Part shown: in pieces, positions 1-53,067 of the stretch | Layout: every line of letters starts with the position of its first letter | Numbering within the stretch: position 1 is the first letter of the stretch | Virus record (IMG/VR): IMGVR_UViG_3300044631_001108 | Location: 1-53,067 of that record | From: a virus | Length of the DNA stretch: 53,067 bases | Strand: one strand, 5' to 3' | Made by a program: the position numbers and the translations under genes | The notes under the pieces: generated by a model | Told to the model about the DNA's origin: nothing | Seen by the model: only the letters and a program-made list of their open reading frames with translations | Databases searched by the model: none

Positions 1-169
1 TGACGATGTAGTCGCCCGTCTGGTCTAGGTGCCATTCAACGAGATCGACGCCATCGGTAATGCCGATAGTTTCGACTATCTCTTCCAGCCATTCGGGCGG
101 ACAACCCGGCTCTGCTACCAACCTCTGGGGCTGGTCTTGGGTCATTGTTAGTGTGCTTGCTTCGGTCAT
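1..169 (-). CDS. Unknown protein, C-terminus beyond window
   Basis: Open frame of 56 codons from an ATG at 169 that leaves the window at its left edge without a stop. The visible part is acidic with several Trp and Pro residues (PPEWLEEIV, VEWHLDQTGDY) and resembles no family I know. It lies 66 bases downstream of the 118-aa gene on the same strand and is probably cotranscribed with it. AAAGG 9 nt before the ATG is a weak ribosome-binding site. Confidence 0.6.
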   Translation of the reverse strand, partial: MTEASTLTMTQDQPQRLVAEPGCPPEWLEEIVETIGITDGVDLVEWHLDQTGDYIV

Positions 170-235
170 GTTATTGGGCCTTTGTCGTGTTGTCCTGGTC
201 GTGCCCCAGGGTTGGCAGAGATTGAGCGTTCGCCT

Positions 236-592
236 TCACGCTGCGCAGTCGAGCATGTCCACAATATCATGTTCCACCATGCGGAGCGCGCCGATGGCCT
301 GATATGCGGTCACGTCCGACTCCTGACCGTAGCGGCGGATTACGCTCCGCAGTTCTCGCCTGAGCATCGCGCCAGCATCTCCGCTGGCTCCGTCTCCCCA
401 CTCTTGCTCCCATGCTCTCATGGTAGCGGCAGCAAGTCCGTGCTCACCATCCAGCTTTGAGCAGCGGTGTCCCTTGAGACGGTGCCTCACATCCTCGCAG
501 ACTGGACAAACATAGCCCAAAAGGCGAACAAAACGGTGCATCCAAGTCCTCGTGGCTTGGACTGCTGTGTCAGTGGTTTCTAGGGTGCTCAT
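236..592 (-). CDS. Unknown 118-aa protein with CxxC motif
   Basis: The start is the ATG at 592. A longer frame upstream is only the antisense shadow of the helicase gene. Residues 30-45 carry a CPVC pair and a later HRC, which could form a small metal site, and the C-terminal half is helical and charged. No family is recognised. It is the first gene after dnaB on this strand and follows a promoter-like element (686-691/663-668) inside the 3' end of dnaB, so it may be expressed separately from the replication genes. Confidence 0.65.
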   Translation of the reverse strand: MSTLETTDTAVQATRTWMHRFVRLLGYVCPVCEDVRHRLKGHRCSKLDGEHGLAAATMRAWEQEWGDGASGDAGAMLRRELRSVIRRYGQESDVTAYQAIGALRMVEHDIVDMLDCAA

Positions 593-662
593 TGGTCTTC
601 TTGGGTTGTGGGCTTCGTTTCGGACTGACTGAACTCCGCGTTCTGGCCTGTTTATAAGTTCA

Positions 663-691
663 ACCTTACGCCAATTATCCCTCAGAATCAA
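663..691 (-). promoter_or_regulatory. Promoter TTGATT-N17-TAAGGT
   Basis: -35 TTGATT at 686-691 and -10 TAAGGT at 663-668 with 17 bases between, the last three being GCG. It overlaps the end of dnaB and reads toward the 118-aa gene, leaving a leader of about 60 nt. It belongs to the repeated promoter family described in the findings, but is one of the few members not set directly against a start codon. Confidence 0.55.
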
Positions 692-2060
692 CCTCTTTTC
701 GCAAAACCTCAAACCTGAAGTGCTTGCCGACAAGCTCCATGTCCACGGTGCGGTAGCGTTCACCGTCACGAACCTTGTGGAAGAACATCTGGCGCTGGAA
801 ATTGGGCTTCTCCTCTTCTTTGCCCTTTTTCCATGAGGGGCCGTCGTTCTTGACGCCAATCTTCTTGATCTTGATGAGGTTGTCGGCGTCCTGCTCAATG
901 GCGCGGGATTCACGCACCTCGCCATCGTTGTTCACCTGCGAAGGCATGATGATGTGTGCCCCCGTCATCTTGGCGCACTGCTTGGTGGTAGCCGTGATGT
1001 GAGCAACCTCGCGTTCTCGATTTTGAGAATTTTCGGTAGTCTTGCATAGCTGGATGTAGTCAATCATCGCAACAAGCCTTTTGCCAGCGTTCAATTTACG
1101 CGACCTGCGTGAAATATCGCGGCAGATTTGCTCAATCGTCTTTCCAGCCACATCCACGATGCTGAAGTCCCATTTCGCCGCCTTGTTTGCCACAAGGCCA
1201 AGGTTGAGCATTTCATTGCGCGTCAGCATCCCCGTTTTGAGGTTTTTGGCGTCAATCTTGCCCTGAGAGCACAAAATGCGCTTCACTTCCGCCTTGGGCA
1301 TCATTTCGTAGGTGTAGTCAACGGCGCAACCACCCTCGATAGCCACCCATTCGAGCATTTGTCGGCACAAACTGGACTTGCCATCACTGGACTCAGCCGC
1401 CACAACCGTCAGGCATCCGGGTTCAAGACCGCCCATGATGTCATCAAATTCGGCGATACCAGTCGAAACCCCGGTGATTTTCCGCCCCGACTTCGCCATA
1501 TCCTCGGCGTCCTGCAAGACCTCGTTAATGAGTTCCGCCATCGGGCGATGCTCCAAATCAGGGCTGCCATCGTCATTTGCAGCCTCCACAACGCTTTTAA
1601 TGACGTTCTGGAGGGTATCGGCAGCGGAAGAACCCTCCGACTCGTTAAAACGCAAAAGAACGTCCATTCCAGCGGCAAGAACGCCAATCATGGCCCTAAG
1701 CTGGTATTTCTGCCGCACAATCCCGGCGTAGTAGCCGAAATGCGACACCATCGGGATGTTCGAGTAGAAGACACTGAGCCTCGCCGGGCCTCCCATGTTG
1801 TCGAGAAGCCCTTTTTCACGGAGATTGATTGTCACGGAAGGCAGATCAATCGGCCTTCCAGCGTTGAAAAGCTCCAAGAAAGCCTCGATCAGCCAGCGGT
1901 GATGGACGTGGAAGAATGAATCCACGGGCGGGCACTCCTCAATCAGCCTTGGGTGGTGGAAAATCGAGGAAACAACCGTCTGTTCAGCCTCCTCAGACCA
2001 CGGAAGCTGGGCGTCTTTGAAGGACGCTAGAAGCTGTTCGATTGTGGGAGGAGGTGTCAT
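675..2060 (-). CDS. dnaB: Replicative DNA helicase, DnaB family
   Basis: A 461-aa RecA-fold helicase that unwinds DNA at the phage fork. An N-terminal DnaB-type helical domain (about 15-120) is followed by a linker and the ATPase domain. The Walker A is AESSDGKSS (about 222-230), with Ala at the first position as in bacterial DnaB. The Walker B is AMIDYIQL (331-338). The DnaB-specific segment SQVNNDGEVRESRAIEQDAD (374-393) is present. Length matches the family (about 450-470 aa). The preceding gene overlaps it by ATGA. Upstream lies a replisome-organiser gene, the usual partner that loads such a helicase. No primase or polymerase is encoded nearby, so host enzymes probably complete the replisome. 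Confidence 0.95.
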   Translation of the reverse strand: MTPPPTIEQLLASFKDAQLPWSEEAEQTVVSSIFHHPRLIEECPPVDSFFHVHHRWLIEAFLELFNAGRPIDLPSVTINLREKGLLDNMGGPARLSVFYSNIPMVSHFGYYAGIVRQKYQLRAMIGVLAAGMDVLLRFNESEGSSAADTLQNVIKSVVEAANDDGSPDLEHRPMAELINEVLQDAEDMAKSGRKITGVSTGIAEFDDIMGGLEPGCLTVVAAESSDGKSSLCRQMLEWVAIEGGCAVDYTYEMMPKAEVKRILCSQGKIDAKNLKTGMLTRNEMLNLGLVANKAAKWDFSIVDVAGKTIEQICRDISRRSRKLNAGKRLVAMIDYIQLCKTTENSQNREREVAHITATTKQCAKMTGAHIIMPSQVNNDGEVRESRAIEQDADNLIKIKKIGVKNDGPSWKKGKEEEKPNFQRQMFFHKVRDGERYRTVDMELVGKHFRFEVLRKEVDSEG

Positions 2061-2284
2061 TTAACGTCTATGACGACACGAGAATTGTCATGCCATTGGT
2101 AAGGGTTATTTGGCGCATCAAATGCCTTGGCCCACTCAGCTTTCGATGGATTGCGTACTGAGCCTGTTTTGCCAGTCTTGGGGCAATAAAGCATCAACCA
2201 GCCTTCGCTGAGGGCGGTTGAGAAAACCCACCAGTCATAATCTGGATGAGTCGATTGAGGTGGCGTGTCTAGGTTTGCTATCAT
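2057..2284 (-). CDS. Unknown 75-aa protein
   Basis: The start is the ATG at 2284, chosen over an upstream in-frame ATG because AAAGGAAC lies 6-7 nt before it, one of the better ribosome-binding sites here. The protein is soluble and aromatic-rich (DYDWWVFSTALSEGWLML, then KTGKTGSVRNP). No family is recognised. It overlaps dnaB by four bases and is likely translationally coupled to it. Confidence 0.7.
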   Translation of the reverse strand: MIANLDTPPQSTHPDYDWWVFSTALSEGWLMLYCPKTGKTGSVRNPSKAEWAKAFDAPNNPYQWHDNSRVVIDVK

Positions 2285-2315
2285 GGTGTTCCTTTCTTGG
2301 GTGTATTTGGGTAAA

Positions 2316-2576
2316 TTATTCTTCGTCAATTCCGCAATCGTCTAAATCAAGCGTCTGCCATTTTTCAGCAGAGATGTCAGATTGCACACATTCGATGGAG
2401 TCCTCGCGGCGTGAAATATATAAATATGATCCCGTCTCGTCTGAGTTGACGAAAAAAATGGCGTCGGGCCAATGGTTCATAACCATGACTCGAACCTCAT
2501 TGAGTTTTCTCACAATTTCGTTCAGTCTGCGCTGAGCCGAAGATTCAATATTTTCAGGGAGTGATGTATAGTTCAT
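2316..2576 (-). CDS. Unknown 86-aa protein
   Basis: The start is the ATG at 2576 (MNYTSLPEN), 10 bases after the stop of the replisome organiser. The longer upstream frame is antisense to that gene. Residues 10-35 form a charged amphipathic helix and the C-terminus is very acidic. It sits between the organiser and dnaB in one transcription unit. Function unknown. Confidence 0.65.
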   Translation of the reverse strand: MNYTSLPENIESSAQRRLNEIVRKLNEVRVMVMNHWPDAIFFVNSDETGSYLYISRREDSIECVQSDISAEKWQTLDLDDCGIDEE

Positions 2577-2586
2577 GGTTTGTGGT

Positions 2587-3366
2587 TTATTGGATGTTTC
2601 CGATGATGGTGTTCCAGCGAAGGCAAAGGTCGCAAAGGTTGAGGATTCGGATGGAGTTGGGGGCAAAAGCGCCCTTTTGCACCTCAAGCGACCAAATTCC
2701 GCTTAATGCGTCTCTCATTTTTGAGACTTCAACAGTTGGATTGGCTCGCAAAAACTCCTTTAGGTGCTTAAAGTCCTTAGAATGAAAGGAATACGGCGTG
2801 TTAAACCGCTCATTCCACATGTCGCGCCACATTTCGATGGCTTCTTGATGGCGAGGATCGGCGGGTTTTGGCGGTCTGCCACGCTTTGCGGGTGGATTGG
2901 AATGAATGATTGGCTTCTCGACCCCTTTCGGGAAAGCGAACAATTCAACCCGCTCGTTGCCCGAATTTTTTAATTCGGGAGATGTATATTCTTTTTCTAT
3001 TCTGTTCTTTGTAGAGAACGGCTCTCCGTCAGACGGGAAGCCGTCATCTGGAATCCCGTTAGTCGGACTAGATGCGTCGCTCCAGTGCCACGTCATGCAG
3101 GTTACGCGCTGAGTATGTGGATCGCGTTCGCAGACCCGCTTCAAGTACCCGAAAGTCTCTAGCTCTTTGAAGGCACCTTGCAAAGCCTCTCTACCCTCGG
3201 TTGCCTGATCCTCAATCCAAGAGGCATTCGTCCTCCAGTTTTCAGGCTTAGACAGCATCATGACCAATAGGCCGCGAGCTTTGAAAGATAGCCGCTTGTC
3301 GCAAAGCAGTTGGTTCGGCAACACGGTGAAGTGCTCAGAAAGTTTTCGGCGGTGAATCGTTGTCAT
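2587..3366 (-). CDS. Replisome organiser, wHTH replication initiation protein
   Basis: A 259-aa protein with the architecture of phage replisome organisers (DnaD/Rep_O-like). The N-terminal winged helix (about 15-95) carries the typical VLPNQLLCDKRLSFKARGLL and NWRTNASWIEDQATEGREAL segments. A Lys/Pro-rich linker (KRGRPPKPAD, about 165-175) leads to a C-terminal helical domain that may contact the helicase. Position upstream of dnaB supports recruitment of DnaB to the origin. It is coupled by ATGA to the gene before it. A second, differently built organiser-like protein is at 16715-17395. Confidence 0.75.
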   Translation of the reverse strand: MTTIHRRKLSEHFTVLPNQLLCDKRLSFKARGLLVMMLSKPENWRTNASWIEDQATEGREALQGAFKELETFGYLKRVCERDPHTQRVTCMTWHWSDASSPTNGIPDDGFPSDGEPFSTKNRIEKEYTSPELKNSGNERVELFAFPKGVEKPIIHSNPPAKRGRPPKPADPRHQEAIEMWRDMWNERFNTPYSFHSKDFKHLKEFLRANPTVEVSKMRDALSGIWSLEVQKGAFAPNSIRILNLCDLCLRWNTIIGNIQ

Positions 3367-3920
3367 TTGTTTGAGTTTTCTGTGATGTAACTGACGCAGT
3401 AAGACACATCATCGTCGGTAAGTTTGAACCACTCTCCCCTAGCCCTTTTGTGAGCAAAATGCTTATGAAGCTCCTTCTCAATCTTCATACTCGAAGCCTC
3501 TGAAAAGAACATGTCAATGTCTGGCTCCTCTGATTGTAGGGTCTTTTCCCTCTGGGTTGGATTTGTTGAAACGCCTATTTTCACAAAGCCATTTCGTTTG
3601 TTCTTCATTAAATAAACAAACTGTCTCCTGCGAGGGGGTGATCCATGAGGGTTAGCGCAAAGAGCATCGTTAATTCTGTCGGTGTGAACTAAAAAATGTA
3701 AACATGCAGGTATTCCGCGAAGCTCTTCGCTGATAAAGCCTCTATTCCTTAAAAGAAATCTACATGATTCTTGTTCGCATCTACTCAATCCAGTTGCATT
3801 TTCCCACTCTTTTTGAGTCATTCTAAACCACCCACATCTTCCCTTAACGTAACAAAGCATGATGGCGGCGTGAACCGATCCACAAATTTTCACCATTCGA
3901 CTATCAAATAGTATTTGCAT
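3363..3920 (-). CDS. wHTH plus T5orf172/GIY-YIG-like fusion protein
   Basis: This 185-aa protein joins two modules. Residues about 5-85 look like a helix-turn-helix replication or transcription protein (MTQKEWENATGLSRCEQES, GIPACLHFLVHTDRI). Residues about 100-175 match the T5orf172/MUG113 domain, a degenerate GIY-YIG fold: FVYLMKNKRNGFVKIGVSTN, a conserved Arg after the FVKIG strand, and ELHKHFAHKRARGEWFKL. It is preceded by a long hairpin (3936-3996). It could be a replication protein that acquired a nuclease module, or a transcription factor with a GIY-YIG-like fold; catalytic activity cannot be judged by eye. Confidence 0.7.
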   Translation of the reverse strand: MQILFDSRMVKICGSVHAAIMLCYVKGRCGWFRMTQKEWENATGLSRCEQESCRFLLRNRGFISEELRGIPACLHFLVHTDRINDALCANPHGSPPRRRQFVYLMKNKRNGFVKIGVSTNPTQREKTLQSEEPDIDMFFSEASSMKIEKELHKHFAHKRARGEWFKLTDDDVSYCVSYITENSNK

Positions 3921-3935
3921 AATTCACCAAAAGGC

Positions 3936-3996
3936 GATCCCCACGCTCTCAAGGCTGGAAATCTGCATGACACAGGTTCCTTGAAAGGTGGGGATC
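3936..3996 (-). promoter_or_regulatory. Long leader hairpin before the wHTH fusion gene
   Basis: Perfect 9-base arms GATCCCCAC (3936-3944) and GTGGGGATC (3988-3996) enclose a second stem, TCAAGG (3949-3954) with CCTTGA (3979-3984), and a short CTG/CAG stem (3955-3957/3973-3975). The gene at 3363-3920 starts 16 nt downstream on the minus strand. It may be an attenuator, a protein-binding leader or a weak terminator; a CCTTTTGG stretch follows, not a clean U-run. Confidence 0.5.
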
Positions 3997-4063
3997 ATTT
4001 ATCGTCATAGTTACAGGCCGTTTCCAGTCGGCACTCCAACCCTATCTCAGCGAGGAGGGTGTG

Positions 4064-4303
4064 TCAATTCTTCTGATAATCCTCGTCCTCGATAGCAGAG
4101 AAAATCTCCACCATGTCGTCGAGTTCATCCACAGCCGCATCCCAGATGTATTCCCGGTGAATCGGCTCGTAGCCAGCGATGTGATGCGCCAGAAGGTCGA
4201 TCAGAATCTTCGTAATCTCGTCAGCGTCAACTTTACTTGACACTAGAATGGATTCCAGCCGGTATGCTAGACGATGCGCGGGCGATGCTTTCTCGTTTGG
4301 CAT
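4064..4303 (-). CDS. Unknown 79-aa acidic helical protein
   Basis: All-helical, acidic small protein ending AIEDEDYQKN. It starts 3 bases after the stop of the pentapeptide protein and is probably cotranscribed with it from the promoter at 4943-4971. No motif recognised. Confidence 0.65.
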   Translation of the reverse strand: MPNEKASPAHRLAYRLESILVSSKVDADEITKILIDLLAHHIAGYEPIHREYIWDAAVDELDDMVEIFSAIEDEDYQKN

Positions 4304-4306
4304 AAA

Positions 4307-4933
4307 TTAGTAATTTTCAGCTTCCTCTCGCGTGATGAAAAAGTGAATACCTGAAGCACACTCATCTTGCCAGTCTTCAGAAAACGGCTTTTTGGGCCTG
4401 ACGATTTCGCCTTTTTTGTATTCAAAGGCTGGATCGTGCGAGGAAAAACCCACATCCACTTCGTTGTCACCATCATAAATTGCCACAACAATAGCCTCAG
4501 AGCATCGACACTTGCGACCAAAAGCATTAGAGCGTTTTGCGGATTCAGGAATGCGCAATTTTGCAATACTTCCATTTTGCAGCTTCTTCCAACCAATAAT
4601 TTCCCCGTCTGGAAGAATGCGTGTTTGTGCAATGATTAATGTTGCGTATTTGGCACCGCAAAGATCAGCACCGTGAAGGTCAGCACCGCGAAGGTCAGCA
4701 TCGCAAAGATCAGCACCGTGAAGGTCAGCACCGCAAAGATCAGCACAGCGAAGGTCAGCGCCGCGAAGGTCAGCGCCGCGAAGGTCAGCATTGCAAAGAT
4801 CAGCGCCGCGAAGGTCAGCACAGCGAAGGTCAGTTTTTGATTTGATGGCCGTCGCAACTGCCTCATAAATAGAAGCGTAGTCGCCCTCATGTATCACACT
4901 GCCTGTAAACCTGTTCTTAATTTGTGTTTTCAT
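4307..4933 (-). CDS. Pentapeptide-repeat protein
   Basis: 208 aa. A short N-terminal helix (EAVATAIKSK) leads into about twelve A(D/N)LxxADL pentapeptide pairs (about residues 35-97), the signature of a right-handed quadrilateral beta-helix. The C-terminal 110 residues form a separate domain with GEIIGWKKLQNGSIAKLRIP and a GIHFFITREEAE end, as in phage pentapeptide proteins of the DUF5758 type. The promoter at 4943-4971 places its -10 nine nt before the ATG, so the mRNA should be nearly leaderless. Some pentapeptide proteins mimic DNA and block gyrase, but nothing here proves that. Confidence 0.9.
   Translation of the reverse strand: MKTQIKNRFTGSVIHEGDYASIYEAVATAIKSKTDLRCADLRGADLCNADLRGADLRGADLRCADLCGADLHGADLCDADLRGADLHGADLCGAKYATLIIAQTRILPDGEIIGWKKLQNGSIAKLRIPESAKRSNAFGRKCRCSEAIVVAIYDGDNEVDVGFSSHDPAFEYKKGEIVRPKKPFSEDWQDECASGIHFFITREEAENY
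4652..4840. repeat. 15-base tandem repeat array coding pentapeptides
   Basis: Plus strand shows repeated units of the form AAGGTCAGCRCCGCG / AAAGATCAGCACCGY in near-perfect 15-base register. Nucleotide identity is higher than protein function needs, indicating recent expansion by slippage or unequal recombination. Confidence 0.85.
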
Positions 4934-4942
4934 GTGACTTCA

Positions 4943-4971
4943 ATCTTACGCTTTTAAGCGGATATTGTCAA
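4943..4971 (-). promoter_or_regulatory. Promoter TTGACA-N17-TAAGAT, leaderless type
   Basis: Consensus -35 TTGACA (4966-4971), 17-base spacer ending GCG, -10 TAAGAT (4943-4948), then 9 nt to the ATG of the pentapeptide gene at 4933. A start site about 7 nt after the -10 would give a leader of only a few bases. It is the best -35 match of the family. Confidence 0.75.
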
Positions 4972-5002
4972 TGTTCTTTACCAGCTTACTATTTCAAGTG
5001 TG

Positions 5003-5101
5003 CTAGAGCAGGGCTTTGAGCAGGATTGCAGCAGCGAGCGTCGTGATGATAGCCATCATAATGAAGGCGGGGATAGGGCTTGTTTCGTCGTCGGGGTTCA
5101 T
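5003..5101 (-). CDS. 32-aa single-pass membrane peptide
   Basis: ATG at 5101, two bases after the stop of the RuvC-like gene; stop at 5003. MNPDDETSPIP is followed by a hydrophobic helix (AFIMMAIITTLAAAILLKAL). Tight spacing in an operon supports it; size and lack of homologs argue caution. Function unknown. Confidence 0.45.
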   Translation of the reverse strand: MNPDDETSPIPAFIMMAIITTLAAAILLKALL

Positions 5102-5103
5102 GG

Positions 5104-5538
5104 CTATCTGATGGTTCTGCGGCAGTATTCAGCGATGAGCAACGCATCTGAGATGGCGTGCGTGCATTTGATGTGCGGAAAAAGTTGCTGCGCTCTAGCC
5201 TTTGTAATAGACTTGTTACCACCAGTGAGGCATCCAAGCTCCTTTTGCCACTTCTGAGGAGTGACGTAAGTGAATGGAATCTTGGCGGCAGTCAGAGCCA
5301 TTTCAAGATGGCCGAATCCTTGGCCGAAAGTGAACGCACTTTTGACGCCCATTTGCGGAGATGAATGCACACGCTCAAGGCATGCGTGCAGATATGTAAA
5401 ATCAAAGCCAATGTTATCAATCGCATCCCAAAGATCACATAAAGTATCGGGCATCTTAATAGCCCAAGAGTTACCCCTTTCTGGAATGAAAGCGATTCCA
5501 CCGTTGATTCCAACGTCCACACCTAGCCACAGCTTCAT
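5104..5538 (-). CDS. RuvC-like Holliday junction resolvase
   Basis: 144 aa with an RNase H-fold resolvase layout. The first strand carries the catalytic Asp (GVDVGINGG, D8), then CLERVHSS (E55), a central helix, and near the C-terminus HAISDALLIAEY (H127, D131). The expected acidic triad is therefore present. It probably cleaves branched recombination or replication intermediates before packaging, fitting a module with RecE, RecT and SSB-like proteins. It is coupled by ATGA to the 48-aa gene before it. Confidence 0.85.
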   Translation of the reverse strand: MKLWLGVDVGINGGIAFIPERGNSWAIKMPDTLCDLWDAIDNIGFDFTYLHACLERVHSSPQMGVKSAFTFGQGFGHLEMALTAAKIPFTYVTPQKWQKELGCLTGGNKSITKARAQQLFPHIKCTHAISDALLIAEYCRRTIR

Positions 5539-5681
5539 GATTCACCCCTTTCCAATTCCTTCACACGTTTTCTGGCCCACTCAATCCACTCGATTTCAGT
5601 ATCACTGACATCCTCCTGTGCGGAGTGCCAAGCAATGGCTTCATCAAGCATTTCGATCTTTTCCTTGGTAATGCCGTTCAT
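5535..5681 (-). CDS. Unknown 48-aa protein
   Basis: ATG at 5681 overlapping the preceding stop (ATGA) and stop overlapping the RuvC start (ATGA), so coupled on both sides. Highly charged and helical (ITKEKIEMLDEAIAWHSA, then ARKRVKELERGES). Double coupling is the main evidence that it is real. Confidence 0.65.
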   Translation of the reverse strand: MNGITKEKIEMLDEAIAWHSAQEDVSDTEIEWIEWARKRVKELERGES

Positions 5682-5860
5682 TTTGATACGATTTTGATGA
5701 TGGGTTTACGCCATGCTTCGGAGCTTGTGTAGCGAATATCAGTCACTTCGGCCTCGGCTTTTGTGAATGATTCGCCATTGACGATGAGTGTCTTTACCGG
5801 AACATCGCCGTGGATTTCGATGAGCCGCTTCAATTCTGCGATGATTTCTGTGGCGTACAT
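5678..5860 (-). CDS. Unknown 60-aa protein
   Basis: Small alpha/beta protein: an N-terminal helix (TEIIAELKRLIEIHGDVPV), then beta strands (KTLIVNGESF, DIRYTS, PIIKIVSK). The pattern resembles small phage proteins that begin LIxxLxxxxHGDxPV. Function unknown. ATGA overlap with the following gene. Confidence 0.7.
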   Translation of the reverse strand: MYATEIIAELKRLIEIHGDVPVKTLIVNGESFTKAEAEVTDIRYTSSEAWRKPIIKIVSK

Positions 5861-5863
5861 AGG

Positions 5864-6220
5864 TCAAGCAAGTTTGCCGTGCATGTGCGGACGGCTGGCG
5901 TTGTATTGCATTTTCAGGTGAACGGCGCGTCCAAGGTTGATTCCAAAAGCGCGTGACGAGTCGCAGACACGAATGAAGATGTCCGCAAACTCCTCTTCTG
6001 CGCATGTCAGAGCAGCCTCTTTGTCGCATTGATGGTTGAGTTTACCCTTGCGAGCAGCCTCCCAAAGCTCAGATACTTCTCCGTGCAGGTTTGCCGTCCA
6101 CGCTGCCATGAGTTCAACGTCGTTTTTATCGAGGTCGCTGTCATGAAAGCCTTTCATCGCAGCCTTCTCGTAGCAGTCGGCGGCGATGGCGTTGATGGTG
6201 TCGATTTGATCGGAGGTCAT
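5864..6220 (-). CDS. MazG-like nucleotide pyrophosphohydrolase
   Basis: 118-aa all-helical protein with the MazG/all-alpha NTP-PPase signature: HGEVSELWEA (E48, E51, E54) on one helix and AEEEFADIFIRVCD (E75-E77, D80, D87) on the next, the metal ligands that hydrolyse NTPs to NMP plus PPi. Phage MazG proteins are thought to clean aberrant nucleotides or lower (p)ppGpp signalling. It sits in the replication/recombination operon. Confidence 0.85.
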   Translation of the reverse strand: MTSDQIDTINAIAADCYEKAAMKGFHDSDLDKNDVELMAAWTANLHGEVSELWEAARKGKLNHQCDKEAALTCAEEEFADIFIRVCDSSRAFGINLGRAVHLKMQYNASRPHMHGKLA

Positions 6221-6238
6221 GTGTTCTTTTGATGTGTG

Positions 6239-6601
6239 TTAATAAGAAATGTCATCCGCATTCCACAAAAGCTCAAACTCCTTATCCGTCAGACAATGAG
6301 AACCTAAAGCATCTCTCTTTTGTTTGATAGCAGCAATTCTTTCGTCATGAGTTTTGTGGTTTTGCCACCAATCGGAAAGATTCGGGTCGGAGTCGATCAT
6401 TGAGCGCAATGATGAATTTTCAATTTTTGTGCAAAGACCACAAAGCATTGCTGTAAGTTTATGAACTTTGGATTCAAGTCTTTGCGGTCGTTCGCGTGCT
6501 TCTGCGTCGTAGCAAGGCATATAGGCAACTGTAAGCTGAGTTTTGCGCGTTGTCGAGTCGCGCCCCTCGGTTGTTGTCAGGTGTAGTAATTTGCTCACCA
6601 C
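6239..6601 (-). CDS. Unknown 120-aa protein, GTG start
   Basis: The frame opens at GTG (6601), overlapping the end of the SSB-like gene; a second GTG follows at once and an ATG at 6520 is an alternative. The middle is helical with three Cys (CYDAE, CGLCTKIEN), and the C-terminus has KQKRDALGSHCLTDKEFELL. No family recognised. Confidence 0.6.
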   Translation of the reverse strand: MVSKLLHLTTTEGRDSTTRKTQLTVAYMPCYDAEARERPQRLESKVHKLTAMLCGLCTKIENSSLRSMIDSDPNLSDWWQNHKTHDERIAAIKQKRDALGSHCLTDKEFELLWNADDISY

Positions 6602-6999
6602 GGAATCTGGTCTTCTTCAAGGCCATCGTCTTTCATCAGGGGGTGATTAGCGGCTTTGACCGCTCCATGCTGACTAGCGCGAGAACCGCCAGACGACCCG
6701 CCAAAGACGAACTCTTTGCCGTTGCCAATGATGGGCAGACGAGTCTTTGCCATGCGCTCTTCTTTGGAGGCAGCTTCGGCAACAAAATGCGTCTTGCCAA
6801 ACTTGTCTTCGCCGTCTCGGTTGGCTTTCACGTCGAGTTCAAAGAACAGGCTCTCGCTACCATCTTTGCGCTGGAAACGCTTGAGGCGACTTTCTGGGAT
6901 GCAGATGGCAACGTATTCTTTGCCGTCTTTGCCGGTGATTTTCTTCGCTCCTTGGACTTTGAGAATGTCAAAGCTGATGTTGATGTTGTTATTAGGCAT
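6595..6999 (-). CDS. Single-stranded DNA-binding protein, SSB-like
   Basis: 134 aa. The first 85 residues are beta-rich like an OB fold (DILKVQGAKKITGKDGKEYV, LFFELDVKANRDGEDKFG). A Gly/Ser linker (FGGSSGGSRAS) leads to an acidic tail ending DDGLEEDQIPW, the arrangement of bacterial SSB C-termini (DDDIPF) that recruit partner proteins. It lies directly after recE/recT, where many phages carry their SSB. The OB fold itself is inferred. Confidence 0.7.
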   Translation of the reverse strand: MPNNNINISFDILKVQGAKKITGKDGKEYVAICIPESRLKRFQRKDGSESLFFELDVKANRDGEDKFGKTHFVAEAASKEERMAKTRLPIIGNGKEFVFGGSSGGSRASQHGAVKAANHPLMKDDGLEEDQIPW

Positions 7000-7016
7000 T
7001 GGTGTTTGAGGTTAAA

Positions 7017-7814
7017 TTACTGTTTGAGCCACTTCTTCCGCTCCCACGGGCTTATCTCCAATTCGAGGATGCCATTGCCGTAGCCATTCCATTTGCCCGT
7101 GGTTGAGCATTCGGTGTAGAGGTCAATGGCCTTGTCCATTTGAGCCTGACCAATCTCAACGGCCTCGGCTGGCGGGCTAAAGATGCAAACATCGCTCGCT
7201 TCTGTCTTTTCCGCCACAAGCCAATAAAACGGAGGCGGGTAATCAAGGCCAAGCTCAAGAGCAAGCAGAGTCCGATACCAGATCAACTGCAAGAAATAGA
7301 ACCTGCTGGATGCTTCTTTGGCCCATACCTGCGGATTCGCATCTTTTGCAGTTTTGAGGTCAACGATGAACCAGTTGCCAGATTCATCCTGCCCCGCCGC
7401 GTCAATTTTGCCTTTGATTTCAATGCCGCGATACTTTTGCACGATGCCGATTTCACGCTTGGTGCATTTGCCAAGCAAGTATTGAACGTCTGCATTGCCC
7501 TGAATCGACTGGATAAGCCGCTGGCATGTCGCATAGCCATCTCGGCTCATTGTCTCTTTGTCTGCGTTGGCAGCTTTCCACGACTTTCCCTCCTTTGTTC
7601 TACCGTCCATGCCTTCCGGCATGACGGCCACTGGATAGTCTTTGCCTTCAAGGACTTTGGCGTGAACCACGGAACCGATAAGCATGTCTTCACTAGGATC
7701 AATCTTCTTTGCCAGAGAAGCCTTGTAGTGTTTTGGCGATAGCAGGATGTTTTTGATGCTGCTAAAATTTAGAGCGGAATGCGCCCGGTAAATATCGTCT
7801 TCAAGGATAATCAT
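7017..7814 (-). CDS. RecE-type PD-(D/E)XK 5'-3' exonuclease
   Basis: 265 aa matching the catalytic domain of exonuclease VIII (RecE). HSALNFSSIKNILLSPKHY is at the start, then GSVVHAKVLEG (H51), E121 (REIGIV), KGKIDAAG (D138), IVDLKTAKD (D152, K154; the D-x-K core) and FLQLIWYRTLL. It resects dsDNA ends to 3' overhangs for RecT. The stop overlaps nothing downstream, but its start overlaps the recT stop by ATGA, so the two are made together. A strand-annealing (not RecA) recombination pathway is inferred. Confidence 0.9.
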   Translation of the reverse strand: MIILEDDIYRAHSALNFSSIKNILLSPKHYKASLAKKIDPSEDMLIGSVVHAKVLEGKDYPVAVMPEGMDGRTKEGKSWKAANADKETMSRDGYATCQRLIQSIQGNADVQYLLGKCTKREIGIVQKYRGIEIKGKIDAAGQDESGNWFIVDLKTAKDANPQVWAKEASSRFYFLQLIWYRTLLALELGLDYPPPFYWLVAEKTEASDVCIFSPPAEAVEIGQAQMDKAIDLYTECSTTGKWNGYGNGILELEISPWERKKWLKQ

Positions 7815-8545
7815 GCTTCCACCTCCGCTTGGCTAGGAAGGTTGAGAGTTGCTTTTGCCACAGGCGTAACATCGCGTTCGATGAGGATGTCCTGATCTTT
7901 GTCGATGTGCTCTGTGATTTCGCTCGAAAGAGGCAGCAGCTTGCAAAGACGGCGTATAGAAGTCTTGCGGGCCATCTCACCATAATCGGTGGCCCAAGGG
8001 CCGCTATTGCCAGAACGACTGCGTTTGCGGATAGCATCAACCTCATCTTTGGTCATGGTGGCTGTTTGAGTCTCGCCAGAGCGCAGAACGGCCTCGGCAT
8101 ACACGGCTTGAATTTCTCCGCGTGGTTTGCGCCATTCGACTTTGTGAGTAATCTTGCCATTCTCCCATGAGAACTCGTCATTCTCGCAGACAAGCTCGGA
8201 GCGGATGCTCACGACATCGCCCGAACGACGCACAAGCTCGATCATCCCAAAATAACTGAGGATCAAAGTACATTCGCTTCCGTATGGAATGAGGTAGGCG
8301 CGGCGGCCATCAGGCTCAAGACCAGCAGCCGACAAGTCCAAAAGGCACTTGAACAAACTCGTCTGCGTGCAGTCTTGTAGCTTGGGCGTGCGCGAAATTG
8401 CTGTGAGGGCAATGCGCGTAAACCGCTCAGGCGTCATGTGTTTTGGCAATGCCAAAGCGACCTGTTCTTTGAATTTGTCTCCGCTGATTAGCTCTTTGAG
8501 AGACGGTTGTTTCGTTGCCAGTTCTTGTTTTGGTGTTTCGCTCAT
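7811..8545 (-). CDS. recT: RecT single-strand annealing protein
   Basis: 244 aa. Family features: TRIALTAISRTPKLQDCTQ, SLFKCLLDLSAAGLEPDGR, AYLIPYGSECTLILSYFGMI and ELVCENDEFSWENG. The start is the ATG at 8545; an in-frame ATG six codons earlier lies inside the -10 of the promoter, so it cannot be on the transcript. It anneals ssDNA made by the adjacent RecE-like nuclease. Immediately upstream lies a structured-RNA candidate (8604-8740). Confidence 0.93.
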   Translation of the reverse strand: MSETPKQELATKQPSLKELISGDKFKEQVALALPKHMTPERFTRIALTAISRTPKLQDCTQTSLFKCLLDLSAAGLEPDGRRAYLIPYGSECTLILSYFGMIELVRRSGDVVSIRSELVCENDEFSWENGKITHKVEWRKPRGEIQAVYAEAVLRSGETQTATMTKDEVDAIRKRSRSGNSGPWATDYGEMARKTSIRRLCKLLPLSSEITEHIDKDQDILIERDVTPVAKATLNLPSQAEVEA

Positions 8546-8553
8546 AGAAGTCA

Positions 8554-8582
8554 ATCTTATCATTTTGTGCGCTGAAAAGCAA
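8554..8582 (-). promoter_or_regulatory. Promoter TTGCTT-N17-TAAGAT, leaderless type
   Basis: -35 TTGCTT (8577-8582), 17-base spacer, -10 TAAGAT (8554-8559), 8 nt to the ATG of recT at 8545. Drives the recT-recE-ssb-mazG-ruvC run. Confidence 0.65.
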
Positions 8583-8603
8583 CACGAACCTTACAGAAAG
8601 TAG

Positions 8604-8740
8604 TTGCCTGCCGCCGCGAGAGTCCTACTTGGGATCACTCCCTGTCTTCGGTTCTGTGCTCTCTCGCGCTTCGCGGGCATCGTTCACACATGGGTAGTGT
8701 TACATAGAAGGCTATCGGCCAGCACAGGCACGGCAGGCAA
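8604..8740 (-). ncRNA. Structured RNA candidate with pseudoknot
   Basis: About 137 nt closed by perfect 10-base arms, 8604-8613 with 8731-8740. Inside are an 8-bp stem (8615-8622/8661-8668), a hairpin GGGA/TCCC (8631-8634/8639-8642) whose minus-strand loop is GUGA (a GNRA tetraloop), a stem 8686-8689/8697-8700, and a stem 8710-8712/8718-8720. CTGTGCT (8654-8660), in the loop of the 8-bp stem, pairs with AGCACAG (8721-8727) outside it, forming a 7-bp pseudoknot abutting that stem. No frame here looks coding. The GNRA loop favours the minus strand. I cannot match it to a known RNA class. Confidence 0.5.
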
Positions 8741-8831
8741 ATTTATCAAAGATCATCAACCTAGCATTGTCAGTTTAATCGGCTTTGCAGCCAAACCTCG
8801 TCGGGCCATTGCTCAATACTAGGCTGAAAGT

Positions 8832-8981
8832 TTACTGACACGACTCGCAACCACCCTCAACATCGCAGGCTGGCGCTCCGAGTTCTTCGTTCAGATCGTC
8901 GTCCATCAGGCAGCAAGGTTGCGACGAATTGCAGGTCTTGGTGACTTGCTCAGTTTCGGGTTGTTCTGGTGTAGTGCTCAT
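8832..8981 (-). CDS. 49-aa cysteine-rich protein
   Basis: ATG at 8981, stop at 8832, GAGAGG 11 nt upstream. Acidic, with six Cys: TCNSSQPCC, then PACDVEGGCESCQ at the C-terminus. A metal-binding or redox mini-protein is possible. No homolog known to me. It lies just upstream, on the same strand, of the structured RNA. Confidence 0.5.
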   Translation of the reverse strand: MSTTPEQPETEQVTKTCNSSQPCCLMDDDLNEELGAPACDVEGGCESCQ

Positions 8982-8988
8982 GGTGAAA

Positions 8989-9111
8989 TTAACCTCTCGC
9001 CGACATGCCTACGCTGGAGAGGGCAGCGATAACAAGGAAAAAAGAATAAACCTCGGCTTCAATGTCTGTCGGTGACGAAGAAAACTTATGCTGCGGACGA
9101 ATGGACTTCAA
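8989..9111 (-). CDS. 40-aa membrane peptide, TTG start
   Basis: A frame opens at TTG (9111), whose bases overlap the preceding stop (TTGA), with GGAG 7 nt upstream. It encodes a polar N-terminus and one hydrophobic helix (VYSFFLVIAALSSVGMSA). Good ribosome-binding site and coupling are the support; the rare start and small size keep confidence low. Confidence 0.35.
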   Translation of the reverse strand: MKSIRPQHKFSSSPTDIEAEVYSFFLVIAALSSVGMSARG

Positions 9112-9407
9112 GGCAAATCTCCATTACGAATCTTTTCTTTGGCTTTCTCGATGGCCCATTCCTCGGCTTGCTTGACAATCGCAGGCTGCAAAACGTCGTG
9201 GTCAATCACGTCTCCAGTTTCCCGGTCAACTTCGCGGACAACCAAGAAGAAAATCTCAGCATCGCCGATGTATTCCGCATGGCCGTATCCGTGTTCCCGG
9301 TTGTAATCAGAGTCGTCGCAATGCTCAACGTCAACGGTGGCGCTGACCTCGAAGCAATCCTTGAGGCCAAGGTCTTCGGTAAAGACTTCGACAGTGGTGG
9401 TTTTCAT
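9108..9407 (-). CDS. Unknown 99-aa protein
   Basis: Acidic beta-rich N-terminal half (MKTTTVEVFTEDLG, FEVSATVDVEH, AEIFFLVVREVD) and a helical C-terminus (VKQAEEWAIEKAKEKIRNG). No family recognised. Coupled to the preceding gene by ATGA. Confidence 0.65.
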   Translation of the reverse strand: MKTTTVEVFTEDLGLKDCFEVSATVDVEHCDDSDYNREHGYGHAEYIGDAEIFFLVVREVDRETGDVIDHDVLQPAIVKQAEEWAIEKAKEKIRNGDLP

Positions 9408-9592
9408 GATGACGCTTTCTCAGGTAGTGCTAGGCGTTTCTGTTTGCGTTTGCGATACTTGAACGTGACCGGGAATCTTACACGACGCAGCACCGTCGAG
9501 TCAAGGAAGGCCACAGGCTTGTCAAACGACACGCTTTGCTCAAGGCAGTAGCGAGTCGCTGCGTCAACCATGATTGAGGGGCGGAGAGTCAC
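9404..9592 (-). CDS. Unknown 62-aa basic protein
   Basis: ATGA overlaps at both ends (9404-9407 and 9589-9592). Lys/Arg-rich C-terminal half (TFKYRKRKQKRLALPEKA). No family recognised; possibly nucleic-acid binding by charge only. Confidence 0.6.
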   Translation of the reverse strand: MTLRPSIMVDAATRYCLEQSVSFDKPVAFLDSTVLRRVRFPVTFKYRKRKQKRLALPEKASS

Positions 9593-9783
9593 AAATTTCC
9601 TCCCCTCTTACGACGAATGTATTCCACAATCGTCATTGTGTGCTGCCCATTGGGGTGCATGTCACCGTCAAGCCAGCGCGTCATGGTGGATTTGTTAATG
9701 TTTAGATCGCGGACAATTCGCGCTTGCTCGCCGCGTGGAGATTCGGACAAGTGTTTTCGGAGTAGTTCTGCTATTTTGTTCAT
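9589..9783 (-). CDS. Small HTH DNA-binding protein, Cro-like
   Basis: 64 aa. The ATG at 9783 overlaps the previous stop (ATGA), so it is preferred over the longer frame from 9810. A helix-turn-helix is visible: GEQARIVRDLNINKSTMTRWLDG, with INKST/TRWL as the recognition helix. Such short HTH proteins act as Cro-like switches. Its operators are not identified. Confidence 0.7.
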   Translation of the reverse strand: MNKIAELLRKHLSESPRGEQARIVRDLNINKSTMTRWLDGDMHPNGQHTMTIVEYIRRKRGGNL

Positions 9784-9986
9784 ACTGTTTGTGGAAAAGT
9801 TTTCCGCCACTCACTATGCCATTTTTCCGCTAGTGACGCGGCCTCGATCACTTGATTTGCGGCTCGTTTGAATTGTTCTGGACGCTTGTGCATTTGGTAT
9901 TCGCCAATGGTTTGCATGACGCTGATGGCGTGTTCGTGCCACCAAGCTAGGTTTAGGAGGGCTTTTGTTGCGGCTAGAGGTTTCAT
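9780..9986 (-). CDS. Unknown 68-aa helical protein
   Basis: Predicted all-helical (ATKALLNLAWWHEHAISVMQ, FKRAANQVIEAASLAEKW). It starts 5 bases after the 50-aa gene's stop. Function unknown. Confidence 0.6.
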   Translation of the reverse strand: MKPLAATKALLNLAWWHEHAISVMQTIGEYQMHKRPEQFKRAANQVIEAASLAEKWHSEWRKTFPQTV

Positions 9987-9991
9987 GATGC

Positions 9992-10144
9992 TTAAACTTC
10001 ACTGACATCAACCAGCGTGGAACCCGGACGATCCCAAGAACGCCAAATTGCGCTGGCTGAAACGGCTGGAATCGTGAACCAGTATTCGCCGCTCTGAATC
10101 CGGTAAGTGACGCGGAAACGTGCGGGCTTTGTTTTGTTGAACAT
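9992..10144 (-). CDS. Unknown 50-aa protein
   Basis: ATG at 10144, stop at 9992. Basic N-terminus (MFNKTKPARFRVTYRI) and aromatic middle (GEYWFTIPAVSASAIW). The promoter at 10151-10179 has its -10 only 6 nt before the ATG, so transcription should begin at or next to the A of the ATG. Likely first gene of the operon down to 8832. Confidence 0.65.
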   Translation of the reverse strand: MFNKTKPARFRVTYRIQSGEYWFTIPAVSASAIWRSWDRPGSTLVDVSEV

Positions 10145-10150
10145 GAATCA

Positions 10151-10179
10151 ACCTTACGCTAATTCGCGGATGAATGCAA
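10151..10179 (-). promoter_or_regulatory. Promoter TTGCAT-N17-TAAGGT, leaderless type
   Basis: -35 TTGCAT (10174-10179), 17-base spacer ending GCG, -10 TAAGGT (10151-10156), 6 nt to the ATG at 10144. Confidence 0.65.
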
Positions 10180-10386
10180 GGATGTTTGCGGCTCTTTTTC
10201 GCGGCTCTGGTTGAATTGTGCTTGCCCCGCTAGGAAAATGTGCTACTCTCTGCGGTATCTGACTCCACAAAAACAGCAGCCGCTTTCCTTGACCGGGGCG
10301 GTTGTTTGTTTTTGGGGTCTTCTTCAATCTCTGCCGTGAACTCGTCGCCGGATTCTCAGAATTGAGAATGACATGAGGGCACAAAA

Positions 10387-10418
10387 AAAGCCGGACACCC
10401 GCGAAGATGTCCGGCTTT
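10387..10418 (-). terminator. Rho-independent terminator
   Basis: Perfect 11-base arms AAAGCCGGACA (10387-10397) and TGTCCGGCTTT (10408-10418). On the minus strand a run of seven T follows. It lies directly after the stop of the 50-aa gene at 10422. The 230 bases between here and 10157 hold no convincing gene, only an imperfect hairpin around 10272-10315. Confidence 0.85.
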
Positions 10419-10421
10419 CGT

Positions 10422-10574
10422 TTACTGGCTCGCTTGCAAGTACCACGGTTTTAGCCGTGCCAGCTTGGCGTCCTCTTTTTCCTTCCGTTCCCTTTCCTTT
10501 TCCGCTTCGTGCTCTTGCTGGCGTTGTGCCAGCAGGGAGAAGAAGTCGGCGAGTTTTTGTTCGTTGGTTTGCAT
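10422..10574 (-). CDS. 50-aa charged helical protein
   Basis: ATG at 10574, stop at 10422, terminator four bases later. A single long charged helix or coiled coil (LAQRQQEHEAEKERERKEKE) ending LKPWYLQASQ. No ribosome-binding site; the leader is A-rich, as in the other small genes of this region. Confidence 0.5.
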   Translation of the reverse strand: MQTNEQKLADFFSLLAQRQQEHEAEKERERKEKEDAKLARLKPWYLQASQ

Positions 10575-10686
10575 TTTGCTCCATTCGTTTATTTATTGTT
10601 GTTTTTATTGGTTTGCTTGGTAAAATGGCAATGCCGCCACTTCCTGTCAGAAGCAGCGGCATCTAACCTCAACACACATATACGTC

Positions 10687-11220
10687 ATGAATGCTGAAGC
10701 TGAAGAAACCGTACAAGCGGAACCAAAATTGGTCAAATACACACCAGAACAAATCGAAAGGTTCTGGTCAAAAGTTGACAAAACAAGCCACCCCGGAGGG
10801 TGCTGGGTTTGGACGGCCTGCAAAGATAAGAATGGATATGGGCAAGTGGGCTTTAACGGCAAGGTTATTCGGGCGCATCGCGCTTCTTTTGAAATTACTT
10901 ATGGCAAGTTGGGCGTCTTGGGTGGTCATCACGGCATGTGCGTTCTCCATTCCTGCGACAACCCGCCTTGTGTGAATCCAGATCATTTGTGGACCGGAAC
11001 AAATCATGAGAATATTTTAGACAAGGTTAAAAAAGGTCGCGCAAAGGTTGGTATCGGAGAACGACAACATCTATCCAAATTGACGACGGCTCTTGTTCTT
11101 GAGATAAGAAACTCCTACGTTCCAAGAAAAGTTAGCCACAGGAAGTTGGCGGCTATTTATAATATAGATAAGCAAACCGTGGCACGTGTTTTAAATCGTA
11201 AAACATGGAGGCATGTATAA
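10687..11220 (+). CDS. HNH homing-type endonuclease
   Basis: 177 aa. N-terminal FWSKVDKTSHPGGCWVWTAC and the HNH core CVLHSCDNPPCVNPDHLWTG followed by TNHENILDKVKKGR are typical of free-standing phage HNH_3 nucleases. The C-terminus (KVSHRKLAAIYNIDKQTVARVLN) is a helix-turn-helix for site binding. It is the only plus-strand gene among minus-strand neighbours and sits between two strong terminators, consistent with a mobile insertion. Confidence 0.9.
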   Translation: MNAEAEETVQAEPKLVKYTPEQIERFWSKVDKTSHPGGCWVWTACKDKNGYGQVGFNGKVIRAHRASFEITYGKLGVLGGHHGMCVLHSCDNPPCVNPDHLWTGTNHENILDKVKKGRAKVGIGERQHLSKLTTALVLEIRNSYVPRKVSHRKLAAIYNIDKQTVARVLNRKTWRHV

Positions 11221-11228
11221 ATAAAAAA

Positions 11229-11261
11229 GCCGCCAGTCTGGCAATTAAGCAGACTGGCGGC
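11229..11261 (-). terminator. Bidirectional terminator between HNH and small genes
   Basis: Perfect 12-base arms GCCGCCAGTCTG (11229-11240) and CAGACTGGCGGC (11250-11261). On the minus strand TTTTTT follows, ending the small-gene run; on the plus strand it ends the HNH gene with a weaker T tract. Confidence 0.8.
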
Positions 11262-11266
11262 GTGGT

Positions 11267-11371
11267 TTAGTGACAGCATCCGAGTACCAATGCGGCAAAG
11301 AAAATCGCAAAGGCCAGTGTGACGGCGAATTGGATCAGGAAATGCGGCTCCTGTGGTTCTAGGGGGTTCAT
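11267..11371 (-). CDS. 34-aa membrane peptide
   Basis: ATG at 11371 overlaps the previous stop (ATGA). MNPLEPQEPHF is followed by one hydrophobic helix (FAVTLAFAIFFAALVLGCC). The terminator follows at once. Function unknown. Confidence 0.5.
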   Translation of the reverse strand: MNPLEPQEPHFLIQFAVTLAFAIFFAALVLGCCH

Positions 11372-11562
11372 TCGTGGCTCCTCCATCCGTGGTTGCGATT
11401 GCCGCACACATTCACGTCGCCGAACACGCGAGAACGCGTGCGCTGGCACTCGGTACATTGCTGTGTGTGACGTATGGCAGCGCCGCCGATGCCCATGATG
11501 CCAGGGTTTTCCCTGCATCCTCCGATATTTTGCCATTTATGGCGTTTGCATTTTTCGTTCAT
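11368..11562 (-). CDS. Small zinc-finger-like protein, 64 aa
   Basis: CKRHKW at the start, then QCTECQRTRSR, and a second Cys (VCGNRNHGW); a two-Cys-pair zinc ribbon is likely. AAAGGA 7 nt before the ATG is a real ribosome-binding site, unlike its neighbours. Function unknown. Confidence 0.6.
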   Translation of the reverse strand: MNEKCKRHKWQNIGGCRENPGIMGIGGAAIRHTQQCTECQRTRSRVFGDVNVCGNRNHGWRSHE

Positions 11563-11612
11563 GTCGTTTCCTTTCGTTTGTTGTTTCTCGGAGCACTTAA
11601 CGCTCCCCGATA

Positions 11613-11639
11613 CCCTCGCCAGCTTTGAACCGGCGAGGG
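11613..11639 (-). other. GC-rich intergenic hairpin
   Basis: Arms CCCTCGCC (11613-11620) and GGCGAGGG (11632-11639), with a smaller GGAGC/GCTCC stem at 11590-11606. No U-run on either side, so a weak terminator or an mRNA-protecting structure. Confidence 0.55.
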
Positions 11640-11651
11640 CAAACGGGAGAG

Positions 11652-11981
11652 TTATTCGGCTTGTTTCCAGCCTTCTGCTTCACGTTCCCCGCGCAACTCC
11701 CGCGCTTGCTCCGCACGCTCTGACAAGCGGCGGACGTGTGCGCGATGGCTGTCCATTTCTTGCCGACTGGCAAAGCGAGACGGCAGAATCTCCAAATGGA
11801 GCCGGGACGCGAGCCGATAAAGCTCCTCAAGGCTCATTTGGGCGATGGGTACGCGTAGCTCGCCAGCTTCGTCTTTGCGGACTTCGCAGGCCATCACCTT
11901 CCCGCTTGGAAGGCGGTCAAGGCTCAAGCCTACGATGTTGTTTACTGCGCAAAATTCATGCGCTGAGTGGTTCATGTTCAT
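11652..11981 (-). CDS. Unknown 109-aa protein, coiled C-terminus
   Basis: Start at ATG 11981 or 11975 (two in-frame ATG codons after an A-rich leader). The first half is globular (EFCAVNNIVGLSLDRLP); the second is a charged helix (RRLSERAEQARELRGEREAE). No family recognised. Confidence 0.55.
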   Translation of the reverse strand: MNMNHSAHEFCAVNNIVGLSLDRLPSGKVMACEVRKDEAGELRVPIAQMSLEELYRLASRLHLEILPSRFASRQEMDSHRAHVRRLSERAEQARELRGEREAEGWKQAE

Positions 11982-12060
11982 TTGTTTTGTTTTGGTTATG
12001 TTTTGCCCGGTTTTGCCGTGCAAGATGGGCAGCCTTGCAAGGAGGGTTTTGCGCCCTTTG

Positions 12061-12085
12061 CTCCGCACCCGTAAAGGATGCGGAG
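12061..12085 (-). other. GC-rich intergenic hairpin
   Basis: Arms CTCCGCA (12061-12067) and TGCGGAG (12079-12085) between two small genes; no U-run. Confidence 0.5.
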
Positions 12086-12100
12086 ACAAGGAGGCAATGC

Positions 12101-12472
12101 CTAATTGAGCCGGTAAGCGTAGAGATCGCCGTCTAGCTCGATTTCGTCGCCGTCGTAACGGCTGAGTGCGTGCCCTCGCCCGTCCATCTTTGCGTCACGC
12201 TTCCACATTTCCTCGTCGAATTTGAGGTAGCTTGAGAGGTTGCCAAGCTCGATCTTGTCAATCTCCGGCGTGATGCACTCTTCGATGTAATTATCTAGCT
12301 CTTGATCCCATGCGGAATCAGCTTCGTCATCTGTTCCGACGCTATACTCTTGCGAGCCTAGCGAGAAAATCGGCATGCCGTAGTGGTCGTACCTTTCTTC
12401 GCTGAGTTCTTCCGGCGAACAGTCGAGATATGCCGCTAGTGCTTTGATTTTTTCTTCGTTGTCTGGGTTCAT
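12101..12472 (-). CDS. Unknown 123-aa acidic phage protein
   Basis: Strongly acidic. Starts NEEKIKALAAYLDCSPEEL, and ends with GHALSRYDGDEIEL plus LYAYRLN, a C-terminal pattern I associate with conserved phage proteins of unknown function. A DNA-mimic role would fit the charge but is only a guess. A-rich leader, no ribosome-binding site. Confidence 0.65.
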   Translation of the reverse strand: MNPDNEEKIKALAAYLDCSPEELSEERYDHYGMPIFSLGSQEYSVGTDDEADSAWDQELDNYIEECITPEIDKIELGNLSSYLKFDEEMWKRDAKMDGRGHALSRYDGDEIELDGDLYAYRLN

Positions 12473-12500
12473 GTTCTTTTCTTTCTGTGTGTGGTTTTGT

Positions 12501-12638
12501 TTACATTACTGCCGCCGCGAGTGCGGCCAGGATTAACGCGCCGTAAATCAGGAGCCAGCGTAGCAACGAGGCTTGATCTGCGGACGCTTGGCGCTTTCGT
12601 GCGGCTTCTCTGTAATGTTGTTGTAGGTGGTAGGGCAT
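12501..12638 (-). CDS. 45-aa membrane peptide
   Basis: ATG at 12638, stop at 12501. Basic N-terminal helix (HYREAARKRQAS) then a membrane helix (RWLLIYGALILAALAAAV). Unknown function. Confidence 0.5.
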   Translation of the reverse strand: MPYHLQQHYREAARKRQASADQASLLRWLLIYGALILAALAAAVM

Positions 12639-12734
12639 TGCTTTATTTTGTTGTTCCGGCAGTTTTCCGCATGCGGGCGGGGCTTTGTAAGGCCGAAAAT
12701 GTGCGGGATTTAAGGGTTGCCCGCGCCCTTGTGT

Positions 12735-13028
12735 CTAGCGCCTGATTTTTGCGCAGCGCGCCGCGTGCATTGCTGCCGTTGCCCGCTTTACGGTTTCCAG
12801 GTTATAGCCGATTGCTTCGAGTTCCGCCTTAAGGCGGGCGTACTCTGCTGGCTTTGCTGGCACTGTAACGTGTGCAAGGTCAATGCTCGCTGCTCCATGC
12901 TGGCCGATATGCTGATACGACAAGCAATGGCCAGCGTGGACATCCGCTGGCAGTTCGGGGAATAGCGCAATAATTGAGCTGTCACCTGTAAACTTGCGGA
13001 AAATAACTTTCGTTTGTTCCTTTTTCAT
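12735..13028 (-). CDS. Conserved unknown 97-aa protein
   Basis: Matches a conserved family of unknown function by eye: TKVIFRKFTGDSSIIALFPE, then HCLSYQHIGQHGAASI and LKAELEAIGYNLETVKR. Similar proteins occur in phages and gut bacteria. Role unknown. Confidence 0.75.
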   Translation of the reverse strand: MKKEQTKVIFRKFTGDSSIIALFPELPADVHAGHCLSYQHIGQHGAASIDLAHVTVPAKPAEYARLKAELEAIGYNLETVKRATAAMHAARCAKIRR

Positions 13029-13074
13029 CAGTGTCTGTTTTCGTTGTTTCCTTCCCGCCGTTTGGCGTTCAAGT

Positions 13075-13098
13075 CTGCGCCCCGGTTAAGAGGCGCAG
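13075..13098 (-). other. GC-rich intergenic hairpin
   Basis: Arms CTGCGCC (13075-13081) and GGCGCAG (13092-13098) upstream of the 97-aa gene; same CTGCGC core as the hairpin at 13685. Confidence 0.5.
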
Positions 13099-13108
13099 GG
13101 TTTGAGCG

Positions 13109-13357
13109 TCATTTATTCTCCACCAGAATCGTTACGGCATAGTTGTCGAGACATGCCGCTAAGATTGTTTCGCCTGCTTTCTTGGCGCGGCGCTTGAGCG
13201 TCGCCAAGGCTTTAGGGTGATCTAGCTGGCAATGCTCAAGCGAGCGTTCAACACCTCGAGTCCAAGGTAAGCCGAGAATTTTTCGGATTGGCTGGAATTG
13301 GAGTGAGGCATCTTTTGCGCCGTCGCGCTTGTCGTAGATTGGATATTCTGTTTTCAT
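13109..13357 (-). CDS. Unknown 82-aa protein
   Basis: Basic, helical centre (LATLKRRAKKAGETILAACL) and beta C-terminus. Preceded by a small CCCGG/CCGGG hairpin (13377-13392) and an A-rich leader. No family recognised. Confidence 0.55.
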   Translation of the reverse strand: MKTEYPIYDKRDGAKDASLQFQPIRKILGLPWTRGVERSLEHCQLDHPKALATLKRRAKKAGETILAACLDNYAVTILVENK

Positions 13358-13448
13358 TTTTGTGCTTTGGTTTCTACCCGGCTAATTCCGGGCAGAATGC
13401 AGAGCACGAAGCGCAGGGCCGCTGGTTATGCGGCATGTGGCGCTGTGA

Positions 13449-13670
13449 TTAGGCTAGAGCTTGTGTCATTATGTTGAGAACGCGCTGGCCTTCTTGTCTG
13501 GCTTGCCGAATAAGCGCATCCGCGCTATCCGAACAACCCAAGCACGAAAGAAAGCGCATGGGCGCTTGCCCGTGCAACTCAAACGTGCCGTGCGATTTAT
13601 AAGGGCCAGTCAGTGCCCCGACAAAATCAACGCCGATTCGCAACTCGTTTCCTTCTTTTGTTATGGTCAT
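13449..13670 (-). CDS. Unknown 73-aa protein
   Basis: Beta-rich start (MTITKEGNELRIGVDFVGAL) and helical end with a CLGC pair. Preceded by the hairpin 13685-13710 and an A-rich leader. No family recognised. Confidence 0.55.
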   Translation of the reverse strand: MTITKEGNELRIGVDFVGALTGPYKSHGTFELHGQAPMRFLSCLGCSDSADALIRQARQEGQRVLNIMTQALA

Positions 13671-13684
13671 TTTTTGTGTAGATA

Positions 13685-13710
13685 GAGCGCAGGTTTATTG
13701 AACTGCGCTC
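13685..13710 (-). other. GC-rich intergenic hairpin
   Basis: Arms GAGCGCAG (13685-13692) and CTGCGCTC (13703-13710), 15 nt upstream of the start at 13670. Confidence 0.55.
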
Positions 13711-13724
13711 ATGGCTAGACAAGG

Positions 13725-13753
13725 AAGCGCGGAGGGGTAGAACCTCCGCGCTT
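13725..13753 (-). terminator. Terminator-like hairpin
   Basis: Perfect 11-base arms AAGCGCGGAGG (13725-13735) and CCTCCGCGCTT (13743-13753), four bases after the stop at 13758. No full U-run, so partial read-through is likely. Confidence 0.6.
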
Positions 13754-13757
13754 GTTA

Positions 13758-13967
13758 TTAACAATTGTGAGCACGGCAAAACTCGGATTCTGCCGCCTCA
13801 TGAATAAGCCACTCGGCGAAGGTGTCAGCGCCATTGAAACAAAAGCGGGTTTGCCTCTTGTGCCGATATTCGGCTAGCAAATCGCGCCAAGGATTGCAAT
13901 AATCGCCCTCGTACCAGTATGGGTTAAAGTAACGATAGGCGGCCAATAAACGTTGATTTTTGCTCAT
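13758..13967 (-). CDS. Unknown 69-aa protein
   Basis: ATG at 13967. Aromatic-rich: LLAAYRYFNPYWYEGDYCNP, then FCFNGADTFAEWLIHEAAE. First gene of the minus-strand run of small genes. No family recognised. Confidence 0.6.
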   Translation of the reverse strand: MSKNQRLLAAYRYFNPYWYEGDYCNPWRDLLAEYRHKRQTRFCFNGADTFAEWLIHEAAESEFCRAHNC

Positions 13968-13978
13968 AGTTTTTGTGT

Positions 13979-14034
13979 GTGCTCCTCTGCGTTGTTTCGG
14001 GGCTTGGAACCGTTTACCCGTGCCATAGGAGCAC
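13979..14034 (-). promoter_or_regulatory. Leader with alternative hairpins
   Basis: Arms GTGCTCCT (13979-13986) and AGGAGCAC (14027-14034) form an 8-bp stem ending 11 nt before the 69-aa gene. The same 3' arm can instead pair locally (CGTGC 14019-14023 with GCACG 14031-14035). The two folds exclude each other. Rest of the 13968-14310 gap: a promoter (next entry) and GC-rich inverted repeats (CTGGG/CCCAG at about 14134-14150), no gene. Confidence 0.4.
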
Positions 14035-14217
14035 GAATAAGCCGCATTAGCAGTCCATCTAACCATTAGGACATGGGCGCACGCTTTCCGCACGCGGCCA
14101 CCGCTCGAAAGAGTTCCGGCGCTGGGGTACTAGCCCAGATTTAAGGCGCAGCCAGCTACTAGCCAAAACAAGACTTCCCAGAAGGTAGGACTCGCGATGG
14201 TGTTCCTTGACGCTGTG

Positions 14218-14245
14218 AAGATACGCTAAGCCGCGTAAATTGCAA
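14218..14245 (-). promoter_or_regulatory. Promoter TTGCAA-N16-TATCTT
   Basis: -35 TTGCAA (14240-14245), 16-base spacer ending GCG, -10 TATCTT (14218-14223). Reads into the structured leader and the small-gene run. Unlike the leaderless members it would give a leader of about 240 nt. Confidence 0.45.
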
Positions 14246-14310
14246 GAGGGAAAAGAGGGATTGATTCACTTTGTTTGACAAAGCGAGGGAATGAAGGGAA
14301 GCGTTAAGGC

Positions 14311-14883
14311 ATGGAGACACAACAAGAAAGCCAGCCAGCACAATATCAGGAGGCTAAAATCGAGACTAAAGCGGCATTTCCTGCCCCTATCTTAACGCCG
14401 GAACAGTGGTCACAAGTCAAAGATGCCTGCGTTGCTGGAATGAGCTATCAAGACGCCGCCCGCATCTTCAAAACCAGCTATGATGCTATTCGGCAGCGTT
14501 CATGCCGCGAGAACTGGCTAACGCCTCTCAAAATTGAGAATATGAAGCGTGAATTGGCTGTCACGGAAAAAGAGAAATTGTCACAAGAGGCTGGAAAAGC
14601 CGAAAAACCCGTTCTTTTGGCCTCTCAGGCCGTCGCAGAGACACTGGAGAGTCACAGGAGCCAAACGCTGCTAGGACTCGCTAAAACGCTTAAAAACGCG
14701 ATTAATAGCCCGGAGGCGCAATCTATCATTCCTGAGAATGTGTCTGAACTGGTGCAGCTAGGCGGCCTCGCCCTCAAGCTCTACGGCATTGAGCAACAAA
14801 ACAGTGTTCAAGTGAACATCGTGACCGATGGAAGCGCCGACTTTGGGGGGGATGATTTTCCCGTGATCGAAATTGAGGACTGA
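14311..14883 (+). CDS. Candidate small terminase subunit
   Basis: 190 aa. An HTH lies at about 38-70 (DACVAGMSYQDAARIFKTSY, then RQRSCRENW), followed by a long helical middle and an acidic C-terminal tail (FGGDDFPVIEIED). This is the layout of TerS proteins (DNA-binding N-terminus, oligomerising helices, terminase-binding tail). A purine-rich GAAGGGAAG upstream serves as ribosome-binding site. It is 5 kb from terL and on the other strand, which is unusual, so a plain HTH regulator remains possible. Confidence 0.5.
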   Translation: METQQESQPAQYQEAKIETKAAFPAPILTPEQWSQVKDACVAGMSYQDAARIFKTSYDAIRQRSCRENWLTPLKIENMKRELAVTEKEKLSQEAGKAEKPVLLASQAVAETLESHRSQTLLGLAKTLKNAINSPEAQSIIPENVSELVQLGGLALKLYGIEQQNSVQVNIVTDGSADFGGDDFPVIEIED

Positions 14884-15124
14884 AACGCGGGAAAACTTAC
14901 GTCAATTTGCCATTACGGTCATTGTATCAAGCTAATACTTTGTGCATACATTGAGACTCGCTTGCAGTAGTGGCGCGGATCATGGCGCATGAGGGGCGGG
15001 AGGCGTGACACTGGTGGGCGCATGGCGGGAGACACCGGGCGGTTACCCCATGCCAGCGGGGAGGCCATCATGGGATGATGACGTATATTACAGCCCTGCA
15101 CACTTATACTCCAAAACAAAACTT
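14884..15124. other. Gene-free stretch
   Basis: About 240 bases between the candidate TerS and the convergent HNH gene. All frames are short or antisense. GC-rich around 14980-15070; I see no tRNA or clear terminator. Confidence 0.4.
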
Positions 15125-16018
15125 CTACCATAGCTTCACTCCAACCTCGTTAGCCATTTTCACCAGTTCCGGGTCAAGCTCAAGAGCCTCGTCCAAGGTC
15201 AGCATTTCCTGCCTCATCCAATTATGCTCACCCCATAGCGGTCTGATATTCCTCCAGTTGAAGCAAACCCTGCAATGATCTTCGTTTGTGAGGTCAAACC
15301 GGGCGCATGGGATAATGTGGTCGAGGTGCCATCCAAACACCCCGTAGTTCCCCCATGTCATTCCGTCTTTGAACTGAGACTCAACATGCTTCATCATTTC
15401 CTTTGGCGTGCATCCCATGTAAGCGCTGATGGCGTTTTGTTTTTGCGCTCCTTTGCGCTTCAGAAGCTCGCGAAGCCTTCCAGAAAGCCTGTCTCGAACT
15501 TTTTTCTGTGGGGTTTTTGGTACCCCTTTTTCTCTAGACCGTTTTTTATTCCTCTCGTTTTTGAGATGACACTTTCTTGAGCAGTAAAGGTGATTGCTTG
15601 CTTTTGTCTGAAAGCTCACATGGCAAATGGCGCAATTTTTAATTGGCAGTGGTGGCTGCTGCGGCTTGCTTAATGAGTCGAGTTTTCTTTTATTTTTGGC
15701 CCATTGGCTGTCTCCACATTTATCGGAACAAAACTTCCTGTGGGGTGGCTGTATGGATTTGCCACAATTCAGGCAATTATCATGAAACACATGAGGTTTG
15801 GTGTGCCCCTTGTGATGATCCGAACATCTCTCGGAGCAAAACAGCTTGTGATTATGCGATCTCATTGCCACGCCACACTGAATGCAGTGAAAAATCTTTT
15901 TCTCCTTTGGTTGGTATGTTTGTTTTGGCCTGCACGCTGACGAGCAATACTTTTTGTGCCTAAACGGAAGACGATTCCCGCAGCGGCAAAACTGATTTTT
16001 CCTTGTGTATTTTCTCAT
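15125..16018 (-). CDS. HNH endonuclease with four zinc knuckles
   Basis: 297 aa from the ATG at 16018, which sits 9 nt after a TATAAA -10. Four tandem Cys knuckles precede the nuclease: CRCG/CSSAC, CIQCG/CSERC, CLNCG/CSDKC and CAICH/CSRKC. A basic linker (KKRSREKGVPKTPQKKVR) leads to the HNH core GWHLDHIIPCARFDL, CRVCFNWRNIRPLWGEHN. Knuckles probably read the DNA site. Free-standing homing endonuclease, next to terminase-associated genes as is common. Confidence 0.88.
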   Translation of the reverse strand: MRKYTRKNQFCRCGNRLPFRHKKYCSSACRPKQTYQPKEKKIFHCIQCGVAMRSHNHKLFCSERCSDHHKGHTKPHVFHDNCLNCGKSIQPPHRKFCSDKCGDSQWAKNKRKLDSLSKPQQPPLPIKNCAICHVSFQTKASNHLYCSRKCHLKNERNKKRSREKGVPKTPQKKVRDRLSGRLRELLKRKGAQKQNAISAYMGCTPKEMMKHVESQFKDGMTWGNYGVFGWHLDHIIPCARFDLTNEDHCRVCFNWRNIRPLWGEHNWMRQEMLTLDEALELDPELVKMANEVGVKLW

Positions 16019-16046
16019 TGACTGTATTTTATACCAATTATACATC
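16018..16046 (+). promoter_or_regulatory. Promoter TTGACT-N17-TACATC
   Basis: -35 TTGACT (16018-16023) and -10 TACATC (16041-16046), 24 nt before the ATG at 16071. It overlaps the divergent promoter of the HNH gene, so the two compete for polymerase. Confidence 0.45.
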
Positions 16047-16056
16047 AAATCAACAA
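16028..16056 (-). promoter_or_regulatory. Promoter TTGTTG-N17-TATAAA, leaderless type
   Basis: -35 TTGTTG (16051-16056), 17-base spacer, -10 TATAAA (16028-16033), 9 nt to the HNH ATG at 16018. Confidence 0.6.
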
Positions 16057-16070
16057 GTTTCTTATATATT

Positions 16071-16277
16071 ATGGGAAGGCCAGCAAAGACCCTTTTACAA
16101 AAGCAATTTGGCAATCTTCAGGTGGAGCGTCTTGTGTCTCGAAATAAGCATGGTAACTCTCGGTGGCTTTGCCGTTGTTCTTGCGGTGTCGAGATTGAGG
16201 CCATGTATCAGAACCTCACATCTGGCAGAACCAAATCCTGTGGATGCCAGCCACGGGGTCGAAAGAAGCGCACATAA
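16071..16277 (+). CDS. Small WxCxC/SCGC zinc protein, copy 1
   Basis: 68 aa: QFGNLQVERLVSRNKHGNSR, then WLCRCSCGVEIEAMYQNL and TKSCGC. This is the stand-alone form of a domain often fused N-terminally to phage HNH or AP2 proteins (G-x-F/H-G-x-L, WxCxCxCG, SCGC), probably a zinc-bound DNA-binding module. A near-duplicate follows at 16428 and a diverged copy lies at 47085. It sits beside an HNH gene, suggesting a split-off or partner protein. Confidence 0.8.
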   Translation: MGRPAKTLLQKQFGNLQVERLVSRNKHGNSRWLCRCSCGVEIEAMYQNLTSGRTKSCGCQPRGRKKRT

Positions 16278-16301
16278 CCCCCATTTCACTCTAACACCCC
16301 A

Positions 16302-16319
16302 TTTTACTGCACAGTAAAA
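16302..16319. promoter_or_regulatory. Perfect palindrome, possible operator
   Basis: TTTTACTG-CA-CAGTAAAA (8-base arms, 2-base centre), with a partial third half-site CAGTAAAG at 16330-16337. It lies between the two zinc-protein copies, upstream of the promoter of the second. An operator is more likely than a terminator because the stem is A/T-rich without a GC core. Confidence 0.4.
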
Positions 16320-16392
16320 CTGCTCTTTTCAGTAAAGTAGAATGGTTGCCAGCCGACATACCCCACCCCGGTCTTTTCTTCTAATTTGGCAT

Positions 16393-16421
16393 TTGCAATT
16401 TTCTCCTTCAAATGGTAACTT
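16393..16421 (+). promoter_or_regulatory. Promoter TTGCAA-N17-TAACTT, leaderless type
   Basis: -35 TTGCAA (16393-16398), 17-base spacer, -10 TAACTT (16416-16421), 6 nt to the ATG at 16428. Confidence 0.6.
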
Positions 16422-16427
16422 CTACTT

Positions 16428-16643
16428 ATGCCCCGTCACCCTAAATCCCTCGTTGGAGAACGCCATGGCAGCTTGGTGGTTCTATCGCTCATTTCGCGGA
16501 ACAAGCATGGCAACTCCCGGTGGCTGTGCGCGTGCGACTGCGGGAAGCAGGTGGAGGTTATGTATCAGAATCTCACGGGTGGGAGGAGCAAGAGTTGCGG
16601 GTGTCAGATTGGAAATGTCAAAACCTTGTCCACAAAAGTCTAA
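16428..16643 (+). CDS. Small WxCxC/SCGC zinc protein, copy 2
   Basis: 71 aa, nearly identical in the core to copy 1: GSLVVLSLISRNKHGNSRWL, CACDCGKQVEVMYQNL, SKSCGC. Nucleotides are also very similar (both contain an AACTC/CCGGTGGCT stretch), so the duplication is recent. It has its own promoter, unlike a passive duplicate. Confidence 0.8.
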   Translation: MPRHPKSLVGERHGSLVVLSLISRNKHGNSRWLCACDCGKQVEVMYQNLTGGRSKSCGCQIGNVKTLSTKV

Positions 16644-16679
16644 CTTGTCTCGCATAGTACAGAGTAAATGTTGACTTCC

Positions 16680-16708
16680 TTGACATTTATCGAGTTTAGT
16701 GCGATATT
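16680..16708 (+). promoter_or_regulatory. Promoter TTGACA-N17-GATATT, leaderless type
   Basis: Consensus -35 TTGACA (16680-16685), 17-base spacer, -10 GATATT (16703-16708), 6 nt to the ATG at 16715. A second TTGACT lies just upstream (16671-16676). Confidence 0.6.
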
Positions 16709-16714
16709 CAGGGA

Positions 16715-17395
16715 ATGAATCTAAGCGGCTACACAAAGACCTTTGCCCACATACTAACCAGTAGCATTTGGCAAGAGGACGACAAGACGTTGAGGGTTTT
16801 CCTGACTTTGATGGTGGGAAAAGATCGAAATCATTTCTTTCGGGCGACCATACCGGGTTTAGCAAACTTGGCGCGTGTTTCGATTGAGGAGTGCGAGAGA
16901 GCTTTGGAAAAGCTGGAATCACCCGATAAGTATTCAAGAACCAAGGAAAATGAGGGCCGCAGGATTCAGCGCGTGGAGGAAGGATGGATTGTTCTCAATG
17001 GTGAGAAATACAGGCGAATGCTGACCTCTGATGAGCGCAGGGCTTATTACCGCGAAAAGAAGCGTGAAGAGCGCATGAAGCGTGGAAATCAGGGGTGGCG
17101 AGCGGTGTATGAGAATGATGCCACAAAAGCGGTTCAAGCCAAGATTCCAGACGATTATCCGCCAGATGTGGAAAACGCTGTTGGCGATTTCTTTGCTTAC
17201 CGCTACAAATTAGCCACCACGGCCAAACTAAAGGCTGACGCGGTTCATTTTAACGACATGCAGGCTGCTGCTTTTATCGTCTGCACCACCAACGCATTGA
17301 TGTCTTTGCCGCCTGAAATGGTGGCATCGAGAATCAGGGAGAGAATGTCGGAAGGCTGGAAGGGGGCGGCATTTGATAGATTTTATGCCCGTTGA
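16715..17395 (+). CDS. Replisome-organiser-like wHTH protein
   Basis: 226 aa. The N-terminal 120 residues follow a common phage pattern: SGYTKTFAHILTSSIWQEDD, IPGLANLARVSIEECERALE, PDKYSRTKENEGRRIQ, LTSDERRAYYREKKREER. This is a winged-helix domain of replication or regulatory proteins. The C-terminal 80 residues are helical. It leads a plus-strand run down to 20128. Whether it initiates replication or acts as a regulator is unclear, since a second organiser precedes dnaB. Confidence 0.65.
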   Translation: MNLSGYTKTFAHILTSSIWQEDDKTLRVFLTLMVGKDRNHFFRATIPGLANLARVSIEECERALEKLESPDKYSRTKENEGRRIQRVEEGWIVLNGEKYRRMLTSDERRAYYREKKREERMKRGNQGWRAVYENDATKAVQAKIPDDYPPDVENAVGDFFAYRYKLATTAKLKADAVHFNDMQAAAFIVCTTNALMSLPPEMVASRIRERMSEGWKGAAFDRFYAR

Positions 17396-17849
17396 TTACA
17401 AGCTCTATACCATCGAGTCCACGATGCTGCCGCCCATTCATGGGTTGAAAGTGGTGGCTGCTTCTGCTGACCACGCCAGAAAGAAGGCCGTTAAGCAAAA
17501 GAGGTGCGAGATAAACATCCTAATCGCCCAAGACATTCTCAAATGTGATTTTGGCAACATTGCGGAATCAGCCGCAAAGAAAATCAATCGCAAGGCTTTG
17601 AGTGTTATTCGGTCTGGCGGCAGGAACCATTTCTCAATGGTGGAGGCGTGGTCAATAGCCATGCCAGATAAAGAGGCAGCCTTGGAGCGCAGAAATATTC
17701 GACACGCCATCAAAAGGACTATGATCGCCTTCCTGCGAAGGAATACCGAGCCGTCCTTTCATGATGGAAAATCAACCGTTGAGCACGGCAATGATTACTA
17801 TTCACGTCATCCAGAAATGATGCTTAAACCAGAATTTAGGAAAACCTAA
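17385..17849 (+). CDS. Unknown 154-aa protein
   Basis: The start is the ATG at 17385, overlapping the previous gene by 11 bases in another frame. Lys/Arg-rich first half (ADHARKKAVKQKRCEINILI), a helical middle and ALERRNIRHAIKRTMIAFLR near the end. No family recognised. Confidence 0.6.
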   Translation: MPVDYKLYTIESTMLPPIHGLKVVAASADHARKKAVKQKRCEINILIAQDILKCDFGNIAESAAKKINRKALSVIRSGGRNHFSMVEAWSIAMPDKEAALERRNIRHAIKRTMIAFLRRNTEPSFHDGKSTVEHGNDYYSRHPEMMLKPEFRKT

Positions 17850-17855
17850 CCACCC

Positions 17856-18053
17856 ATGCCCACCGCCCACTCATCCCTCCTTCAATGGCTTCAGGATCAG
17901 CCGGAAGTCAGCCTTCTCACCACTAGTCCAAGCATTAATGGCCTATGGATTCTTCGTGTTCGCTCCTATTGTGGAGGTGATGTTGTTTATGGGTCTGGCA
18001 CCTCCTACGAGTCTGCCTGCTTTAACCTGCTTCAACAAATCCGCAAATCATGA
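17856..18053 (+). CDS. Unknown 65-aa protein
   Basis: Small alpha/beta protein (LLQWLQDQPEVSLLTTSP, GLWILRVRSYCGGDVVYGSG, SACFNLLQQIRKS). The helix-strand-strand-helix order resembles small dsRNA-binding-like folds, but no function is assigned. ATGA overlap with the next gene. Confidence 0.6.
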   Translation: MPTAHSSLLQWLQDQPEVSLLTTSPSINGLWILRVRSYCGGDVVYGSGTSYESACFNLLQQIRKS

Positions 18054-18265
18054 CAGCCACCCTGACCTTCTACCTTCCTGAAGAACAAGACGAGTTCCGG
18101 CTTGCCTCGAATGCCTCCGCTTTGTCCGGCAAAGTGATCGCTGCCTACGAGGAGATTCGCAGAATTGCGAAATACGGCGAGGACGAAAAGGCGAACGAAG
18201 CCTTGCGCGAAGCTCTTGTTATTCTCAACCCGGCGTATTCCTTGGCGTTGGGGGATGAAGCATAA
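18050..18265 (+). CDS. Unknown 71-aa protein
   Basis: MTATLTFYLPEEQDEFRLAS is a start I associate with small phage proteins; the rest is helical (YEEIRRIAKYGEDEKANEAL). Function unknown. An AACCTTACGC motif follows at 18266-18275 in reverse orientation; with no -35 it may be a decayed promoter. Confidence 0.65.
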   Translation: MTATLTFYLPEEQDEFRLASNASALSGKVIAAYEEIRRIAKYGEDEKANEALREALVILNPAYSLALGDEA

Positions 18266-18294
18266 CCTTACGCTTTTAACTTGAATCCAGCCCG

Positions 18295-19278
18295 ATGATG
18301 GGCGATGCTTTCCTTCACATGAACCACCCCGACAATCTCCAGCAAATTGCAGACGACTCTTTCCTTGCGCTTCCAAAAGGAATTGGCTCTCTCGAATCAG
18401 ATCCATCTGATTACCCTTATTGGGACAATGAAGCCCCTCATAGGCTGGCGATTGCCAAGCATATTCTGGATGCTGTTGGCAAGAAATCTGAGTCCACACC
18501 AAAGAATGAGTTCAAACTTCCAACTCCGCCACCGGGCATGAAGTGGCACCGCGAAGACGGATGGACGGCTGACATGCTGCCATCTGGAACAAGACCTCTG
18601 TATTTGGGGGAGACCATTAACGTATGTGATAAATGCTGCCACACCAACCTAAGTTCGTATTGGGGGGATTGTTTGGGGTTTTACGACCAGCCAGCAACCC
18701 CAGAAAGATACTCCACTTTCAGTCAAGACAGAGCAAACGATTATTTCTTTCGCACCACCCGCCCACTGACCTTCACTTACGAAGGCCACGAATGGACATG
18801 GCACCGTCCGGGCGATCCAATGCCGTGCGATGGGGAGCGCGAGGTATGGGTGATCGGAGAAGATCACCGTGTCTGCCACCACGCTTGCCACCGTCCTTCC
18901 AAGGCAAAAACGTGGGTGTGGAAAAATACCACAAAACCCTACATCATCGGATGGCGCTACGCTGATGAGTCTCCAAAAGAAACCATACCAACCTCCATCT
19001 CCGACACCGCCAAGTCCATCGTTGCTGGCGACAGGGCCAAAGACTACGGTGACGCATCAGAATCGTTTGCCCGCATTGCCGCCCTGTGGAGCGCGTGGAA
19101 GGGTGTCGAGTTCACCTCTTGGGATGTAGCCATGATGATGATCCTCCTCAAAGTCAGCCGCGCAAAGACCAGCAAGAAGCAGGACACGCTGATTGACATC
19201 ATCGGGTATGCGGAATGCGCGGAGAAGGTTGGAGGGAGCGCCTCGGATCAGACACCGCGAACCCAAGACCATGAATAA
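18295..19278 (+). CDS. DUF6378-type phage protein with extended N-terminus
   Basis: 327 aa from the first of two ATG codons. The C-terminal 85 residues match DUF6378: AKSIVAGDRAKDYGDASESF, FARIAALWSAWKGVEF, VAMMMILLKVSRAKTSKKQD and DTLIDIIGYAECAEK. The first 240 residues form a Trp-rich, Cys-containing region (CDKCCHTN, GHEWTWHRPGDPMPC, VCHHACHRPSKAKTWVWKN) found with this domain in other phages. DUF6378 is all-helical and distantly MazG-like in pattern; activity unproven. Confidence 0.8.
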   Translation: MMGDAFLHMNHPDNLQQIADDSFLALPKGIGSLESDPSDYPYWDNEAPHRLAIAKHILDAVGKKSESTPKNEFKLPTPPPGMKWHREDGWTADMLPSGTRPLYLGETINVCDKCCHTNLSSYWGDCLGFYDQPATPERYSTFSQDRANDYFFRTTRPLTFTYEGHEWTWHRPGDPMPCDGEREVWVIGEDHRVCHHACHRPSKAKTWVWKNTTKPYIIGWRYADESPKETIPTSISDTAKSIVAGDRAKDYGDASESFARIAALWSAWKGVEFTSWDVAMMMILLKVSRAKTSKKQDTLIDIIGYAECAEKVGGSASDQTPRTQDHE

Positions 19279-19690
19279 CACGACCAGCGCACCAGAGCGG
19301 TTGTCCTGCATCCGATTTGTTCGGCTTTCGGTGCTTGATTTCATTGCGGTCATTCGTCGTTCGCGCCAAGACAGCGAGCGATTCTTTATGCGCGGCGGGT
19401 GCTGGGAAATGTTCTGCCTTCTGCGTAATGTCTGGCCAGAGGCTCAACCTTACCACTCATGGACTGACGACGTGACTCTTGGTGTTGGGCAACATGTGGC
19501 GACGAAAATAGGAGATCATCTTTACGATATTCGAGGGCGCATCCGCAGGCCGTCATTGTATCAGCCCATGACGCTGACATCGTGGCCGTCACTGCGTGGC
19601 GGTGATCGTCCGCATCGTTGGGCAAAGCACTACCGCAGTGAGCCGAACGCAGAGGTGAGGCACGGCGCGAAGGACGCCGACCTCGACTAG
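19271..19690 (+). CDS. Unknown 139-aa protein
   Basis: ATG at 19271 overlaps the previous stop by 8 bases. The second half has GDHLYDIRGRI and RPHRWAKHYRSEP. A helical N-terminal half (FVRLSVLDFIAVIRRSRQDS) and a short WTDDVTLGVGQHVATKIGD stretch are visible. The pattern recalls phage-encoded tail-chaperone-adjacent proteins of unknown role; no assignment. Confidence 0.6.
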   Translation: MNNTTSAPERLSCIRFVRLSVLDFIAVIRRSRQDSERFFMRGGCWEMFCLLRNVWPEAQPYHSWTDDVTLGVGQHVATKIGDHLYDIRGRIRRPSLYQPMTLTSWPSLRGGDRPHRWAKHYRSEPNAEVRHGAKDADLD

Positions 19691-19765
19691 AGACTTTATC
19701 GCCGTTGCCTCGACCGTCTTGTTAGCGGTTGGGAGCGGCAGGAAACCACAAGAAAACACCGAAAT

Positions 19766-20128
19766 ATGAAAGACACCGAAATCAAAAACGCCGTGATCGA
19801 ATCGGCAGAAATCACCATGGCAGAGCGCGGCATCTTGGATTGCTGGCTGCATCTCGACTTCGGAGGAATGGGGCAAGGCTTTGGAGGCTACGCGCTGTAT
19901 CTGCCAAAATCGTTCAGCCATCACCAAGTCTTGAGCGTGGCTGGACATCACATCTTCCGCATCTTGGAAATCGCTGGTGTGGAAAAGTGGTCGCAACTGA
20001 AAGGACGCACCATCCGAGTGGAAGGATCGTGGTCGGAAATCAAGCGCATCGGCCACATCGTGAAAGATGACTGGTATTGCCCCAGCGAGGATTTCAAGGC
20101 GGCTCTGGATTCTTCCGCTAACCAATAG
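19766..20128 (+). CDS. Unknown 120-aa protein
   Basis: Beta-rich protein: KNAVIESAEITMAERGILDC, HLDFGGMGQGFGGYALYLP, HHIFRILEIAGVEKWSQL, LKGRTIRVEGSW. This pattern is common in conserved phage proteins of unknown function near nucleotide or terminase genes. It ends just before the convergent terL. Confidence 0.7.
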   Translation: MKDTEIKNAVIESAEITMAERGILDCWLHLDFGGMGQGFGGYALYLPKSFSHHQVLSVAGHHIFRILEIAGVEKWSQLKGRTIRVEGSWSEIKRIGHIVKDDWYCPSEDFKAALDSSANQ

Positions 20129-20129
20129 C

Positions 20130-20151
20130 TCACCGACGCGAAGCGTTCGGT
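20130..20151. terminator. Hairpin between convergent genes
   Basis: CACCGA and TCGGTG arms with an inner CGC/GCG pair lie between the stops of the 120-aa gene and terL. No U-run; a weak bidirectional terminator. Confidence 0.4.
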
Positions 20152-20163
20152 GCAGCGCAAGTT

Positions 20164-21969
20164 CTACGCCGCATACAACGACGCCAGCGAATCAAACCGC
20201 TTTTTGAGCGGTGATTTGCCCTTGCTGCTGTAATTCCCCGGTTTGTCGATACCAGACAGGCCATGACGTTCACGGCAAAGCTCGATCAGAACTGCCGCAC
20301 TGTCAAAGTGGTCGGGGCTGCGTCCAATGCGCTGCTTCATCTCGACCTTGGATTCCACCTTGATGCGTGAGCCGCCGTCCTGCGCCTTGTTCTCCTTGTA
20401 GCGGCGTGAAGTCATGTCGTCCGCCATTTCCTTCGTGATGTTGCGAAGCTGGTCGCAGCGAATCAGTTCTTTGCCCACTCCCCAAAGTTCTGCCACTTTA
20501 TTGCCATATCGGACGCTGGATTTCTCCCTGTCGGCAGAAGATACGGGTCGGTCGGATGCTTTGCCGCCAAAGTCCACGCGGAGAAAGCGGTTGCTCCATT
20601 TTGACCAGATGGCGTCAGCAAAGGTTTTGCCGCCGCCCGCACTGGCATCAATAGCCATGTTCTCGATGGCAATTCCTTCCTTCGTGCAAATCTCGCGCAA
20701 CTTTTCAATAATCTGCGTGGTTCTGTCCACGTCCTTGCGCCCCATGTCTTCATTGAGTTCGTAGTGTTTCTCAAATTTGAGACGCTTTTTACCATCGGTG
20801 CAGACGCCAATGCTGCCAACGGTGAGCACGGATTTGTCTCCACCTGCTGTGTGGGAAATATCGAAGCCAGCAACCTTCGTTGGAATCCCCTGCCACACGC
20901 AGTCATTCGGGATGCGCAGAAGCTCGCCGGGTGAGTAGATTGTCTCGTCGTCAGCATCCAGCATGAACGAACCAAGGACGCCTCGCCAGTATGAGCGTGT
21001 GTTCGGCCCCAGCTTTTCCCGCTTCTCGGCAAGCATCTCCTGAGTCATTAGGAACGGGTAAATAACCTTTCCCTCGGTAATGTTGGGCGAAGTCTCGATG
21101 TTGATTCGCCTCACATGCGCTCCTTTACCTTCCCATTCGTCCCAAGACGGGTCGTATCTATCCCAACCATCCCAAGGCTCGCAAAGACGGCCAAACGTGT
21201 CAAAAGGCGAATTGGCGTTGGCTAGGGCGATAAGCTGGACATTCGGGTTCTGCGTGATGTTTTCCTCGAATGTGTTAACGATGCTCCATGAGAGTTCGGC
21301 GCACTCATCAAGGATCACGATCAGCTTACCACCGGCACCGTGTTTCAAGCCTCGAATGGCTGTCGCGGATTCTGCTGCCTTGGCGGGTTCACCTGCAAAC
21401 AGTCGGATTCCGTATTCCTCCATGACAACCTGCGTGTTAGGATCAACCGCCTTGATGGAGTAGGATGAGCCAACCAGCTTGCCTGGAGGTGGCGCTACCA
21501 TGCCGTTGAAATAACGCACGATACGACCCCAGATACGGCCCATAGCTGCTGCCTTCGTGGTAGTGTTCACAAGAACAACATTCTTGAACGGCTTTGCCAG
21601 CCACCAGACGAGGGCATAGACGGCGAAAACGTCAGTCTTGCCGCCTGAGCCACCCGATGTGATCGCCAGACGCTTGTGCTTGAATGCGTCCCGAATCATG
21701 GTTAGCGCCCAAGGATGCCACAGGAACTTGGTTTGCGATCCTTGGAAGTTCCACAGGATGTCAACCGCGTTGCAGAAATGCCGCCACGCAGGAAAGCCCT
21801 TGGCATTCACGCTGCCGTCCCGATGTCGGAGCGAGCCTGACCTGACTTGCATCAAGATAAGCTCAATCTCCAACTGGTTTTTGGCCCTGAACTTCTCCCG
21901 CATCCCGTAGGTGTTCAGCGGCCCCTTTGTCAGTTTGGCGACAACGGGTTTCTGTGGGGCTTTGGTCAT
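20164..21969 (-). CDS. terL: Terminase large subunit
   Basis: 601 aa with both catalytic halves. ATPase: Walker A SGGSGGKT (105-112), Walker B LIVILDE (216-222) and coupling motif ALANANSP (249-256). RNase H-fold nuclease: AGFDISHTAGGDKS (D370), MAIDASAGGG (D441) and SPDHFDSA (D553, D556). It translocates DNA into the procapsid and cuts the concatemer. The promoter at 21976-22004 places its -10 six nt before the ATG, so it can be made apart from the scaffold and portal genes upstream. Confidence 0.95.
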   Translation of the reverse strand: MTKAPQKPVVAKLTKGPLNTYGMREKFRAKNQLEIELILMQVRSGSLRHRDGSVNAKGFPAWRHFCNAVDILWNFQGSQTKFLWHPWALTMIRDAFKHKRLAITSGGSGGKTDVFAVYALVWWLAKPFKNVVLVNTTTKAAAMGRIWGRIVRYFNGMVAPPPGKLVGSSYSIKAVDPNTQVVMEEYGIRLFAGEPAKAAESATAIRGLKHGAGGKLIVILDECAELSWSIVNTFEENITQNPNVQLIALANANSPFDTFGRLCEPWDGWDRYDPSWDEWEGKGAHVRRINIETSPNITEGKVIYPFLMTQEMLAEKREKLGPNTRSYWRGVLGSFMLDADDETIYSPGELLRIPNDCVWQGIPTKVAGFDISHTAGGDKSVLTVGSIGVCTDGKKRLKFEKHYELNEDMGRKDVDRTTQIIEKLREICTKEGIAIENMAIDASAGGGKTFADAIWSKWSNRFLRVDFGGKASDRPVSSADREKSSVRYGNKVAELWGVGKELIRCDQLRNITKEMADDMTSRRYKENKAQDGGSRIKVESKVEMKQRIGRSPDHFDSAAVLIELCRERHGLSGIDKPGNYSSKGKSPLKKRFDSLASLYAA

Positions 21970-21975
21970 GGCAGG

Positions 21976-22004
21976 AGATTACGCTCCCTGAGCCTGCATG
22001 GCAA
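21976..22004 (-). promoter_or_regulatory. Promoter TTGCCA-N17-TAATCT, leaderless type
   Basis: -35 TTGCCA (21999-22004), spacer ending GCG, -10 TAATCT (21976-21981), 6 nt to the terL ATG. The -35 lies inside the end of the scaffold gene. Confidence 0.6.
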
Positions 22005-23193
22005 ACCAACGATTCATCGCATCTTCCGGCGTGTATCCACGTTGCTCCTTGGTGCGATCCTCGATGTCCTTGGCAGGCTGAGTCGTCTGGCTAGGATTCG
22101 GCTTGGCAGCATTGCGCTTGGCAAGCTCCTCCTTGAGCGCCTTGATTTCAGACTGTGCTTTGTGATACAAGTCATTGAGCTTCATCACCATAGGAGCAGT
22201 CTTGGCGGCAAGAGCGCGATTGGCTGGCGTGTCCTCAAACTTAGCGTTTTTCAGAGTTTCTGCCAGTTCAGGATCGTCCTTCAGGATGGCGAACTTCTCG
22301 CCAAGCTGTTTGTCCACAGCCTCGTAGGCTGCTTTCTCGGCAGCAAGTTGAGCCTCAGACTTCTTCTTGGACTCAGTTTCTTCAATGTAGCGAAGCTCCT
22401 GCTTGGCCTTTTCCGCGTTGTCGATCATCTGCTGAGCTTTGTCAGAAAGCTCACGATGCGTCTTGGCATAAGAGGCAAGCTCGGCTGCGTCCATCGGATT
22501 CCAGTCGGACGTAAGCTCACGCAGCTTACGGCGAAGCTCCACAGGGTCTTCCGTCTTCAACGCTTCCTTGACGGTGTCAGGTGACAGTTCGTAGGACTTG
22601 GCAAGCTCTTCGACGGCAGCACCAATCTTCTCGGCAGGAGCGATGATTTCGTTATGGAACGTGCGCGAGTTCATTACGTCATGGACGGCGCGGAACTTCT
22701 CGTTCTCGGCATCGCGTTCTTCCAGTTCCTTGATGCGCTTCTCGTATTGAGAGATGTCCTTGCCCTCAAACTCAGCAAGACGCTTCTTGGACTCCTCGAT
22801 TTCAAGCAACTTAGCCTGAAGCTCTTGGTCTTTGGCGGGAAGCTGCTTGTCCTTGAGTTCACCAAGCTCGGTGCGGAGTTTGCTCAACTCCTCCTTCATG
22901 CCCTTCCAAGTGTTGATTGCCTCTGGGGTGGCGTGCTTCTTGGACGGGAAATCGTCGGGAATCTCGTTGGATTCAGCCGCTTTCTCCTCGGTTTTGGCTT
23001 CTGGCGCTGCTTCCTCGGTGGATTTCTGCGCAACTTCCTCCGTTTTCACGGGTTCAGCCACGGCTGCCTGTTTGGCGGCGTTTTCCTGTGCGGTAAAACG
23101 CTCCATCATTGGCCCGATGTCGAAATCTCCGACTCCGGGCGTGGCTTGTTCCTGTGATGGCTGCGGTACTGCTGGCGATGCTTCGGTATTCAT
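21979..23193 (-). CDS. Scaffold-like coiled-coil protein
   Basis: 404 aa, acidic and Ala/Glu-rich. A disordered N-terminus (about 1-90, repeats of TEEAAPEAKTEEK type) is followed by a long coiled coil (about 95-175 and 235-380: LSKLRTELGELKDKQ, DISQYEKRIKELEERDAENE). Position between portal and terL and composition fit a capsid scaffolding protein that chaperones assembly and leaves the head. Sequence alone cannot exclude another coiled-coil role. Confidence 0.65.
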   Translation of the reverse strand: MNTEASPAVPQPSQEQATPGVGDFDIGPMMERFTAQENAAKQAAVAEPVKTEEVAQKSTEEAAPEAKTEEKAAESNEIPDDFPSKKHATPEAINTWKGMKEELSKLRTELGELKDKQLPAKDQELQAKLLEIEESKKRLAEFEGKDISQYEKRIKELEERDAENEKFRAVHDVMNSRTFHNEIIAPAEKIGAAVEELAKSYELSPDTVKEALKTEDPVELRRKLRELTSDWNPMDAAELASYAKTHRELSDKAQQMIDNAEKAKQELRYIEETESKKKSEAQLAAEKAAYEAVDKQLGEKFAILKDDPELAETLKNAKFEDTPANRALAAKTAPMVMKLNDLYHKAQSEIKALKEELAKRNAAKPNPSQTTQPAKDIEDRTKEQRGYTPEDAMNRWFAMQAQGA

Positions 23194-23196
23194 GGG

Positions 23197-23523
23197 TTAT
23201 TGGCGTGGTTCAAAGTATTGTTCGTCGTATTGCTGGAATGGCTCTGGAATCGACCCGTTGGTTTCGGGTTGAACTTCCGACAGCCATTTCAACATTCTCC
23301 AGACGCGCCGTTCTCCAGCCTGCATCTTGTGCATGGAGGATATGATTTGGTCTGCGTGAACGGGGTTCTCCCGATAGACACGCTGGATCACCAGATCATT
23401 CGGCTCCGTGTGCTCTTTGACGATTTCCATTGCCCGTGCGAACACGGTGGATTGCATGATATGGGCGAGTTCGGGTGCAAGACCCTCTTCACGCCACCTT
23501 TGTATGAGTGTTTTCTTAGCCAT
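23197..23523 (-). CDS. Unknown 108-aa protein of the head module
   Basis: MAKKTLIQRWREEGLAPELA, a helical middle, and ISSMHKMQAGERRVWRMLKW; acidic, Gln-rich C-terminus. It lies 6 bases after portal and 3 before scaffold, so it is made with the head proteins. Function unknown. Confidence 0.65.
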   Translation of the reverse strand: MAKKTLIQRWREEGLAPELAHIMQSTVFARAMEIVKEHTEPNDLVIQRVYRENPVHADQIISSMHKMQAGERRVWRMLKWLSEVQPETNGSIPEPFQQYDEQYFEPRQ

Positions 23524-23529
23524 GAGTGA

Positions 23530-25803
23530 TTAGACAGCCCGCTGCAACTGAGCAGACGCGGCCTTGCGAGACATATCCGCAGCAAATTCCTGCTGCTTGA
23601 GGGCCATCTTCTGAGCCGCCTCAACCTGTCTCTGCTGCATTTTCATGCGGAACTCTTCTTCCCGCTGATCCATCTTGACGCGCCATTCGGCGAGCATCTT
23701 TTCGATGTCAGACGGGCCTTGTGCCTGCGGTGCTGGCTGGCCTTGCGCCATTGCGGCCTGTTCAGCCTCCTGAGCCTGCTGTTTTTGCAGGTGACGGGTG
23801 CCGTTCGTGATGATTTCGTTGAACTGCTGAAGCTGCTGACGGAACATCGGGGCTTCGTTGCCCGTGTATTGCTCAAGCGTTTGAGCGGCGTGATCGAAGA
23901 TGTTCGCCATCGGAGGCACAATCTCCTGATACAGCGCAGGATTCTGACCAGCGGCGTCAAACTGCTGGTAGTATTCGTTGAGCTTGGAGATATGAACCTG
24001 AAGGTGAACCGTCTTGTTCTCGTTCGGCAGGATCATCTGCTGGAAGCCCTGAGCGAGTGCTACGTTCTGAGAATCCGCAATAGCAGCATCAATCGGAGGA
24101 CGCTGATCCGAGCCGGGAGGAGTTGTAAGCTGATTGGCAATATCCCATCCAGCCACAGAAGCCGTCTGAAGGCGCACAAGCTGCTGCTTGCCGTAGTCAT
24201 CGTAGTAGGGGTAGAGCGCCATCAGCGACTCGTAGCTCAAACGACGTGCGGCAGGAGAGCCGGAACCAATCGTGCGGCTTGCGCGGGTATAGCGAAGGTC
24301 AAGCTGCTCCAGCGCGGCCATAGGAATACCGTCCTCAAGGCAGCGTTCCTTGAACTCCCACACATACTGCCCACCGGGATCGCTACGCTGATAGCCCGGA
24401 CGCATCATGCGGCGAACGACCTGATTGCACAGACGGTCAAACTGCTGCATGAACATGTTGATTTCGGTGACAGAAAGCTGGGCGTTCAAGTCCAAGCGGG
24501 CCATCGCCTCAAACTTGGAAATCTCGCGCCCCGTATCCAGCGTCTTTGTGCTGGTGTATTGACCGATGTTCGTCGCCACCGTCTGCTGAAGCATCTCGAT
24601 AGCAGGAGCAATAGACGCCGTGATATTCGGCGGTTGCTGCTGAATGAAGTTGGCACCGGGAGTGACAAGGAAGCCGAAACCGTAGGGAACGATGCGGAAA
24701 TTCTCGACAGCCTCCTCGCTTTCCACCTGCCAAGTCGGGCCAGCCGAGAACGCGGTATCCACAGCGCGATTGCGAAGGCGCATCAACTGGTTGAAGGCGT
24801 TGAACATGTCGCTGCCAAGTCCACGAACGCCGTGATAGGTGGCATTTGTGCCGATGCCACGGGTGAAGAAGATGAATGCCTCCTGAGCGGATGAGAAGAC
24901 TCCCTGACGATAGAAGATGAAGTCCTCCGGCTCGCCATTCGTTGTAGAAAGCGCGGATTCCGTGAAGATCATCAGGCTGATTTGGCCGTCGTTTTCACGC
25001 ACCCACATGTAAATCAGGGGAATCGTTGGGCCAGTTTCGCCAAGAACGAGGTCATTGTTCTTCCAACGCTGCTCCCACTCCATCCAATTGAAGGGGTCAA
25101 TCAACTGCGGGGTGGCGTTCATCATTGCCCGCTTGAGCATTTCGATGTTCCAGCCCTCCTCGGCAGCGTATTGACCGAGCTTGATGTAGCGCATCAGTTG
25201 GTCTGGCTGCTCCAGCTTTTTCATTGCCGCATACTGAATCGAGTCCTCACAAGTGCGGGTTTGACGCGGGATTTTCAGGTAGGAAAGACTCGTAACATCC
25301 CACTGCCAGTTCTGAGGGTCGGGGAAATAGGCAATTCCAACGCCATGCAGTGTGCGATAGTGCGGAATGTAGGCGTAACGGAAAAAGAACTCAGGCCACT
25401 GGCGAATCGTCCTGCTCAGGTGCAGGCTGATACGCTGGGAAAGATTCTGGCGCTCGGAAGGCTCGCCATACTTGGTCTGCACGTCAATCAGCGCCTCGGA
25501 ACCCGTAATCAAGTCCATGAACGCGGCAATCGAGGTGTCCAAGAAAGCCTTGGCGTCGCCCGGATTGAAGTTGGACATGTGGCCCAAGCCTTGTTTTTGC
25601 AGCATTACGGGGTCGTAAGGCTCTTTGCCGTCAACCATCGCCTGAACCTTTGCCATCTGCTGATTGCTGGCAATATCAGCCTGCTGCATCCGAAACCAGA
25701 GAGAGCGAGCGCCAGCCACATCGGCAATACGGCGTTCAAGAGGTTTGCCCTCCGTGTCAACGACAGGTGGCGCGTAATTATTGAGGGCAGTTGCTAGTTC
25801 CAT
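23530..25803 (-). CDS. Portal protein, podovirus type
   Basis: 757 aa. A large mixed core includes YIPHYRTLHGVGIAYFPDP, LIYMWVRENDGQISLMIF and IEMLQQTVATNIGQYTSTKT, typical of large podovirus-type portals. Beyond about residue 640 it becomes a long Gln/Ala/Glu coiled coil (EAEQAAMAQGQPAPQAQG, FRMKMQQRQVEAAQKMALKQ), resembling the barrel helix of such portals. Twelve copies form the DNA channel. Its promoter (25813-25840) ends 9 nt before the ATG. Confidence 0.8.
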   Translation of the reverse strand: MELATALNNYAPPVVDTEGKPLERRIADVAGARSLWFRMQQADIASNQQMAKVQAMVDGKEPYDPVMLQKQGLGHMSNFNPGDAKAFLDTSIAAFMDLITGSEALIDVQTKYGEPSERQNLSQRISLHLSRTIRQWPEFFFRYAYIPHYRTLHGVGIAYFPDPQNWQWDVTSLSYLKIPRQTRTCEDSIQYAAMKKLEQPDQLMRYIKLGQYAAEEGWNIEMLKRAMMNATPQLIDPFNWMEWEQRWKNNDLVLGETGPTIPLIYMWVRENDGQISLMIFTESALSTTNGEPEDFIFYRQGVFSSAQEAFIFFTRGIGTNATYHGVRGLGSDMFNAFNQLMRLRNRAVDTAFSAGPTWQVESEEAVENFRIVPYGFGFLVTPGANFIQQQPPNITASIAPAIEMLQQTVATNIGQYTSTKTLDTGREISKFEAMARLDLNAQLSVTEINMFMQQFDRLCNQVVRRMMRPGYQRSDPGGQYVWEFKERCLEDGIPMAALEQLDLRYTRASRTIGSGSPAARRLSYESLMALYPYYDDYGKQQLVRLQTASVAGWDIANQLTTPPGSDQRPPIDAAIADSQNVALAQGFQQMILPNENKTVHLQVHISKLNEYYQQFDAAGQNPALYQEIVPPMANIFDHAAQTLEQYTGNEAPMFRQQLQQFNEIITNGTRHLQKQQAQEAEQAAMAQGQPAPQAQGPSDIEKMLAEWRVKMDQREEEFRMKMQQRQVEAAQKMALKQQEFAADMSRKAASAQLQRAV

Positions 25804-25812
25804 AATTAGGCG

Positions 25813-25840
25813 ATTCTCCCATCCTTCGTTTGATAATCAA
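25813..25840 (-). promoter_or_regulatory. Promoter TTGATT-N16-GAGAAT, leaderless type
   Basis: -35 TTGATT (25835-25840), 16-base spacer, -10 GAGAAT (25813-25818), 9 nt to the portal ATG at 25803. Confidence 0.45.
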
Positions 25841-25846
25841 GGGGTT

Positions 25847-26908
25847 TCATGCCAGCTTCACCCATCCAGCTTTATTGGAAAGAACTAGGCCGTTCACAGG
25901 ATTGTCGATTTCCGCTTTCAACTGATCCAACTCAAGTTTGAGTAGTTTCGCCAGTTCCTTGATTCTCATAGGTTTGTCAGCCACCAGCTTGCCAACTTGC
26001 GTGCCGATAAAAGTCTTGTGCTTAGGAAGTCCGTCGCTCGACTGATCCCCGGCGACGGGCGAGGCACATGAATCCGCAGCACTTGCCCCTGCTACGGCAC
26101 CGTCAGTCGTCGGTGATACAATGGGGTCTGCCGCTGAGAGCAGCAGATTCGGCAGCGAGTCGTCTTTACAACCATGAACGACCACCGCTGAAGAGGAAAC
26201 TGGAGCCTTGTGAGATTCGTTTGGCCCGACACCCGGCATGTCATCGCAGACGATTTGCTTTTCTTCCTTGCGGAAATTGCAGGTGCGCCAAAGGTGCTGA
26301 ATCAGGTTTGTGGAGTGAGAATGCGGGATCACTTCATGCCGGATAGCCACGTCAAATGGCTCCAAGGGCATACCCGTGAACGCAGCTACACGGTCAATGT
26401 GCTGAATCTTAGGCGAGTAGGCGGCGTAATTCGGCGGGTAAATACCCGTGCCAACCATGTGAGGTTCACCAAGAATAGGAACTCGACCTTGCGGAGTATC
26501 CTGAAATCCGCGTGTTGGCACAACGCAACCCATGTAGGGTTTGTTCGCAGAAACGTATTCGTCGTGCAGGCGGTCAAGCCAGCCTGAGCACAGCGGCGTG
26601 TTATCAAGCTCGAAGAAGTAGAACGCTTCCCGAATGCCAAGGGCGTTAATGGCTTGAGCAGCCAGCTTGAAGTGCTTGTTGGAAGCCAGCGGCCAGCCCG
26701 TGATGCCGTTCAGATTGACACGAAGAAGCTCTGCTCGGCTGAACAGCGGAGACAGCTTTTCAAGCGCCTCCTTGGCGGGTTGCTGCACGGTAATATCCGG
26801 CACAATCGCCAGAACGTGACGCGGGTAAGGCCCGAACTTCTTTATTAGGTCAACTCGCTTGGCGAGCAAATGAACATCAGACTGCGATACAGGAATTGCT
26901 AGGAGCAT
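25847..26908 (-). CDS. GT-A type glycosyltransferase-like protein with C-terminal winged helix
   Basis: 353 aa. The first 230 residues look like a nucleotide-sugar transferase: a Rossmann start (MLLAIPVSQSDVHLLAKRVD), then AFYFFELDNTPLCSGWLDRL (about 96-115; ELDNT replaces the usual DxD) and MGCVVPTRGF. A disordered Ser/Ala linker (about 230-300) leads to a 40-residue winged-helix or IF2N-like end (MRIKELAKLLKLELDQLKAE, NGLVLSNKAGWVKLA). It follows the larger glycosyltransferase on the same strand, so both may act on one glycan. Confidence 0.65.
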   Translation of the reverse strand: MLLAIPVSQSDVHLLAKRVDLIKKFGPYPRHVLAIVPDITVQQPAKEALEKLSPLFSRAELLRVNLNGITGWPLASNKHFKLAAQAINALGIREAFYFFELDNTPLCSGWLDRLHDEYVSANKPYMGCVVPTRGFQDTPQGRVPILGEPHMVGTGIYPPNYAAYSPKIQHIDRVAAFTGMPLEPFDVAIRHEVIPHSHSTNLIQHLWRTCNFRKEEKQIVCDDMPGVGPNESHKAPVSSSAVVVHGCKDDSLPNLLLSAADPIVSPTTDGAVAGASAADSCASPVAGDQSSDGLPKHKTFIGTQVGKLVADKPMRIKELAKLLKLELDQLKAEIDNPVNGLVLSNKAGWVKLA

Positions 26909-26917
26909 GGTAGTGCT

Positions 26918-26945
26918 CTCGTAGCATGTTCCGTAAGGTTGGCAA
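26918..26945 (-). promoter_or_regulatory. Possible promoter TTGCCA-N16-TACGAG
   Basis: -35 TTGCCA (26940-26945), 16-base spacer, -10 TACGAG (26918-26923), 9 nt to the ATG at 26908. A CCGTAAGGTT motif overlaps on the other strand but lacks a -35 there. Confidence 0.35.
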
Positions 26946-26963
26946 CCGGAATTTTATGCTAAA

Positions 26964-29900
26964 TCACAGAATAGCGTGCTGGTTATATCCAGCATTTCGC
27001 AAAGCTCTGCGTGCCACGTCTAGCTGCGGAAGCCTGACTTTCTTTTCAAACCACTGCGGATTGAGGGAAACCGTGAACTCGACAATGGCTTTTGAGGCCG
27101 TCTCGTCATCCCATCCAGTGAGCTTTTTGACTTTGCGCACGGCAAACTCAAAATAGCCCTCGTTCACCATGACGTTGCCGCATTGATAATGCCATCCGAT
27201 GATGCCATTGCCGCAAATAGGAACTTCGTTAACCAGATAACTTCGCCAAGTTTTGACCTGAGAATCAATGTGATACACGGTGTCGTCGCTCAAGCACGGA
27301 AGATTTACCGATCCATCAAAGACATACTGAGCGTTGTGAGCATTTGGATAAACGCAGTCCGAAATGACGAGGCTCCCCTCTTGAATGCGAGGATGCTTCA
27401 TCCCTTCCGCAATCGTCATGCAGGATGATTGATTGCCGATGAACAGCTTGCTGCCAGCGATCAATTCAGCGGCCTCTAGCATGTTGGCTGTGTGCTTGTA
27501 TTCCACAGCGCCAAACGCATCACAGAAGGCTCGATGCTCATGATCTAGGCCAAGGAAAAGCAGCTTTTCTCCATAGAACTCAACAATCTTGCGCCAAGGG
27601 AAGTGAGGATTTCCGTATCGCGGAGAACGATTGATGACAACCCGCCCCCGCGTCAGCTTGCTAGGCTCAATGTTGAACAGCCAGCGTTCGGAGAGATTTG
27701 GCATGGTCGAAATGAACCCATGATCCAAGGCGTGCTTGGCATGATTGTGAGCCAAGGACATGTCGCGCTGAACCCAGCCTGAGCGGAAGCCTTCGCTTTG
27801 CCAGTCAACATGCTCGCCCTCGTAAATCTTGACATCCTTGATGTATGGCTGAGCCATCAGGATTGGCTTGATGATGTCAATCTTGCTGGTGATGCCTTTG
27901 GTTTGCCCATTGTCGCGCAACAGATACACAGCCTCGCATCCAAGGTGATGCAATGTGGCCAAGGACACGATGATGTCGCCCAAATCGCCAGAAGAGGTGA
28001 CATGCTTGACGCCTGAATACGTCTTTGTGGGGCGAACGATGCAATATTCAAACGGGGTGTATGGCCTAGAGTAGGGAGTGTTGATCGCATTCCACGCCAC
28101 CGTTTCATCAAACACGTCCTTGTGGCAATGAACACCATCAACCCCAATGTGGCGGGAACGAGAGGCAGTAGGCACAATGCAATGCAGCCCATTGCGAGGA
28201 ATGACGCGAAGGCCGATGTTGTGATCCCATCCCGAATTTCCTGTTAAAAACACCTGATCGCCTTGCCTAGCCGTCCAAGTTCCAAGTTTAGTTTTAACAC
28301 ACCAAACGGGCGCTGAACCAACAAAAATTTTCTCGCCTCTGCTAACAATAGGCTTTGAACTATTGATGGCTACACACTCCTTCCATTGCGGTTTGCCAGT
28401 AAGAATGTGCGTTTGAGGCCTTCTGCCAGAGGCAAAAATGGCAAAACGAGTAGCTTCTTCAATGCAGCCCCTATTTTGATATATACGGTAACTTGAACCG
28501 TGTTGGCTACCCTCGGCCAAAAGCATTGCGTTAAGCCACGCCTCCCTTTGCGCTGTATTCATTTTCAATACTTGCGAGAAGGCGTCTTTCTTTGGGTTCC
28601 CAACACGAGACAATAAATCTCTTGCGTAAGACGTTGGGAGTCGCCATTGAACAACATCTTTATACACTTTTCTAGTGTGAGGTATGCGTGAAAAAAGGTC
28701 ATCAAGAATTATAATGTTTTGCTTTTTCTTTTGATTCACTTTTGCATTTAATGCGCCTTTTTCTAGAATTAGAAACGATCCATCTCCAGCAATCCAGCCC
28801 AAAACAGCAGCTTCATCCACGGAACAGTTTAGGCTTGAAGTATTTTCCAAGGCTGCTGATGTAAGTATTTTATGGGAATGAGATAGATTGCATGTATGAA
28901 TCATGTCAATATCGGACCCGTTTGACACTATCCAACGATGGTCTGATGTTGATGTAAATTGAAGACCCTTGGTTCCAAATGAATATAGGGCTGCGTATCC
29001 GTGCTCAACTATATCTTCAATAAGAGTCCACTCAGCCTTTTGGGTCTTACGATTAAATCCAATGGTTTCGTCTCCAACTCTTAAATCTTTCACTGAAGTC
29101 CACCCATTTTTGGTGAGAATGGTGGTGCTATACGGTACACAGGATGTTCCATCTGCATTGCCACTGGAATAGTCGAAGTCCCAAGTGTCACGCACATAAT
29201 CCTTCCAGATGTGTCGTGGCATCATCCAAATGTTGCCCGTGAACTCCGTGCTACGGTGCCATGTCTCAGGATTGTGGTCTGCATTCTTTCCAACCCACTT
29301 GGCGCAAACAGCCATAGTTTTGTTGTCCATGTGAGTCGTCATGGACAGCAGGAATCTCAGCGTGTCAGGAGCAACCACAAAATCGTCCTCGCCAAGAATA
29401 ACGCGGCTTGCCATTTGCTCGCTGAAGCAATTTTCAAACAGGTGCCACGGATTCTTTAGCACGCCCAAGACCTCCTTGTTCTTGTGAACGATCACAGGAA
29501 CCGGGCATTTGAGCGCGAAATCATCAATGATGGCAAGGATCAAATCACGTTGATTCGTCGGCTCCACAAAGAACTGAACGCTTTTCACCAGCGACAAATC
29601 GTTTTTCAGCCAGCTTTCCAAAGACTCTTGCAGATACATCGGCCTGCCAGCGCAGGTAAACGCCAAGATTGCATGTTCCGGCCCCATCAGTGAGTCAAAA
29701 ACCATTCGGCCATGCTCATAACGCGCAGGCGAATTGCTATTGCGAGCGACCTCATCTTCGGTGCCGTAGTTTTGACTTGGGTTTTTGTGGATGAACTGGA
29801 TGTCAGTCGCGTCAGCAATGTTGGCATGTCGGATAGCTTGTTGGGTAAAGAAGTTGTCGCAGTAAACGGATTTGAACAGGGGGTGATAGAGGTAGCCAAC

Positions 29901-30290
29901 CGTCTCATACCAATCGCGGGAAACGATGGCATGGCAGATCAAGTCGTCTTTGCGGTGCAAGTCGCCAATGCGCAAAACGTCGTTGTCGCCAAGACGGGTT
30001 TCCACAATTTCATCCCAATCTGGAACTGGCTCCCAATCGTCGTCTAGGCCGATGAGAATATCTCCCTTGCAGCCAGCAGCGGCGGCATTCCACGCAGCAA
30101 CACATGAGTTCTCCCTGCCTATGAACGTGGGGCGTTTGAAGTCCTCAAACAAAGCCTCGTCACCAAGATCAATGCCAAGAACAATCTCGACACGCTCAGG
30201 GTTTTTCGCCATACTGCGCCACAATTCGTGACACTTTTTGGCTACATGAGGACGTTTTGTTGCGTGGCAGAGAGAGATTATTTTCATCAA
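26964..30290 (-). CDS. Three-domain glycosyltransferase carrying an intein
   Basis: 1108 aa precursor; about 806 aa after splicing. Domain 1 (1-200) is a GT-A fold with GLDDDWEP (81-88). Domain 2 (205-383 plus the first residues after the intein) is another GT-A with ILGEDDFVVAPDT (298-310) and, across the splice site, SGWDHNIGLRVI, a GNT-I-like acceptor motif. Domain 3 (about 740-1108) is GT-B and resembles GT9 heptosyltransferases: TSSGDLGDIIVSLATLHHLG, VVINRSPRYGN, LIAGSKLFIGNQSSCMTIAE. The intein occupies 384-685. It probably builds a sugar chain on virion or DNA. Coupled by ATGA to the XRE gene upstream. Confidence 0.85.
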   Translation of the reverse strand: MMKIISLCHATKRPHVAKKCHELWRSMAKNPERVEIVLGIDLGDEALFEDFKRPTFIGRENSCVAAWNAAAAGCKGDILIGLDDDWEPVPDWDEIVETRLGDNDVLRIGDLHRKDDLICHAIVSRDWYETVGYLYHPLFKSVYCDNFFTQQAIRHANIADATDIQFIHKNPSQNYGTEDEVARNSNSPARYEHGRMVFDSLMGPEHAILAFTCAGRPMYLQESLESWLKNDLSLVKSVQFFVEPTNQRDLILAIIDDFALKCPVPVIVHKNKEVLGVLKNPWHLFENCFSEQMASRVILGEDDFVVAPDTLRFLLSMTTHMDNKTMAVCAKWVGKNADHNPETWHRSTEFTGNIWMMPRHIWKDYVRDTWDFDYSSGNADGTSCVPYSTTILTKNGWTSVKDLRVGDETIGFNRKTQKAEWTLIEDIVEHGYAALYSFGTKGLQFTSTSDHRWIVSNGSDIDMIHTCNLSHSHKILTSAALENTSSLNCSVDEAAVLGWIAGDGSFLILEKGALNAKVNQKKKQNIIILDDLFSRIPHTRKVYKDVVQWRLPTSYARDLLSRVGNPKKDAFSQVLKMNTAQREAWLNAMLLAEGSQHGSSYRIYQNRGCIEEATRFAIFASGRRPQTHILTGKPQWKECVAINSSKPIVSRGEKIFVGSAPVWCVKTKLGTWTARQGDQVFLTGNSGWDHNIGLRVIPRNGLHCIVPTASRSRHIGVDGVHCHKDVFDETVAWNAINTPYSRPYTPFEYCIVRPTKTYSGVKHVTSSGDLGDIIVSLATLHHLGCEAVYLLRDNGQTKGITSKIDIIKPILMAQPYIKDVKIYEGEHVDWQSEGFRSGWVQRDMSLAHNHAKHALDHGFISTMPNLSERWLFNIEPSKLTRGRVVINRSPRYGNPHFPWRKIVEFYGEKLLFLGLDHEHRAFCDAFGAVEYKHTANMLEAAELIAGSKLFIGNQSSCMTIAEGMKHPRIQEGSLVISDCVYPNAHNAQYVFDGSVNLPCLSDDTVYHIDSQVKTWRSYLVNEVPICGNGIIGWHYQCGNVMVNEGYFEFAVRKVKKLTGWDDETASKAIVEFTVSLNPQWFEKKVRLPQLDVARRALRNAGYNQHAIL
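28236..29141 (-). mobile_element. LAGLIDADG intein in the glycosyltransferase
   Basis: 302 residues, precursor positions 384-685. Starts with Cys (CVPYSTTILTKNGWTSVKDL, block A), has a block B-like TSTSDHRWIV, two LAGLIDADG helices (VLGWIAGDGSFL, WLNAMLLAEGSQ) and ends VFLTGN before a Ser +1 residue. The penultimate residue is Gly instead of His, seen in some phage inteins. It is AT-richer than its host gene. Insertion is immediately before the SGWD motif, a conserved active-site position as expected of inteins. Confidence 0.93.
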
Positions 30291-30583
30291 GATTGGTTTT
30301 TAGACACCCATTCCGCGATTTGAGCAATGACATTATCGCTTGTGGAGGCGCAAGAGTCGCCGTTCTCGATAAACGAGAGAAATGCGCTGTTGATGCCAAT
30401 TTGCGAGGCAAGCTCACGCTGCTTCATTCGCCTCTCCACGCGAAACTTTTTGAGTTCCATGCCAATGCGATTGACATAGCCAGACCTCGCAGTTTTGTAT
30501 TTCTCTGTGATTTGAGAGACGTTCTTGTGGAACTCATTCGTGAGTTTTTGAAGGCGTTGCAGTTCTTGTTGTAGTTTTGTCAT
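30287..30583 (-). CDS. XRE-family HTH regulator
   Basis: 98 aa from the ATG at 30583; a longer frame would overlap the tRNA. An N-terminal coiled coil (LQQELQRLQKLTNEFHKNVS) is followed by a helix-turn-helix: ELKKFRVERRMKQRELASQI, NSAFLSFIENG. ATGA overlap with the large glycosyltransferase gene suggests it controls that operon or head expression. Confidence 0.8.
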   Translation of the reverse strand: MTKLQQELQRLQKLTNEFHKNVSQITEKYKTARSGYVNRIGMELKKFRVERRMKQRELASQIGINSAFLSFIENGDSCASTSDNVIAQIAEWVSKNQS

Positions 30584-30599
30584 AAGAGTTAAGGGAAAG

Positions 30600-30675
30600 T
30601 GGCAACCGGCTAAGGAATCGAACCTTACCAATCGGATTTGGAGTCCAACTCGCCAACCTTGGAACATGGCCGGTT
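30600..30675 (-). tRNA. tRNA-Trp (CCA anticodon)
   Basis: Acceptor stem AACCGGC (30669-30675) pairs fully with GCCGGTT (30604-30610). The anticodon stem TTGGA/TCCGA encloses loop CTCCAAA (anticodon CCA at 30639-30641). The T arm TAAGG-TTCGATT-CCTTA (30611-30627) is perfect. The 3' CCA is encoded (30600-30602). The D stem is poorly paired, which lowers certainty slightly. It would read UGG. Confidence 0.9.
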
Positions 30676-30773
30676 AAAATTGCCTTTTTATCTTCCGCCC
30701 CGGTTATGTTACTACTACACCACAAGAAGGCTAACTTGAAGGGGTTCGCACTTTCGACTCCGGCATGATTTGT

Positions 30774-31016
30774 TCAGCAAGCCCAACGCTTACGAGCAGC
30801 TTTACCGCGTTCGCCAGTCCATCCTTGTGAACGTGCGCAGAACGACTTTTTGCGTGCTGCGTCAGCTTCAGTCTTGGGATGCGGCGCTGGTGCTTTGAGA
30901 TTGCTACCCGTGGCAGCGTTGTATTTTGCACGGCCCTTGGCGGTCAAACCCGCCCCCTTAGAGACAGGAAGTTTCTCGCCTCGGCCTACCGATAGTGATG
31001 GTGATTTCTTTGCCAT
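30774..31016 (-). CDS. DUF6321-type basic protein
   Basis: 80 aa, very basic. GAGLTAKGRAKYNAATGSNL, KAPAPHPK, KKSFCARSQGW and the RWAC end match DUF6321 proteins found in many phages. Charge suggests nucleic-acid binding; role unknown. The promoter at 31022-31050 is only 5 nt from its ATG. The 98 bases between it and the tRNA hold a tRNA-like remnant. Confidence 0.85.
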   Translation of the reverse strand: MAKKSPSLSVGRGEKLPVSKGAGLTAKGRAKYNAATGSNLKAPAPHPKTEADAARKKSFCARSQGWTGERGKAARKRWAC

Positions 31017-31021
31017 GAGAA

Positions 31022-31050
31022 ACCTTACGGCATTAGAATGAACCCGGCAA
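31022..31050 (-). promoter_or_regulatory. Promoter TTGCCG-N17-TAAGGT, leaderless type
   Basis: -35 TTGCCG (31045-31050), spacer ending CCG, -10 TAAGGT (31022-31027), 5 nt to the ATG at 31016. It also reads into the tRNA-Trp. Confidence 0.65.
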
Positions 31051-31057
31051 GCGAAAA

Positions 31058-31462
31058 TCAACCGAGACGCTGCTTCAACTGGTACTGCCTAGCCTCGCTG
31101 GCATTGCAAAGCCCTTGCAGCAAGTCTTGTGTGCCGTTGGACGCTTTTGCCATCGCCTTGTCAATCAGGCCACAGAGGTCTTTCTCACCTTTGAGAATGA
31201 TGCGGAAGAAGGTTTCTGCTTTTGTTTCATCAGGGGCTACCGCTGACATGTCTGCCGCCACACGGTTGATTTTGGTGATGGAGAGCTTTTCGCTGCCGAG
31301 TCCAATGACACGCTCAACAAGTGAGTCGTAAGCTGCTTCGTAAGCCGGGTAAAGCTCGCCAAGGAACTCATGATCCTCGAAGAACGTCGGGCCTTTGACC
31401 ATGTTGTGAGCACGATGGGCGAGAAACTGAAGGGCGCGATACTGAGTGATGAGGGAGTCCAT
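31058..31462 (-). CDS. Dps-like ferritin
   Basis: 134 aa. LAHRAHNMVKGPTFFEDHEF followed by AYDSLVERVIGLG is the Dps ferroxidase signature. The four ligands are present with exactly the Dps spacing: H19, H31 (+12), D46 (+15), E50 (+4). The usual Trp after the first His is missing and the protein is about 30 residues shorter than typical Dps. Predicted to oxidise and store iron or detoxify peroxide and perhaps coat DNA, in the host or as a virion component. It sits divergently from the capsid gene. Confidence 0.75.
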   Translation of the reverse strand: MDSLITQYRALQFLAHRAHNMVKGPTFFEDHEFLGELYPAYEAAYDSLVERVIGLGSEKLSITKINRVAADMSAVAPDETKAETFFRIILKGEKDLCGLIDKAMAKASNGTQDLLQGLCNASEARQYQLKQRLG

Positions 31463-31797
31463 AGGGGCAGCGTGGTTTACTTGCCAGAAATTACAAGTGG
31501 AAATCCGCAGCTAATGTGGGGAAGTGAGAATTTGAAGAAAAGTGATAATTTGCCAGAAAATTTCCTTGCGCTTTGGAACAACTTGTGCAAAGTCACTGGC
31601 AACGAGTGTAAAATCCGTATGTAACACGGCTTCGGAATGCTCACCGGACGGAACGTGCGATAAGAGCAAAACATCCTAATCTTTCGCTCGGGATTAGAAC
31701 ATGACCTGTTTTTCCTCATGCCACTGTGGCGTGCTGGAACCAAAACTGGTCAAATAAAGTTCTACTCAATCTTCTTCCGCCCTTAGGGCAAACCACT
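31463..31797 (+). promoter_or_regulatory. Capsid gene leader region
   Basis: 335 bases between the divergent Dps-like and capsid genes. On the plus strand there is a possible extended -10 GTGTAAAAT (31606-31614) with TTGTGC upstream (31582-31587), and a hairpin CTAATC/GATTAG at about 31677-31699. The capsid mRNA would have a leader of about 180 nt, in contrast to the leaderless genes. No gene seen. Confidence 0.4.
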
Positions 31798-32976
31798 ATG
31801 GCCGCGTGTGATAATATCAACAACTTCTTCGTAAGCGAAGCTAACCGCATCAGTAATGATCCTTCCTACCGTAACTGGGTGACAACGCCTTGGGACGACA
31901 ATACCATTGTCCCTAAGACGCGCTGGCCTGATGGCATGGGTTCAACGCCTAATTTTTTGGTTTTTGAACGTAGCACCCCGCTTACCAACGCAATCACCTT
32001 TGACACCGTTGGCTTCAACGATGGCGGTGAAGGCGATGCTGGCGGTTCCTGCACTCCTACGACTGTCACGGTCTATCAGGCTTACACACGCCGCACGATG
32101 GCTCTCAAGCTGGCTGCGGTTCAGTCTGAGAAAATCTGCATGGAAGACGGTCGTATGGCCTACGAAATCGTTCAGCAGGGTTCGCACATTCTGCGCAACT
32201 TGCAGAACAACGCTCGCTACGCTTGGGCTAACCAGCGCCGTGACGAGTTCACCAGCGTTTGCTCCAACAAGGCTGTGCTTGACTCGTCCATGACGACCTC
32301 TAGCTCCAGCTTCGGCACCGGCACCATCGGCACCATCAACCGTGAAGTCCTTGACTACTGGTATGATCGCCTTGTGGCTGACGGCGCTCATCAGGGCAAC
32401 GGTCTTGGCACCAACCAGTATGGGCAGCCGGTTCTGCCGCTGATCCTCAGCCGTGAAGCTCAGGCCACTCTTGTGAACAACGAGACGAGCCTGAACAACA
32501 TCCGCTGGTCGAATAGCAGCGACAAGCTCCTTGGGCCTCGCGGTTCCTTCGTGAACCTTGAGGGCTTCAAGCACATGATCGACATTCAGGCTCCTCGCTG
32601 GAACCTTGTTGGCGGTGCTTGGGTGCGTGTTCCCTTCTTCCTTCCGGCCTCCTCGGCTGGTGAAGCTGCGGAAGTCAATCCTGACTACTACACCGCTGGT
32701 TACGAAGACCTCTTCATCGCCTCTAATCAGGTGGTCAAGTTCGCCATTCCGGGTTCTGCCCTTCAGGCTGGCGACCTCAAGTTCGCTCCGCAGGATTACC
32801 TCGGTAATTTCCGCTGGATCAACAAGTATGACCTTGAGTGCAACCCTGACGAGAACATCGGCTACTTCCGTGGCAAGCTCGGCTACGGTGCGCAGCCGGG
32901 TATCCCTGAATACGGTGCGGTTATTCGCTTCAAACGTTGCCCGCTTAGCTGGACGGTGAACACCGCCTGCTCCTAA
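31798..32976 (+). CDS. Probable major capsid protein
   Basis: 392 aa from the ATG at 31798. No recognised short motif, but several signs fit: length typical of HK97-fold capsid proteins, an N-terminal helix (DNINNFFVSEANRISND), a long helical segment with MALKLAAVQSEKICMEDGRM, a central domain, and codon use strongly biased toward frequent codons (Cys/Gly/Asn in C-ending codons) unlike its neighbours. It is flanked by a long leader and a strong terminator, as for an abundantly made protein. It lies on the strand opposite to portal and TerL. Confidence 0.65.
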   Translation: MAACDNINNFFVSEANRISNDPSYRNWVTTPWDDNTIVPKTRWPDGMGSTPNFLVFERSTPLTNAITFDTVGFNDGGEGDAGGSCTPTTVTVYQAYTRRTMALKLAAVQSEKICMEDGRMAYEIVQQGSHILRNLQNNARYAWANQRRDEFTSVCSNKAVLDSSMTTSSSSFGTGTIGTINREVLDYWYDRLVADGAHQGNGLGTNQYGQPVLPLILSREAQATLVNNETSLNNIRWSNSSDKLLGPRGSFVNLEGFKHMIDIQAPRWNLVGGAWVRVPFFLPASSAGEAAEVNPDYYTAGYEDLFIASNQVVKFAIPGSALQAGDLKFAPQDYLGNFRWINKYDLECNPDENIGYFRGKLGYGAQPGIPEYGAVIRFKRCPLSWTVNTACS

Positions 32977-33000
32977 TCCCGAACGGTCTAACCTCTACCC

Positions 33001-33033
33001 GGGCGGGGTCGGCATCAACTGCTGGCCCCGCCC
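33001..33033 (+). terminator. Terminator after capsid gene
   Basis: Arms GGGCGGGGTC (33001-33010) and GGCCCCGCCC (33024-33033, one G-U pair), followed by TTCTTACTT. Strong GC stem with a short U-rich tail, 25 bases after the capsid stop. Confidence 0.7.
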
Positions 33034-33048
33034 TTCTTACTTACCACT

Positions 33049-33345
33049 ATGCCAAGTTTCAAAACCCCTGAAGGCTGGGAAATGCCTACTGATGCAACGC
33101 CCGGACAACCTTTTCAGGCTGTCGGAACATTCGTGGCTGACGAAGCTGGAAATCTCACGTTGATGGAAGTCGATGGTTCTCCTATTGAGGGCTACGAAGA
33201 GCCTGAGATGGAAATGGAAGAGGAATCTGAAGGCCCAGAAATCGAAATCGAGGTTGGCGGCAAAAAGAAGCCTGCCAAGAACGAGGAAGGTATGACCGGC
33301 CCCGAAGAAATGATGATGCGCGCTCAAAAAGCCGGTCTATTCTAA
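33049..33345 (+). CDS. Unknown 98-aa acidic protein
   Basis: The centre is a run of Glu/Met (EEPEMEMEEESEGPEIEIEV) and the C-terminus ends MMMRAQKAGLF. It directly follows the capsid terminator with no ribosome-binding site. A head-decoration or small accessory virion protein is possible by position only. Confidence 0.6.
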   Translation: MPSFKTPEGWEMPTDATPGQPFQAVGTFVADEAGNLTLMEVDGSPIEGYEEPEMEMEEESEGPEIEIEVGGKKKPAKNEEGMTGPEEMMMRAQKAGLF

Positions 33346-33348
33346 GCC

Positions 33349-33552
33349 ATGCCCGGTCAACTACAGACACTAAACGTTCCGCCACCTGTTAGCATCCAGA
33401 CTCTCTGGAACGCAATTCGGGTGGCGTTCGTCAACCGTAATCATCCCGGCGCAATTTCCTATAATCCGTTGACAGTTCCACCGCCCAATGTCAGCGTTCA
33501 AACATTGATTTACGCTGCCTTAAAAGCAGCACAGGGCGAGCTACAATCCTAA
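33349..33552 (+). CDS. 67-aa protein with PPPVSVQTL repeat
   Basis: Contains two copies of a short motif: LNVPPPVSIQTLWNAIR (9-25) and LTVPPPNVSVQTLIYAAL (41-58). The same motif opens the fibre gene that follows (MSGQLQTLNTPPPVSVQTLL). It may be a docking peptide or subunit that shares an attachment segment with the fibre. Confidence 0.7.
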   Translation: MPGQLQTLNVPPPVSIQTLWNAIRVAFVNRNHPGAISYNPLTVPPPNVSVQTLIYAALKAAQGELQS

Positions 33553-33556
33553 CGCC

Positions 33557-34816
33557 ATGTCTGGACAACTCCAAACACTTAATACACCGCCGCCAGTTAG
33601 CGTTCAGACGCTTCTCTACGGCATTTATCAAGCCACTTCTAGCGGAAGCGGTGGCAGCACCGCATGGGGTTCCATTACCGGAACCCTGAGCAATCAGACC
33701 GACCTTCAGACGGCGCTCAACCTCAAGACCAACAACGCTGCGGCTGCGATCACTGGCGGCTCCGTAACCGGCCTGACTTCGTTCGGTTTGGCTAACGCCG
33801 ACGCCAGCGGGTATGGCTTGTTTTTCCAAGTCAACGAGGTTCTTTCCTCACCACGGGTTCTATCGCTCAAGACCAACAACGCCAACCGGACGCTTGATCT
33901 GAGCGGCAACCTGACCCTTGGAGGCAACTTCACTACCACCGGCAGCGGCACCATCGCCCTCGGTGGCTTTACCCTGACCGTCCCGGCCACGGGCACGGCG
34001 GCGCTGCTGGGAACACCGAATGCATACACCGCCGCAAACACGCTGACCTTGACAGGGCTTGGCACCACTCCAATTGCAGGTTTTTCGCTTATCAATTCCA
34101 CCGCCGCTGCGGCTGGCGCACAGCAGGCGTCTCCATCCCTTGTGTGGGAAGGCCAAGGATGGAAAACAGATGCAACCGCTGCCAGCCAAGCCGTTTGTGT
34201 TCGCGCCAACGTGCTGCCCATTCAAGGAACGTCAGGACCGCGAGTAGATTGGCGTCTGCAAAGAAGCGTCAATGCAGGTGCGTTTGCAGATTTCTTGCGG
34301 CTTGTTGACAACGGTGCCTCGCCGCCACATTTGGACTTTTATGGCACTGGAGGTACCGTTTACTCAAGGATTGGTTCAGACTCATCCAACAATCTCTTAT
34401 TGCAATCTTGGTCCGGGAACGTTGGTCTAGGTGGCTCTGGTGGCGTTGGCGTTGGGTTGGTGTTGGCAAGTGCTCTCAAGCTAAGCTCCAATTACTCGCT
34501 TGATTGGGTTTCAAGTTCCAATGCCGCCCTCTCTGGCACGACAGATTTATCTTTGACTAGGGAGGCCGCAAACACCCACGCCTGGCGCAACGGGACCAAC
34601 GCGCAGACAGGGCGTATCTACGGCACCTACACCGACGCCAGCAATTATCGCCGTCTTGCCATCGGCAGCACCACGGCAGGCGTGTTTTCTATTACAGCCG
34701 AAGGCGCGGGAACCGGAGCCAGCGGCAATGTGCTGCACATTTCCAGCCTGCCCACCAGCAATCCCGGCCCCGGCATTCTTTGGAACAACGCGGGCACGCC
34801 AGCCATCGGAACCTAA
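33557..34816 (+). CDS. Tail fibre-like protein
   Basis: 419 aa, rich in Gly, Ser, Thr, Asn and beta-prone. It begins with the PPPVSVQTL segment (residues about 10-20), probably the virion anchor. The middle has repeated strand-turn units (LDLSGNLTLGGNFTTTGSGT, SNNLLLQSWSGNVGLGGSGG). The end GPGILWNNAGTPAIGT resembles many phage fibre C-termini. No chaperone domain or enzymatic motif is visible. It likely contributes to host recognition. Confidence 0.75.
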   Translation: MSGQLQTLNTPPPVSVQTLLYGIYQATSSGSGGSTAWGSITGTLSNQTDLQTALNLKTNNAAAAITGGSVTGLTSFGLANADASGYGLFFQVNEVLSSPRVLSLKTNNANRTLDLSGNLTLGGNFTTTGSGTIALGGFTLTVPATGTAALLGTPNAYTAANTLTLTGLGTTPIAGFSLINSTAAAAGAQQASPSLVWEGQGWKTDATAASQAVCVRANVLPIQGTSGPRVDWRLQRSVNAGAFADFLRLVDNGASPPHLDFYGTGGTVYSRIGSDSSNNLLLQSWSGNVGLGGSGGVGVGLVLASALKLSSNYSLDWVSSSNAALSGTTDLSLTREAANTHAWRNGTNAQTGRIYGTYTDASNYRRLAIGSTTAGVFSITAEGAGTGASGNVLHISSLPTSNPGPGILWNNAGTPAIGT

Positions 34817-34827
34817 AGCTAAACATC

Positions 34828-35076
34828 ATGAACATCACCCTGACACCCGAACGCCTTGCTTCGCTCGAAGCCGAAGCCACCCGCCGCAATGCGGTGCCGA
34901 ATGCCATCCCGACCACCGCCGAGGAGATCGCCACGCAACTTGTCAGCGCGGCGGCGGACTCTTATGCGGCGACTGCACGCGATACCTATGTGCGCAGCCT
35001 CTACGAGCGCATCAAGACCGCCGATGCGGCCACTCAATCGGACATTTTCAACTATGCTGAAACGCAGTTAGCCTGA
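34828..35076 (+). CDS. Unknown 82-aa protein
   Basis: Helical, Ala-rich (LASLEAEATRRNAVPNAIP, EEIATQLVSAAADSYAATAR). ATG at 34828, 11 bases after the fibre stop. Possibly a small structural protein; not recognised. Confidence 0.65.
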   Translation: MNITLTPERLASLEAEATRRNAVPNAIPTTAEEIATQLVSAAADSYAATARDTYVRSLYERIKTADAATQSDIFNYAETQLA

Positions 35077-35080
35077 CCTT

Positions 35081-35455
35081 ATGACCAACCTCCAAGCCAA
35101 CCGCCTCTACGCCACACTCGCCGAACTGTCGAAGCCCATCACCATTTCCAAGGAGGGTAAGCCCACAGAAGTTCGTTTGTCGTTCAGCGGCAAAACCTGC
35201 CTCGCGATTGCCCGGATGAAGAGCAAGCTCACACCGCATGTGACCGCGTGCGAGGAAGCCGTGAACGCCGTCATCGCCGCCCACGGCGGTCGTGTGCCGC
35301 CCGATCATCCAGCCTTTGCGGAGGTGGTGAAACAAATCACCGAGATCAATCAATCCACCTGTGATGTCGGCGACCTTGGCACCCTGTCGCTCGCTGAGTT
35401 TGAAGCCCAGGAAACGCTTCCTGATTTGGAGCCTCTGCTTCCTTACTTGCAGTAA
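35081..35455 (+). CDS. Unknown 124-aa protein
   Basis: Starts RLYATLAELSKPITISKEGK, a beta hairpin (EVRLSFSGKTCLAIARMKSK), a helix, and an acidic end rich in Leu/Pro. Follows the previous gene by 4 bases. Not recognised. Confidence 0.65.
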   Translation: MTNLQANRLYATLAELSKPITISKEGKPTEVRLSFSGKTCLAIARMKSKLTPHVTACEEAVNAVIAAHGGRVPPDHPAFAEVVKQITEINQSTCDVGDLGTLSLAEFEAQETLPDLEPLLPYLQ

Positions 35456-35488
35456 CCTCACCACGGCTGGACGCCGAAACGACATGAC

Positions 35489-36019
35489 ATGCAAACATTC
35501 GATGAACTTGATGACGATTGGGTTAGAGCACTCTTCACCGAATCGCCTACGCCGATGGCTCTTGTGTCTCCTGAGCATCGGGTGTTTAGACCTAACGATG
35601 CGTATTGCCGTCTTGTTGGTTACAGCCGAGGTGAGCTTGCATCAAGAACGTGGAAGTCATTTACTCACCCGGACGACCTCGCTGGCGACGAATCTGGAGC
35701 CGAAAGCCTTAAAACCGATCTTGAAACCGAGGTCTATACCGTTACCAAGCGATACATCACCAAGTCAGGAGAAATCGTATGGGTCAATCTTCACGTCAGA
35801 GCAATCCGAGACGGAAAGCGTTTTGTCTGCTATTTCGTTGTTGCCCACCCAATCAAATACCCCGTTGTCGGAACAACCGCAGTTGAGCAGCCGTCAAACT
35901 GGCTTGACTGGTGTAGAAAACACCCCAAAGACGCCCTCATGTTGGGAGGACTCGCTTCAATCGTCTTCGGAAGAGACTCCATCATTGAAATTCTCAAGGC
36001 AGTTCTGGCACTAAAATGA
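35489..36019 (+). CDS. PAS-domain protein
   Basis: 176 aa. Residues 14-120 are a clear PAS fold: ESPTPMALVSPEHRVFRPND, AYCRLVGYSRGELASRTWKS, FTHPDDL, then KRYITKSGEIVWVNLHVRAI. This is the PAS/PAC pattern of bacterial signalling proteins. It has no kinase, cyclase or HTH output. Residues 145-175 are hydrophobic (ALMLGGLASIVF, IIEILKAVLAL) and may enter the membrane. PAS domains are rare in phages. ATGA coupling to the next gene ties it to the late transcript. Confidence 0.85.
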   Translation: MQTFDELDDDWVRALFTESPTPMALVSPEHRVFRPNDAYCRLVGYSRGELASRTWKSFTHPDDLAGDESGAESLKTDLETEVYTVTKRYITKSGEIVWVNLHVRAIRDGKRFVCYFVVAHPIKYPVVGTTAVEQPSNWLDWCRKHPKDALMLGGLASIVFGRDSIIEILKAVLALK

Positions 36020-36459
36020 TCTGGCCGTTCCGCAAAAAGCAGCCGCCTGTTCCACGTCGGAAGCTCGATGTGGAGACGGTGAGGATGCTTTTGGACAAAC
36101 GGATTGCTGAGAACAAGCAAAGCAACTTCAAATCGTATTGGACAAAGAGCGCAATGGCCTTGGCGACGGTCAAGGATGTGGAGGATGCCAGTGCAAAGAG
36201 CTACGCACCTTGGGTCAAGGATGTCTGGGAATGCGAAAATCAGGCCCACAGTTTAATCGAAGCTGCTCAACGAAAAGCCGCGAATGAGGGCTGTCAGATT
36301 GCCATAGGCATCGTGTTTGCAGACCCTCCCGGCAGATTCCAAGATTCCGAACGCCACGTTTATGTCTGGATTGTTTCTGGACAAGGAATTGATTTCTATG
36401 ATCCTACGGCGAGGCGTTGGTGCGAATGCCCGCAAAACATCTACTTTTCCCTGTTATGA
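36016..36459 (+). CDS. Unknown 147-aa protein
   Basis: Basic N-terminus (FRKKQPPVPRRKLDVE), then CENQAHSLIEAAQRKA, a strand-rich end (HVYVWIVSGQGIDFYDPTAR). The Cys-helix plus HVYVW and DP arrangement recalls a papain- or transglutaminase-like core (C, H, D), but spacing was not verified. Coupled by ATGA to both neighbours. Confidence 0.65.
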   Translation: MIWPFRKKQPPVPRRKLDVETVRMLLDKRIAENKQSNFKSYWTKSAMALATVKDVEDASAKSYAPWVKDVWECENQAHSLIEAAQRKAANEGCQIAIGIVFADPPGRFQDSERHVYVWIVSGQGIDFYDPTARRWCECPQNIYFSLL

Positions 36460-37046
36460 GCCGAAAAGCCGAATTTCTCACTCCATTTGAAGCCAAGGAC
36501 ATTTCTGGTGATCGTGAGGTATCTCGCTTGAAGCTACTGTCTCCTTTTCGTGTGTATAGCGATGAGCTTGATGCCGAGTTCACCGTGCCAGAAGGCTTCG
36601 AGTTTGACGAATCCATCCCCGGCCCGCTGCAAGGCATTGTCCGTCCATTTGGCATGTCCAAACGTGGCGCGTGCGTCCATGACTGGTTGTATCAGAACCA
36701 CGGCTATCAGGCTGATGACGGCGCATTCGTTCCTGTCACCCGTGAGCAAGCCGATGCCGTTTACCGTGAGATGCTCCTAGCTAAAGGCACTCCCGTGTGG
36801 CGTGCAAACATCCGCTGGTTTGCCTTGCGAATCGGCGGCTGGCTGGCATGGCGCAATGCTGTGGCAGTGGTCGCTATGATGCTCGCCTCTTGCGCTAACG
36901 ACATTGCTGGCCTGTCACGCGATGAGCGTCTAGCCATCTATGGCACTGTGGCAACCGTTGCAGGACAGCCAGAAATCGCTTCCATAGCCTACGGACTGCG
37001 TAGGAATCTTTCTTCTGCAAAAGCACCAAAAAACATATCACCATGA
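36456..37046 (+). CDS. DUF1353 protein with C-terminal membrane/lipobox-like tail
   Basis: 196 aa. The first 110 residues match DUF1353: FTVPEGFEFDESIPGPLQGI, CVHDWLYQNHG and a helix ending YREML. A C-terminal extension holds a hydrophobic stretch and a lipobox-like VVAMMLASCAND (about 150-160), reminiscent of Rz1-type spanin lipoproteins but internal. DUF1353 genes are often near phage lysis genes. The lipobox would need an internal start to function. Confidence 0.7.
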   Translation: MSRKAEFLTPFEAKDISGDREVSRLKLLSPFRVYSDELDAEFTVPEGFEFDESIPGPLQGIVRPFGMSKRGACVHDWLYQNHGYQADDGAFVPVTREQADAVYREMLLAKGTPVWRANIRWFALRIGGWLAWRNAVAVVAMMLASCANDIAGLSRDERLAIYGTVATVAGQPEIASIAYGLRRNLSSAKAPKNISP

Positions 37047-37129
37047 CGGGATTTATACTAGGAATCATCGGCATAGCTGCATGCGTTGCGGTGGTCATGA
37101 GTATTTTTTACTTGATAAACCGCCTTTAG
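37043..37129 (+). CDS. 28-aa membrane peptide
   Basis: ATG at 37043 overlaps the DUF1353 stop (ATGA). Almost entirely one membrane helix (TGFILGIIGIAACVAVVMSI) with a short FYLINRL tail. A holin- or pinholin-like role is possible. A TTGGGG-type hairpin and AAGGA ribosome site follow for the next gene. Confidence 0.5.
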   Translation: MTGFILGIIGIAACVAVVMSIFYLINRL

Positions 37130-37166
37130 GTAGCTTACAGTTGGGTTACCCCAAGGAACTCATACG

Positions 37167-39179
37167 ATGAAAAACTGGTCAACTGCCGTTCACGAGAGTC
37201 AGGAAATCCGACACAAAAAGACTGTTTCTGACTTTGAAGCCGAGAGGAAGAATCTTCTTTCTGTCATCTCCGAAAAAGATCACCAGTTAAACATCGCCCT
37301 TGGCATCAGTGGTGAAAAGCCAACGGTATCCAAGATCAAAGCTGCAAAAGAAATGGACGCGGAGGCCACGTTCGTTGCAGTCGCTTCAGACTGGCATGTG
37401 GAGGAGACGGTTGAAGGCAAGACCATCAACAACCTCAACGAGTTCAATCTCGACATTGCCGAACAGCGCATCAACCGCTTCTGGAACTCGATTGTCCGCA
37501 TGGCTCAAATCCAGCGTCACGGTGCCAAAATTGACCGCCTAGTTCTTGTTTTGGGCGGCGACTTGATGACGGGCTATATCCATGAGGAGTTGATGGAGAA
37601 CAACGCTCTATCGCCAACGCAGACGGTGTTGTGGCTTCAAGATCAAATCGCCAGCGGAGTTGAATTGCTGTCGAAGCACTTTGGCGAAGTGGTGATTCCC
37701 TGTGTGTACGGAAATCATGGTCGCAACACCCGCAAACCTCGCCATGCCACAGGTGCGGCAAATTCCTACGAGTGGATGCTCTACAAGACGATGGCGAAGC
37801 ATCTTGGAAGCAAGGCTGAATGGCATGTGTCAGATGGTTATCACCTTCTTCTCGACCTCTACGGCAAGACTCTGCGCATTCACCACGGCGACGGCTTGCA
37901 GTATCAAGGTGGCATCGGTGGACTGACAATCCCCGTGGAAAAGGCCATCGCGTCTTGGAACAAAGGCGTTCCCGCAGACCTCGACATTTTTGGTCACTGG
38001 CATCAATCGCAGCAAAACCCCAAGTGGATTTGTAACGGGTGTTTTACTGGCGACGCTCGCGTAATGACACCTTTTGGTTTTAAGGAAATCAGAACTATTC
38101 AAGTTGGCGACAAAGTTTTTGCCCATGATGGGTCGATTCAGGAAGTTGAAAACACAACTACCCGTAAATCAACTGAGGGCCTGATTGAATTTAGGGCAAA
38201 AGGACTGCCTCATTTTGTGCGATGCACGCCAAATCATGAGATTTTTGCAATTAAGGGGGAGTCCTTGAGGAGAGAAAGGCTAAGTAGGTGTCACACATTT
38301 CCAAAGTTAGAAAAACCAAAATGGATTGCGGCTGAATATCTTTCCGAGGGTGATTGGGTGTTAACTCCACAATTGCAAGGCACTTTGGAGTATGATAAAG
38401 ATGTTCTTTGGGCAATGGGTTTGTTTTTGGCAGAAGGTCATGCCACAATTGATGCAGGAAAAGACAAGCGTGTAAATAAGATCAATTTTTCTATGCATCT
38501 AAAAGAAGTTCCAACTTTAGAAAGAGCAAAGTCCATTTTAGACAAGTTGTGGAATAAAAGCGGTCGCATTTTTACAAATCCAGCTAAAACAGGATCGGGT
38601 CTGGAATACCATGGCAAAGAAATAGCTCTTGAATGGAGGAATCTTTTTGGACATACTTGCTATTGTAAAAATGTTCCATCGTTCTTCTTTGACTTAACCA
38701 AGGAATGTCGAGAGGCTGTTATTGATGGATGGTATGAAGGAGACGGTCACAAAGGACATTTAAAAGGCGGAACAACTGCTTCTAAGCAGTTAGCGTGGGC
38801 TTTGCAATGGATGTCTGTTGGCACAAAATATGAAACGGCTTTGTATTTAAGGCATAAACGACCCAAAGGAGGCCCCAAGGGGGAATGTGAGTCTTACCAT
38901 ATTAGCTTTGTGAAGGGGCAAGACGTTGCGTGGGTTGATGGAATGCGATTTGTTAGATTGGACTATCGCGGCAGAGTCAATGACGTTGAGGATGTATTTG
39001 ATTTACAAGTCTCCGGCCCTCACACCTATAACGTTAATGGCATAGGAGTTCATAATTCGCTCATTGGCTACAACGCTTATTCGGTTGTCATCAAAGCTCC
39101 CTATGAGCCTCCGTCGCAAACGGGCTTCATTTTCGACAAACGATACGGCAGAACAATCACGTTCCCGATCTTTGTCTAA
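37167..39179 (+). CDS. Metallophosphoesterase carrying an intein
   Basis: 670-aa precursor, 331 aa after splicing. Calcineurin-like metal motifs in order: SDWHVEE (D75, H77), LGGDLMTG (D132), YGNHGRN (N183, H184), IHHGDG (H239/H240) and FGHWHQS (H277, H279). The intein (292-630) is 13 residues after the last metal motif. An N-terminal charged helix (1-60) precedes the enzyme. Such phage enzymes can act as nucleases or phosphatases; the substrate is unknown. Ribosome site AAGGA 9 nt before the ATG. Confidence 0.92.
   Translation: MKNWSTAVHESQEIRHKKTVSDFEAERKNLLSVISEKDHQLNIALGISGEKPTVSKIKAAKEMDAEATFVAVASDWHVEETVEGKTINNLNEFNLDIAEQRINRFWNSIVRMAQIQRHGAKIDRLVLVLGGDLMTGYIHEELMENNALSPTQTVLWLQDQIASGVELLSKHFGEVVIPCVYGNHGRNTRKPRHATGAANSYEWMLYKTMAKHLGSKAEWHVSDGYHLLLDLYGKTLRIHHGDGLQYQGGIGGLTIPVEKAIASWNKGVPADLDIFGHWHQSQQNPKWICNGCFTGDARVMTPFGFKEIRTIQVGDKVFAHDGSIQEVENTTTRKSTEGLIEFRAKGLPHFVRCTPNHEIFAIKGESLRRERLSRCHTFPKLEKPKWIAAEYLSEGDWVLTPQLQGTLEYDKDVLWAMGLFLAEGHATIDAGKDKRVNKINFSMHLKEVPTLERAKSILDKLWNKSGRIFTNPAKTGSGLEYHGKEIALEWRNLFGHTCYCKNVPSFFFDLTKECREAVIDGWYEGDGHKGHLKGGTTASKQLAWALQWMSVGTKYETALYLRHKRPKGGPKGECESYHISFVKGQDVAWVDGMRFVRLDYRGRVNDVEDVFDLQVSGPHTYNVNGIGVHNSLIGYNAYSVVIKAPYEPPSQTGFIFDKRYGRTITFPIFV
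38040..39056 (+). mobile_element. LAGLIDADG intein in the phosphoesterase
   Basis: 339 residues (292-630). Block A CFTGDARVMTPFGFKEIRTI, block B CTPNHEIFAI, two LAGLIDADG helices (LWAMGLFLAEGHAT, AVIDGWYEGDGHKG), block F VFDLQVSGPHTYNVNGIGVH and the canonical HN end followed by Ser. Markedly AT-richer than the host exteins, so a recent arrival. Unrelated in sequence to the intein at 28236-29141. Confidence 0.96.
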
Positions 39180-39196
39180 AACCAAAGCAAACACAC

Positions 39197-39574
39197 ATGA
39201 ACTGGCAAAAAGCAATCGACAAGATCAATCAGGACAAATACAAAATCCCTGCTGGATGGGATTCCAAAGAGAAGATAGCACAAGAGCTTCAATGCTCTCC
39301 AGACCGGGTTCACGACCTGCTCAAAAGCGGCATCGCATCAGGAGCGTTTGAAAGCCAAGAGTTTCCCGTGTGGGACGCCAAGAGAAGGCTGACAGTCAGG
39401 ATTCGATGCTATCGTCAGCGGGTTGACGAAAACTCGCCAGCGCCAACAAACGATTTGAACGCCAAGATCGCGGCCTCCATTCGTCGCAATCCAAAGCACT
39501 CGGATGCTGATATTGCGAAGAACTTCCGTGGTGCCACAAAGGCAATGGTAGCAGCCGTTCGCGCAACCCTGTGA
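39197..39574 (+). CDS. HTH-containing unknown protein, 125 aa
   Basis: N-terminal helix-turn-helix (SKEKIAQELQCSPDRVHDLL) with a wing-like RRLTVRIRCYRQ, and a second HTH-like end (SDADIAKNFRGATKAMVAAV). Probably DNA-binding. GTGA overlap with the next gene. Confidence 0.6.
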   Translation: MNWQKAIDKINQDKYKIPAGWDSKEKIAQELQCSPDRVHDLLKSGIASGAFESQEFPVWDAKRRLTVRIRCYRQRVDENSPAPTNDLNAKIAASIRRNPKHSDADIAKNFRGATKAMVAAVRATL

Positions 39575-39828
39575 AAGCCGAGTCCATCACCGTTCTAAAG
39601 CGCAAGCTCGGGCGTCACAAGGCGCTTGGGCTTGCGCACGGTAATGGAAAGATCGAGATAGATGAGCGCCTTCGTGGAAGGCATCACCTGTGCATTCTCA
39701 TCCATGAGTTCCTGCACGAATGGGAATGGGCGCTTCCAGAAGAGGTTGTGGACAAATTATCCAGAGACTTGTCAAAGTTCCTCCACAAGCACAACGCCAG
39801 AATGATCGAGGAGGACAGTCAGCCGTGA
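39571..39828 (+). CDS. HExxH zinc-metallopeptidase-like protein, 85 aa
   Basis: GTG start overlapping the previous stop. LCILIHEFLHEWEWAL contains HEFLH, the zincin zinc-binding helix, within a very small protein similar to phage SprT- or ImmA-like minimal metalloproteases. Third ligand not obvious. Lies directly before the lysis genes. Confidence 0.6.
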   Translation: MKAESITVLKRKLGRHKALGLAHGNGKIEIDERLRGRHHLCILIHEFLHEWEWALPEEVVDKLSRDLSKFLHKHNARMIEEDSQP

Positions 39829-39926
39829 TCGAGGAGTTCTCCGCATTGCAAATTTCCGCCCTGACATTTATAGCCATCCTGCTACTCATTTGGGGGCTTG
39901 TAATCATCAACTCATCCAAGATATGA
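39825..39926 (+). CDS. 33-aa membrane peptide, candidate holin
   Basis: GTG start overlapping the previous stop, and stop overlapping the endolysin ATG (ATGA). MIEEFSAL is followed by one membrane helix (LTFIAILLLIWGLVII). Position just before a muralytic enzyme fits a small holin or pinholin, but the size is minimal. Confidence 0.55.
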   Translation: MIEEFSALQISALTFIAILLLIWGLVIINSSKI

Positions 39927-40417
39927 AACTCTCAGAAGCAATCGTAGAAATCGCCAAAAAGGAAATTGGAGTCACTGAAATCAACGGGTCAAATTGCGGC
40001 CCTCGCGTGAACGAATACAAAGCTGCCACTTGGCTTCCTGCCAATAAAGGCTGGCCTTGGTGCGCGGCGTTTGTCTGTTGGTGCGTTCGTGAAGCCCTGA
40101 CCATGACCGGCATCAAGGAAACCAAGACGTTCAAGCGTCCTCGCACGGCTGGCGCGTGGGATTTTGAAAACTGGAGTAAGGATCAGGACAACAGCACCAA
40201 CACCAAAAAGCCTCATCGCGGAGACATTCAGTCTGGTGACATTGTGATCTTCACCTTTAGCCATATCGGTATCGCTACGTCTGCGCCAGACAAGAATGGC
40301 AATGTGAGGACGTGTGAGGGGAATACAGACGGCGCAGGAAGCCGTGAAGGTGGTGCTGTTCTGGCTAAAACCCGTCACATTTCAAAGATTCGCAGCCGCA
40401 TTCGATTCACGATATGA
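39923..40417 (+). CDS. CHAP-type endolysin
   Basis: 164 aa. Starts IVEIAKKEIGVTEINGSNCG, then GWPWCAAFVCWCVREAL (C47 nucleophile) and IVIFTFSHIGIAT (H114), the Cys-His pair of CHAP amidohydrolase/peptidases that cleave peptidoglycan. No cell-wall binding domain or signal peptide, so it needs a holin. Coupled to a membrane peptide upstream. Confidence 0.88.
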   Translation: MKLSEAIVEIAKKEIGVTEINGSNCGPRVNEYKAATWLPANKGWPWCAAFVCWCVREALTMTGIKETKTFKRPRTAGAWDFENWSKDQDNSTNTKKPHRGDIQSGDIVIFTFSHIGIATSAPDKNGNVRTCEGNTDGAGSREGGAVLAKTRHISKIRSRIRFTI

Positions 40418-40611
40418 CCGACTGGGAAAAGATCGTCAATCACTTCGAGGCCACCGCAAAGTGCGTTCATGGCAACAACCCTCGCGTCTTTTACGAACCG
40501 GGGTGCCTTGTTGTGGAAACCAAAGGCAACTGCAAGTGTGAGCATTGGGATGGCGAGGGATTGCCGCTCACTCAAGTCTTGGCTGAGTGGCAGAAGCGGT
40601 TTACAACGTAG
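40414..40611 (+). CDS. Unknown 65-aa protein
   Basis: ATGA overlap with the endolysin. Contains FEATAKCVHGNNPRVFYEP and KGNCKCEHWDGEG; a Cys pair (CKC) may bind metal. It overlaps the convergent methyltransferase by 11 bases. Not recognised. Confidence 0.6.
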   Translation: MTDWEKIVNHFEATAKCVHGNNPRVFYEPGCLVVETKGNCKCEHWDGEGLPLTQVLAEWQKRFTT

Positions 40612-41098
40612 TCATTTTGCAATCCCCTGTCCAGCCTCGTTGGATATGAACAGCCCCTAGACTAAATCCAGTCTGAGGCCAAGGTTTCGGAGGTGTCGGA
40701 ACAAAAAGTATTTCGCGTATGCCAAACCCCGCCTCCTCCATGTCCCGAAGACGGGCTTTCATGAAGAAGGCGTTCACCAAGCAGAGAAACACGACGTTAT
40801 CGGAGCACTCCATGGACTTCTTGAGAAAGGCGCGGAGCTTTGACCACGGTGGGTTGGTGATTGTCCAGCAGACAGGCTCTTGACAAGAATTAAGAAAATC
40901 CAGCCCAACGTCGATCTCATACCACTCCACGAACCCGTTTGTAGCATAAGGTAGCATTGCGTCACTGAACGCTCCCCTTCCCTTGCAAGGGTCTAGCAGC
41001 ATGCCACTCGGATTGAAATGCGCCACAATCTGACGAGCCAGTTCAGGCGGGGTATAAACGCGGTCATTGCCGCCTTTGGGTGCAAGTGGTCTGCTCAT
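40601..41098 (-). CDS. Adenine-specific DNA methyltransferase-like protein
   Basis: 165 aa. Motif X region RVYTPPELARQIV, motif I LLDPCKGRGAF (34-43), motif IV TNPPW (81-85). This is the core of an N6-adenine methyltransferase lacking a large target-recognition domain. It may protect phage DNA from restriction or be an orphan marker. No restriction enzyme is nearby. It heads the small minus-strand cassette inside the plus-strand late region. Confidence 0.85.
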   Translation of the reverse strand: MSRPLAPKGGNDRVYTPPELARQIVAHFNPSGMLLDPCKGRGAFSDAMLPYATNGFVEWYEIDVGLDFLNSCQEPVCWTITNPPWSKLRAFLKKSMECSDNVVFLCLVNAFFMKARLRDMEEAGFGIREILFVPTPPKPWPQTGFSLGAVHIQRGWTGDCKMTTL

Positions 41099-41310
41099 TT
41101 CTTTTTAATCGTTTCACCAAACACCAGCGTTATTTTCGCCGGAACAATTTTCGGCACCTCTCTTGCCTCCTGCGGCACATTAAACGGCACCCGGTTCTTG
41201 ATGCTCCATGAATGGAACTCAGTAGGCAGCAGCACATCGCCCGTGCAAAGGCAGTGGCCTTCCCAAAGGCTGCGACCTGCTTTATGGCACTTGGGGCAGA
41301 GTTCTCTCAT
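41095..41310 (-). CDS. Small zinc-ribbon-like protein, 71 aa
   Basis: RELCPKCHKAGRSLWEGHCL (two Cys pairs, CPKC and CLC) then a basic C-terminus (ETIKKK). Coupled by ATGA to the methyltransferase and to the next gene. Unknown role. Confidence 0.6.
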   Translation of the reverse strand: MRELCPKCHKAGRSLWEGHCLCTGDVLLPTEFHSWSIKNRVPFNVPQEAREVPKIVPAKITLVFGETIKKK

Positions 41311-41543
41311 CCCGCAGGCATCTGGCTCTTGACCATGCTCGCCACAACATTGCGCACCGTGTTTTCATGGGCCGAAATTGCCTCCTCAAGCACTTTGGGA
41401 TCGAATGAGTAATTGGCAAACAGCATCCCGGCGCTAAACACCGCGCTGGACATGAGCATCTGCTTCACGTCGGCTTTGTGTTCTTGCGCCGCAAAGTCGG
41501 CTGCTGCGGTGATTTTTTCGGTGATTTCGGTCAAGTATTGCAT
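41307..41543 (-). CDS. Unknown 78-aa helical protein
   Basis: All-helical with a weak hydrophobic segment (LMSSAVFSAGMLFANYS). Its own promoter (41553-41581) has the -10 nine nt before the ATG. Not recognised. Confidence 0.6.
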   Translation of the reverse strand: MQYLTEITEKITAAADFAAQEHKADVKQMLMSSAVFSAGMLFANYSFDPKVLEEAISAHENTVRNVVASMVKSQMPAG

Positions 41544-41552
41544 GGTGAGGAA

Positions 41553-41581
41553 AGTTTACGCTTATTACAACTCAGAGTCAA
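41553..41581 (-). promoter_or_regulatory. Promoter TTGACT-N17-TAAACT, leaderless type
   Basis: -35 TTGACT (41576-41581), spacer ending GCG, -10 TAAACT (41553-41558), 9 nt to the ATG at 41543. It overlaps the end of the HAD gene. Confidence 0.6.
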
Positions 41582-41870
41582 CGCCGTCTTTCAGGATCAA
41601 TGTTTCCTGAATCACCCCCGGCATATCATCCACCCAAACGTCCACCTTGTAGCCAGCTTTGCGTGCAGATTGTTCTTTGAACATTCCTGCCGAGACAATA
41701 ATAGGAAGATCGTCGCTATCAATTTTGAGCCTCTTCAACTTTTCAGGCGGCTGCTCAGCGCCAGTGACAATAATGGTTGTCCATCCAGCCATGCGGAACT
41801 CACGAATCACCCTGTAAAACGTGTCAGGGTCTAGCGAAATGGTTCCGTCGATGTCAAATGCGATGGTCAT
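41565..41870 (-). CDS. HAD-like phosphatase, 101 aa
   Basis: MTIAFDIDGTI (D6, D8), TTIIVTGA (T36), a Lys in AGYKVDVWVDD region (K71) and DVWVDDMPGVIQ (D81, D82) complete the four HAD motifs. Compact, without a cap domain. The ATG at 41870 is preferred over a longer frame because the promoter sits just before it. Resembles phage nucleotidase-like HAD proteins. Confidence 0.85.
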   Translation of the reverse strand: MTIAFDIDGTISLDPDTFYRVIREFRMAGWTTIIVTGAEQPPEKLKRLKIDSDDLPIIVSAGMFKEQSARKAGYKVDVWVDDMPGVIQETLILKDGVDSEL

Positions 41871-41877
41871 GGTTTTA

Positions 41878-41906
41878 ACCTTACGCTTATTACAGCCATC
41901 AGTCAA
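41878..41906 (-). promoter_or_regulatory. Promoter TTGACT-N17-TAAGGT, leaderless type
   Basis: -35 TTGACT (41901-41906), spacer ending GCG, -10 TAAGGT (41878-41883), 7 nt to the HAD ATG at 41870. The -35 and spacer closely match those at 41553-41581 (both contain GTAATAAGCG), suggesting duplication. Confidence 0.7.
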
Positions 41907-41922
41907 CAAGCATCACAGAATC

Positions 41923-42111
41923 TCATTTTCCGGCGTGCTGATGCGAATCCATTCTTGGTAGGTTGCTTCTTTTGCCAAAACCATCAGCCTCAACAATCAC
42001 TTTGCGTTGGCTCAAAATCTTTGCCGCCATCTTTCTCATAAGCTCGCTTTCAGATTTCAGCAGTTTTTCGAGTGATTCGCTACTCATGGCGTTTAGGGTA
42101 AAGTTCTTCAT
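41923..42111 (-). CDS. Unknown 62-aa helical protein
   Basis: ATG at 42111 (MKNFTLNAMSSESL); an ATG at residue 9 is an alternative. Charged helices (LEKLLKSESELMRKMAAKIL). Downstream of the hairpin 42151-42181 on the minus strand. Not recognised. Confidence 0.5.
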   Translation of the reverse strand: MKNFTLNAMSSESLEKLLKSESELMRKMAAKILSQRKVIVEADGFGKRSNLPRMDSHQHAGK

Positions 42112-42150
42112 AAAGCTACTTTCAATGGGTTTCTCGGCGTTTTGGATGCA

Positions 42151-42181
42151 CACACAGACCCTTAGCAAAAGGGTCTGTGTG
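42151..42181 (-). terminator. 13-bp hairpin, probable bidirectional terminator
   Basis: Arms 42151-42163 and 42169-42181 are perfect complements with a 5-base loop. No long U-run. Confidence 0.55.
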
Positions 42182-42489
42182 CAGAGATACGATTCTTTCA
42201 ATTGGGAATCGACGCCCCATCAACACACCGATATTATCGGCTCCAGCTCGCGCAGCGGACAGCTTGCCTACGCTTATCTTCTTTCGTGGATTCTGGCAGA
42301 CTCCTTTCGGACTTCATTAAGCTAGCCCGGTCAGAACTAGCTCCGCTCCTTCACACACAGGCCCGTCAATACGATCTCCTGCTGCTACACGCCAAGCTAT
42401 TTAATGCTTGGAAAGGCGCAGGGCTGTCCTGCTTTGGCTCAAGAACTTATCTCAGCGTTTCCGGTGGACAGATGGTTCAGGAACATGAA

Positions 42490-42526
42490 AAAGCCCCGCT
42501 TCCGGGTGGCATGGAGGCGGGGCTTT
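42490..42526 (+). terminator. Rho-independent terminator
   Basis: Arms AAAGCCCCGC (42490-42499) and GCGGGGCTTT (42517-42526), T-rich on both outer flanks, so bidirectional. Confidence 0.7.
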
Positions 42527-42644
42527 CTACTTTGGGATTGCCGAATTGCTTCGGTGCCACCCAAAGCATGCTCTTTCAAGCTGGACAAATCTTATTCCCT
42601 TGCGCCCGCCCTTGCAAGTGATATTCTCAGCAAACCCACATTTT

Positions 42645-43358
42645 ATGGCGCAAGACGTTTATCTCATTCGGCGAACAGCCAATCCCCGTTCCGTCAAATA
42701 CTCAGCCGTCACCGAAGTCGTTCTCTCAGGATTGAGAACGGCTTACGCGGCTGTCACGGGCGTTTCTGCTACCGGCGTAGTCACCATCACGGGTTCTACG
42801 ATGGCAGACGGGATGCAGGTGATTTTCACCAGCTTGACGGGCGGTTCCAGCCTTTCTACCGGGGTGGCCTATTTCGCCATCAATTCCAGCGGGGCAACCT
42901 GCAAGCTGGCTACAACAGAAGGTGGCACGGCAATCGCTCTTGGCAGCAATATCACGGCTGGATCGGCAATCGTGGTCAACCCTCAGTTCCGCGTGTGGTC
43001 TAGCGAGTTTAGGGACGTTTTTACGGGCCTTGGGGTTCAGGGCGCTGTCTCGGCAGGATCAAGCGGCGGAAGCTCCTACAACGCTACTCTTGGCGCTCCA
43101 CAGGGTTTTGGCATCTACGCAGACCCGAATGCGGCTATCACTGGCTCGCTGGTGACAAGTGGCGTTGGTTTTGACGGCTACCTTGAAGGCACCCCTAAAG
43201 CCACGGTTTCTGACGACGTTGGGCATTACCCCCTCCGCCAGACCCTCGTAAACCGCACTTTCTGGATTTTTGACCGTGGTGCCTCTGTCGCACCTCGCTA
43301 CCTCTACGCCGAATATCAGGCAGGTGATGTTATCGCCGACAATGCTCCAACGCAATAA
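42645..43358 (+). CDS. Probable tail/structural protein, 237 aa
   Basis: Begins MAQDVYLIRRTANPRSVKYS. Residues 35-115 are Gly/Ser/Thr beta repeats (VTITGSTMADGMQVIFTSLT, STGVAYFAINSSGATCKLA), like beta domains of tail or adhesion proteins. The second half has PQGFGIYADPNAAI. Its stop overlaps the next start by one base. Exact role unknown. Confidence 0.6.
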   Translation: MAQDVYLIRRTANPRSVKYSAVTEVVLSGLRTAYAAVTGVSATGVVTITGSTMADGMQVIFTSLTGGSSLSTGVAYFAINSSGATCKLATTEGGTAIALGSNITAGSAIVVNPQFRVWSSEFRDVFTGLGVQGAVSAGSSGGSSYNATLGAPQGFGIYADPNAAITGSLVTSGVGFDGYLEGTPKATVSDDVGHYPLRQTLVNRTFWIFDRGASVAPRYLYAEYQAGDVIADNAPTQ

Positions 43359-44197
43359 TGGCCTCTGACTTCCAGATACTTCCAACACCGAATCCAGAGG
43401 AGTTTTCTTTCTCTGTGCGGGTTCCTGACCGCAAGATCAACACGGGGCTGCTGCTTAAGCCCGGTAGCACGCTTGTTTCTGCGCAGACGGCGTTCAGAAC
43501 TGGCGGAACGGCCACAACCTATGCCGAGTTCCTATGGGCCGTAAATCAAGAGCGTGTAGCAGATGGGTTCGCCAACTACGTCTATCTCAAATGTGAGAAA
43601 AGTGGCGCGGATTACGTCACGTTCTTCTTTGGTAAGGCAAGGACTACGGACGAGCGCAATACACCCTTCTCTGTCTATCGGGATAATCGACAATACACTT
43701 GGCCCTCGGTGCTGGAAGACCTGTACATTGTTAGTTCCACCGTGGCGCAGTATATCAACAACGGCACCAGCGTCACCTCAACGCCGCGCTACATCCCAAA
43801 ATACAAGTTCCGCCCTGCCGTCAGCTACAACAGCAGGATCATCGTTCGGCAATACCTGTCCGAAGTTCCTTGGCCCGATGGTGCCTTGGAGCATGAGCAG
43901 CCCGTTCCGACTGACATCAACGCTGACTTTATCGGCCTGAATATCAATTTTGAGAGGTGCCTGCATGACACGGCCAGATTCCGTGAACTGGTGCCGGGTG
44001 CTCAAATCGTCTATGGCGCTGGCATCGTAAATCCTCCGCTGGACAGGTCGCTGAACGGCCAGATTTTCCCTGCCACGAATTTCACCGATTGGGCTGATTT
44101 CTACATCGAGGACAGGCAGCAGCAGGTCAACGGCTTGTGGCTGCGTGAATCCGTTCAAATCTTTCCGCCGCCGACACCAGAAGCCATCATCCGATGA
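43358..44197 (+). CDS. Probable tail/structural protein, 279 aa
   Basis: Starts FQILPTPNPEEFSFSVRVPD. Pro/Tyr/Arg-rich with IPKYKFRPAVSYNSRIIVRQ, YLSEVPWP and a FYIEDRQQQVNGLWLRESVQ end. Gene order beside the previous structural gene suggests a virion part (tail or head-tail). Not recognised by family. Confidence 0.6.
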   Translation: MASDFQILPTPNPEEFSFSVRVPDRKINTGLLLKPGSTLVSAQTAFRTGGTATTYAEFLWAVNQERVADGFANYVYLKCEKSGADYVTFFFGKARTTDERNTPFSVYRDNRQYTWPSVLEDLYIVSSTVAQYINNGTSVTSTPRYIPKYKFRPAVSYNSRIIVRQYLSEVPWPDGALEHEQPVPTDINADFIGLNINFERCLHDTARFRELVPGAQIVYGAGIVNPPLDRSLNGQIFPATNFTDWADFYIEDRQQQVNGLWLRESVQIFPPPTPEAIIR

Positions 44198-44373
44198 TTA
44201 CGACTGTCCAAGGAGACTTCAAGCCTGCCAATAGCCCGTTTGCCATGCGCCCGTGGACGTGGGGATATGCAGGCGTTGGAGTGGATGTCAGCCGGGATGG
44301 AAACACCACGGTAATCGGCACCCTTCCATCAAAGCGGGTGACTGTTCAGAGCTTCACATACGTTCCTGCTTGA
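44194..44373 (+). CDS. Unknown 59-aa protein
   Basis: ATGA overlap with the previous gene. Small beta-rich protein (MITTVQGDFKPANSPFAM, VDVSRDGNTTVIGTLPSKRV). Its stop overlaps the promoter of the sugar island. Not recognised. Confidence 0.6.
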   Translation: MITTVQGDFKPANSPFAMRPWTWGYAGVGVDVSRDGNTTVIGTLPSKRVTVQSFTYVPA

Positions 44374-44398
44374 TTTGCTCGCAAGATAACCGTAAGGT
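44370..44398 (+). promoter_or_regulatory. Promoter TTGATT-N17-TAAGGT, leaderless type
   Basis: -35 TTGATT (44370-44375), spacer ending CCG, -10 TAAGGT (44393-44398), 8 nt to the ATG at 44407. Plus-strand member of the family; controls the sugar island. Confidence 0.7.
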
Positions 44399-44406
44399 TG
44401 TCAGAC

Positions 44407-45123
44407 ATGATCGCAGTCACCGTCGTCACGCCGTCCTACAAGCATCTTGAGAAAGAAGCCGTTAAACGCTTCAAAAAGCACTCAGGCTTGCCCGTGCAGG
44501 TGATTCGCGTCAAGGATGCTGAAGGATTTACCGCCAAGATGGAGCTAGACCGTTATTGCGGAAAGCAGAGGGTGGTGTTCTTCGATGTGGATTTTTGGCT
44601 CCTTCGTCCAGTGAAGTTTGACGCATGGGATGCGCCGCATTGGTATGCAACCCACGATTCCGCTGTCTTCAATCCTCATGCGTTTCCAAGCACGGACTGC
44701 GGACTATACAAGCTGGACAAGCTGCGCTATTTCAACAGCGGCTTCTTCATCTGCGACCTGCGCAATCCGATGCATCGCAAGGTGTTCCAGCGTGCTCGGC
44801 AGATTCACGCCAAGGTTCAGCGGAAGAAGTTTCCGAAGCCTGTGGATGTGACGGATCAGTTCTACCTGAACTATGCCGTGCAGGAGCTTGGGGTTGGCTT
44901 GAATCTGGTGCCATTGAAGTTCAATTACTATCACAAGGCTTCAGTCTGGGGGCAGGTGCCTTATATTCCGCGAGACATCATTGGCCTTCATGCGGCTGGA
45001 TACAAACGCGAGGACAAGTTGCAGGCGCTACAAGTTCAGGAGCAAGTCTTCAAGCAAGACAACCTGATTGTCTGCGCAGAAGCCTATCAATTTGAAACCG
45101 CTCGTATTTTTGACATGCGATGA
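44407..45123 (+). CDS. GT8-like glycosyltransferase
   Basis: 238 aa. MIAVTVVTPSYKHLEKEAVK, then VVFFDVDFWLLRP (D60-V-D62), the metal-binding DxD of GT-A enzymes, and C-terminal GLHAAGYKRED, the HxxG metal-binding end seen in GT8. It transfers a sugar from a nucleotide sugar; acceptor unknown. ATGA overlap with the next GT gene. Confidence 0.8.
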   Translation: MIAVTVVTPSYKHLEKEAVKRFKKHSGLPVQVIRVKDAEGFTAKMELDRYCGKQRVVFFDVDFWLLRPVKFDAWDAPHWYATHDSAVFNPHAFPSTDCGLYKLDKLRYFNSGFFICDLRNPMHRKVFQRARQIHAKVQRKKFPKPVDVTDQFYLNYAVQELGVGLNLVPLKFNYYHKASVWGQVPYIPRDIIGLHAAGYKREDKLQALQVQEQVFKQDNLIVCAEAYQFETARIFDMR

Positions 45124-45743
45124 AACCTCTAATTTCGATTATTCATTCAATTCATGGATCGTGGCCCATCATAGCACAAGAAGCTTCTGATAGAGTAAGC
45201 CGATTTTGCGGCCCCCTATCTGTGATAAGTGAATCTTTTGATCCTAAAGATGTTATTAGGGCAAGATTTACATCTTTGTTAAAATTTGATAGGCCCGTAT
45301 GGATGATGGATGCTGATTTATGGTTTGTGAGGCCATATACATTACCAGTAATTTCTGGCGATGTGATAATTGGTTCATTGAATGAACATGCTCCAGCCGA
45401 TGCTGTTTTAGGTGGGAAATTCAAGGGTCTAGATTTCAAGACAAGAGACACATTTAATCTCTCCTTGGTGTCTTTGGATATGGGTTCCGAAAGAATAAGA
45501 CAATGCGTTCAGATGGCCATCATTTACATGGATGAACATTTTGGAAAAGATGTTCCAAATCATGCTGAGGTCTTTTTGAATCGTTCAGCTAGAGAATTGG
45601 GAATTATGGTTGCCAGAATGTCCAACTATCTGAATTGGTGTGGCAATCAAAATATCTCTCATAAGACCATAGCCCTTCATGCGGCGGAACAAAAAAACAA
45701 GTTACAATGGCTAAGAGAGGGGGCGTCAAAAGTAAATGCCTGA
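45120..45743 (+). CDS. Second GT8-like glycosyltransferase
   Basis: 207 aa. PVWMMDADLWFVRP (D64-A-D66) and an IALHAAEQKN end parallel the previous gene, but overall sequence is divergent and the DNA is clearly AT-richer, so it is an independent acquisition and not a duplication. Confidence 0.75.
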   Translation: MKPLISIIHSIHGSWPIIAQEASDRVSRFCGPLSVISESFDPKDVIRARFTSLLKFDRPVWMMDADLWFVRPYTLPVISGDVIIGSLNEHAPADAVLGGKFKGLDFKTRDTFNLSLVSLDMGSERIRQCVQMAIIYMDEHFGKDVPNHAEVFLNRSARELGIMVARMSNYLNWCGNQNISHKTIALHAAEQKNKLQWLREGASKVNA

Positions 45744-46290
45744 TTCATTTGGTATATTTTCTCCACATGAAAGAGCGCATCGCTTTTGCAAGCCGGTGGC
45801 AGATTCAATTATCTCATTTCATCACTTCCATTGTCCTAATTTGCCAATTGTTGATTATGGTTGTGGAGATGGATCATACGTCAACTCATTTTTAGAAAAT
45901 GGAATTTTAGCGCTTGGAATAGAAGGAGTTTCTCAAGATATTAATGCACCCGTTATTGAGATAAATTTATGCGAACCAGTTTGTTTCTACACCGATAGAA
46001 TGTCGGTCAGTCTTGAAGTTGCGGAGCATATTCCAGCCAAATACATGGAGGTGTTTTTGACTACAATTACCCGTGGTGCCAAATTTGTGGCCTTGTCATG
46101 GGCTATTAGAGGGCAACACGGCCTTGGTCACGTTAACTGCTTAGACAATCACGAAGTCATTGCCCAAATGCAGAATATGGGCTTTGACATTATGATAGAC
46201 GAAACCGATAAATCCAGGGCATCAATACCATCAAATGATTCATGCCCTTGGTTTAAGAATACATTTTTCTTCTTCAAATCAAGAATATGA
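45736..46290 (+). CDS. SAM-dependent methyltransferase
   Basis: 184 aa, class I fold. Motif I PIVDYGCGDGSYV (38-50), an acidic strand-end (ALGIEG), SLEVAEHIPAKYMEVFL and LSWAIRGQHGLGHVN. Small-molecule or glycan methyltransferase is likelier than DNA methyltransferase as no NPPY motif exists. AT-rich. Confidence 0.8.
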   Translation: MPDSFGIFSPHERAHRFCKPVADSIISFHHFHCPNLPIVDYGCGDGSYVNSFLENGILALGIEGVSQDINAPVIEINLCEPVCFYTDRMSVSLEVAEHIPAKYMEVFLTTITRGAKFVALSWAIRGQHGLGHVNCLDNHEVIAQMQNMGFDIMIDETDKSRASIPSNDSCPWFKNTFFFFKSRI

Positions 46291-46832
46291 GCGAACCTAT
46301 CTGGACAAATAATTGGGCGTGCAACCACTACTCATCATGGCTGAAGCACCTTGGAAAGTTTACCGGCAAGGAGGCCCACGCTTTGGAAATCGGCGTTTGC
46401 GAGGGTCGCTCAACGTGCTTTTTCACTCAGAATATCCTGACGCATCAAGACTCAACCATGACATGCGTTGATCCGTTTTTGATATCAACCGAGGAGCGAT
46501 TCTGGCATAATGTGGATGCTCTAAATTGCAGGTCTAAAATCACCTTGTTTAAGGCCAAAAGCGATGATGTTTCCTTGGAGGCAAAGAAGTGGGATTTTGT
46601 TTACATTGACGGCCATCACGGGGCGAGGTTCGCTTTGTTTGATGCCGTTCGTTCTTGGAATGCGCTCAAAAAGGGCGGCATCATGATATGGGATGATTAT
46701 CAATGGAGAATGAACGAACTCAGTCGTCTGGACTGCCCCAAGATGGGAATCGACATGTTCCTCAACATCTGCGAGCGCGAGTTGAAGATTCTCCACATGT
46801 ATCACCAAGTCATTGTTGAAAAAACCGCATGA
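46287..46832 (+). CDS. SAM-dependent methyltransferase, family 24-like
   Basis: 181 aa. ALEIGVCEGRSTCFF (motif I), CVDPF, KWDFVYIDGHHGARF and GGIMIWDDYQW match Methyltransf_24, often involved in cell-surface or glycan methylation. ATGA overlap with the previous gene. Confidence 0.85.
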   Translation: MSEPIWTNNWACNHYSSWLKHLGKFTGKEAHALEIGVCEGRSTCFFTQNILTHQDSTMTCVDPFLISTEERFWHNVDALNCRSKITLFKAKSDDVSLEAKKWDFVYIDGHHGARFALFDAVRSWNALKKGGIMIWDDYQWRMNELSRLDCPKMGIDMFLNICERELKILHMYHQVIVEKTA

Positions 46833-47050
46833 AATACACCACCCCGCAAATTATCGCCATGATGCTCGATTGGAAGTCTTGGCGCGAGGACGAAGGCTAT
46901 CTGACCAATGGCCGCGTGAAGATGTTCTACGGCATCCGGGCATACGAGTGCGTTGACTTCTATCCCAAAGTCCTGTGGGATTGCAATGCGCTCAGCTACT
47001 TCCTCACCCGCCCGTTTTGGTGGTATCTGAACCGCAAAGTCAGGTCTTGA
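46829..47050 (+). CDS. Unknown 73-aa protein
   Basis: ATGA overlap with the methyltransferase. Aromatic-rich (MMLDWKSWREDEGYLTNGRV, RPFWWYLNRKVRS). Not recognised. Last gene of the island. Confidence 0.6.
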   Translation: MKYTTPQIIAMMLDWKSWREDEGYLTNGRVKMFYGIRAYECVDFYPKVLWDCNALSYFLTRPFWWYLNRKVRS

Positions 47051-47074
47051 CCTCCTACTTATTTCCCGTAAGCT
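47047..47074 (+). promoter_or_regulatory. Promoter TTGACC-N16-TAAGCT
   Basis: -35 TTGACC (47047-47052), spacer ending CCG, -10 TAAGCT (47069-47074), 10 nt to the ATG at 47085. AGGAG lies between, so this one keeps a ribosome-binding site. Confidence 0.55.
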
Positions 47075-47084
47075 AGGAGCTATT

Positions 47085-47312
47085 ATGCCATACCCCAAGG
47101 TCAATCTTCTAGGAAAACGATTCGGACACCTTAAAGTTGTCGAGTTCATGGAGCGAAATGCCCACTGCAACTCGATCTGGGCCTGCGTTTGCGACTGCGG
47201 CGAATTGACCACGGCATACTACCAGCACCTTGTTCAAGGCGATAAGAAGTCCTGCGGCAAATGCGGTATCATCAAGCGCGGGGTGAAAAAGGGAACGAAA
47301 AGGAAGGCTTAA
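47085..47312 (+). CDS. Small WxCxC/SCGC zinc protein, copy 3
   Basis: 75 aa. RFGHLKVVEFMERNAHC, SIWACVCDCGELTTAYYQHL and KKSCGKCG align with the copies at 16071 and 16428 but are diverged. Basic tail (RGVKKGTKRKA). The stop shares TTAA with the convergent gene. Confidence 0.75.
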   Translation: MPYPKVNLLGKRFGHLKVVEFMERNAHCNSIWACVCDCGELTTAYYQHLVQGDKKSCGKCGIIKRGVKKGTKRKA

Positions 47313-47944
47313 GCCTCGTTCATCCAGCAACGAGGATCATACACCACGTCAGGGTCAGTCTCCTTCACAATCGGAAAATGCACTTTGAGCCGCAGGTTGC
47401 AATGGCAAGCTGCACACACCTTCAACTCCGCATCCTTGCTCGTCCTCTTTGACCGCATGAAATCCGTCACCTTTGACAGCAAATCCCGTGTATGACACCC
47501 TATGCAAAACTCAGTGAGTTGATCCGTGTTCTTCGGGCATGTGGCGCAAATAGCAGCCCTGCGTTCAGCCTCCTCTTGGCTTACCTGTCCTTCATGCCAG
47601 CGTGCCTCCACGGCCTTGTAGAACTTCTTCATCATCTTCCACGCTGAGACTTTCGCTTCCCGGTCAGGCCGAATCTCGTCGCACCATTCGGGGATATACT
47701 GGCAGATAAAGTCAGCCATCATGATTTCGATGGTCAATGGCTCCTTGATCCCGTTGCCAGCCAGATGCGCTTTTACGTCCGCTATGAGCGACGACCAGCC
47801 GTAGCTGACAAGAACCACCTTGGTTTCCTCGACCTTGTAGAACCAGCCGTAGGGGTCGCCAACAACCGTGCAATCTGGGAACATGCCGCGAAGTCGCTCT
47901 TTGGTGAACTTGGGGATTTCGATGGTGCGGATTAGCTCTTTCAT
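47309..47944 (-). CDS. Unknown 211-aa zinc-binding protein
   Basis: The N-terminal half is alpha/beta (VVGDPYGWFYKVEETKVVLV). From about 130 there are two or more Cys clusters: CATCPKN, FCIGCHTRD, VCAACHCNLRLKVHFP, then a final RCWMNEA, a zinc-binding pattern seen in phage proteins next to large structural genes. ATGA overlap with the giant gene. Function unknown. Confidence 0.7.
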   Translation of the reverse strand: MKELIRTIEIPKFTKERLRGMFPDCTVVGDPYGWFYKVEETKVVLVSYGWSSLIADVKAHLAGNGIKEPLTIEIMMADFICQYIPEWCDEIRPDREAKVSAWKMMKKFYKAVEARWHEGQVSQEEAERRAAICATCPKNTDQLTEFCIGCHTRDLLSKVTDFMRSKRTSKDAELKVCAACHCNLRLKVHFPIVKETDPDVVYDPRCWMNEA

Positions 47945-50900
47945 CGTCTCATTGCTCTTTGGAGGGCAAGATCACGCATGGCGTCTGCCTTGTCTGAGAT
48001 GTAGTCCTTAGCGCGTTCAGCGGGCATTTGCAAGGCTCTAGGGCCGTAGCGCAGGATCATCTGCTTGTAGAGCTTGCCCGTCTCAAGGCTGTAAGCGTCG
48101 GCTTCTTCCTGCGTCAAACGGCGGCGGTAGCGTCCTTTGCCCACCATGCGGTATTCGGCATTGGCGGGTGTCAGCCAGATTCCACGGGCGTTCAGAGCGC
48201 CAAGCATCTGGTATTCAGGCTCGTCCTTGAGCTTGCCAAAATCACGGCTGCCGGGGTATGCGTTCTTCTGAATCTTGTTGCCAAGAATATCGTAGTAGTC
48301 GTTGCCAACGTAGCGTCGGTAAACCGGGATGTGCGATGCGACTTTCTCGTAGAACGTGGTGTAACGGCGCATGTCAGGTGCCGTCATGTAATCAATGTCC
48401 TTGAGGAAGCGAGGCATGAATCCGCCAGCCCATCCTGCCAAAACCTGTCCCAAGCGTCCGATGGCCTTTTCAGCCGGGTCTTTGGTGGCGAGGTCGTTGG
48501 CGAACAACTGCCCAAGCTGAGCAAGGGCGGGGATTTCCAGCGAGGATTGCACGCCAGAAACGCCAGCGGTGATGACTTGGTTGGCAAATCCCTTTGATTT
48601 CCATTCATCGGGCGAATAGCGAATCATGTCAGAGACGTTGCCGATAGCAGCCAGCAATGCGCTTGGAAGCCAGTTCTGGTAGTTGAACACCTTGTCGCCG
48701 AATCCAAGGGTGTATTCGCGCTGGCCTTCAGAGAGCTTCTGCTTCTTCTGTGCAGGAGTAAGGTTATTCCAGCCGCCGTTGATGAACCAACCGCGCTTCT
48801 TGTCATCCGGCTCGTCTGAGATAGCCCTGATAAGTTGAACACCAATGGCTGTCACCACAACGCCCACAATCTGATTGCGCCAAATGGAGTCACGGAAAGC
48901 CTGCTGTGCGTTTTCCAGCTTGGCGTTGTCAGCTTCATAAAGTCGAAGGAGTCCAGCCAGCGGAATAAAGCTCACAGACTGGTTGAACTTGTTGCCTGCA
49001 AATCGGGCGAATCGGACGCCCGTGATGTTCGTTCCCTGTTCAGCGATGAAGTTGAGCGCATTCCAGACAACGTAGTTGATGGCGTTCCACGGGTCTTTTT
49101 TCACAGCCCAATCCGCTTCAGCCTGCTTCAACCGCTCTTTGGTCGAAGTCATGATGCGCGTGTCGAAGGAACGCACAAGATTGTAGAAGTGCCCGCCAAC
49201 GCCAGTCGGGTCAAGCGTCATTGCCGATTCAGCCGCAAGATAGTCTTGGTTCTCAACCTTGAGTCCTAGCTTGGATAGTTCGTCATACATGTCGGCTTCT
49301 GCCAGCGAATTGAGGTAAGCCTCATCTCGTTTATTCGTTGGATATTTACCACCAAAATACGGGTCTTTGGCAACAAGACGATCCTTGTAAATCTTGAGGT
49401 CGGACTTCAGCGTGATGTCCCGAATCTGCTCAGGCGTGATGTTGGATTGGAGCATGGCGGCGTGAAGAGTGCCACCCTTCGTCACAATCACGTTGAAGCC
49501 GTCTAGGGCTTGCAGGAGACGGCTCATGAACTGCATGAAGCGTCCAAGAACAGCCTTCACCGCATTCGGGTCTTTAGCTACCAAGTCTGCCACCACCTGA
49601 TAATGAGCAACCTCTTTGAGCGAGTTCACCTTCTTGAAGGGGTCGTTAGCACCAGACTCAAGGAATGATATGTCACCCGTCCAAAGATACTGCCAAGCGC
49701 GATTCATAGCAGATGGGAAAGACAGCAAATGCCTCGCGTAATCGCTGAACATTGTAGTGATAGCCTTAACAGCACCAGCCACATCGCCTTTGGCAAAGGC
49801 GGTAACCGCCCTCGCCACATGGATGCCCACGATATTGATTCCCGTGGCGTTGAGGAAGGACAAGCCAATCGAGATGATGGTATTCCAGCCAGACAGAACC
49901 GATGACACCCAGAAGTTTGCCATCAACTCAGCCATCGGAACCTGCGAAGCCGCCTCAAGCTCCATCAGGAACTCGCGTCCCAACTTGTTCCGCTTGGCCT
50001 TGTTCAGTGTGTCATCCTGAAGTTGCTCGGCAAGGTCGCGTAGTTTCGCCTTCTCAGCCTCAGTGAACTTCATCTTGATGCCGAACTTGTCGCCAAGGAT
50101 GGCAACCAACTCGTCGTTGTCGAAAACGCCAAGATTGACTGCTTCAAGGATGCGATTGCGCGAGTCATTGAGTGCTTTTGCAGCTTTCTTCTTGTCTTGA
50201 TTTGCAAGCATGTCGCGATTTTTGTCAATCATGTCATTGATGATCTTCTCGCGCTCGCTGTTCCAAGATTCAGCGAAGTAATCGGCAACCATCTTCTTCT
50301 GGTCATCGGACATGTCGCGGAAGGCTTCATTGTCCATCACCTCGGCGAGGATGTTCTTGCGGACTTGCTCAACCGTGGAGCCTTTCTGGCTGAATAGCTG
50401 CTTCCACTGTATTGCCTTGCCAGACGGGCCTTTGATGTTCTTGCGGGCAACGTTGATTGCGCGTGCAACCTTGGCAAGAGTCGGGTCTTTGACACCAGCT
50501 TCGACTTCTTTGCCTTGCTCAGCGCGTTTCCGGGCTGTCTTGGCCATCTTCTCACGTTTAGGCTTTGTGGAGGCGTTGCCACGATTCACAAATTGATTAA
50601 AGACATCAACCATCTCTTTTTTGGTTTTCTCCAATTCAGCAAGAACCTCTTCTCGCGTCATTTGAGAGATAGCATCACGATCTGCGGCAGAAAGAGACTT
50701 CATAGCAGCAGATTTGGAATCAATGTCCTTTAACCTGCGCATCAACGCCCCATATTTCCTAACCAAATCTTTGAATTTCTCCCAAAGACTTCTGCCTTCC
50801 GCATCCAAGGATGCCTCGCCTTCCGCCAAATCAATCGCATCCTGATCTTCTTCAACTGCGGCTTCCGTTGCCTCAGCAGCAGCCGTAGCAGCTTGTTCAT

Positions 50901-53067
50901 CCACCTTCGGAATCTCATTGGACAGATTCGCCTTCACCTGTGGCAGCGAGCCTTCCATCTTGTTGTTCACGGCCTCGGTGCCGTTTTTCTTCATCTTCTT
51001 CTCAGTCTGCAACTGCTCAAATGAGAACTTGGTGCGAGGATCGTCGTAGATGTATTGAACGCTGCGCAAAAGCTGGCCCGCTTCTGTGCTAAGACCGTCA
51101 AAGTAATCAGCAATTGTGTCGCTGATCTTCTCCGCCTGCGCCTTTTGGGAAGGGGTTCTGGCCTTGTTGATGGCGTTCTTGGAGCGTTGAAGAATCTGCG
51201 CCGTCAAAATGAGTTCAGCGATGTTGCCCCCAATCTTGTGCAAGCCAAGCTCTAGGCGAAAATCTTCGTTCTCCTTGAGCTTCAAGTAAATGTCTTGCAG
51301 CGTCAGCCCATCGTTTTCAAGGCTTGTGAGCAACCTTGCAGCGGCATCCTGATACAATCCCGCAGCCATCTTCGCGTGCGGTAGAATCTCGTAATCCTTG
51401 ATCGGACGGCCTTCATAATCGGCAAACTCAGCGGTGCCTTTTGCCGCCTCGCCAATATCCGCCTTGAACTGGCTGACAGCCGAGCGTTGTGCTGGCGTTT
51501 GAGCGTAGGAGTAACGCACGCTCACATCCTCGTCCTCAACAGGCTCAAACTCAGAGCCGTTCCAAGTATAGCGTCCAGTGTCCTCAACGCGCTTGATGGC
51601 GGCTTCAATGCGTTGTTCAACCTCGGCGATGAATGGCTTCTTCGCGTCTGCCAGCACTTCGTCTGATGCCACCCATTCGTCCAACGCGCTCGTGTCCTCC
51701 TGCGCAGCATTAATAATGTCCTGCGGGAGACGCTTGGCGAGTTCGGCATCGACGTTCTCAATCGAGTATTTGCCAGCATCACGAAGCTCATTGGCAACCT
51801 TGTCCCACTCCACATCATGCCGCCTGCCCTTTCGAGCAATCTCCACCAACGGCTCCAGCTTTGGATCACGCACGTCAGGTGATGCCAGTTCCCATGCAGC
51901 AAGAACGTCGTTATCCTGAATCGCGCTGTTGTATGCCGATTCCTCAAAACGCTGCTGAACGTCGTCAGGCCAGCTATCGACATCTTCGTTGTCAGCGGTG
52001 AAGCCTTCGATACGCTGAATCGCGTCATCCATCGTCAGAAGAGCGGGATTGCTGAGAGACTGCATCGCGCCTGTGGGAAGGATGACGATGGAATTTGGCT
52101 CAAATTGGTCGTTTTGCAGCGCCGCATTGTCCGCGTACATGTCCTGCACGATCTTGTCAAACTCGGCTTGCGTCAGGTTGTCCACAAGCTCGCCAGTCTT
52201 GCTGAAAAGCTCGGAAAGCGGCACAGACGGGCCATTCTGTTTTGGCATCTGCTCGTAGGCTTTGCGCACGCCAAAGAACACTTCAAGCTGACGTGGAGTG
52301 TAGGACGTAGAACGCGCTGCTTGCTGCCCTGCCGCGCTGTTTTGGGCGGATTCGGAGGCGTAGGAGATGGATGCCTGAGTGCCGCTGCCAAACATCACAA
52401 TTGCATCTCCCTTGGCGATGTTCTCGCTGGAATATGGCGCGGTGGCTTTGCGTTGTTCGGGTGTCAGTTTTTGACGGGCTTGGACATCGCGGGCTTCGAT
52501 TTCAGCCGCGTTGTTTAGGTATCGAAGCTGACTTGTTGGTTGTTCGCCAGTCTCCCCAAACGCTCTTTCTCTTGAATCATAAATGGCCTTTATCAAAACG
52601 TCGGCAGCCGCTTTCTCTTGGGGCTGCATGAATTGAGTCGCAGACTCCCAAGACTCCAGCATTTCGATAGCGGATTCATCTGGAATCTCCATCCCAAGGG
52701 TAGTCAACTCGCCACTTCCGTAGCGTTCTCGAAGTTGGTCTTTGATTTCCACGCGCCTACTTGGCGGCACTGATCTAGTCCACCACACCCGAAGATTTCT
52801 AGCGACTTCTGCTACTTCTTGATCGCGTGGGAGATTTGCCAGTTCGGCGGCTGGACTGCTGCCGGTCGCAAACCCCTCTTGCTCTTGAATCCAGTGCTGG
52901 ACTTCGTGTAGGAGTATATTCAACACCCCATCGGAGGCGTCTGGATGAATGCGGATTCCATTGCCCGCAAAAACGCCGCCAGATTTCAGGGACGAGTCCA
53001 GCCTAACTGGGATATTTCTGGATTTCGGGTATGCTTTAAACAACTCTGGATGATCCAGCCAGTTTTC
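47941..53067 (-). CDS. Giant polyvalent virion protein, N-terminus beyond window
   Basis: At least 1,708 aa; the frame continues past the right edge, where it reads NWLDHPELFKAYP, typical of a large polyvalent protein. A zincin motif, NILLHEVQHWIQEQEGFA, lies near the visible start. Several helical, charged segments follow (about 700-900). The last 700 residues include hydrophobic stretches (SSVLSGWNTIISIGLSFLNA, FRDSIWRNQIVGVVVTAIGV) and resemble LPD38-type regions of ejected internal virion proteins. It is probably delivered into the cell with the DNA. The start lies outside the window. Confidence 0.8.
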   Translation of the reverse strand, partial: ENWLDHPELFKAYPKSRNIPVRLDSSLKSGGVFAGNGIRIHPDASDGVLNILLHEVQHWIQEQEGFATGSSPAAELANLPRDQEVAEVARNLRVWWTRSVPPSRRVEIKDQLRERYGSGELTTLGMEIPDESAIEMLESWESATQFMQPQEKAAADVLIKAIYDSRERAFGETGEQPTSQLRYLNNAAEIEARDVQARQKLTPEQRKATAPYSSENIAKGDAIVMFGSGTQASISYASESAQNSAAGQQAARSTSYTPRQLEVFFGVRKAYEQMPKQNGPSVPLSELFSKTGELVDNLTQAEFDKIVQDMYADNAALQNDQFEPNSIVILPTGAMQSLSNPALLTMDDAIQRIEGFTADNEDVDSWPDDVQQRFEESAYNSAIQDNDVLAAWELASPDVRDPKLEPLVEIARKGRRHDVEWDKVANELRDAGKYSIENVDAELAKRLPQDIINAAQEDTSALDEWVASDEVLADAKKPFIAEVEQRIEAAIKRVEDTGRYTWNGSEFEPVEDEDVSVRYSYAQTPAQRSAVSQFKADIGEAAKGTAEFADYEGRPIKDYEILPHAKMAAGLYQDAAARLLTSLENDGLTLQDIYLKLKENEDFRLELGLHKIGGNIAELILTAQILQRSKNAINKARTPSQKAQAEKISDTIADYFDGLSTEAGQLLRSVQYIYDDPRTKFSFEQLQTEKKMKKNGTEAVNNKMEGSLPQVKANLSNEIPKVDEQAATAAAEATEAAVEEDQDAIDLAEGEASLDAEGRSLWEKFKDLVRKYGALMRRLKDIDSKSAAMKSLSAADRDAISQMTREEVLAELEKTKKEMVDVFNQFVNRGNASTKPKREKMAKTARKRAEQGKEVEAGVKDPTLAKVARAINVARKNIKGPSGKAIQWKQLFSQKGSTVEQVRKNILAEVMDNEAFRDMSDDQKKMVADYFAESWNSEREKIINDMIDKNRDMLANQDKKKAAKALNDSRNRILEAVNLGVFDNDELVAILGDKFGIKMKFTEAEKAKLRDLAEQLQDDTLNKAKRNKLGREFLMELEAASQVPMAELMANFWVSSVLSGWNTIISIGLSFLNATGINIVGIHVARAVTAFAKGDVAGAVKAITTMFSDYARHLLSFPSAMNRAWQYLWTGDISFLESGANDPFKKVNSLKEVAHYQVVADLVAKDPNAVKAVLGRFMQFMSRLLQALDGFNVIVTKGGTLHAAMLQSNITPEQIRDITLKSDLKIYKDRLVAKDPYFGGKYPTNKRDEAYLNSLAEADMYDELSKLGLKVENQDYLAAESAMTLDPTGVGGHFYNLVRSFDTRIMTSTKERLKQAEADWAVKKDPWNAINYVVWNALNFIAEQGTNITGVRFARFAGNKFNQSVSFIPLAGLLRLYEADNAKLENAQQAFRDSIWRNQIVGVVVTAIGVQLIRAISDEPDDKKRGWFINGGWNNLTPAQKKQKLSEGQREYTLGFGDKVFNYQNWLPSALLAAIGNVSDMIRYSPDEWKSKGFANQVITAGVSGVQSSLEIPALAQLGQLFANDLATKDPAEKAIGRLGQVLAGWAGGFMPRFLKDIDYMTAPDMRRYTTFYEKVASHIPVYRRYVGNDYYDILGNKIQKNAYPGSRDFGKLKDEPEYQMLGALNARGIWLTPANAEYRMVGKGRYRRRLTQEEADAYSLETGKLYKQMILRYGPRALQMPAERAKDYISDKADAMRDLALQRAMRR

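Follow-up and report, generated by a model that had tools for sequence, protein, structure and literature searches.

Pseudoknotted structured elements of uncultivated phages, found between genes and in frame inside them

Rickettsia palindromic elements (RPEs) are 105–146 bp long, carry terminal inverted repeats and fall into several families (PMC2229807). They insert in frame into protein genes and are also found in intergenic regions and RNA genes, and they are described as long stem-loops, without mention of a pseudoknot (PMC2229807, PMC10969869). Repeats of the MITE, ERIC and RUP types are small and non-autonomous, have inverted-repeat ends and are sometimes fused in frame to ORFs (PMC2229807). 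The phage elements analyzed here, which we call the W-class, resemble RPEs, when compared by description and not by sequence, in their size (113–189 nt) and self-complementary ends, and their copies lie in frame in unrelated protein genes, with one frame open. Unlike RPEs, they occur in phages of uncultivated hosts, have a covarying pseudoknot (three helices), exchange their loops and form chains with tRNA-like elements. With the MITE, ERIC and RUP types they share small size, lack of autonomy, inverted ends and in-frame positions in ORFs, but the sequence of their closing helix P1 is free as long as it pairs, whereas those repeats have fixed ends recognized by a transposase; in addition, W-class copies per genome are few, and a clear duplication of target sites was not observed. 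Structured RNAs with pseudoknots also travel inside mobile elements in the case of HEARO/omega RNA and IStrons. The W-class would fit this general description, but it has no Rfam match, and neither IscB/TnpB nor another fixed partner was recognized beside the copies. The core of group I introns contains the P3/P7 pseudoknot with variable domains between its strands; the W-class has the same pseudoknot strand order, with variable domains between, but is too small for a group I intron, matches no Rfam family and is in frame and stop-free in genes. ORF-invading palindromic elements as such are a known kind; what is new, as far as can be told, is this class of structure, together with its occurrence in phages, its exchangeable loops and its chains with tRNA-like elements. 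In the literature on structured, in-frame mobile elements of phages, searched with coverage of few subscription papers and preprints, we found RPEs and MITEs only, and the present element is undescribed there.

The window, that is, the whole stretch of DNA analyzed, is a virus record of 53,067 nt. Its copy of the element (W) is 137 nt long and occupies positions 8604–8740 on the minus strand. Read from 8740 down to 8604, the order is P1 5′ strand, UGC, Pa 5′ strand, loop 1, Pb 5′ strand, Pa 3′ strand, loop 2, Pb 3′ strand, a single G and P1 3′ strand. P1 pairs UUGCCUGCCG (8731–8740) with CGGCAGGCAA (8604–8613), and 8 of its 10 pairs are changed on both sides across the homologues. Pa pairs CUGUGCU (8721–8727; core UGUGCU, 8721–8726) with AGCACAG (8654–8660), while the 8-bp helix Pb is formed by CGCGAGAG (8661–8668) and CUCUCGCG (8615–8622); both helices covary. 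Together, Pa and Pb make an H-type pseudoknot enclosed by P1. The sequence-only reading of this DNA had proposed the same three pairings, and its positions proved exact; the Pb 5′ strand directly abuts the Pa 3′ strand at 8661/8660, so the contiguity it had described between the pseudoknot strand and the 8-bp stem is real. Loop 1 (8669–8720) is a variable domain that starts with the conserved GGCCGA (8715–8720), ends with GAAG and is block-replaced in the related contig L063. Loop 2 (8623–8653), the second variable domain, holds in W the hairpin GGGA-GUGA-UCCC, where the predicted minus-strand GNRA loop is indeed present and is closed by GGGA/UCCC; close relatives in the W sub-group keep a GNRA loop as GUGA, GCGA or GCAA. 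Some copies also show a short basal stem in loop 1 (P2), which is not significant in most and is not claimed. Judged from general knowledge, the strand order does not fit HDV-like, twister or pistol folds. Folding energy on its own is weak evidence for the fold and is not decisive (z = −1.4 on the plus and −2.4 on the minus strand), and 10-bp inverted arms are also present elsewhere in the window. It is covariation, not energy, that puts the fold above chance.

Homologues were collected in several ways. Viruses with a related RecT yielded one orthologous copy (L002/L017), and exact-match searches for short segments of the element led to L018 and a contig of a bacterial MAG (L020), then to L022, L023, L024, L025 and L026. 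A covariance model built from eight sequences (R1), under which W scores 130 bits, revealed that L025 has a second, divergent copy; two degenerate scans followed by R1 brought the set to 28 distinct copies including W. A refined model (R2) added L100, the second copy in record G299, which lies outside all stretches matched by the patterns. In total, 28 further copies (29 with W), all with the same block order and covarying helices, are present in uncultivated viral contigs and the one MAG. P1 has 6–13 bp in most of them, Pa 6–7 bp and Pb 8 bp. Four viruses (L025, L043, L060 and L068) carry two copies apiece; the members of such a pair are not close duplicates of each other, and recent bursts are thus not indicated. 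Matches in L027, L028, L044, L047 and L059 were rejected as chance or false. In Rfam 15, no family reached its curated gathering score and permissive thresholds gave chance matches only, in agreement with the earlier statement that the layout belongs to no known class. BLASTN of W and several homologues against 50,697 phage records gave no convincing match even at E = 10, a search that is insensitive here because only short blocks are conserved, and R1 found no further copy in 289 genomes of the phylum of the MAG match.

Among 28 sequences, 12 of the 24 pairs are changed on both sides, a value reached in none of 500 shuffles; 92% of pair cells are standard, and all measures exceed those of all 500 shuffles and every slid control. 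A 12-sequence set that includes L100 shows covariation in 14 of 24 pairs (8 in P1, 3 in Pa and 3 in Pb). Thus, the compensatory changes that a homologue alignment was expected to reveal in the 10-bp, 8-bp and 7-bp helices are found in all three, and the reading of the region as a pseudoknotted structured RNA is supported in every helix. Pa variants include UGUACU/AGUACA (L069), UUUGCU/AGCAAA (L042), UGUGCC/GGCAC (L081), UUGCUU/AAGCA (second copy of L025) and UGUGUU/AACACA (L100), and Pb variants include CGCUACGG/CCGUAGCG (L100) and UGCGAGA/UUUCGCA (second copy of L060). In the divergent L100, both Pa and Pb are altered on both strands and pairing is kept. Most copies were found by patterns containing pieces of Pa and Pb, so the near-invariance of these pieces is partly a matter of ascertainment; the compensatory changes in them are not. 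G-U pairs are few across the helices, so the pairing data fit either RNA or a folded DNA strand; the GNRA loop of the W sub-group and the strand bias favor RNA. We conclude that the W-class is a real folded RNA, absent from earlier catalogues, that many uncultivated phages carry.

The genes around W lie on the minus strand. This is also the conserved strand of the element, a point that the sequence-only reading had not settled, and it is codirectional with recT (7811–8563, minus strand; Pfam RecT, E = 8e-48), which is followed by a PD-(D/E)XK nuclease gene. A gap of 41 nt separates W from the recT ORF that follows it on this strand, an arrangement that would suit a cis-regulatory leader (riboswitch or attenuator) of recT or of phage genes generally. 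This explanation, which the sequence-only reading had entertained for recT, is highly improbable. The 28 copies have differing contexts and no common downstream gene, many are inside coding sequence, and no alternative terminator or promoter structure was seen; sigma-70 promoter and terminator scans around W found nothing. Among 14 viruses with a related recT (45–88% identity), no copy is present upstream of recT where the region is covered, except in L002. The link of the element to recT is incidental, and W is probably there by chance of insertion. Elsewhere, the copy of L018 sits between gpA-type terminase and portal genes, and that of L022 is upstream of an integrase-like gene (so named from reading its sequence; it has no Pfam or PHROG match), chained with tRNA-like elements. 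Other sites include the C-terminal end of a resolvase-like ORF, positions beside HNH-like genes and the interior of terminase-like ORFs. By our own reading of the flanking ORFs, and with kinship ignored, about 26 of 28 copies point in the same direction as neighboring genes. The window also contains, upstream of W, a 49-aa Cys-rich ORF (MSTTPEQPETEQVTKTCNSSQPCC...; 8832–8981, minus strand) conserved in L017 and L063, as well as an ORF rich in pentapeptide-like ADLRGADLC repeats (4307–4933, minus strand) and a tRNA-Trp (cca) gene (30600–30675, minus strand).

Genes harbor many of the copies, and these are read in a single, constant frame without stops, VPVLAE...EARES...DSRGG (frame 0; GTG CCT GTG CTG GCC GAx for VPVLAE). 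With kinship ignored, 20 of 28 copies have no stop in this frame from end to end of the element, versus 9.1 expected from shuffling of the loops alone; for the other two frames, the counts are 8 and 5 of 28. Loop 1 has a length divisible by three in 24 of 28 copies (p ~1e-8, kinship ignored), the exceptions being W, L017, L022 and L026. The 3′ block is read as DSRGG or TLAAG, in frames that differ between copies. In W itself, no long minus-strand ORF covers the element and frame 0 is no longer open; the description of the region as otherwise empty consequently holds for W but not for the many homologues that lie inside genes. The open frame of most copies is what one would expect if the element were a linker peptide (VPVLAE...EARES...DSRGG) whose DNA is conserved through coding only. 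The probability of this explanation is close to negligible, given the double compensatory changes in all helices and the differing frames of the 3′ block. As the sole explanation it is refuted by the intergenic copies with a lost frame or an out-of-frame loop 1 (W, L017, L022 and L063), which keep all helices.

Gain and loss can be followed at one site. In L048 and L081, the element lies inside orthologous genes with Walker-type motifs, which we call terminase-like because the L086 orthologue has a weak match to Terminase_6N (E = 0.0044). The orthologues in L085, L086 and L087 have no element, and L086 comes from the same metagenome as L048; in the L091 orthologue, there is a shortened relic that keeps P1 and has lost the pseudoknot. 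Across eleven orthologues, a single loop, after LLPIKRP and before FEVIGYEKVPRIK, holds insertions of 0 to ~370 nt, with zero in L093 and L094. All nine insertions tested are multiples of three and stop-free (joint chance ~1e-15, ignoring kinship). The presence and absence of the element among these genes could partly reflect loss. The same loop also houses two palindromic modules, B (TTTCAGCCGG..CCGGCTGAAA) and A (TTTGAGCGG..CCGCTCAAA), often abutting the element; no arms of module B were found in 241 genomes of the phylum to which the MAG belongs. In L085–L090, the loop after LLPIKRP is an insertion hot spot in which palindromic modules, up to several of them, follow one another in frame; they encode peptides such as ISAG..SPAEN and NLSGG..SPAQN; L088 has the ISAG..SPAE module twice. 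A location of this kind could also suit a self-splicing or self-cleaving ribozyme or mini-intron that removes itself from transcripts, since phage introns favor genes such as terminase, and the Pa–Pb strand order is, from general knowledge, that of the group I P3/P7 pseudoknot. We regard this as very unlikely: no Rfam ribozyme or intron model matches, the ~110–190 nt of the element are below the known size of group I introns (again from general knowledge), and an excised element need not be in frame and stop-free, yet the copies are.

The loops have a history of their own. L063 has the element at the same locus as W, where 448 of 450 upstream positions, 66 of 69 aligned downstream positions and all positions of the helix blocks (24, 16 and 22 nt; 100%) are identical. 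By contrast, the two copies agree at 16 of 46 positions in loop 1 (35%) and at 15 of 34 in loop 2 (44%), versus ~31% for shuffled loops in either case. Point mutation cannot give such a pattern, and hence the loops were replaced wholesale. Loop 2 is common to W, L017, L022 and L023, while loop 1 of L022 and that of L023 are unrelated, which indicates that the two loops are inherited separately. Palindromic insertions are found directly 3′ of the element in L063 (101 nt) and directly 5′ of it in L017 (~190 nt); comparison with the empty sites (L017/W and L063/W) shows repeats of at most 2 nt for these neighboring elements. Window positions 1–2987 are 100% identical over 2987 bases to the end of the L017 contig, which reflects either a recent recombination or an assembly join; the rest of the region shared by the window and L017 is ~75–97% identical.

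More palindromic elements, with arms GAAAACAGAATCCAGCGG or TTTGAGCGG, directly abut or lie near W-class copies on the same strand (L017 4851–5037, L022 6158–6325, L023 194–294, L040 317–480, L072 2335–2441 in reverse-complement coordinates, and L087 2545–2651). The one in L017 folds with z = −5.4 and has no Rfam match. An unannotated gap of Alcaligenes phage vB_Af_QDWS595 (L021 2404–2533) shows the same layout as this L017 module, with closing arms, a GAAGGA-loop hairpin and an identical 24-nt 3′ hairpin (TAGCAGGTATCAAGCCCTGCCCGC), and offers, as a module-A-like element, a cultured phage in which these palindromic elements can be studied. The same phage has a tmRNA gene (66–413), where a beta_tmRNA match overlaps a tmRNA_permuted match, and several tRNA genes. 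L022 (6483–6632) and L023 (565–657) contain tRNA-like elements with a T-arm-like hairpin (GCAGGTTCAAATCCTGC) and acceptor-like arms GAGCGCG/CGCGCTC, which are not called by ARAGORN and are possibly tRNA-derived mobile elements.

A stable trans-acting phage RNA whose scaffold is fixed and whose loops change fast is the main alternative that these data bring up; it might serve, for instance, as a decoy or an inhibitor in an arms race with the host. Such an RNA would spread by ordinary recombination, and copies in ORFs would be expressed from the gene transcripts or tolerated. A scaffold kept while its loops are exchanged wholesale would fit it well, as would the full set of helices in the frame-broken intergenic copies and the tRNA-like modules adjoining some copies. 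However, the frame constraint in most copies and the insertion into terminase-like genes would be unexpected, and no promoter- or terminator-like site was found around W. On balance, we consider the trans-acting RNA rather unlikely. Of what had first been read from the sequence, the structured RNA stands and the recT leader is highly improbable; the probable mobility, the coding frame and the loop exchange were not visible to that reading.

We consider it probable that W is a copy of a new family of small, non-autonomous, pseudoknotted phage mobile elements tolerated in ORFs. Its fixed sense-strand scaffold would consist of P1 closing the H-type pseudoknot of Pa and Pb, with two variable domains attached. 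Copies would enter both intergenic gaps and coding genes in sense orientation and, owing to the one open frame (VPVLAE..EARES..DSRGG), translation of a copy in a gene would add a loop to the protein without destroying the gene. For movement, the folded strand, whether RNA or single-stranded DNA, is probably recognized by an enzyme supplied in trans; this would account for the maintenance of pairing despite the freedom of the P1 sequence and the loops. Conserved blocks of 16–24 nt may let related copies swap loops by recombination, and swapping through shared blocks would result in the same site and scaffold with different loops in sister viruses. As a speculation, the RecT and the exonuclease-like gene of the window virus could recombine such short blocks. 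Counting against a mobile element, no mobilizing enzyme (transposase, RT or other) was identified in this analysis, and the missing clear case of a target-site duplication and the divergence of paired copies within a virus point the same way. A bolder reading, which we hold to be less likely than not, is that this is a new type of mobile RNA element: the scaffold would be the unit of inheritance and the two loops exchangeable cassettes, and the element would travel in head-to-tail chains with tRNA-derived elements. The mechanism would act at the level of RNA or a folded strand, and phage proteins, terminase among them, would acquire new peptide loops in this way.

The W-class is a well-supported structured RNA family from uncultivated phages that has no Rfam entry, and it presents an RNA fold maintained inside translated genes, where fold and reading frame are constrained together. 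Swapped loops on an unchanged scaffold pose the question of whether recombination, retrohoming or selection for novelty is at work. With this family, ideas on the origin of new loops in phage proteins, and on the persistence of small selfish elements in phage genomes, can be put to a concrete test; the family may also represent a phage counterpart, with a strongly defined fold, of the in-frame palindromic elements of Rickettsia.
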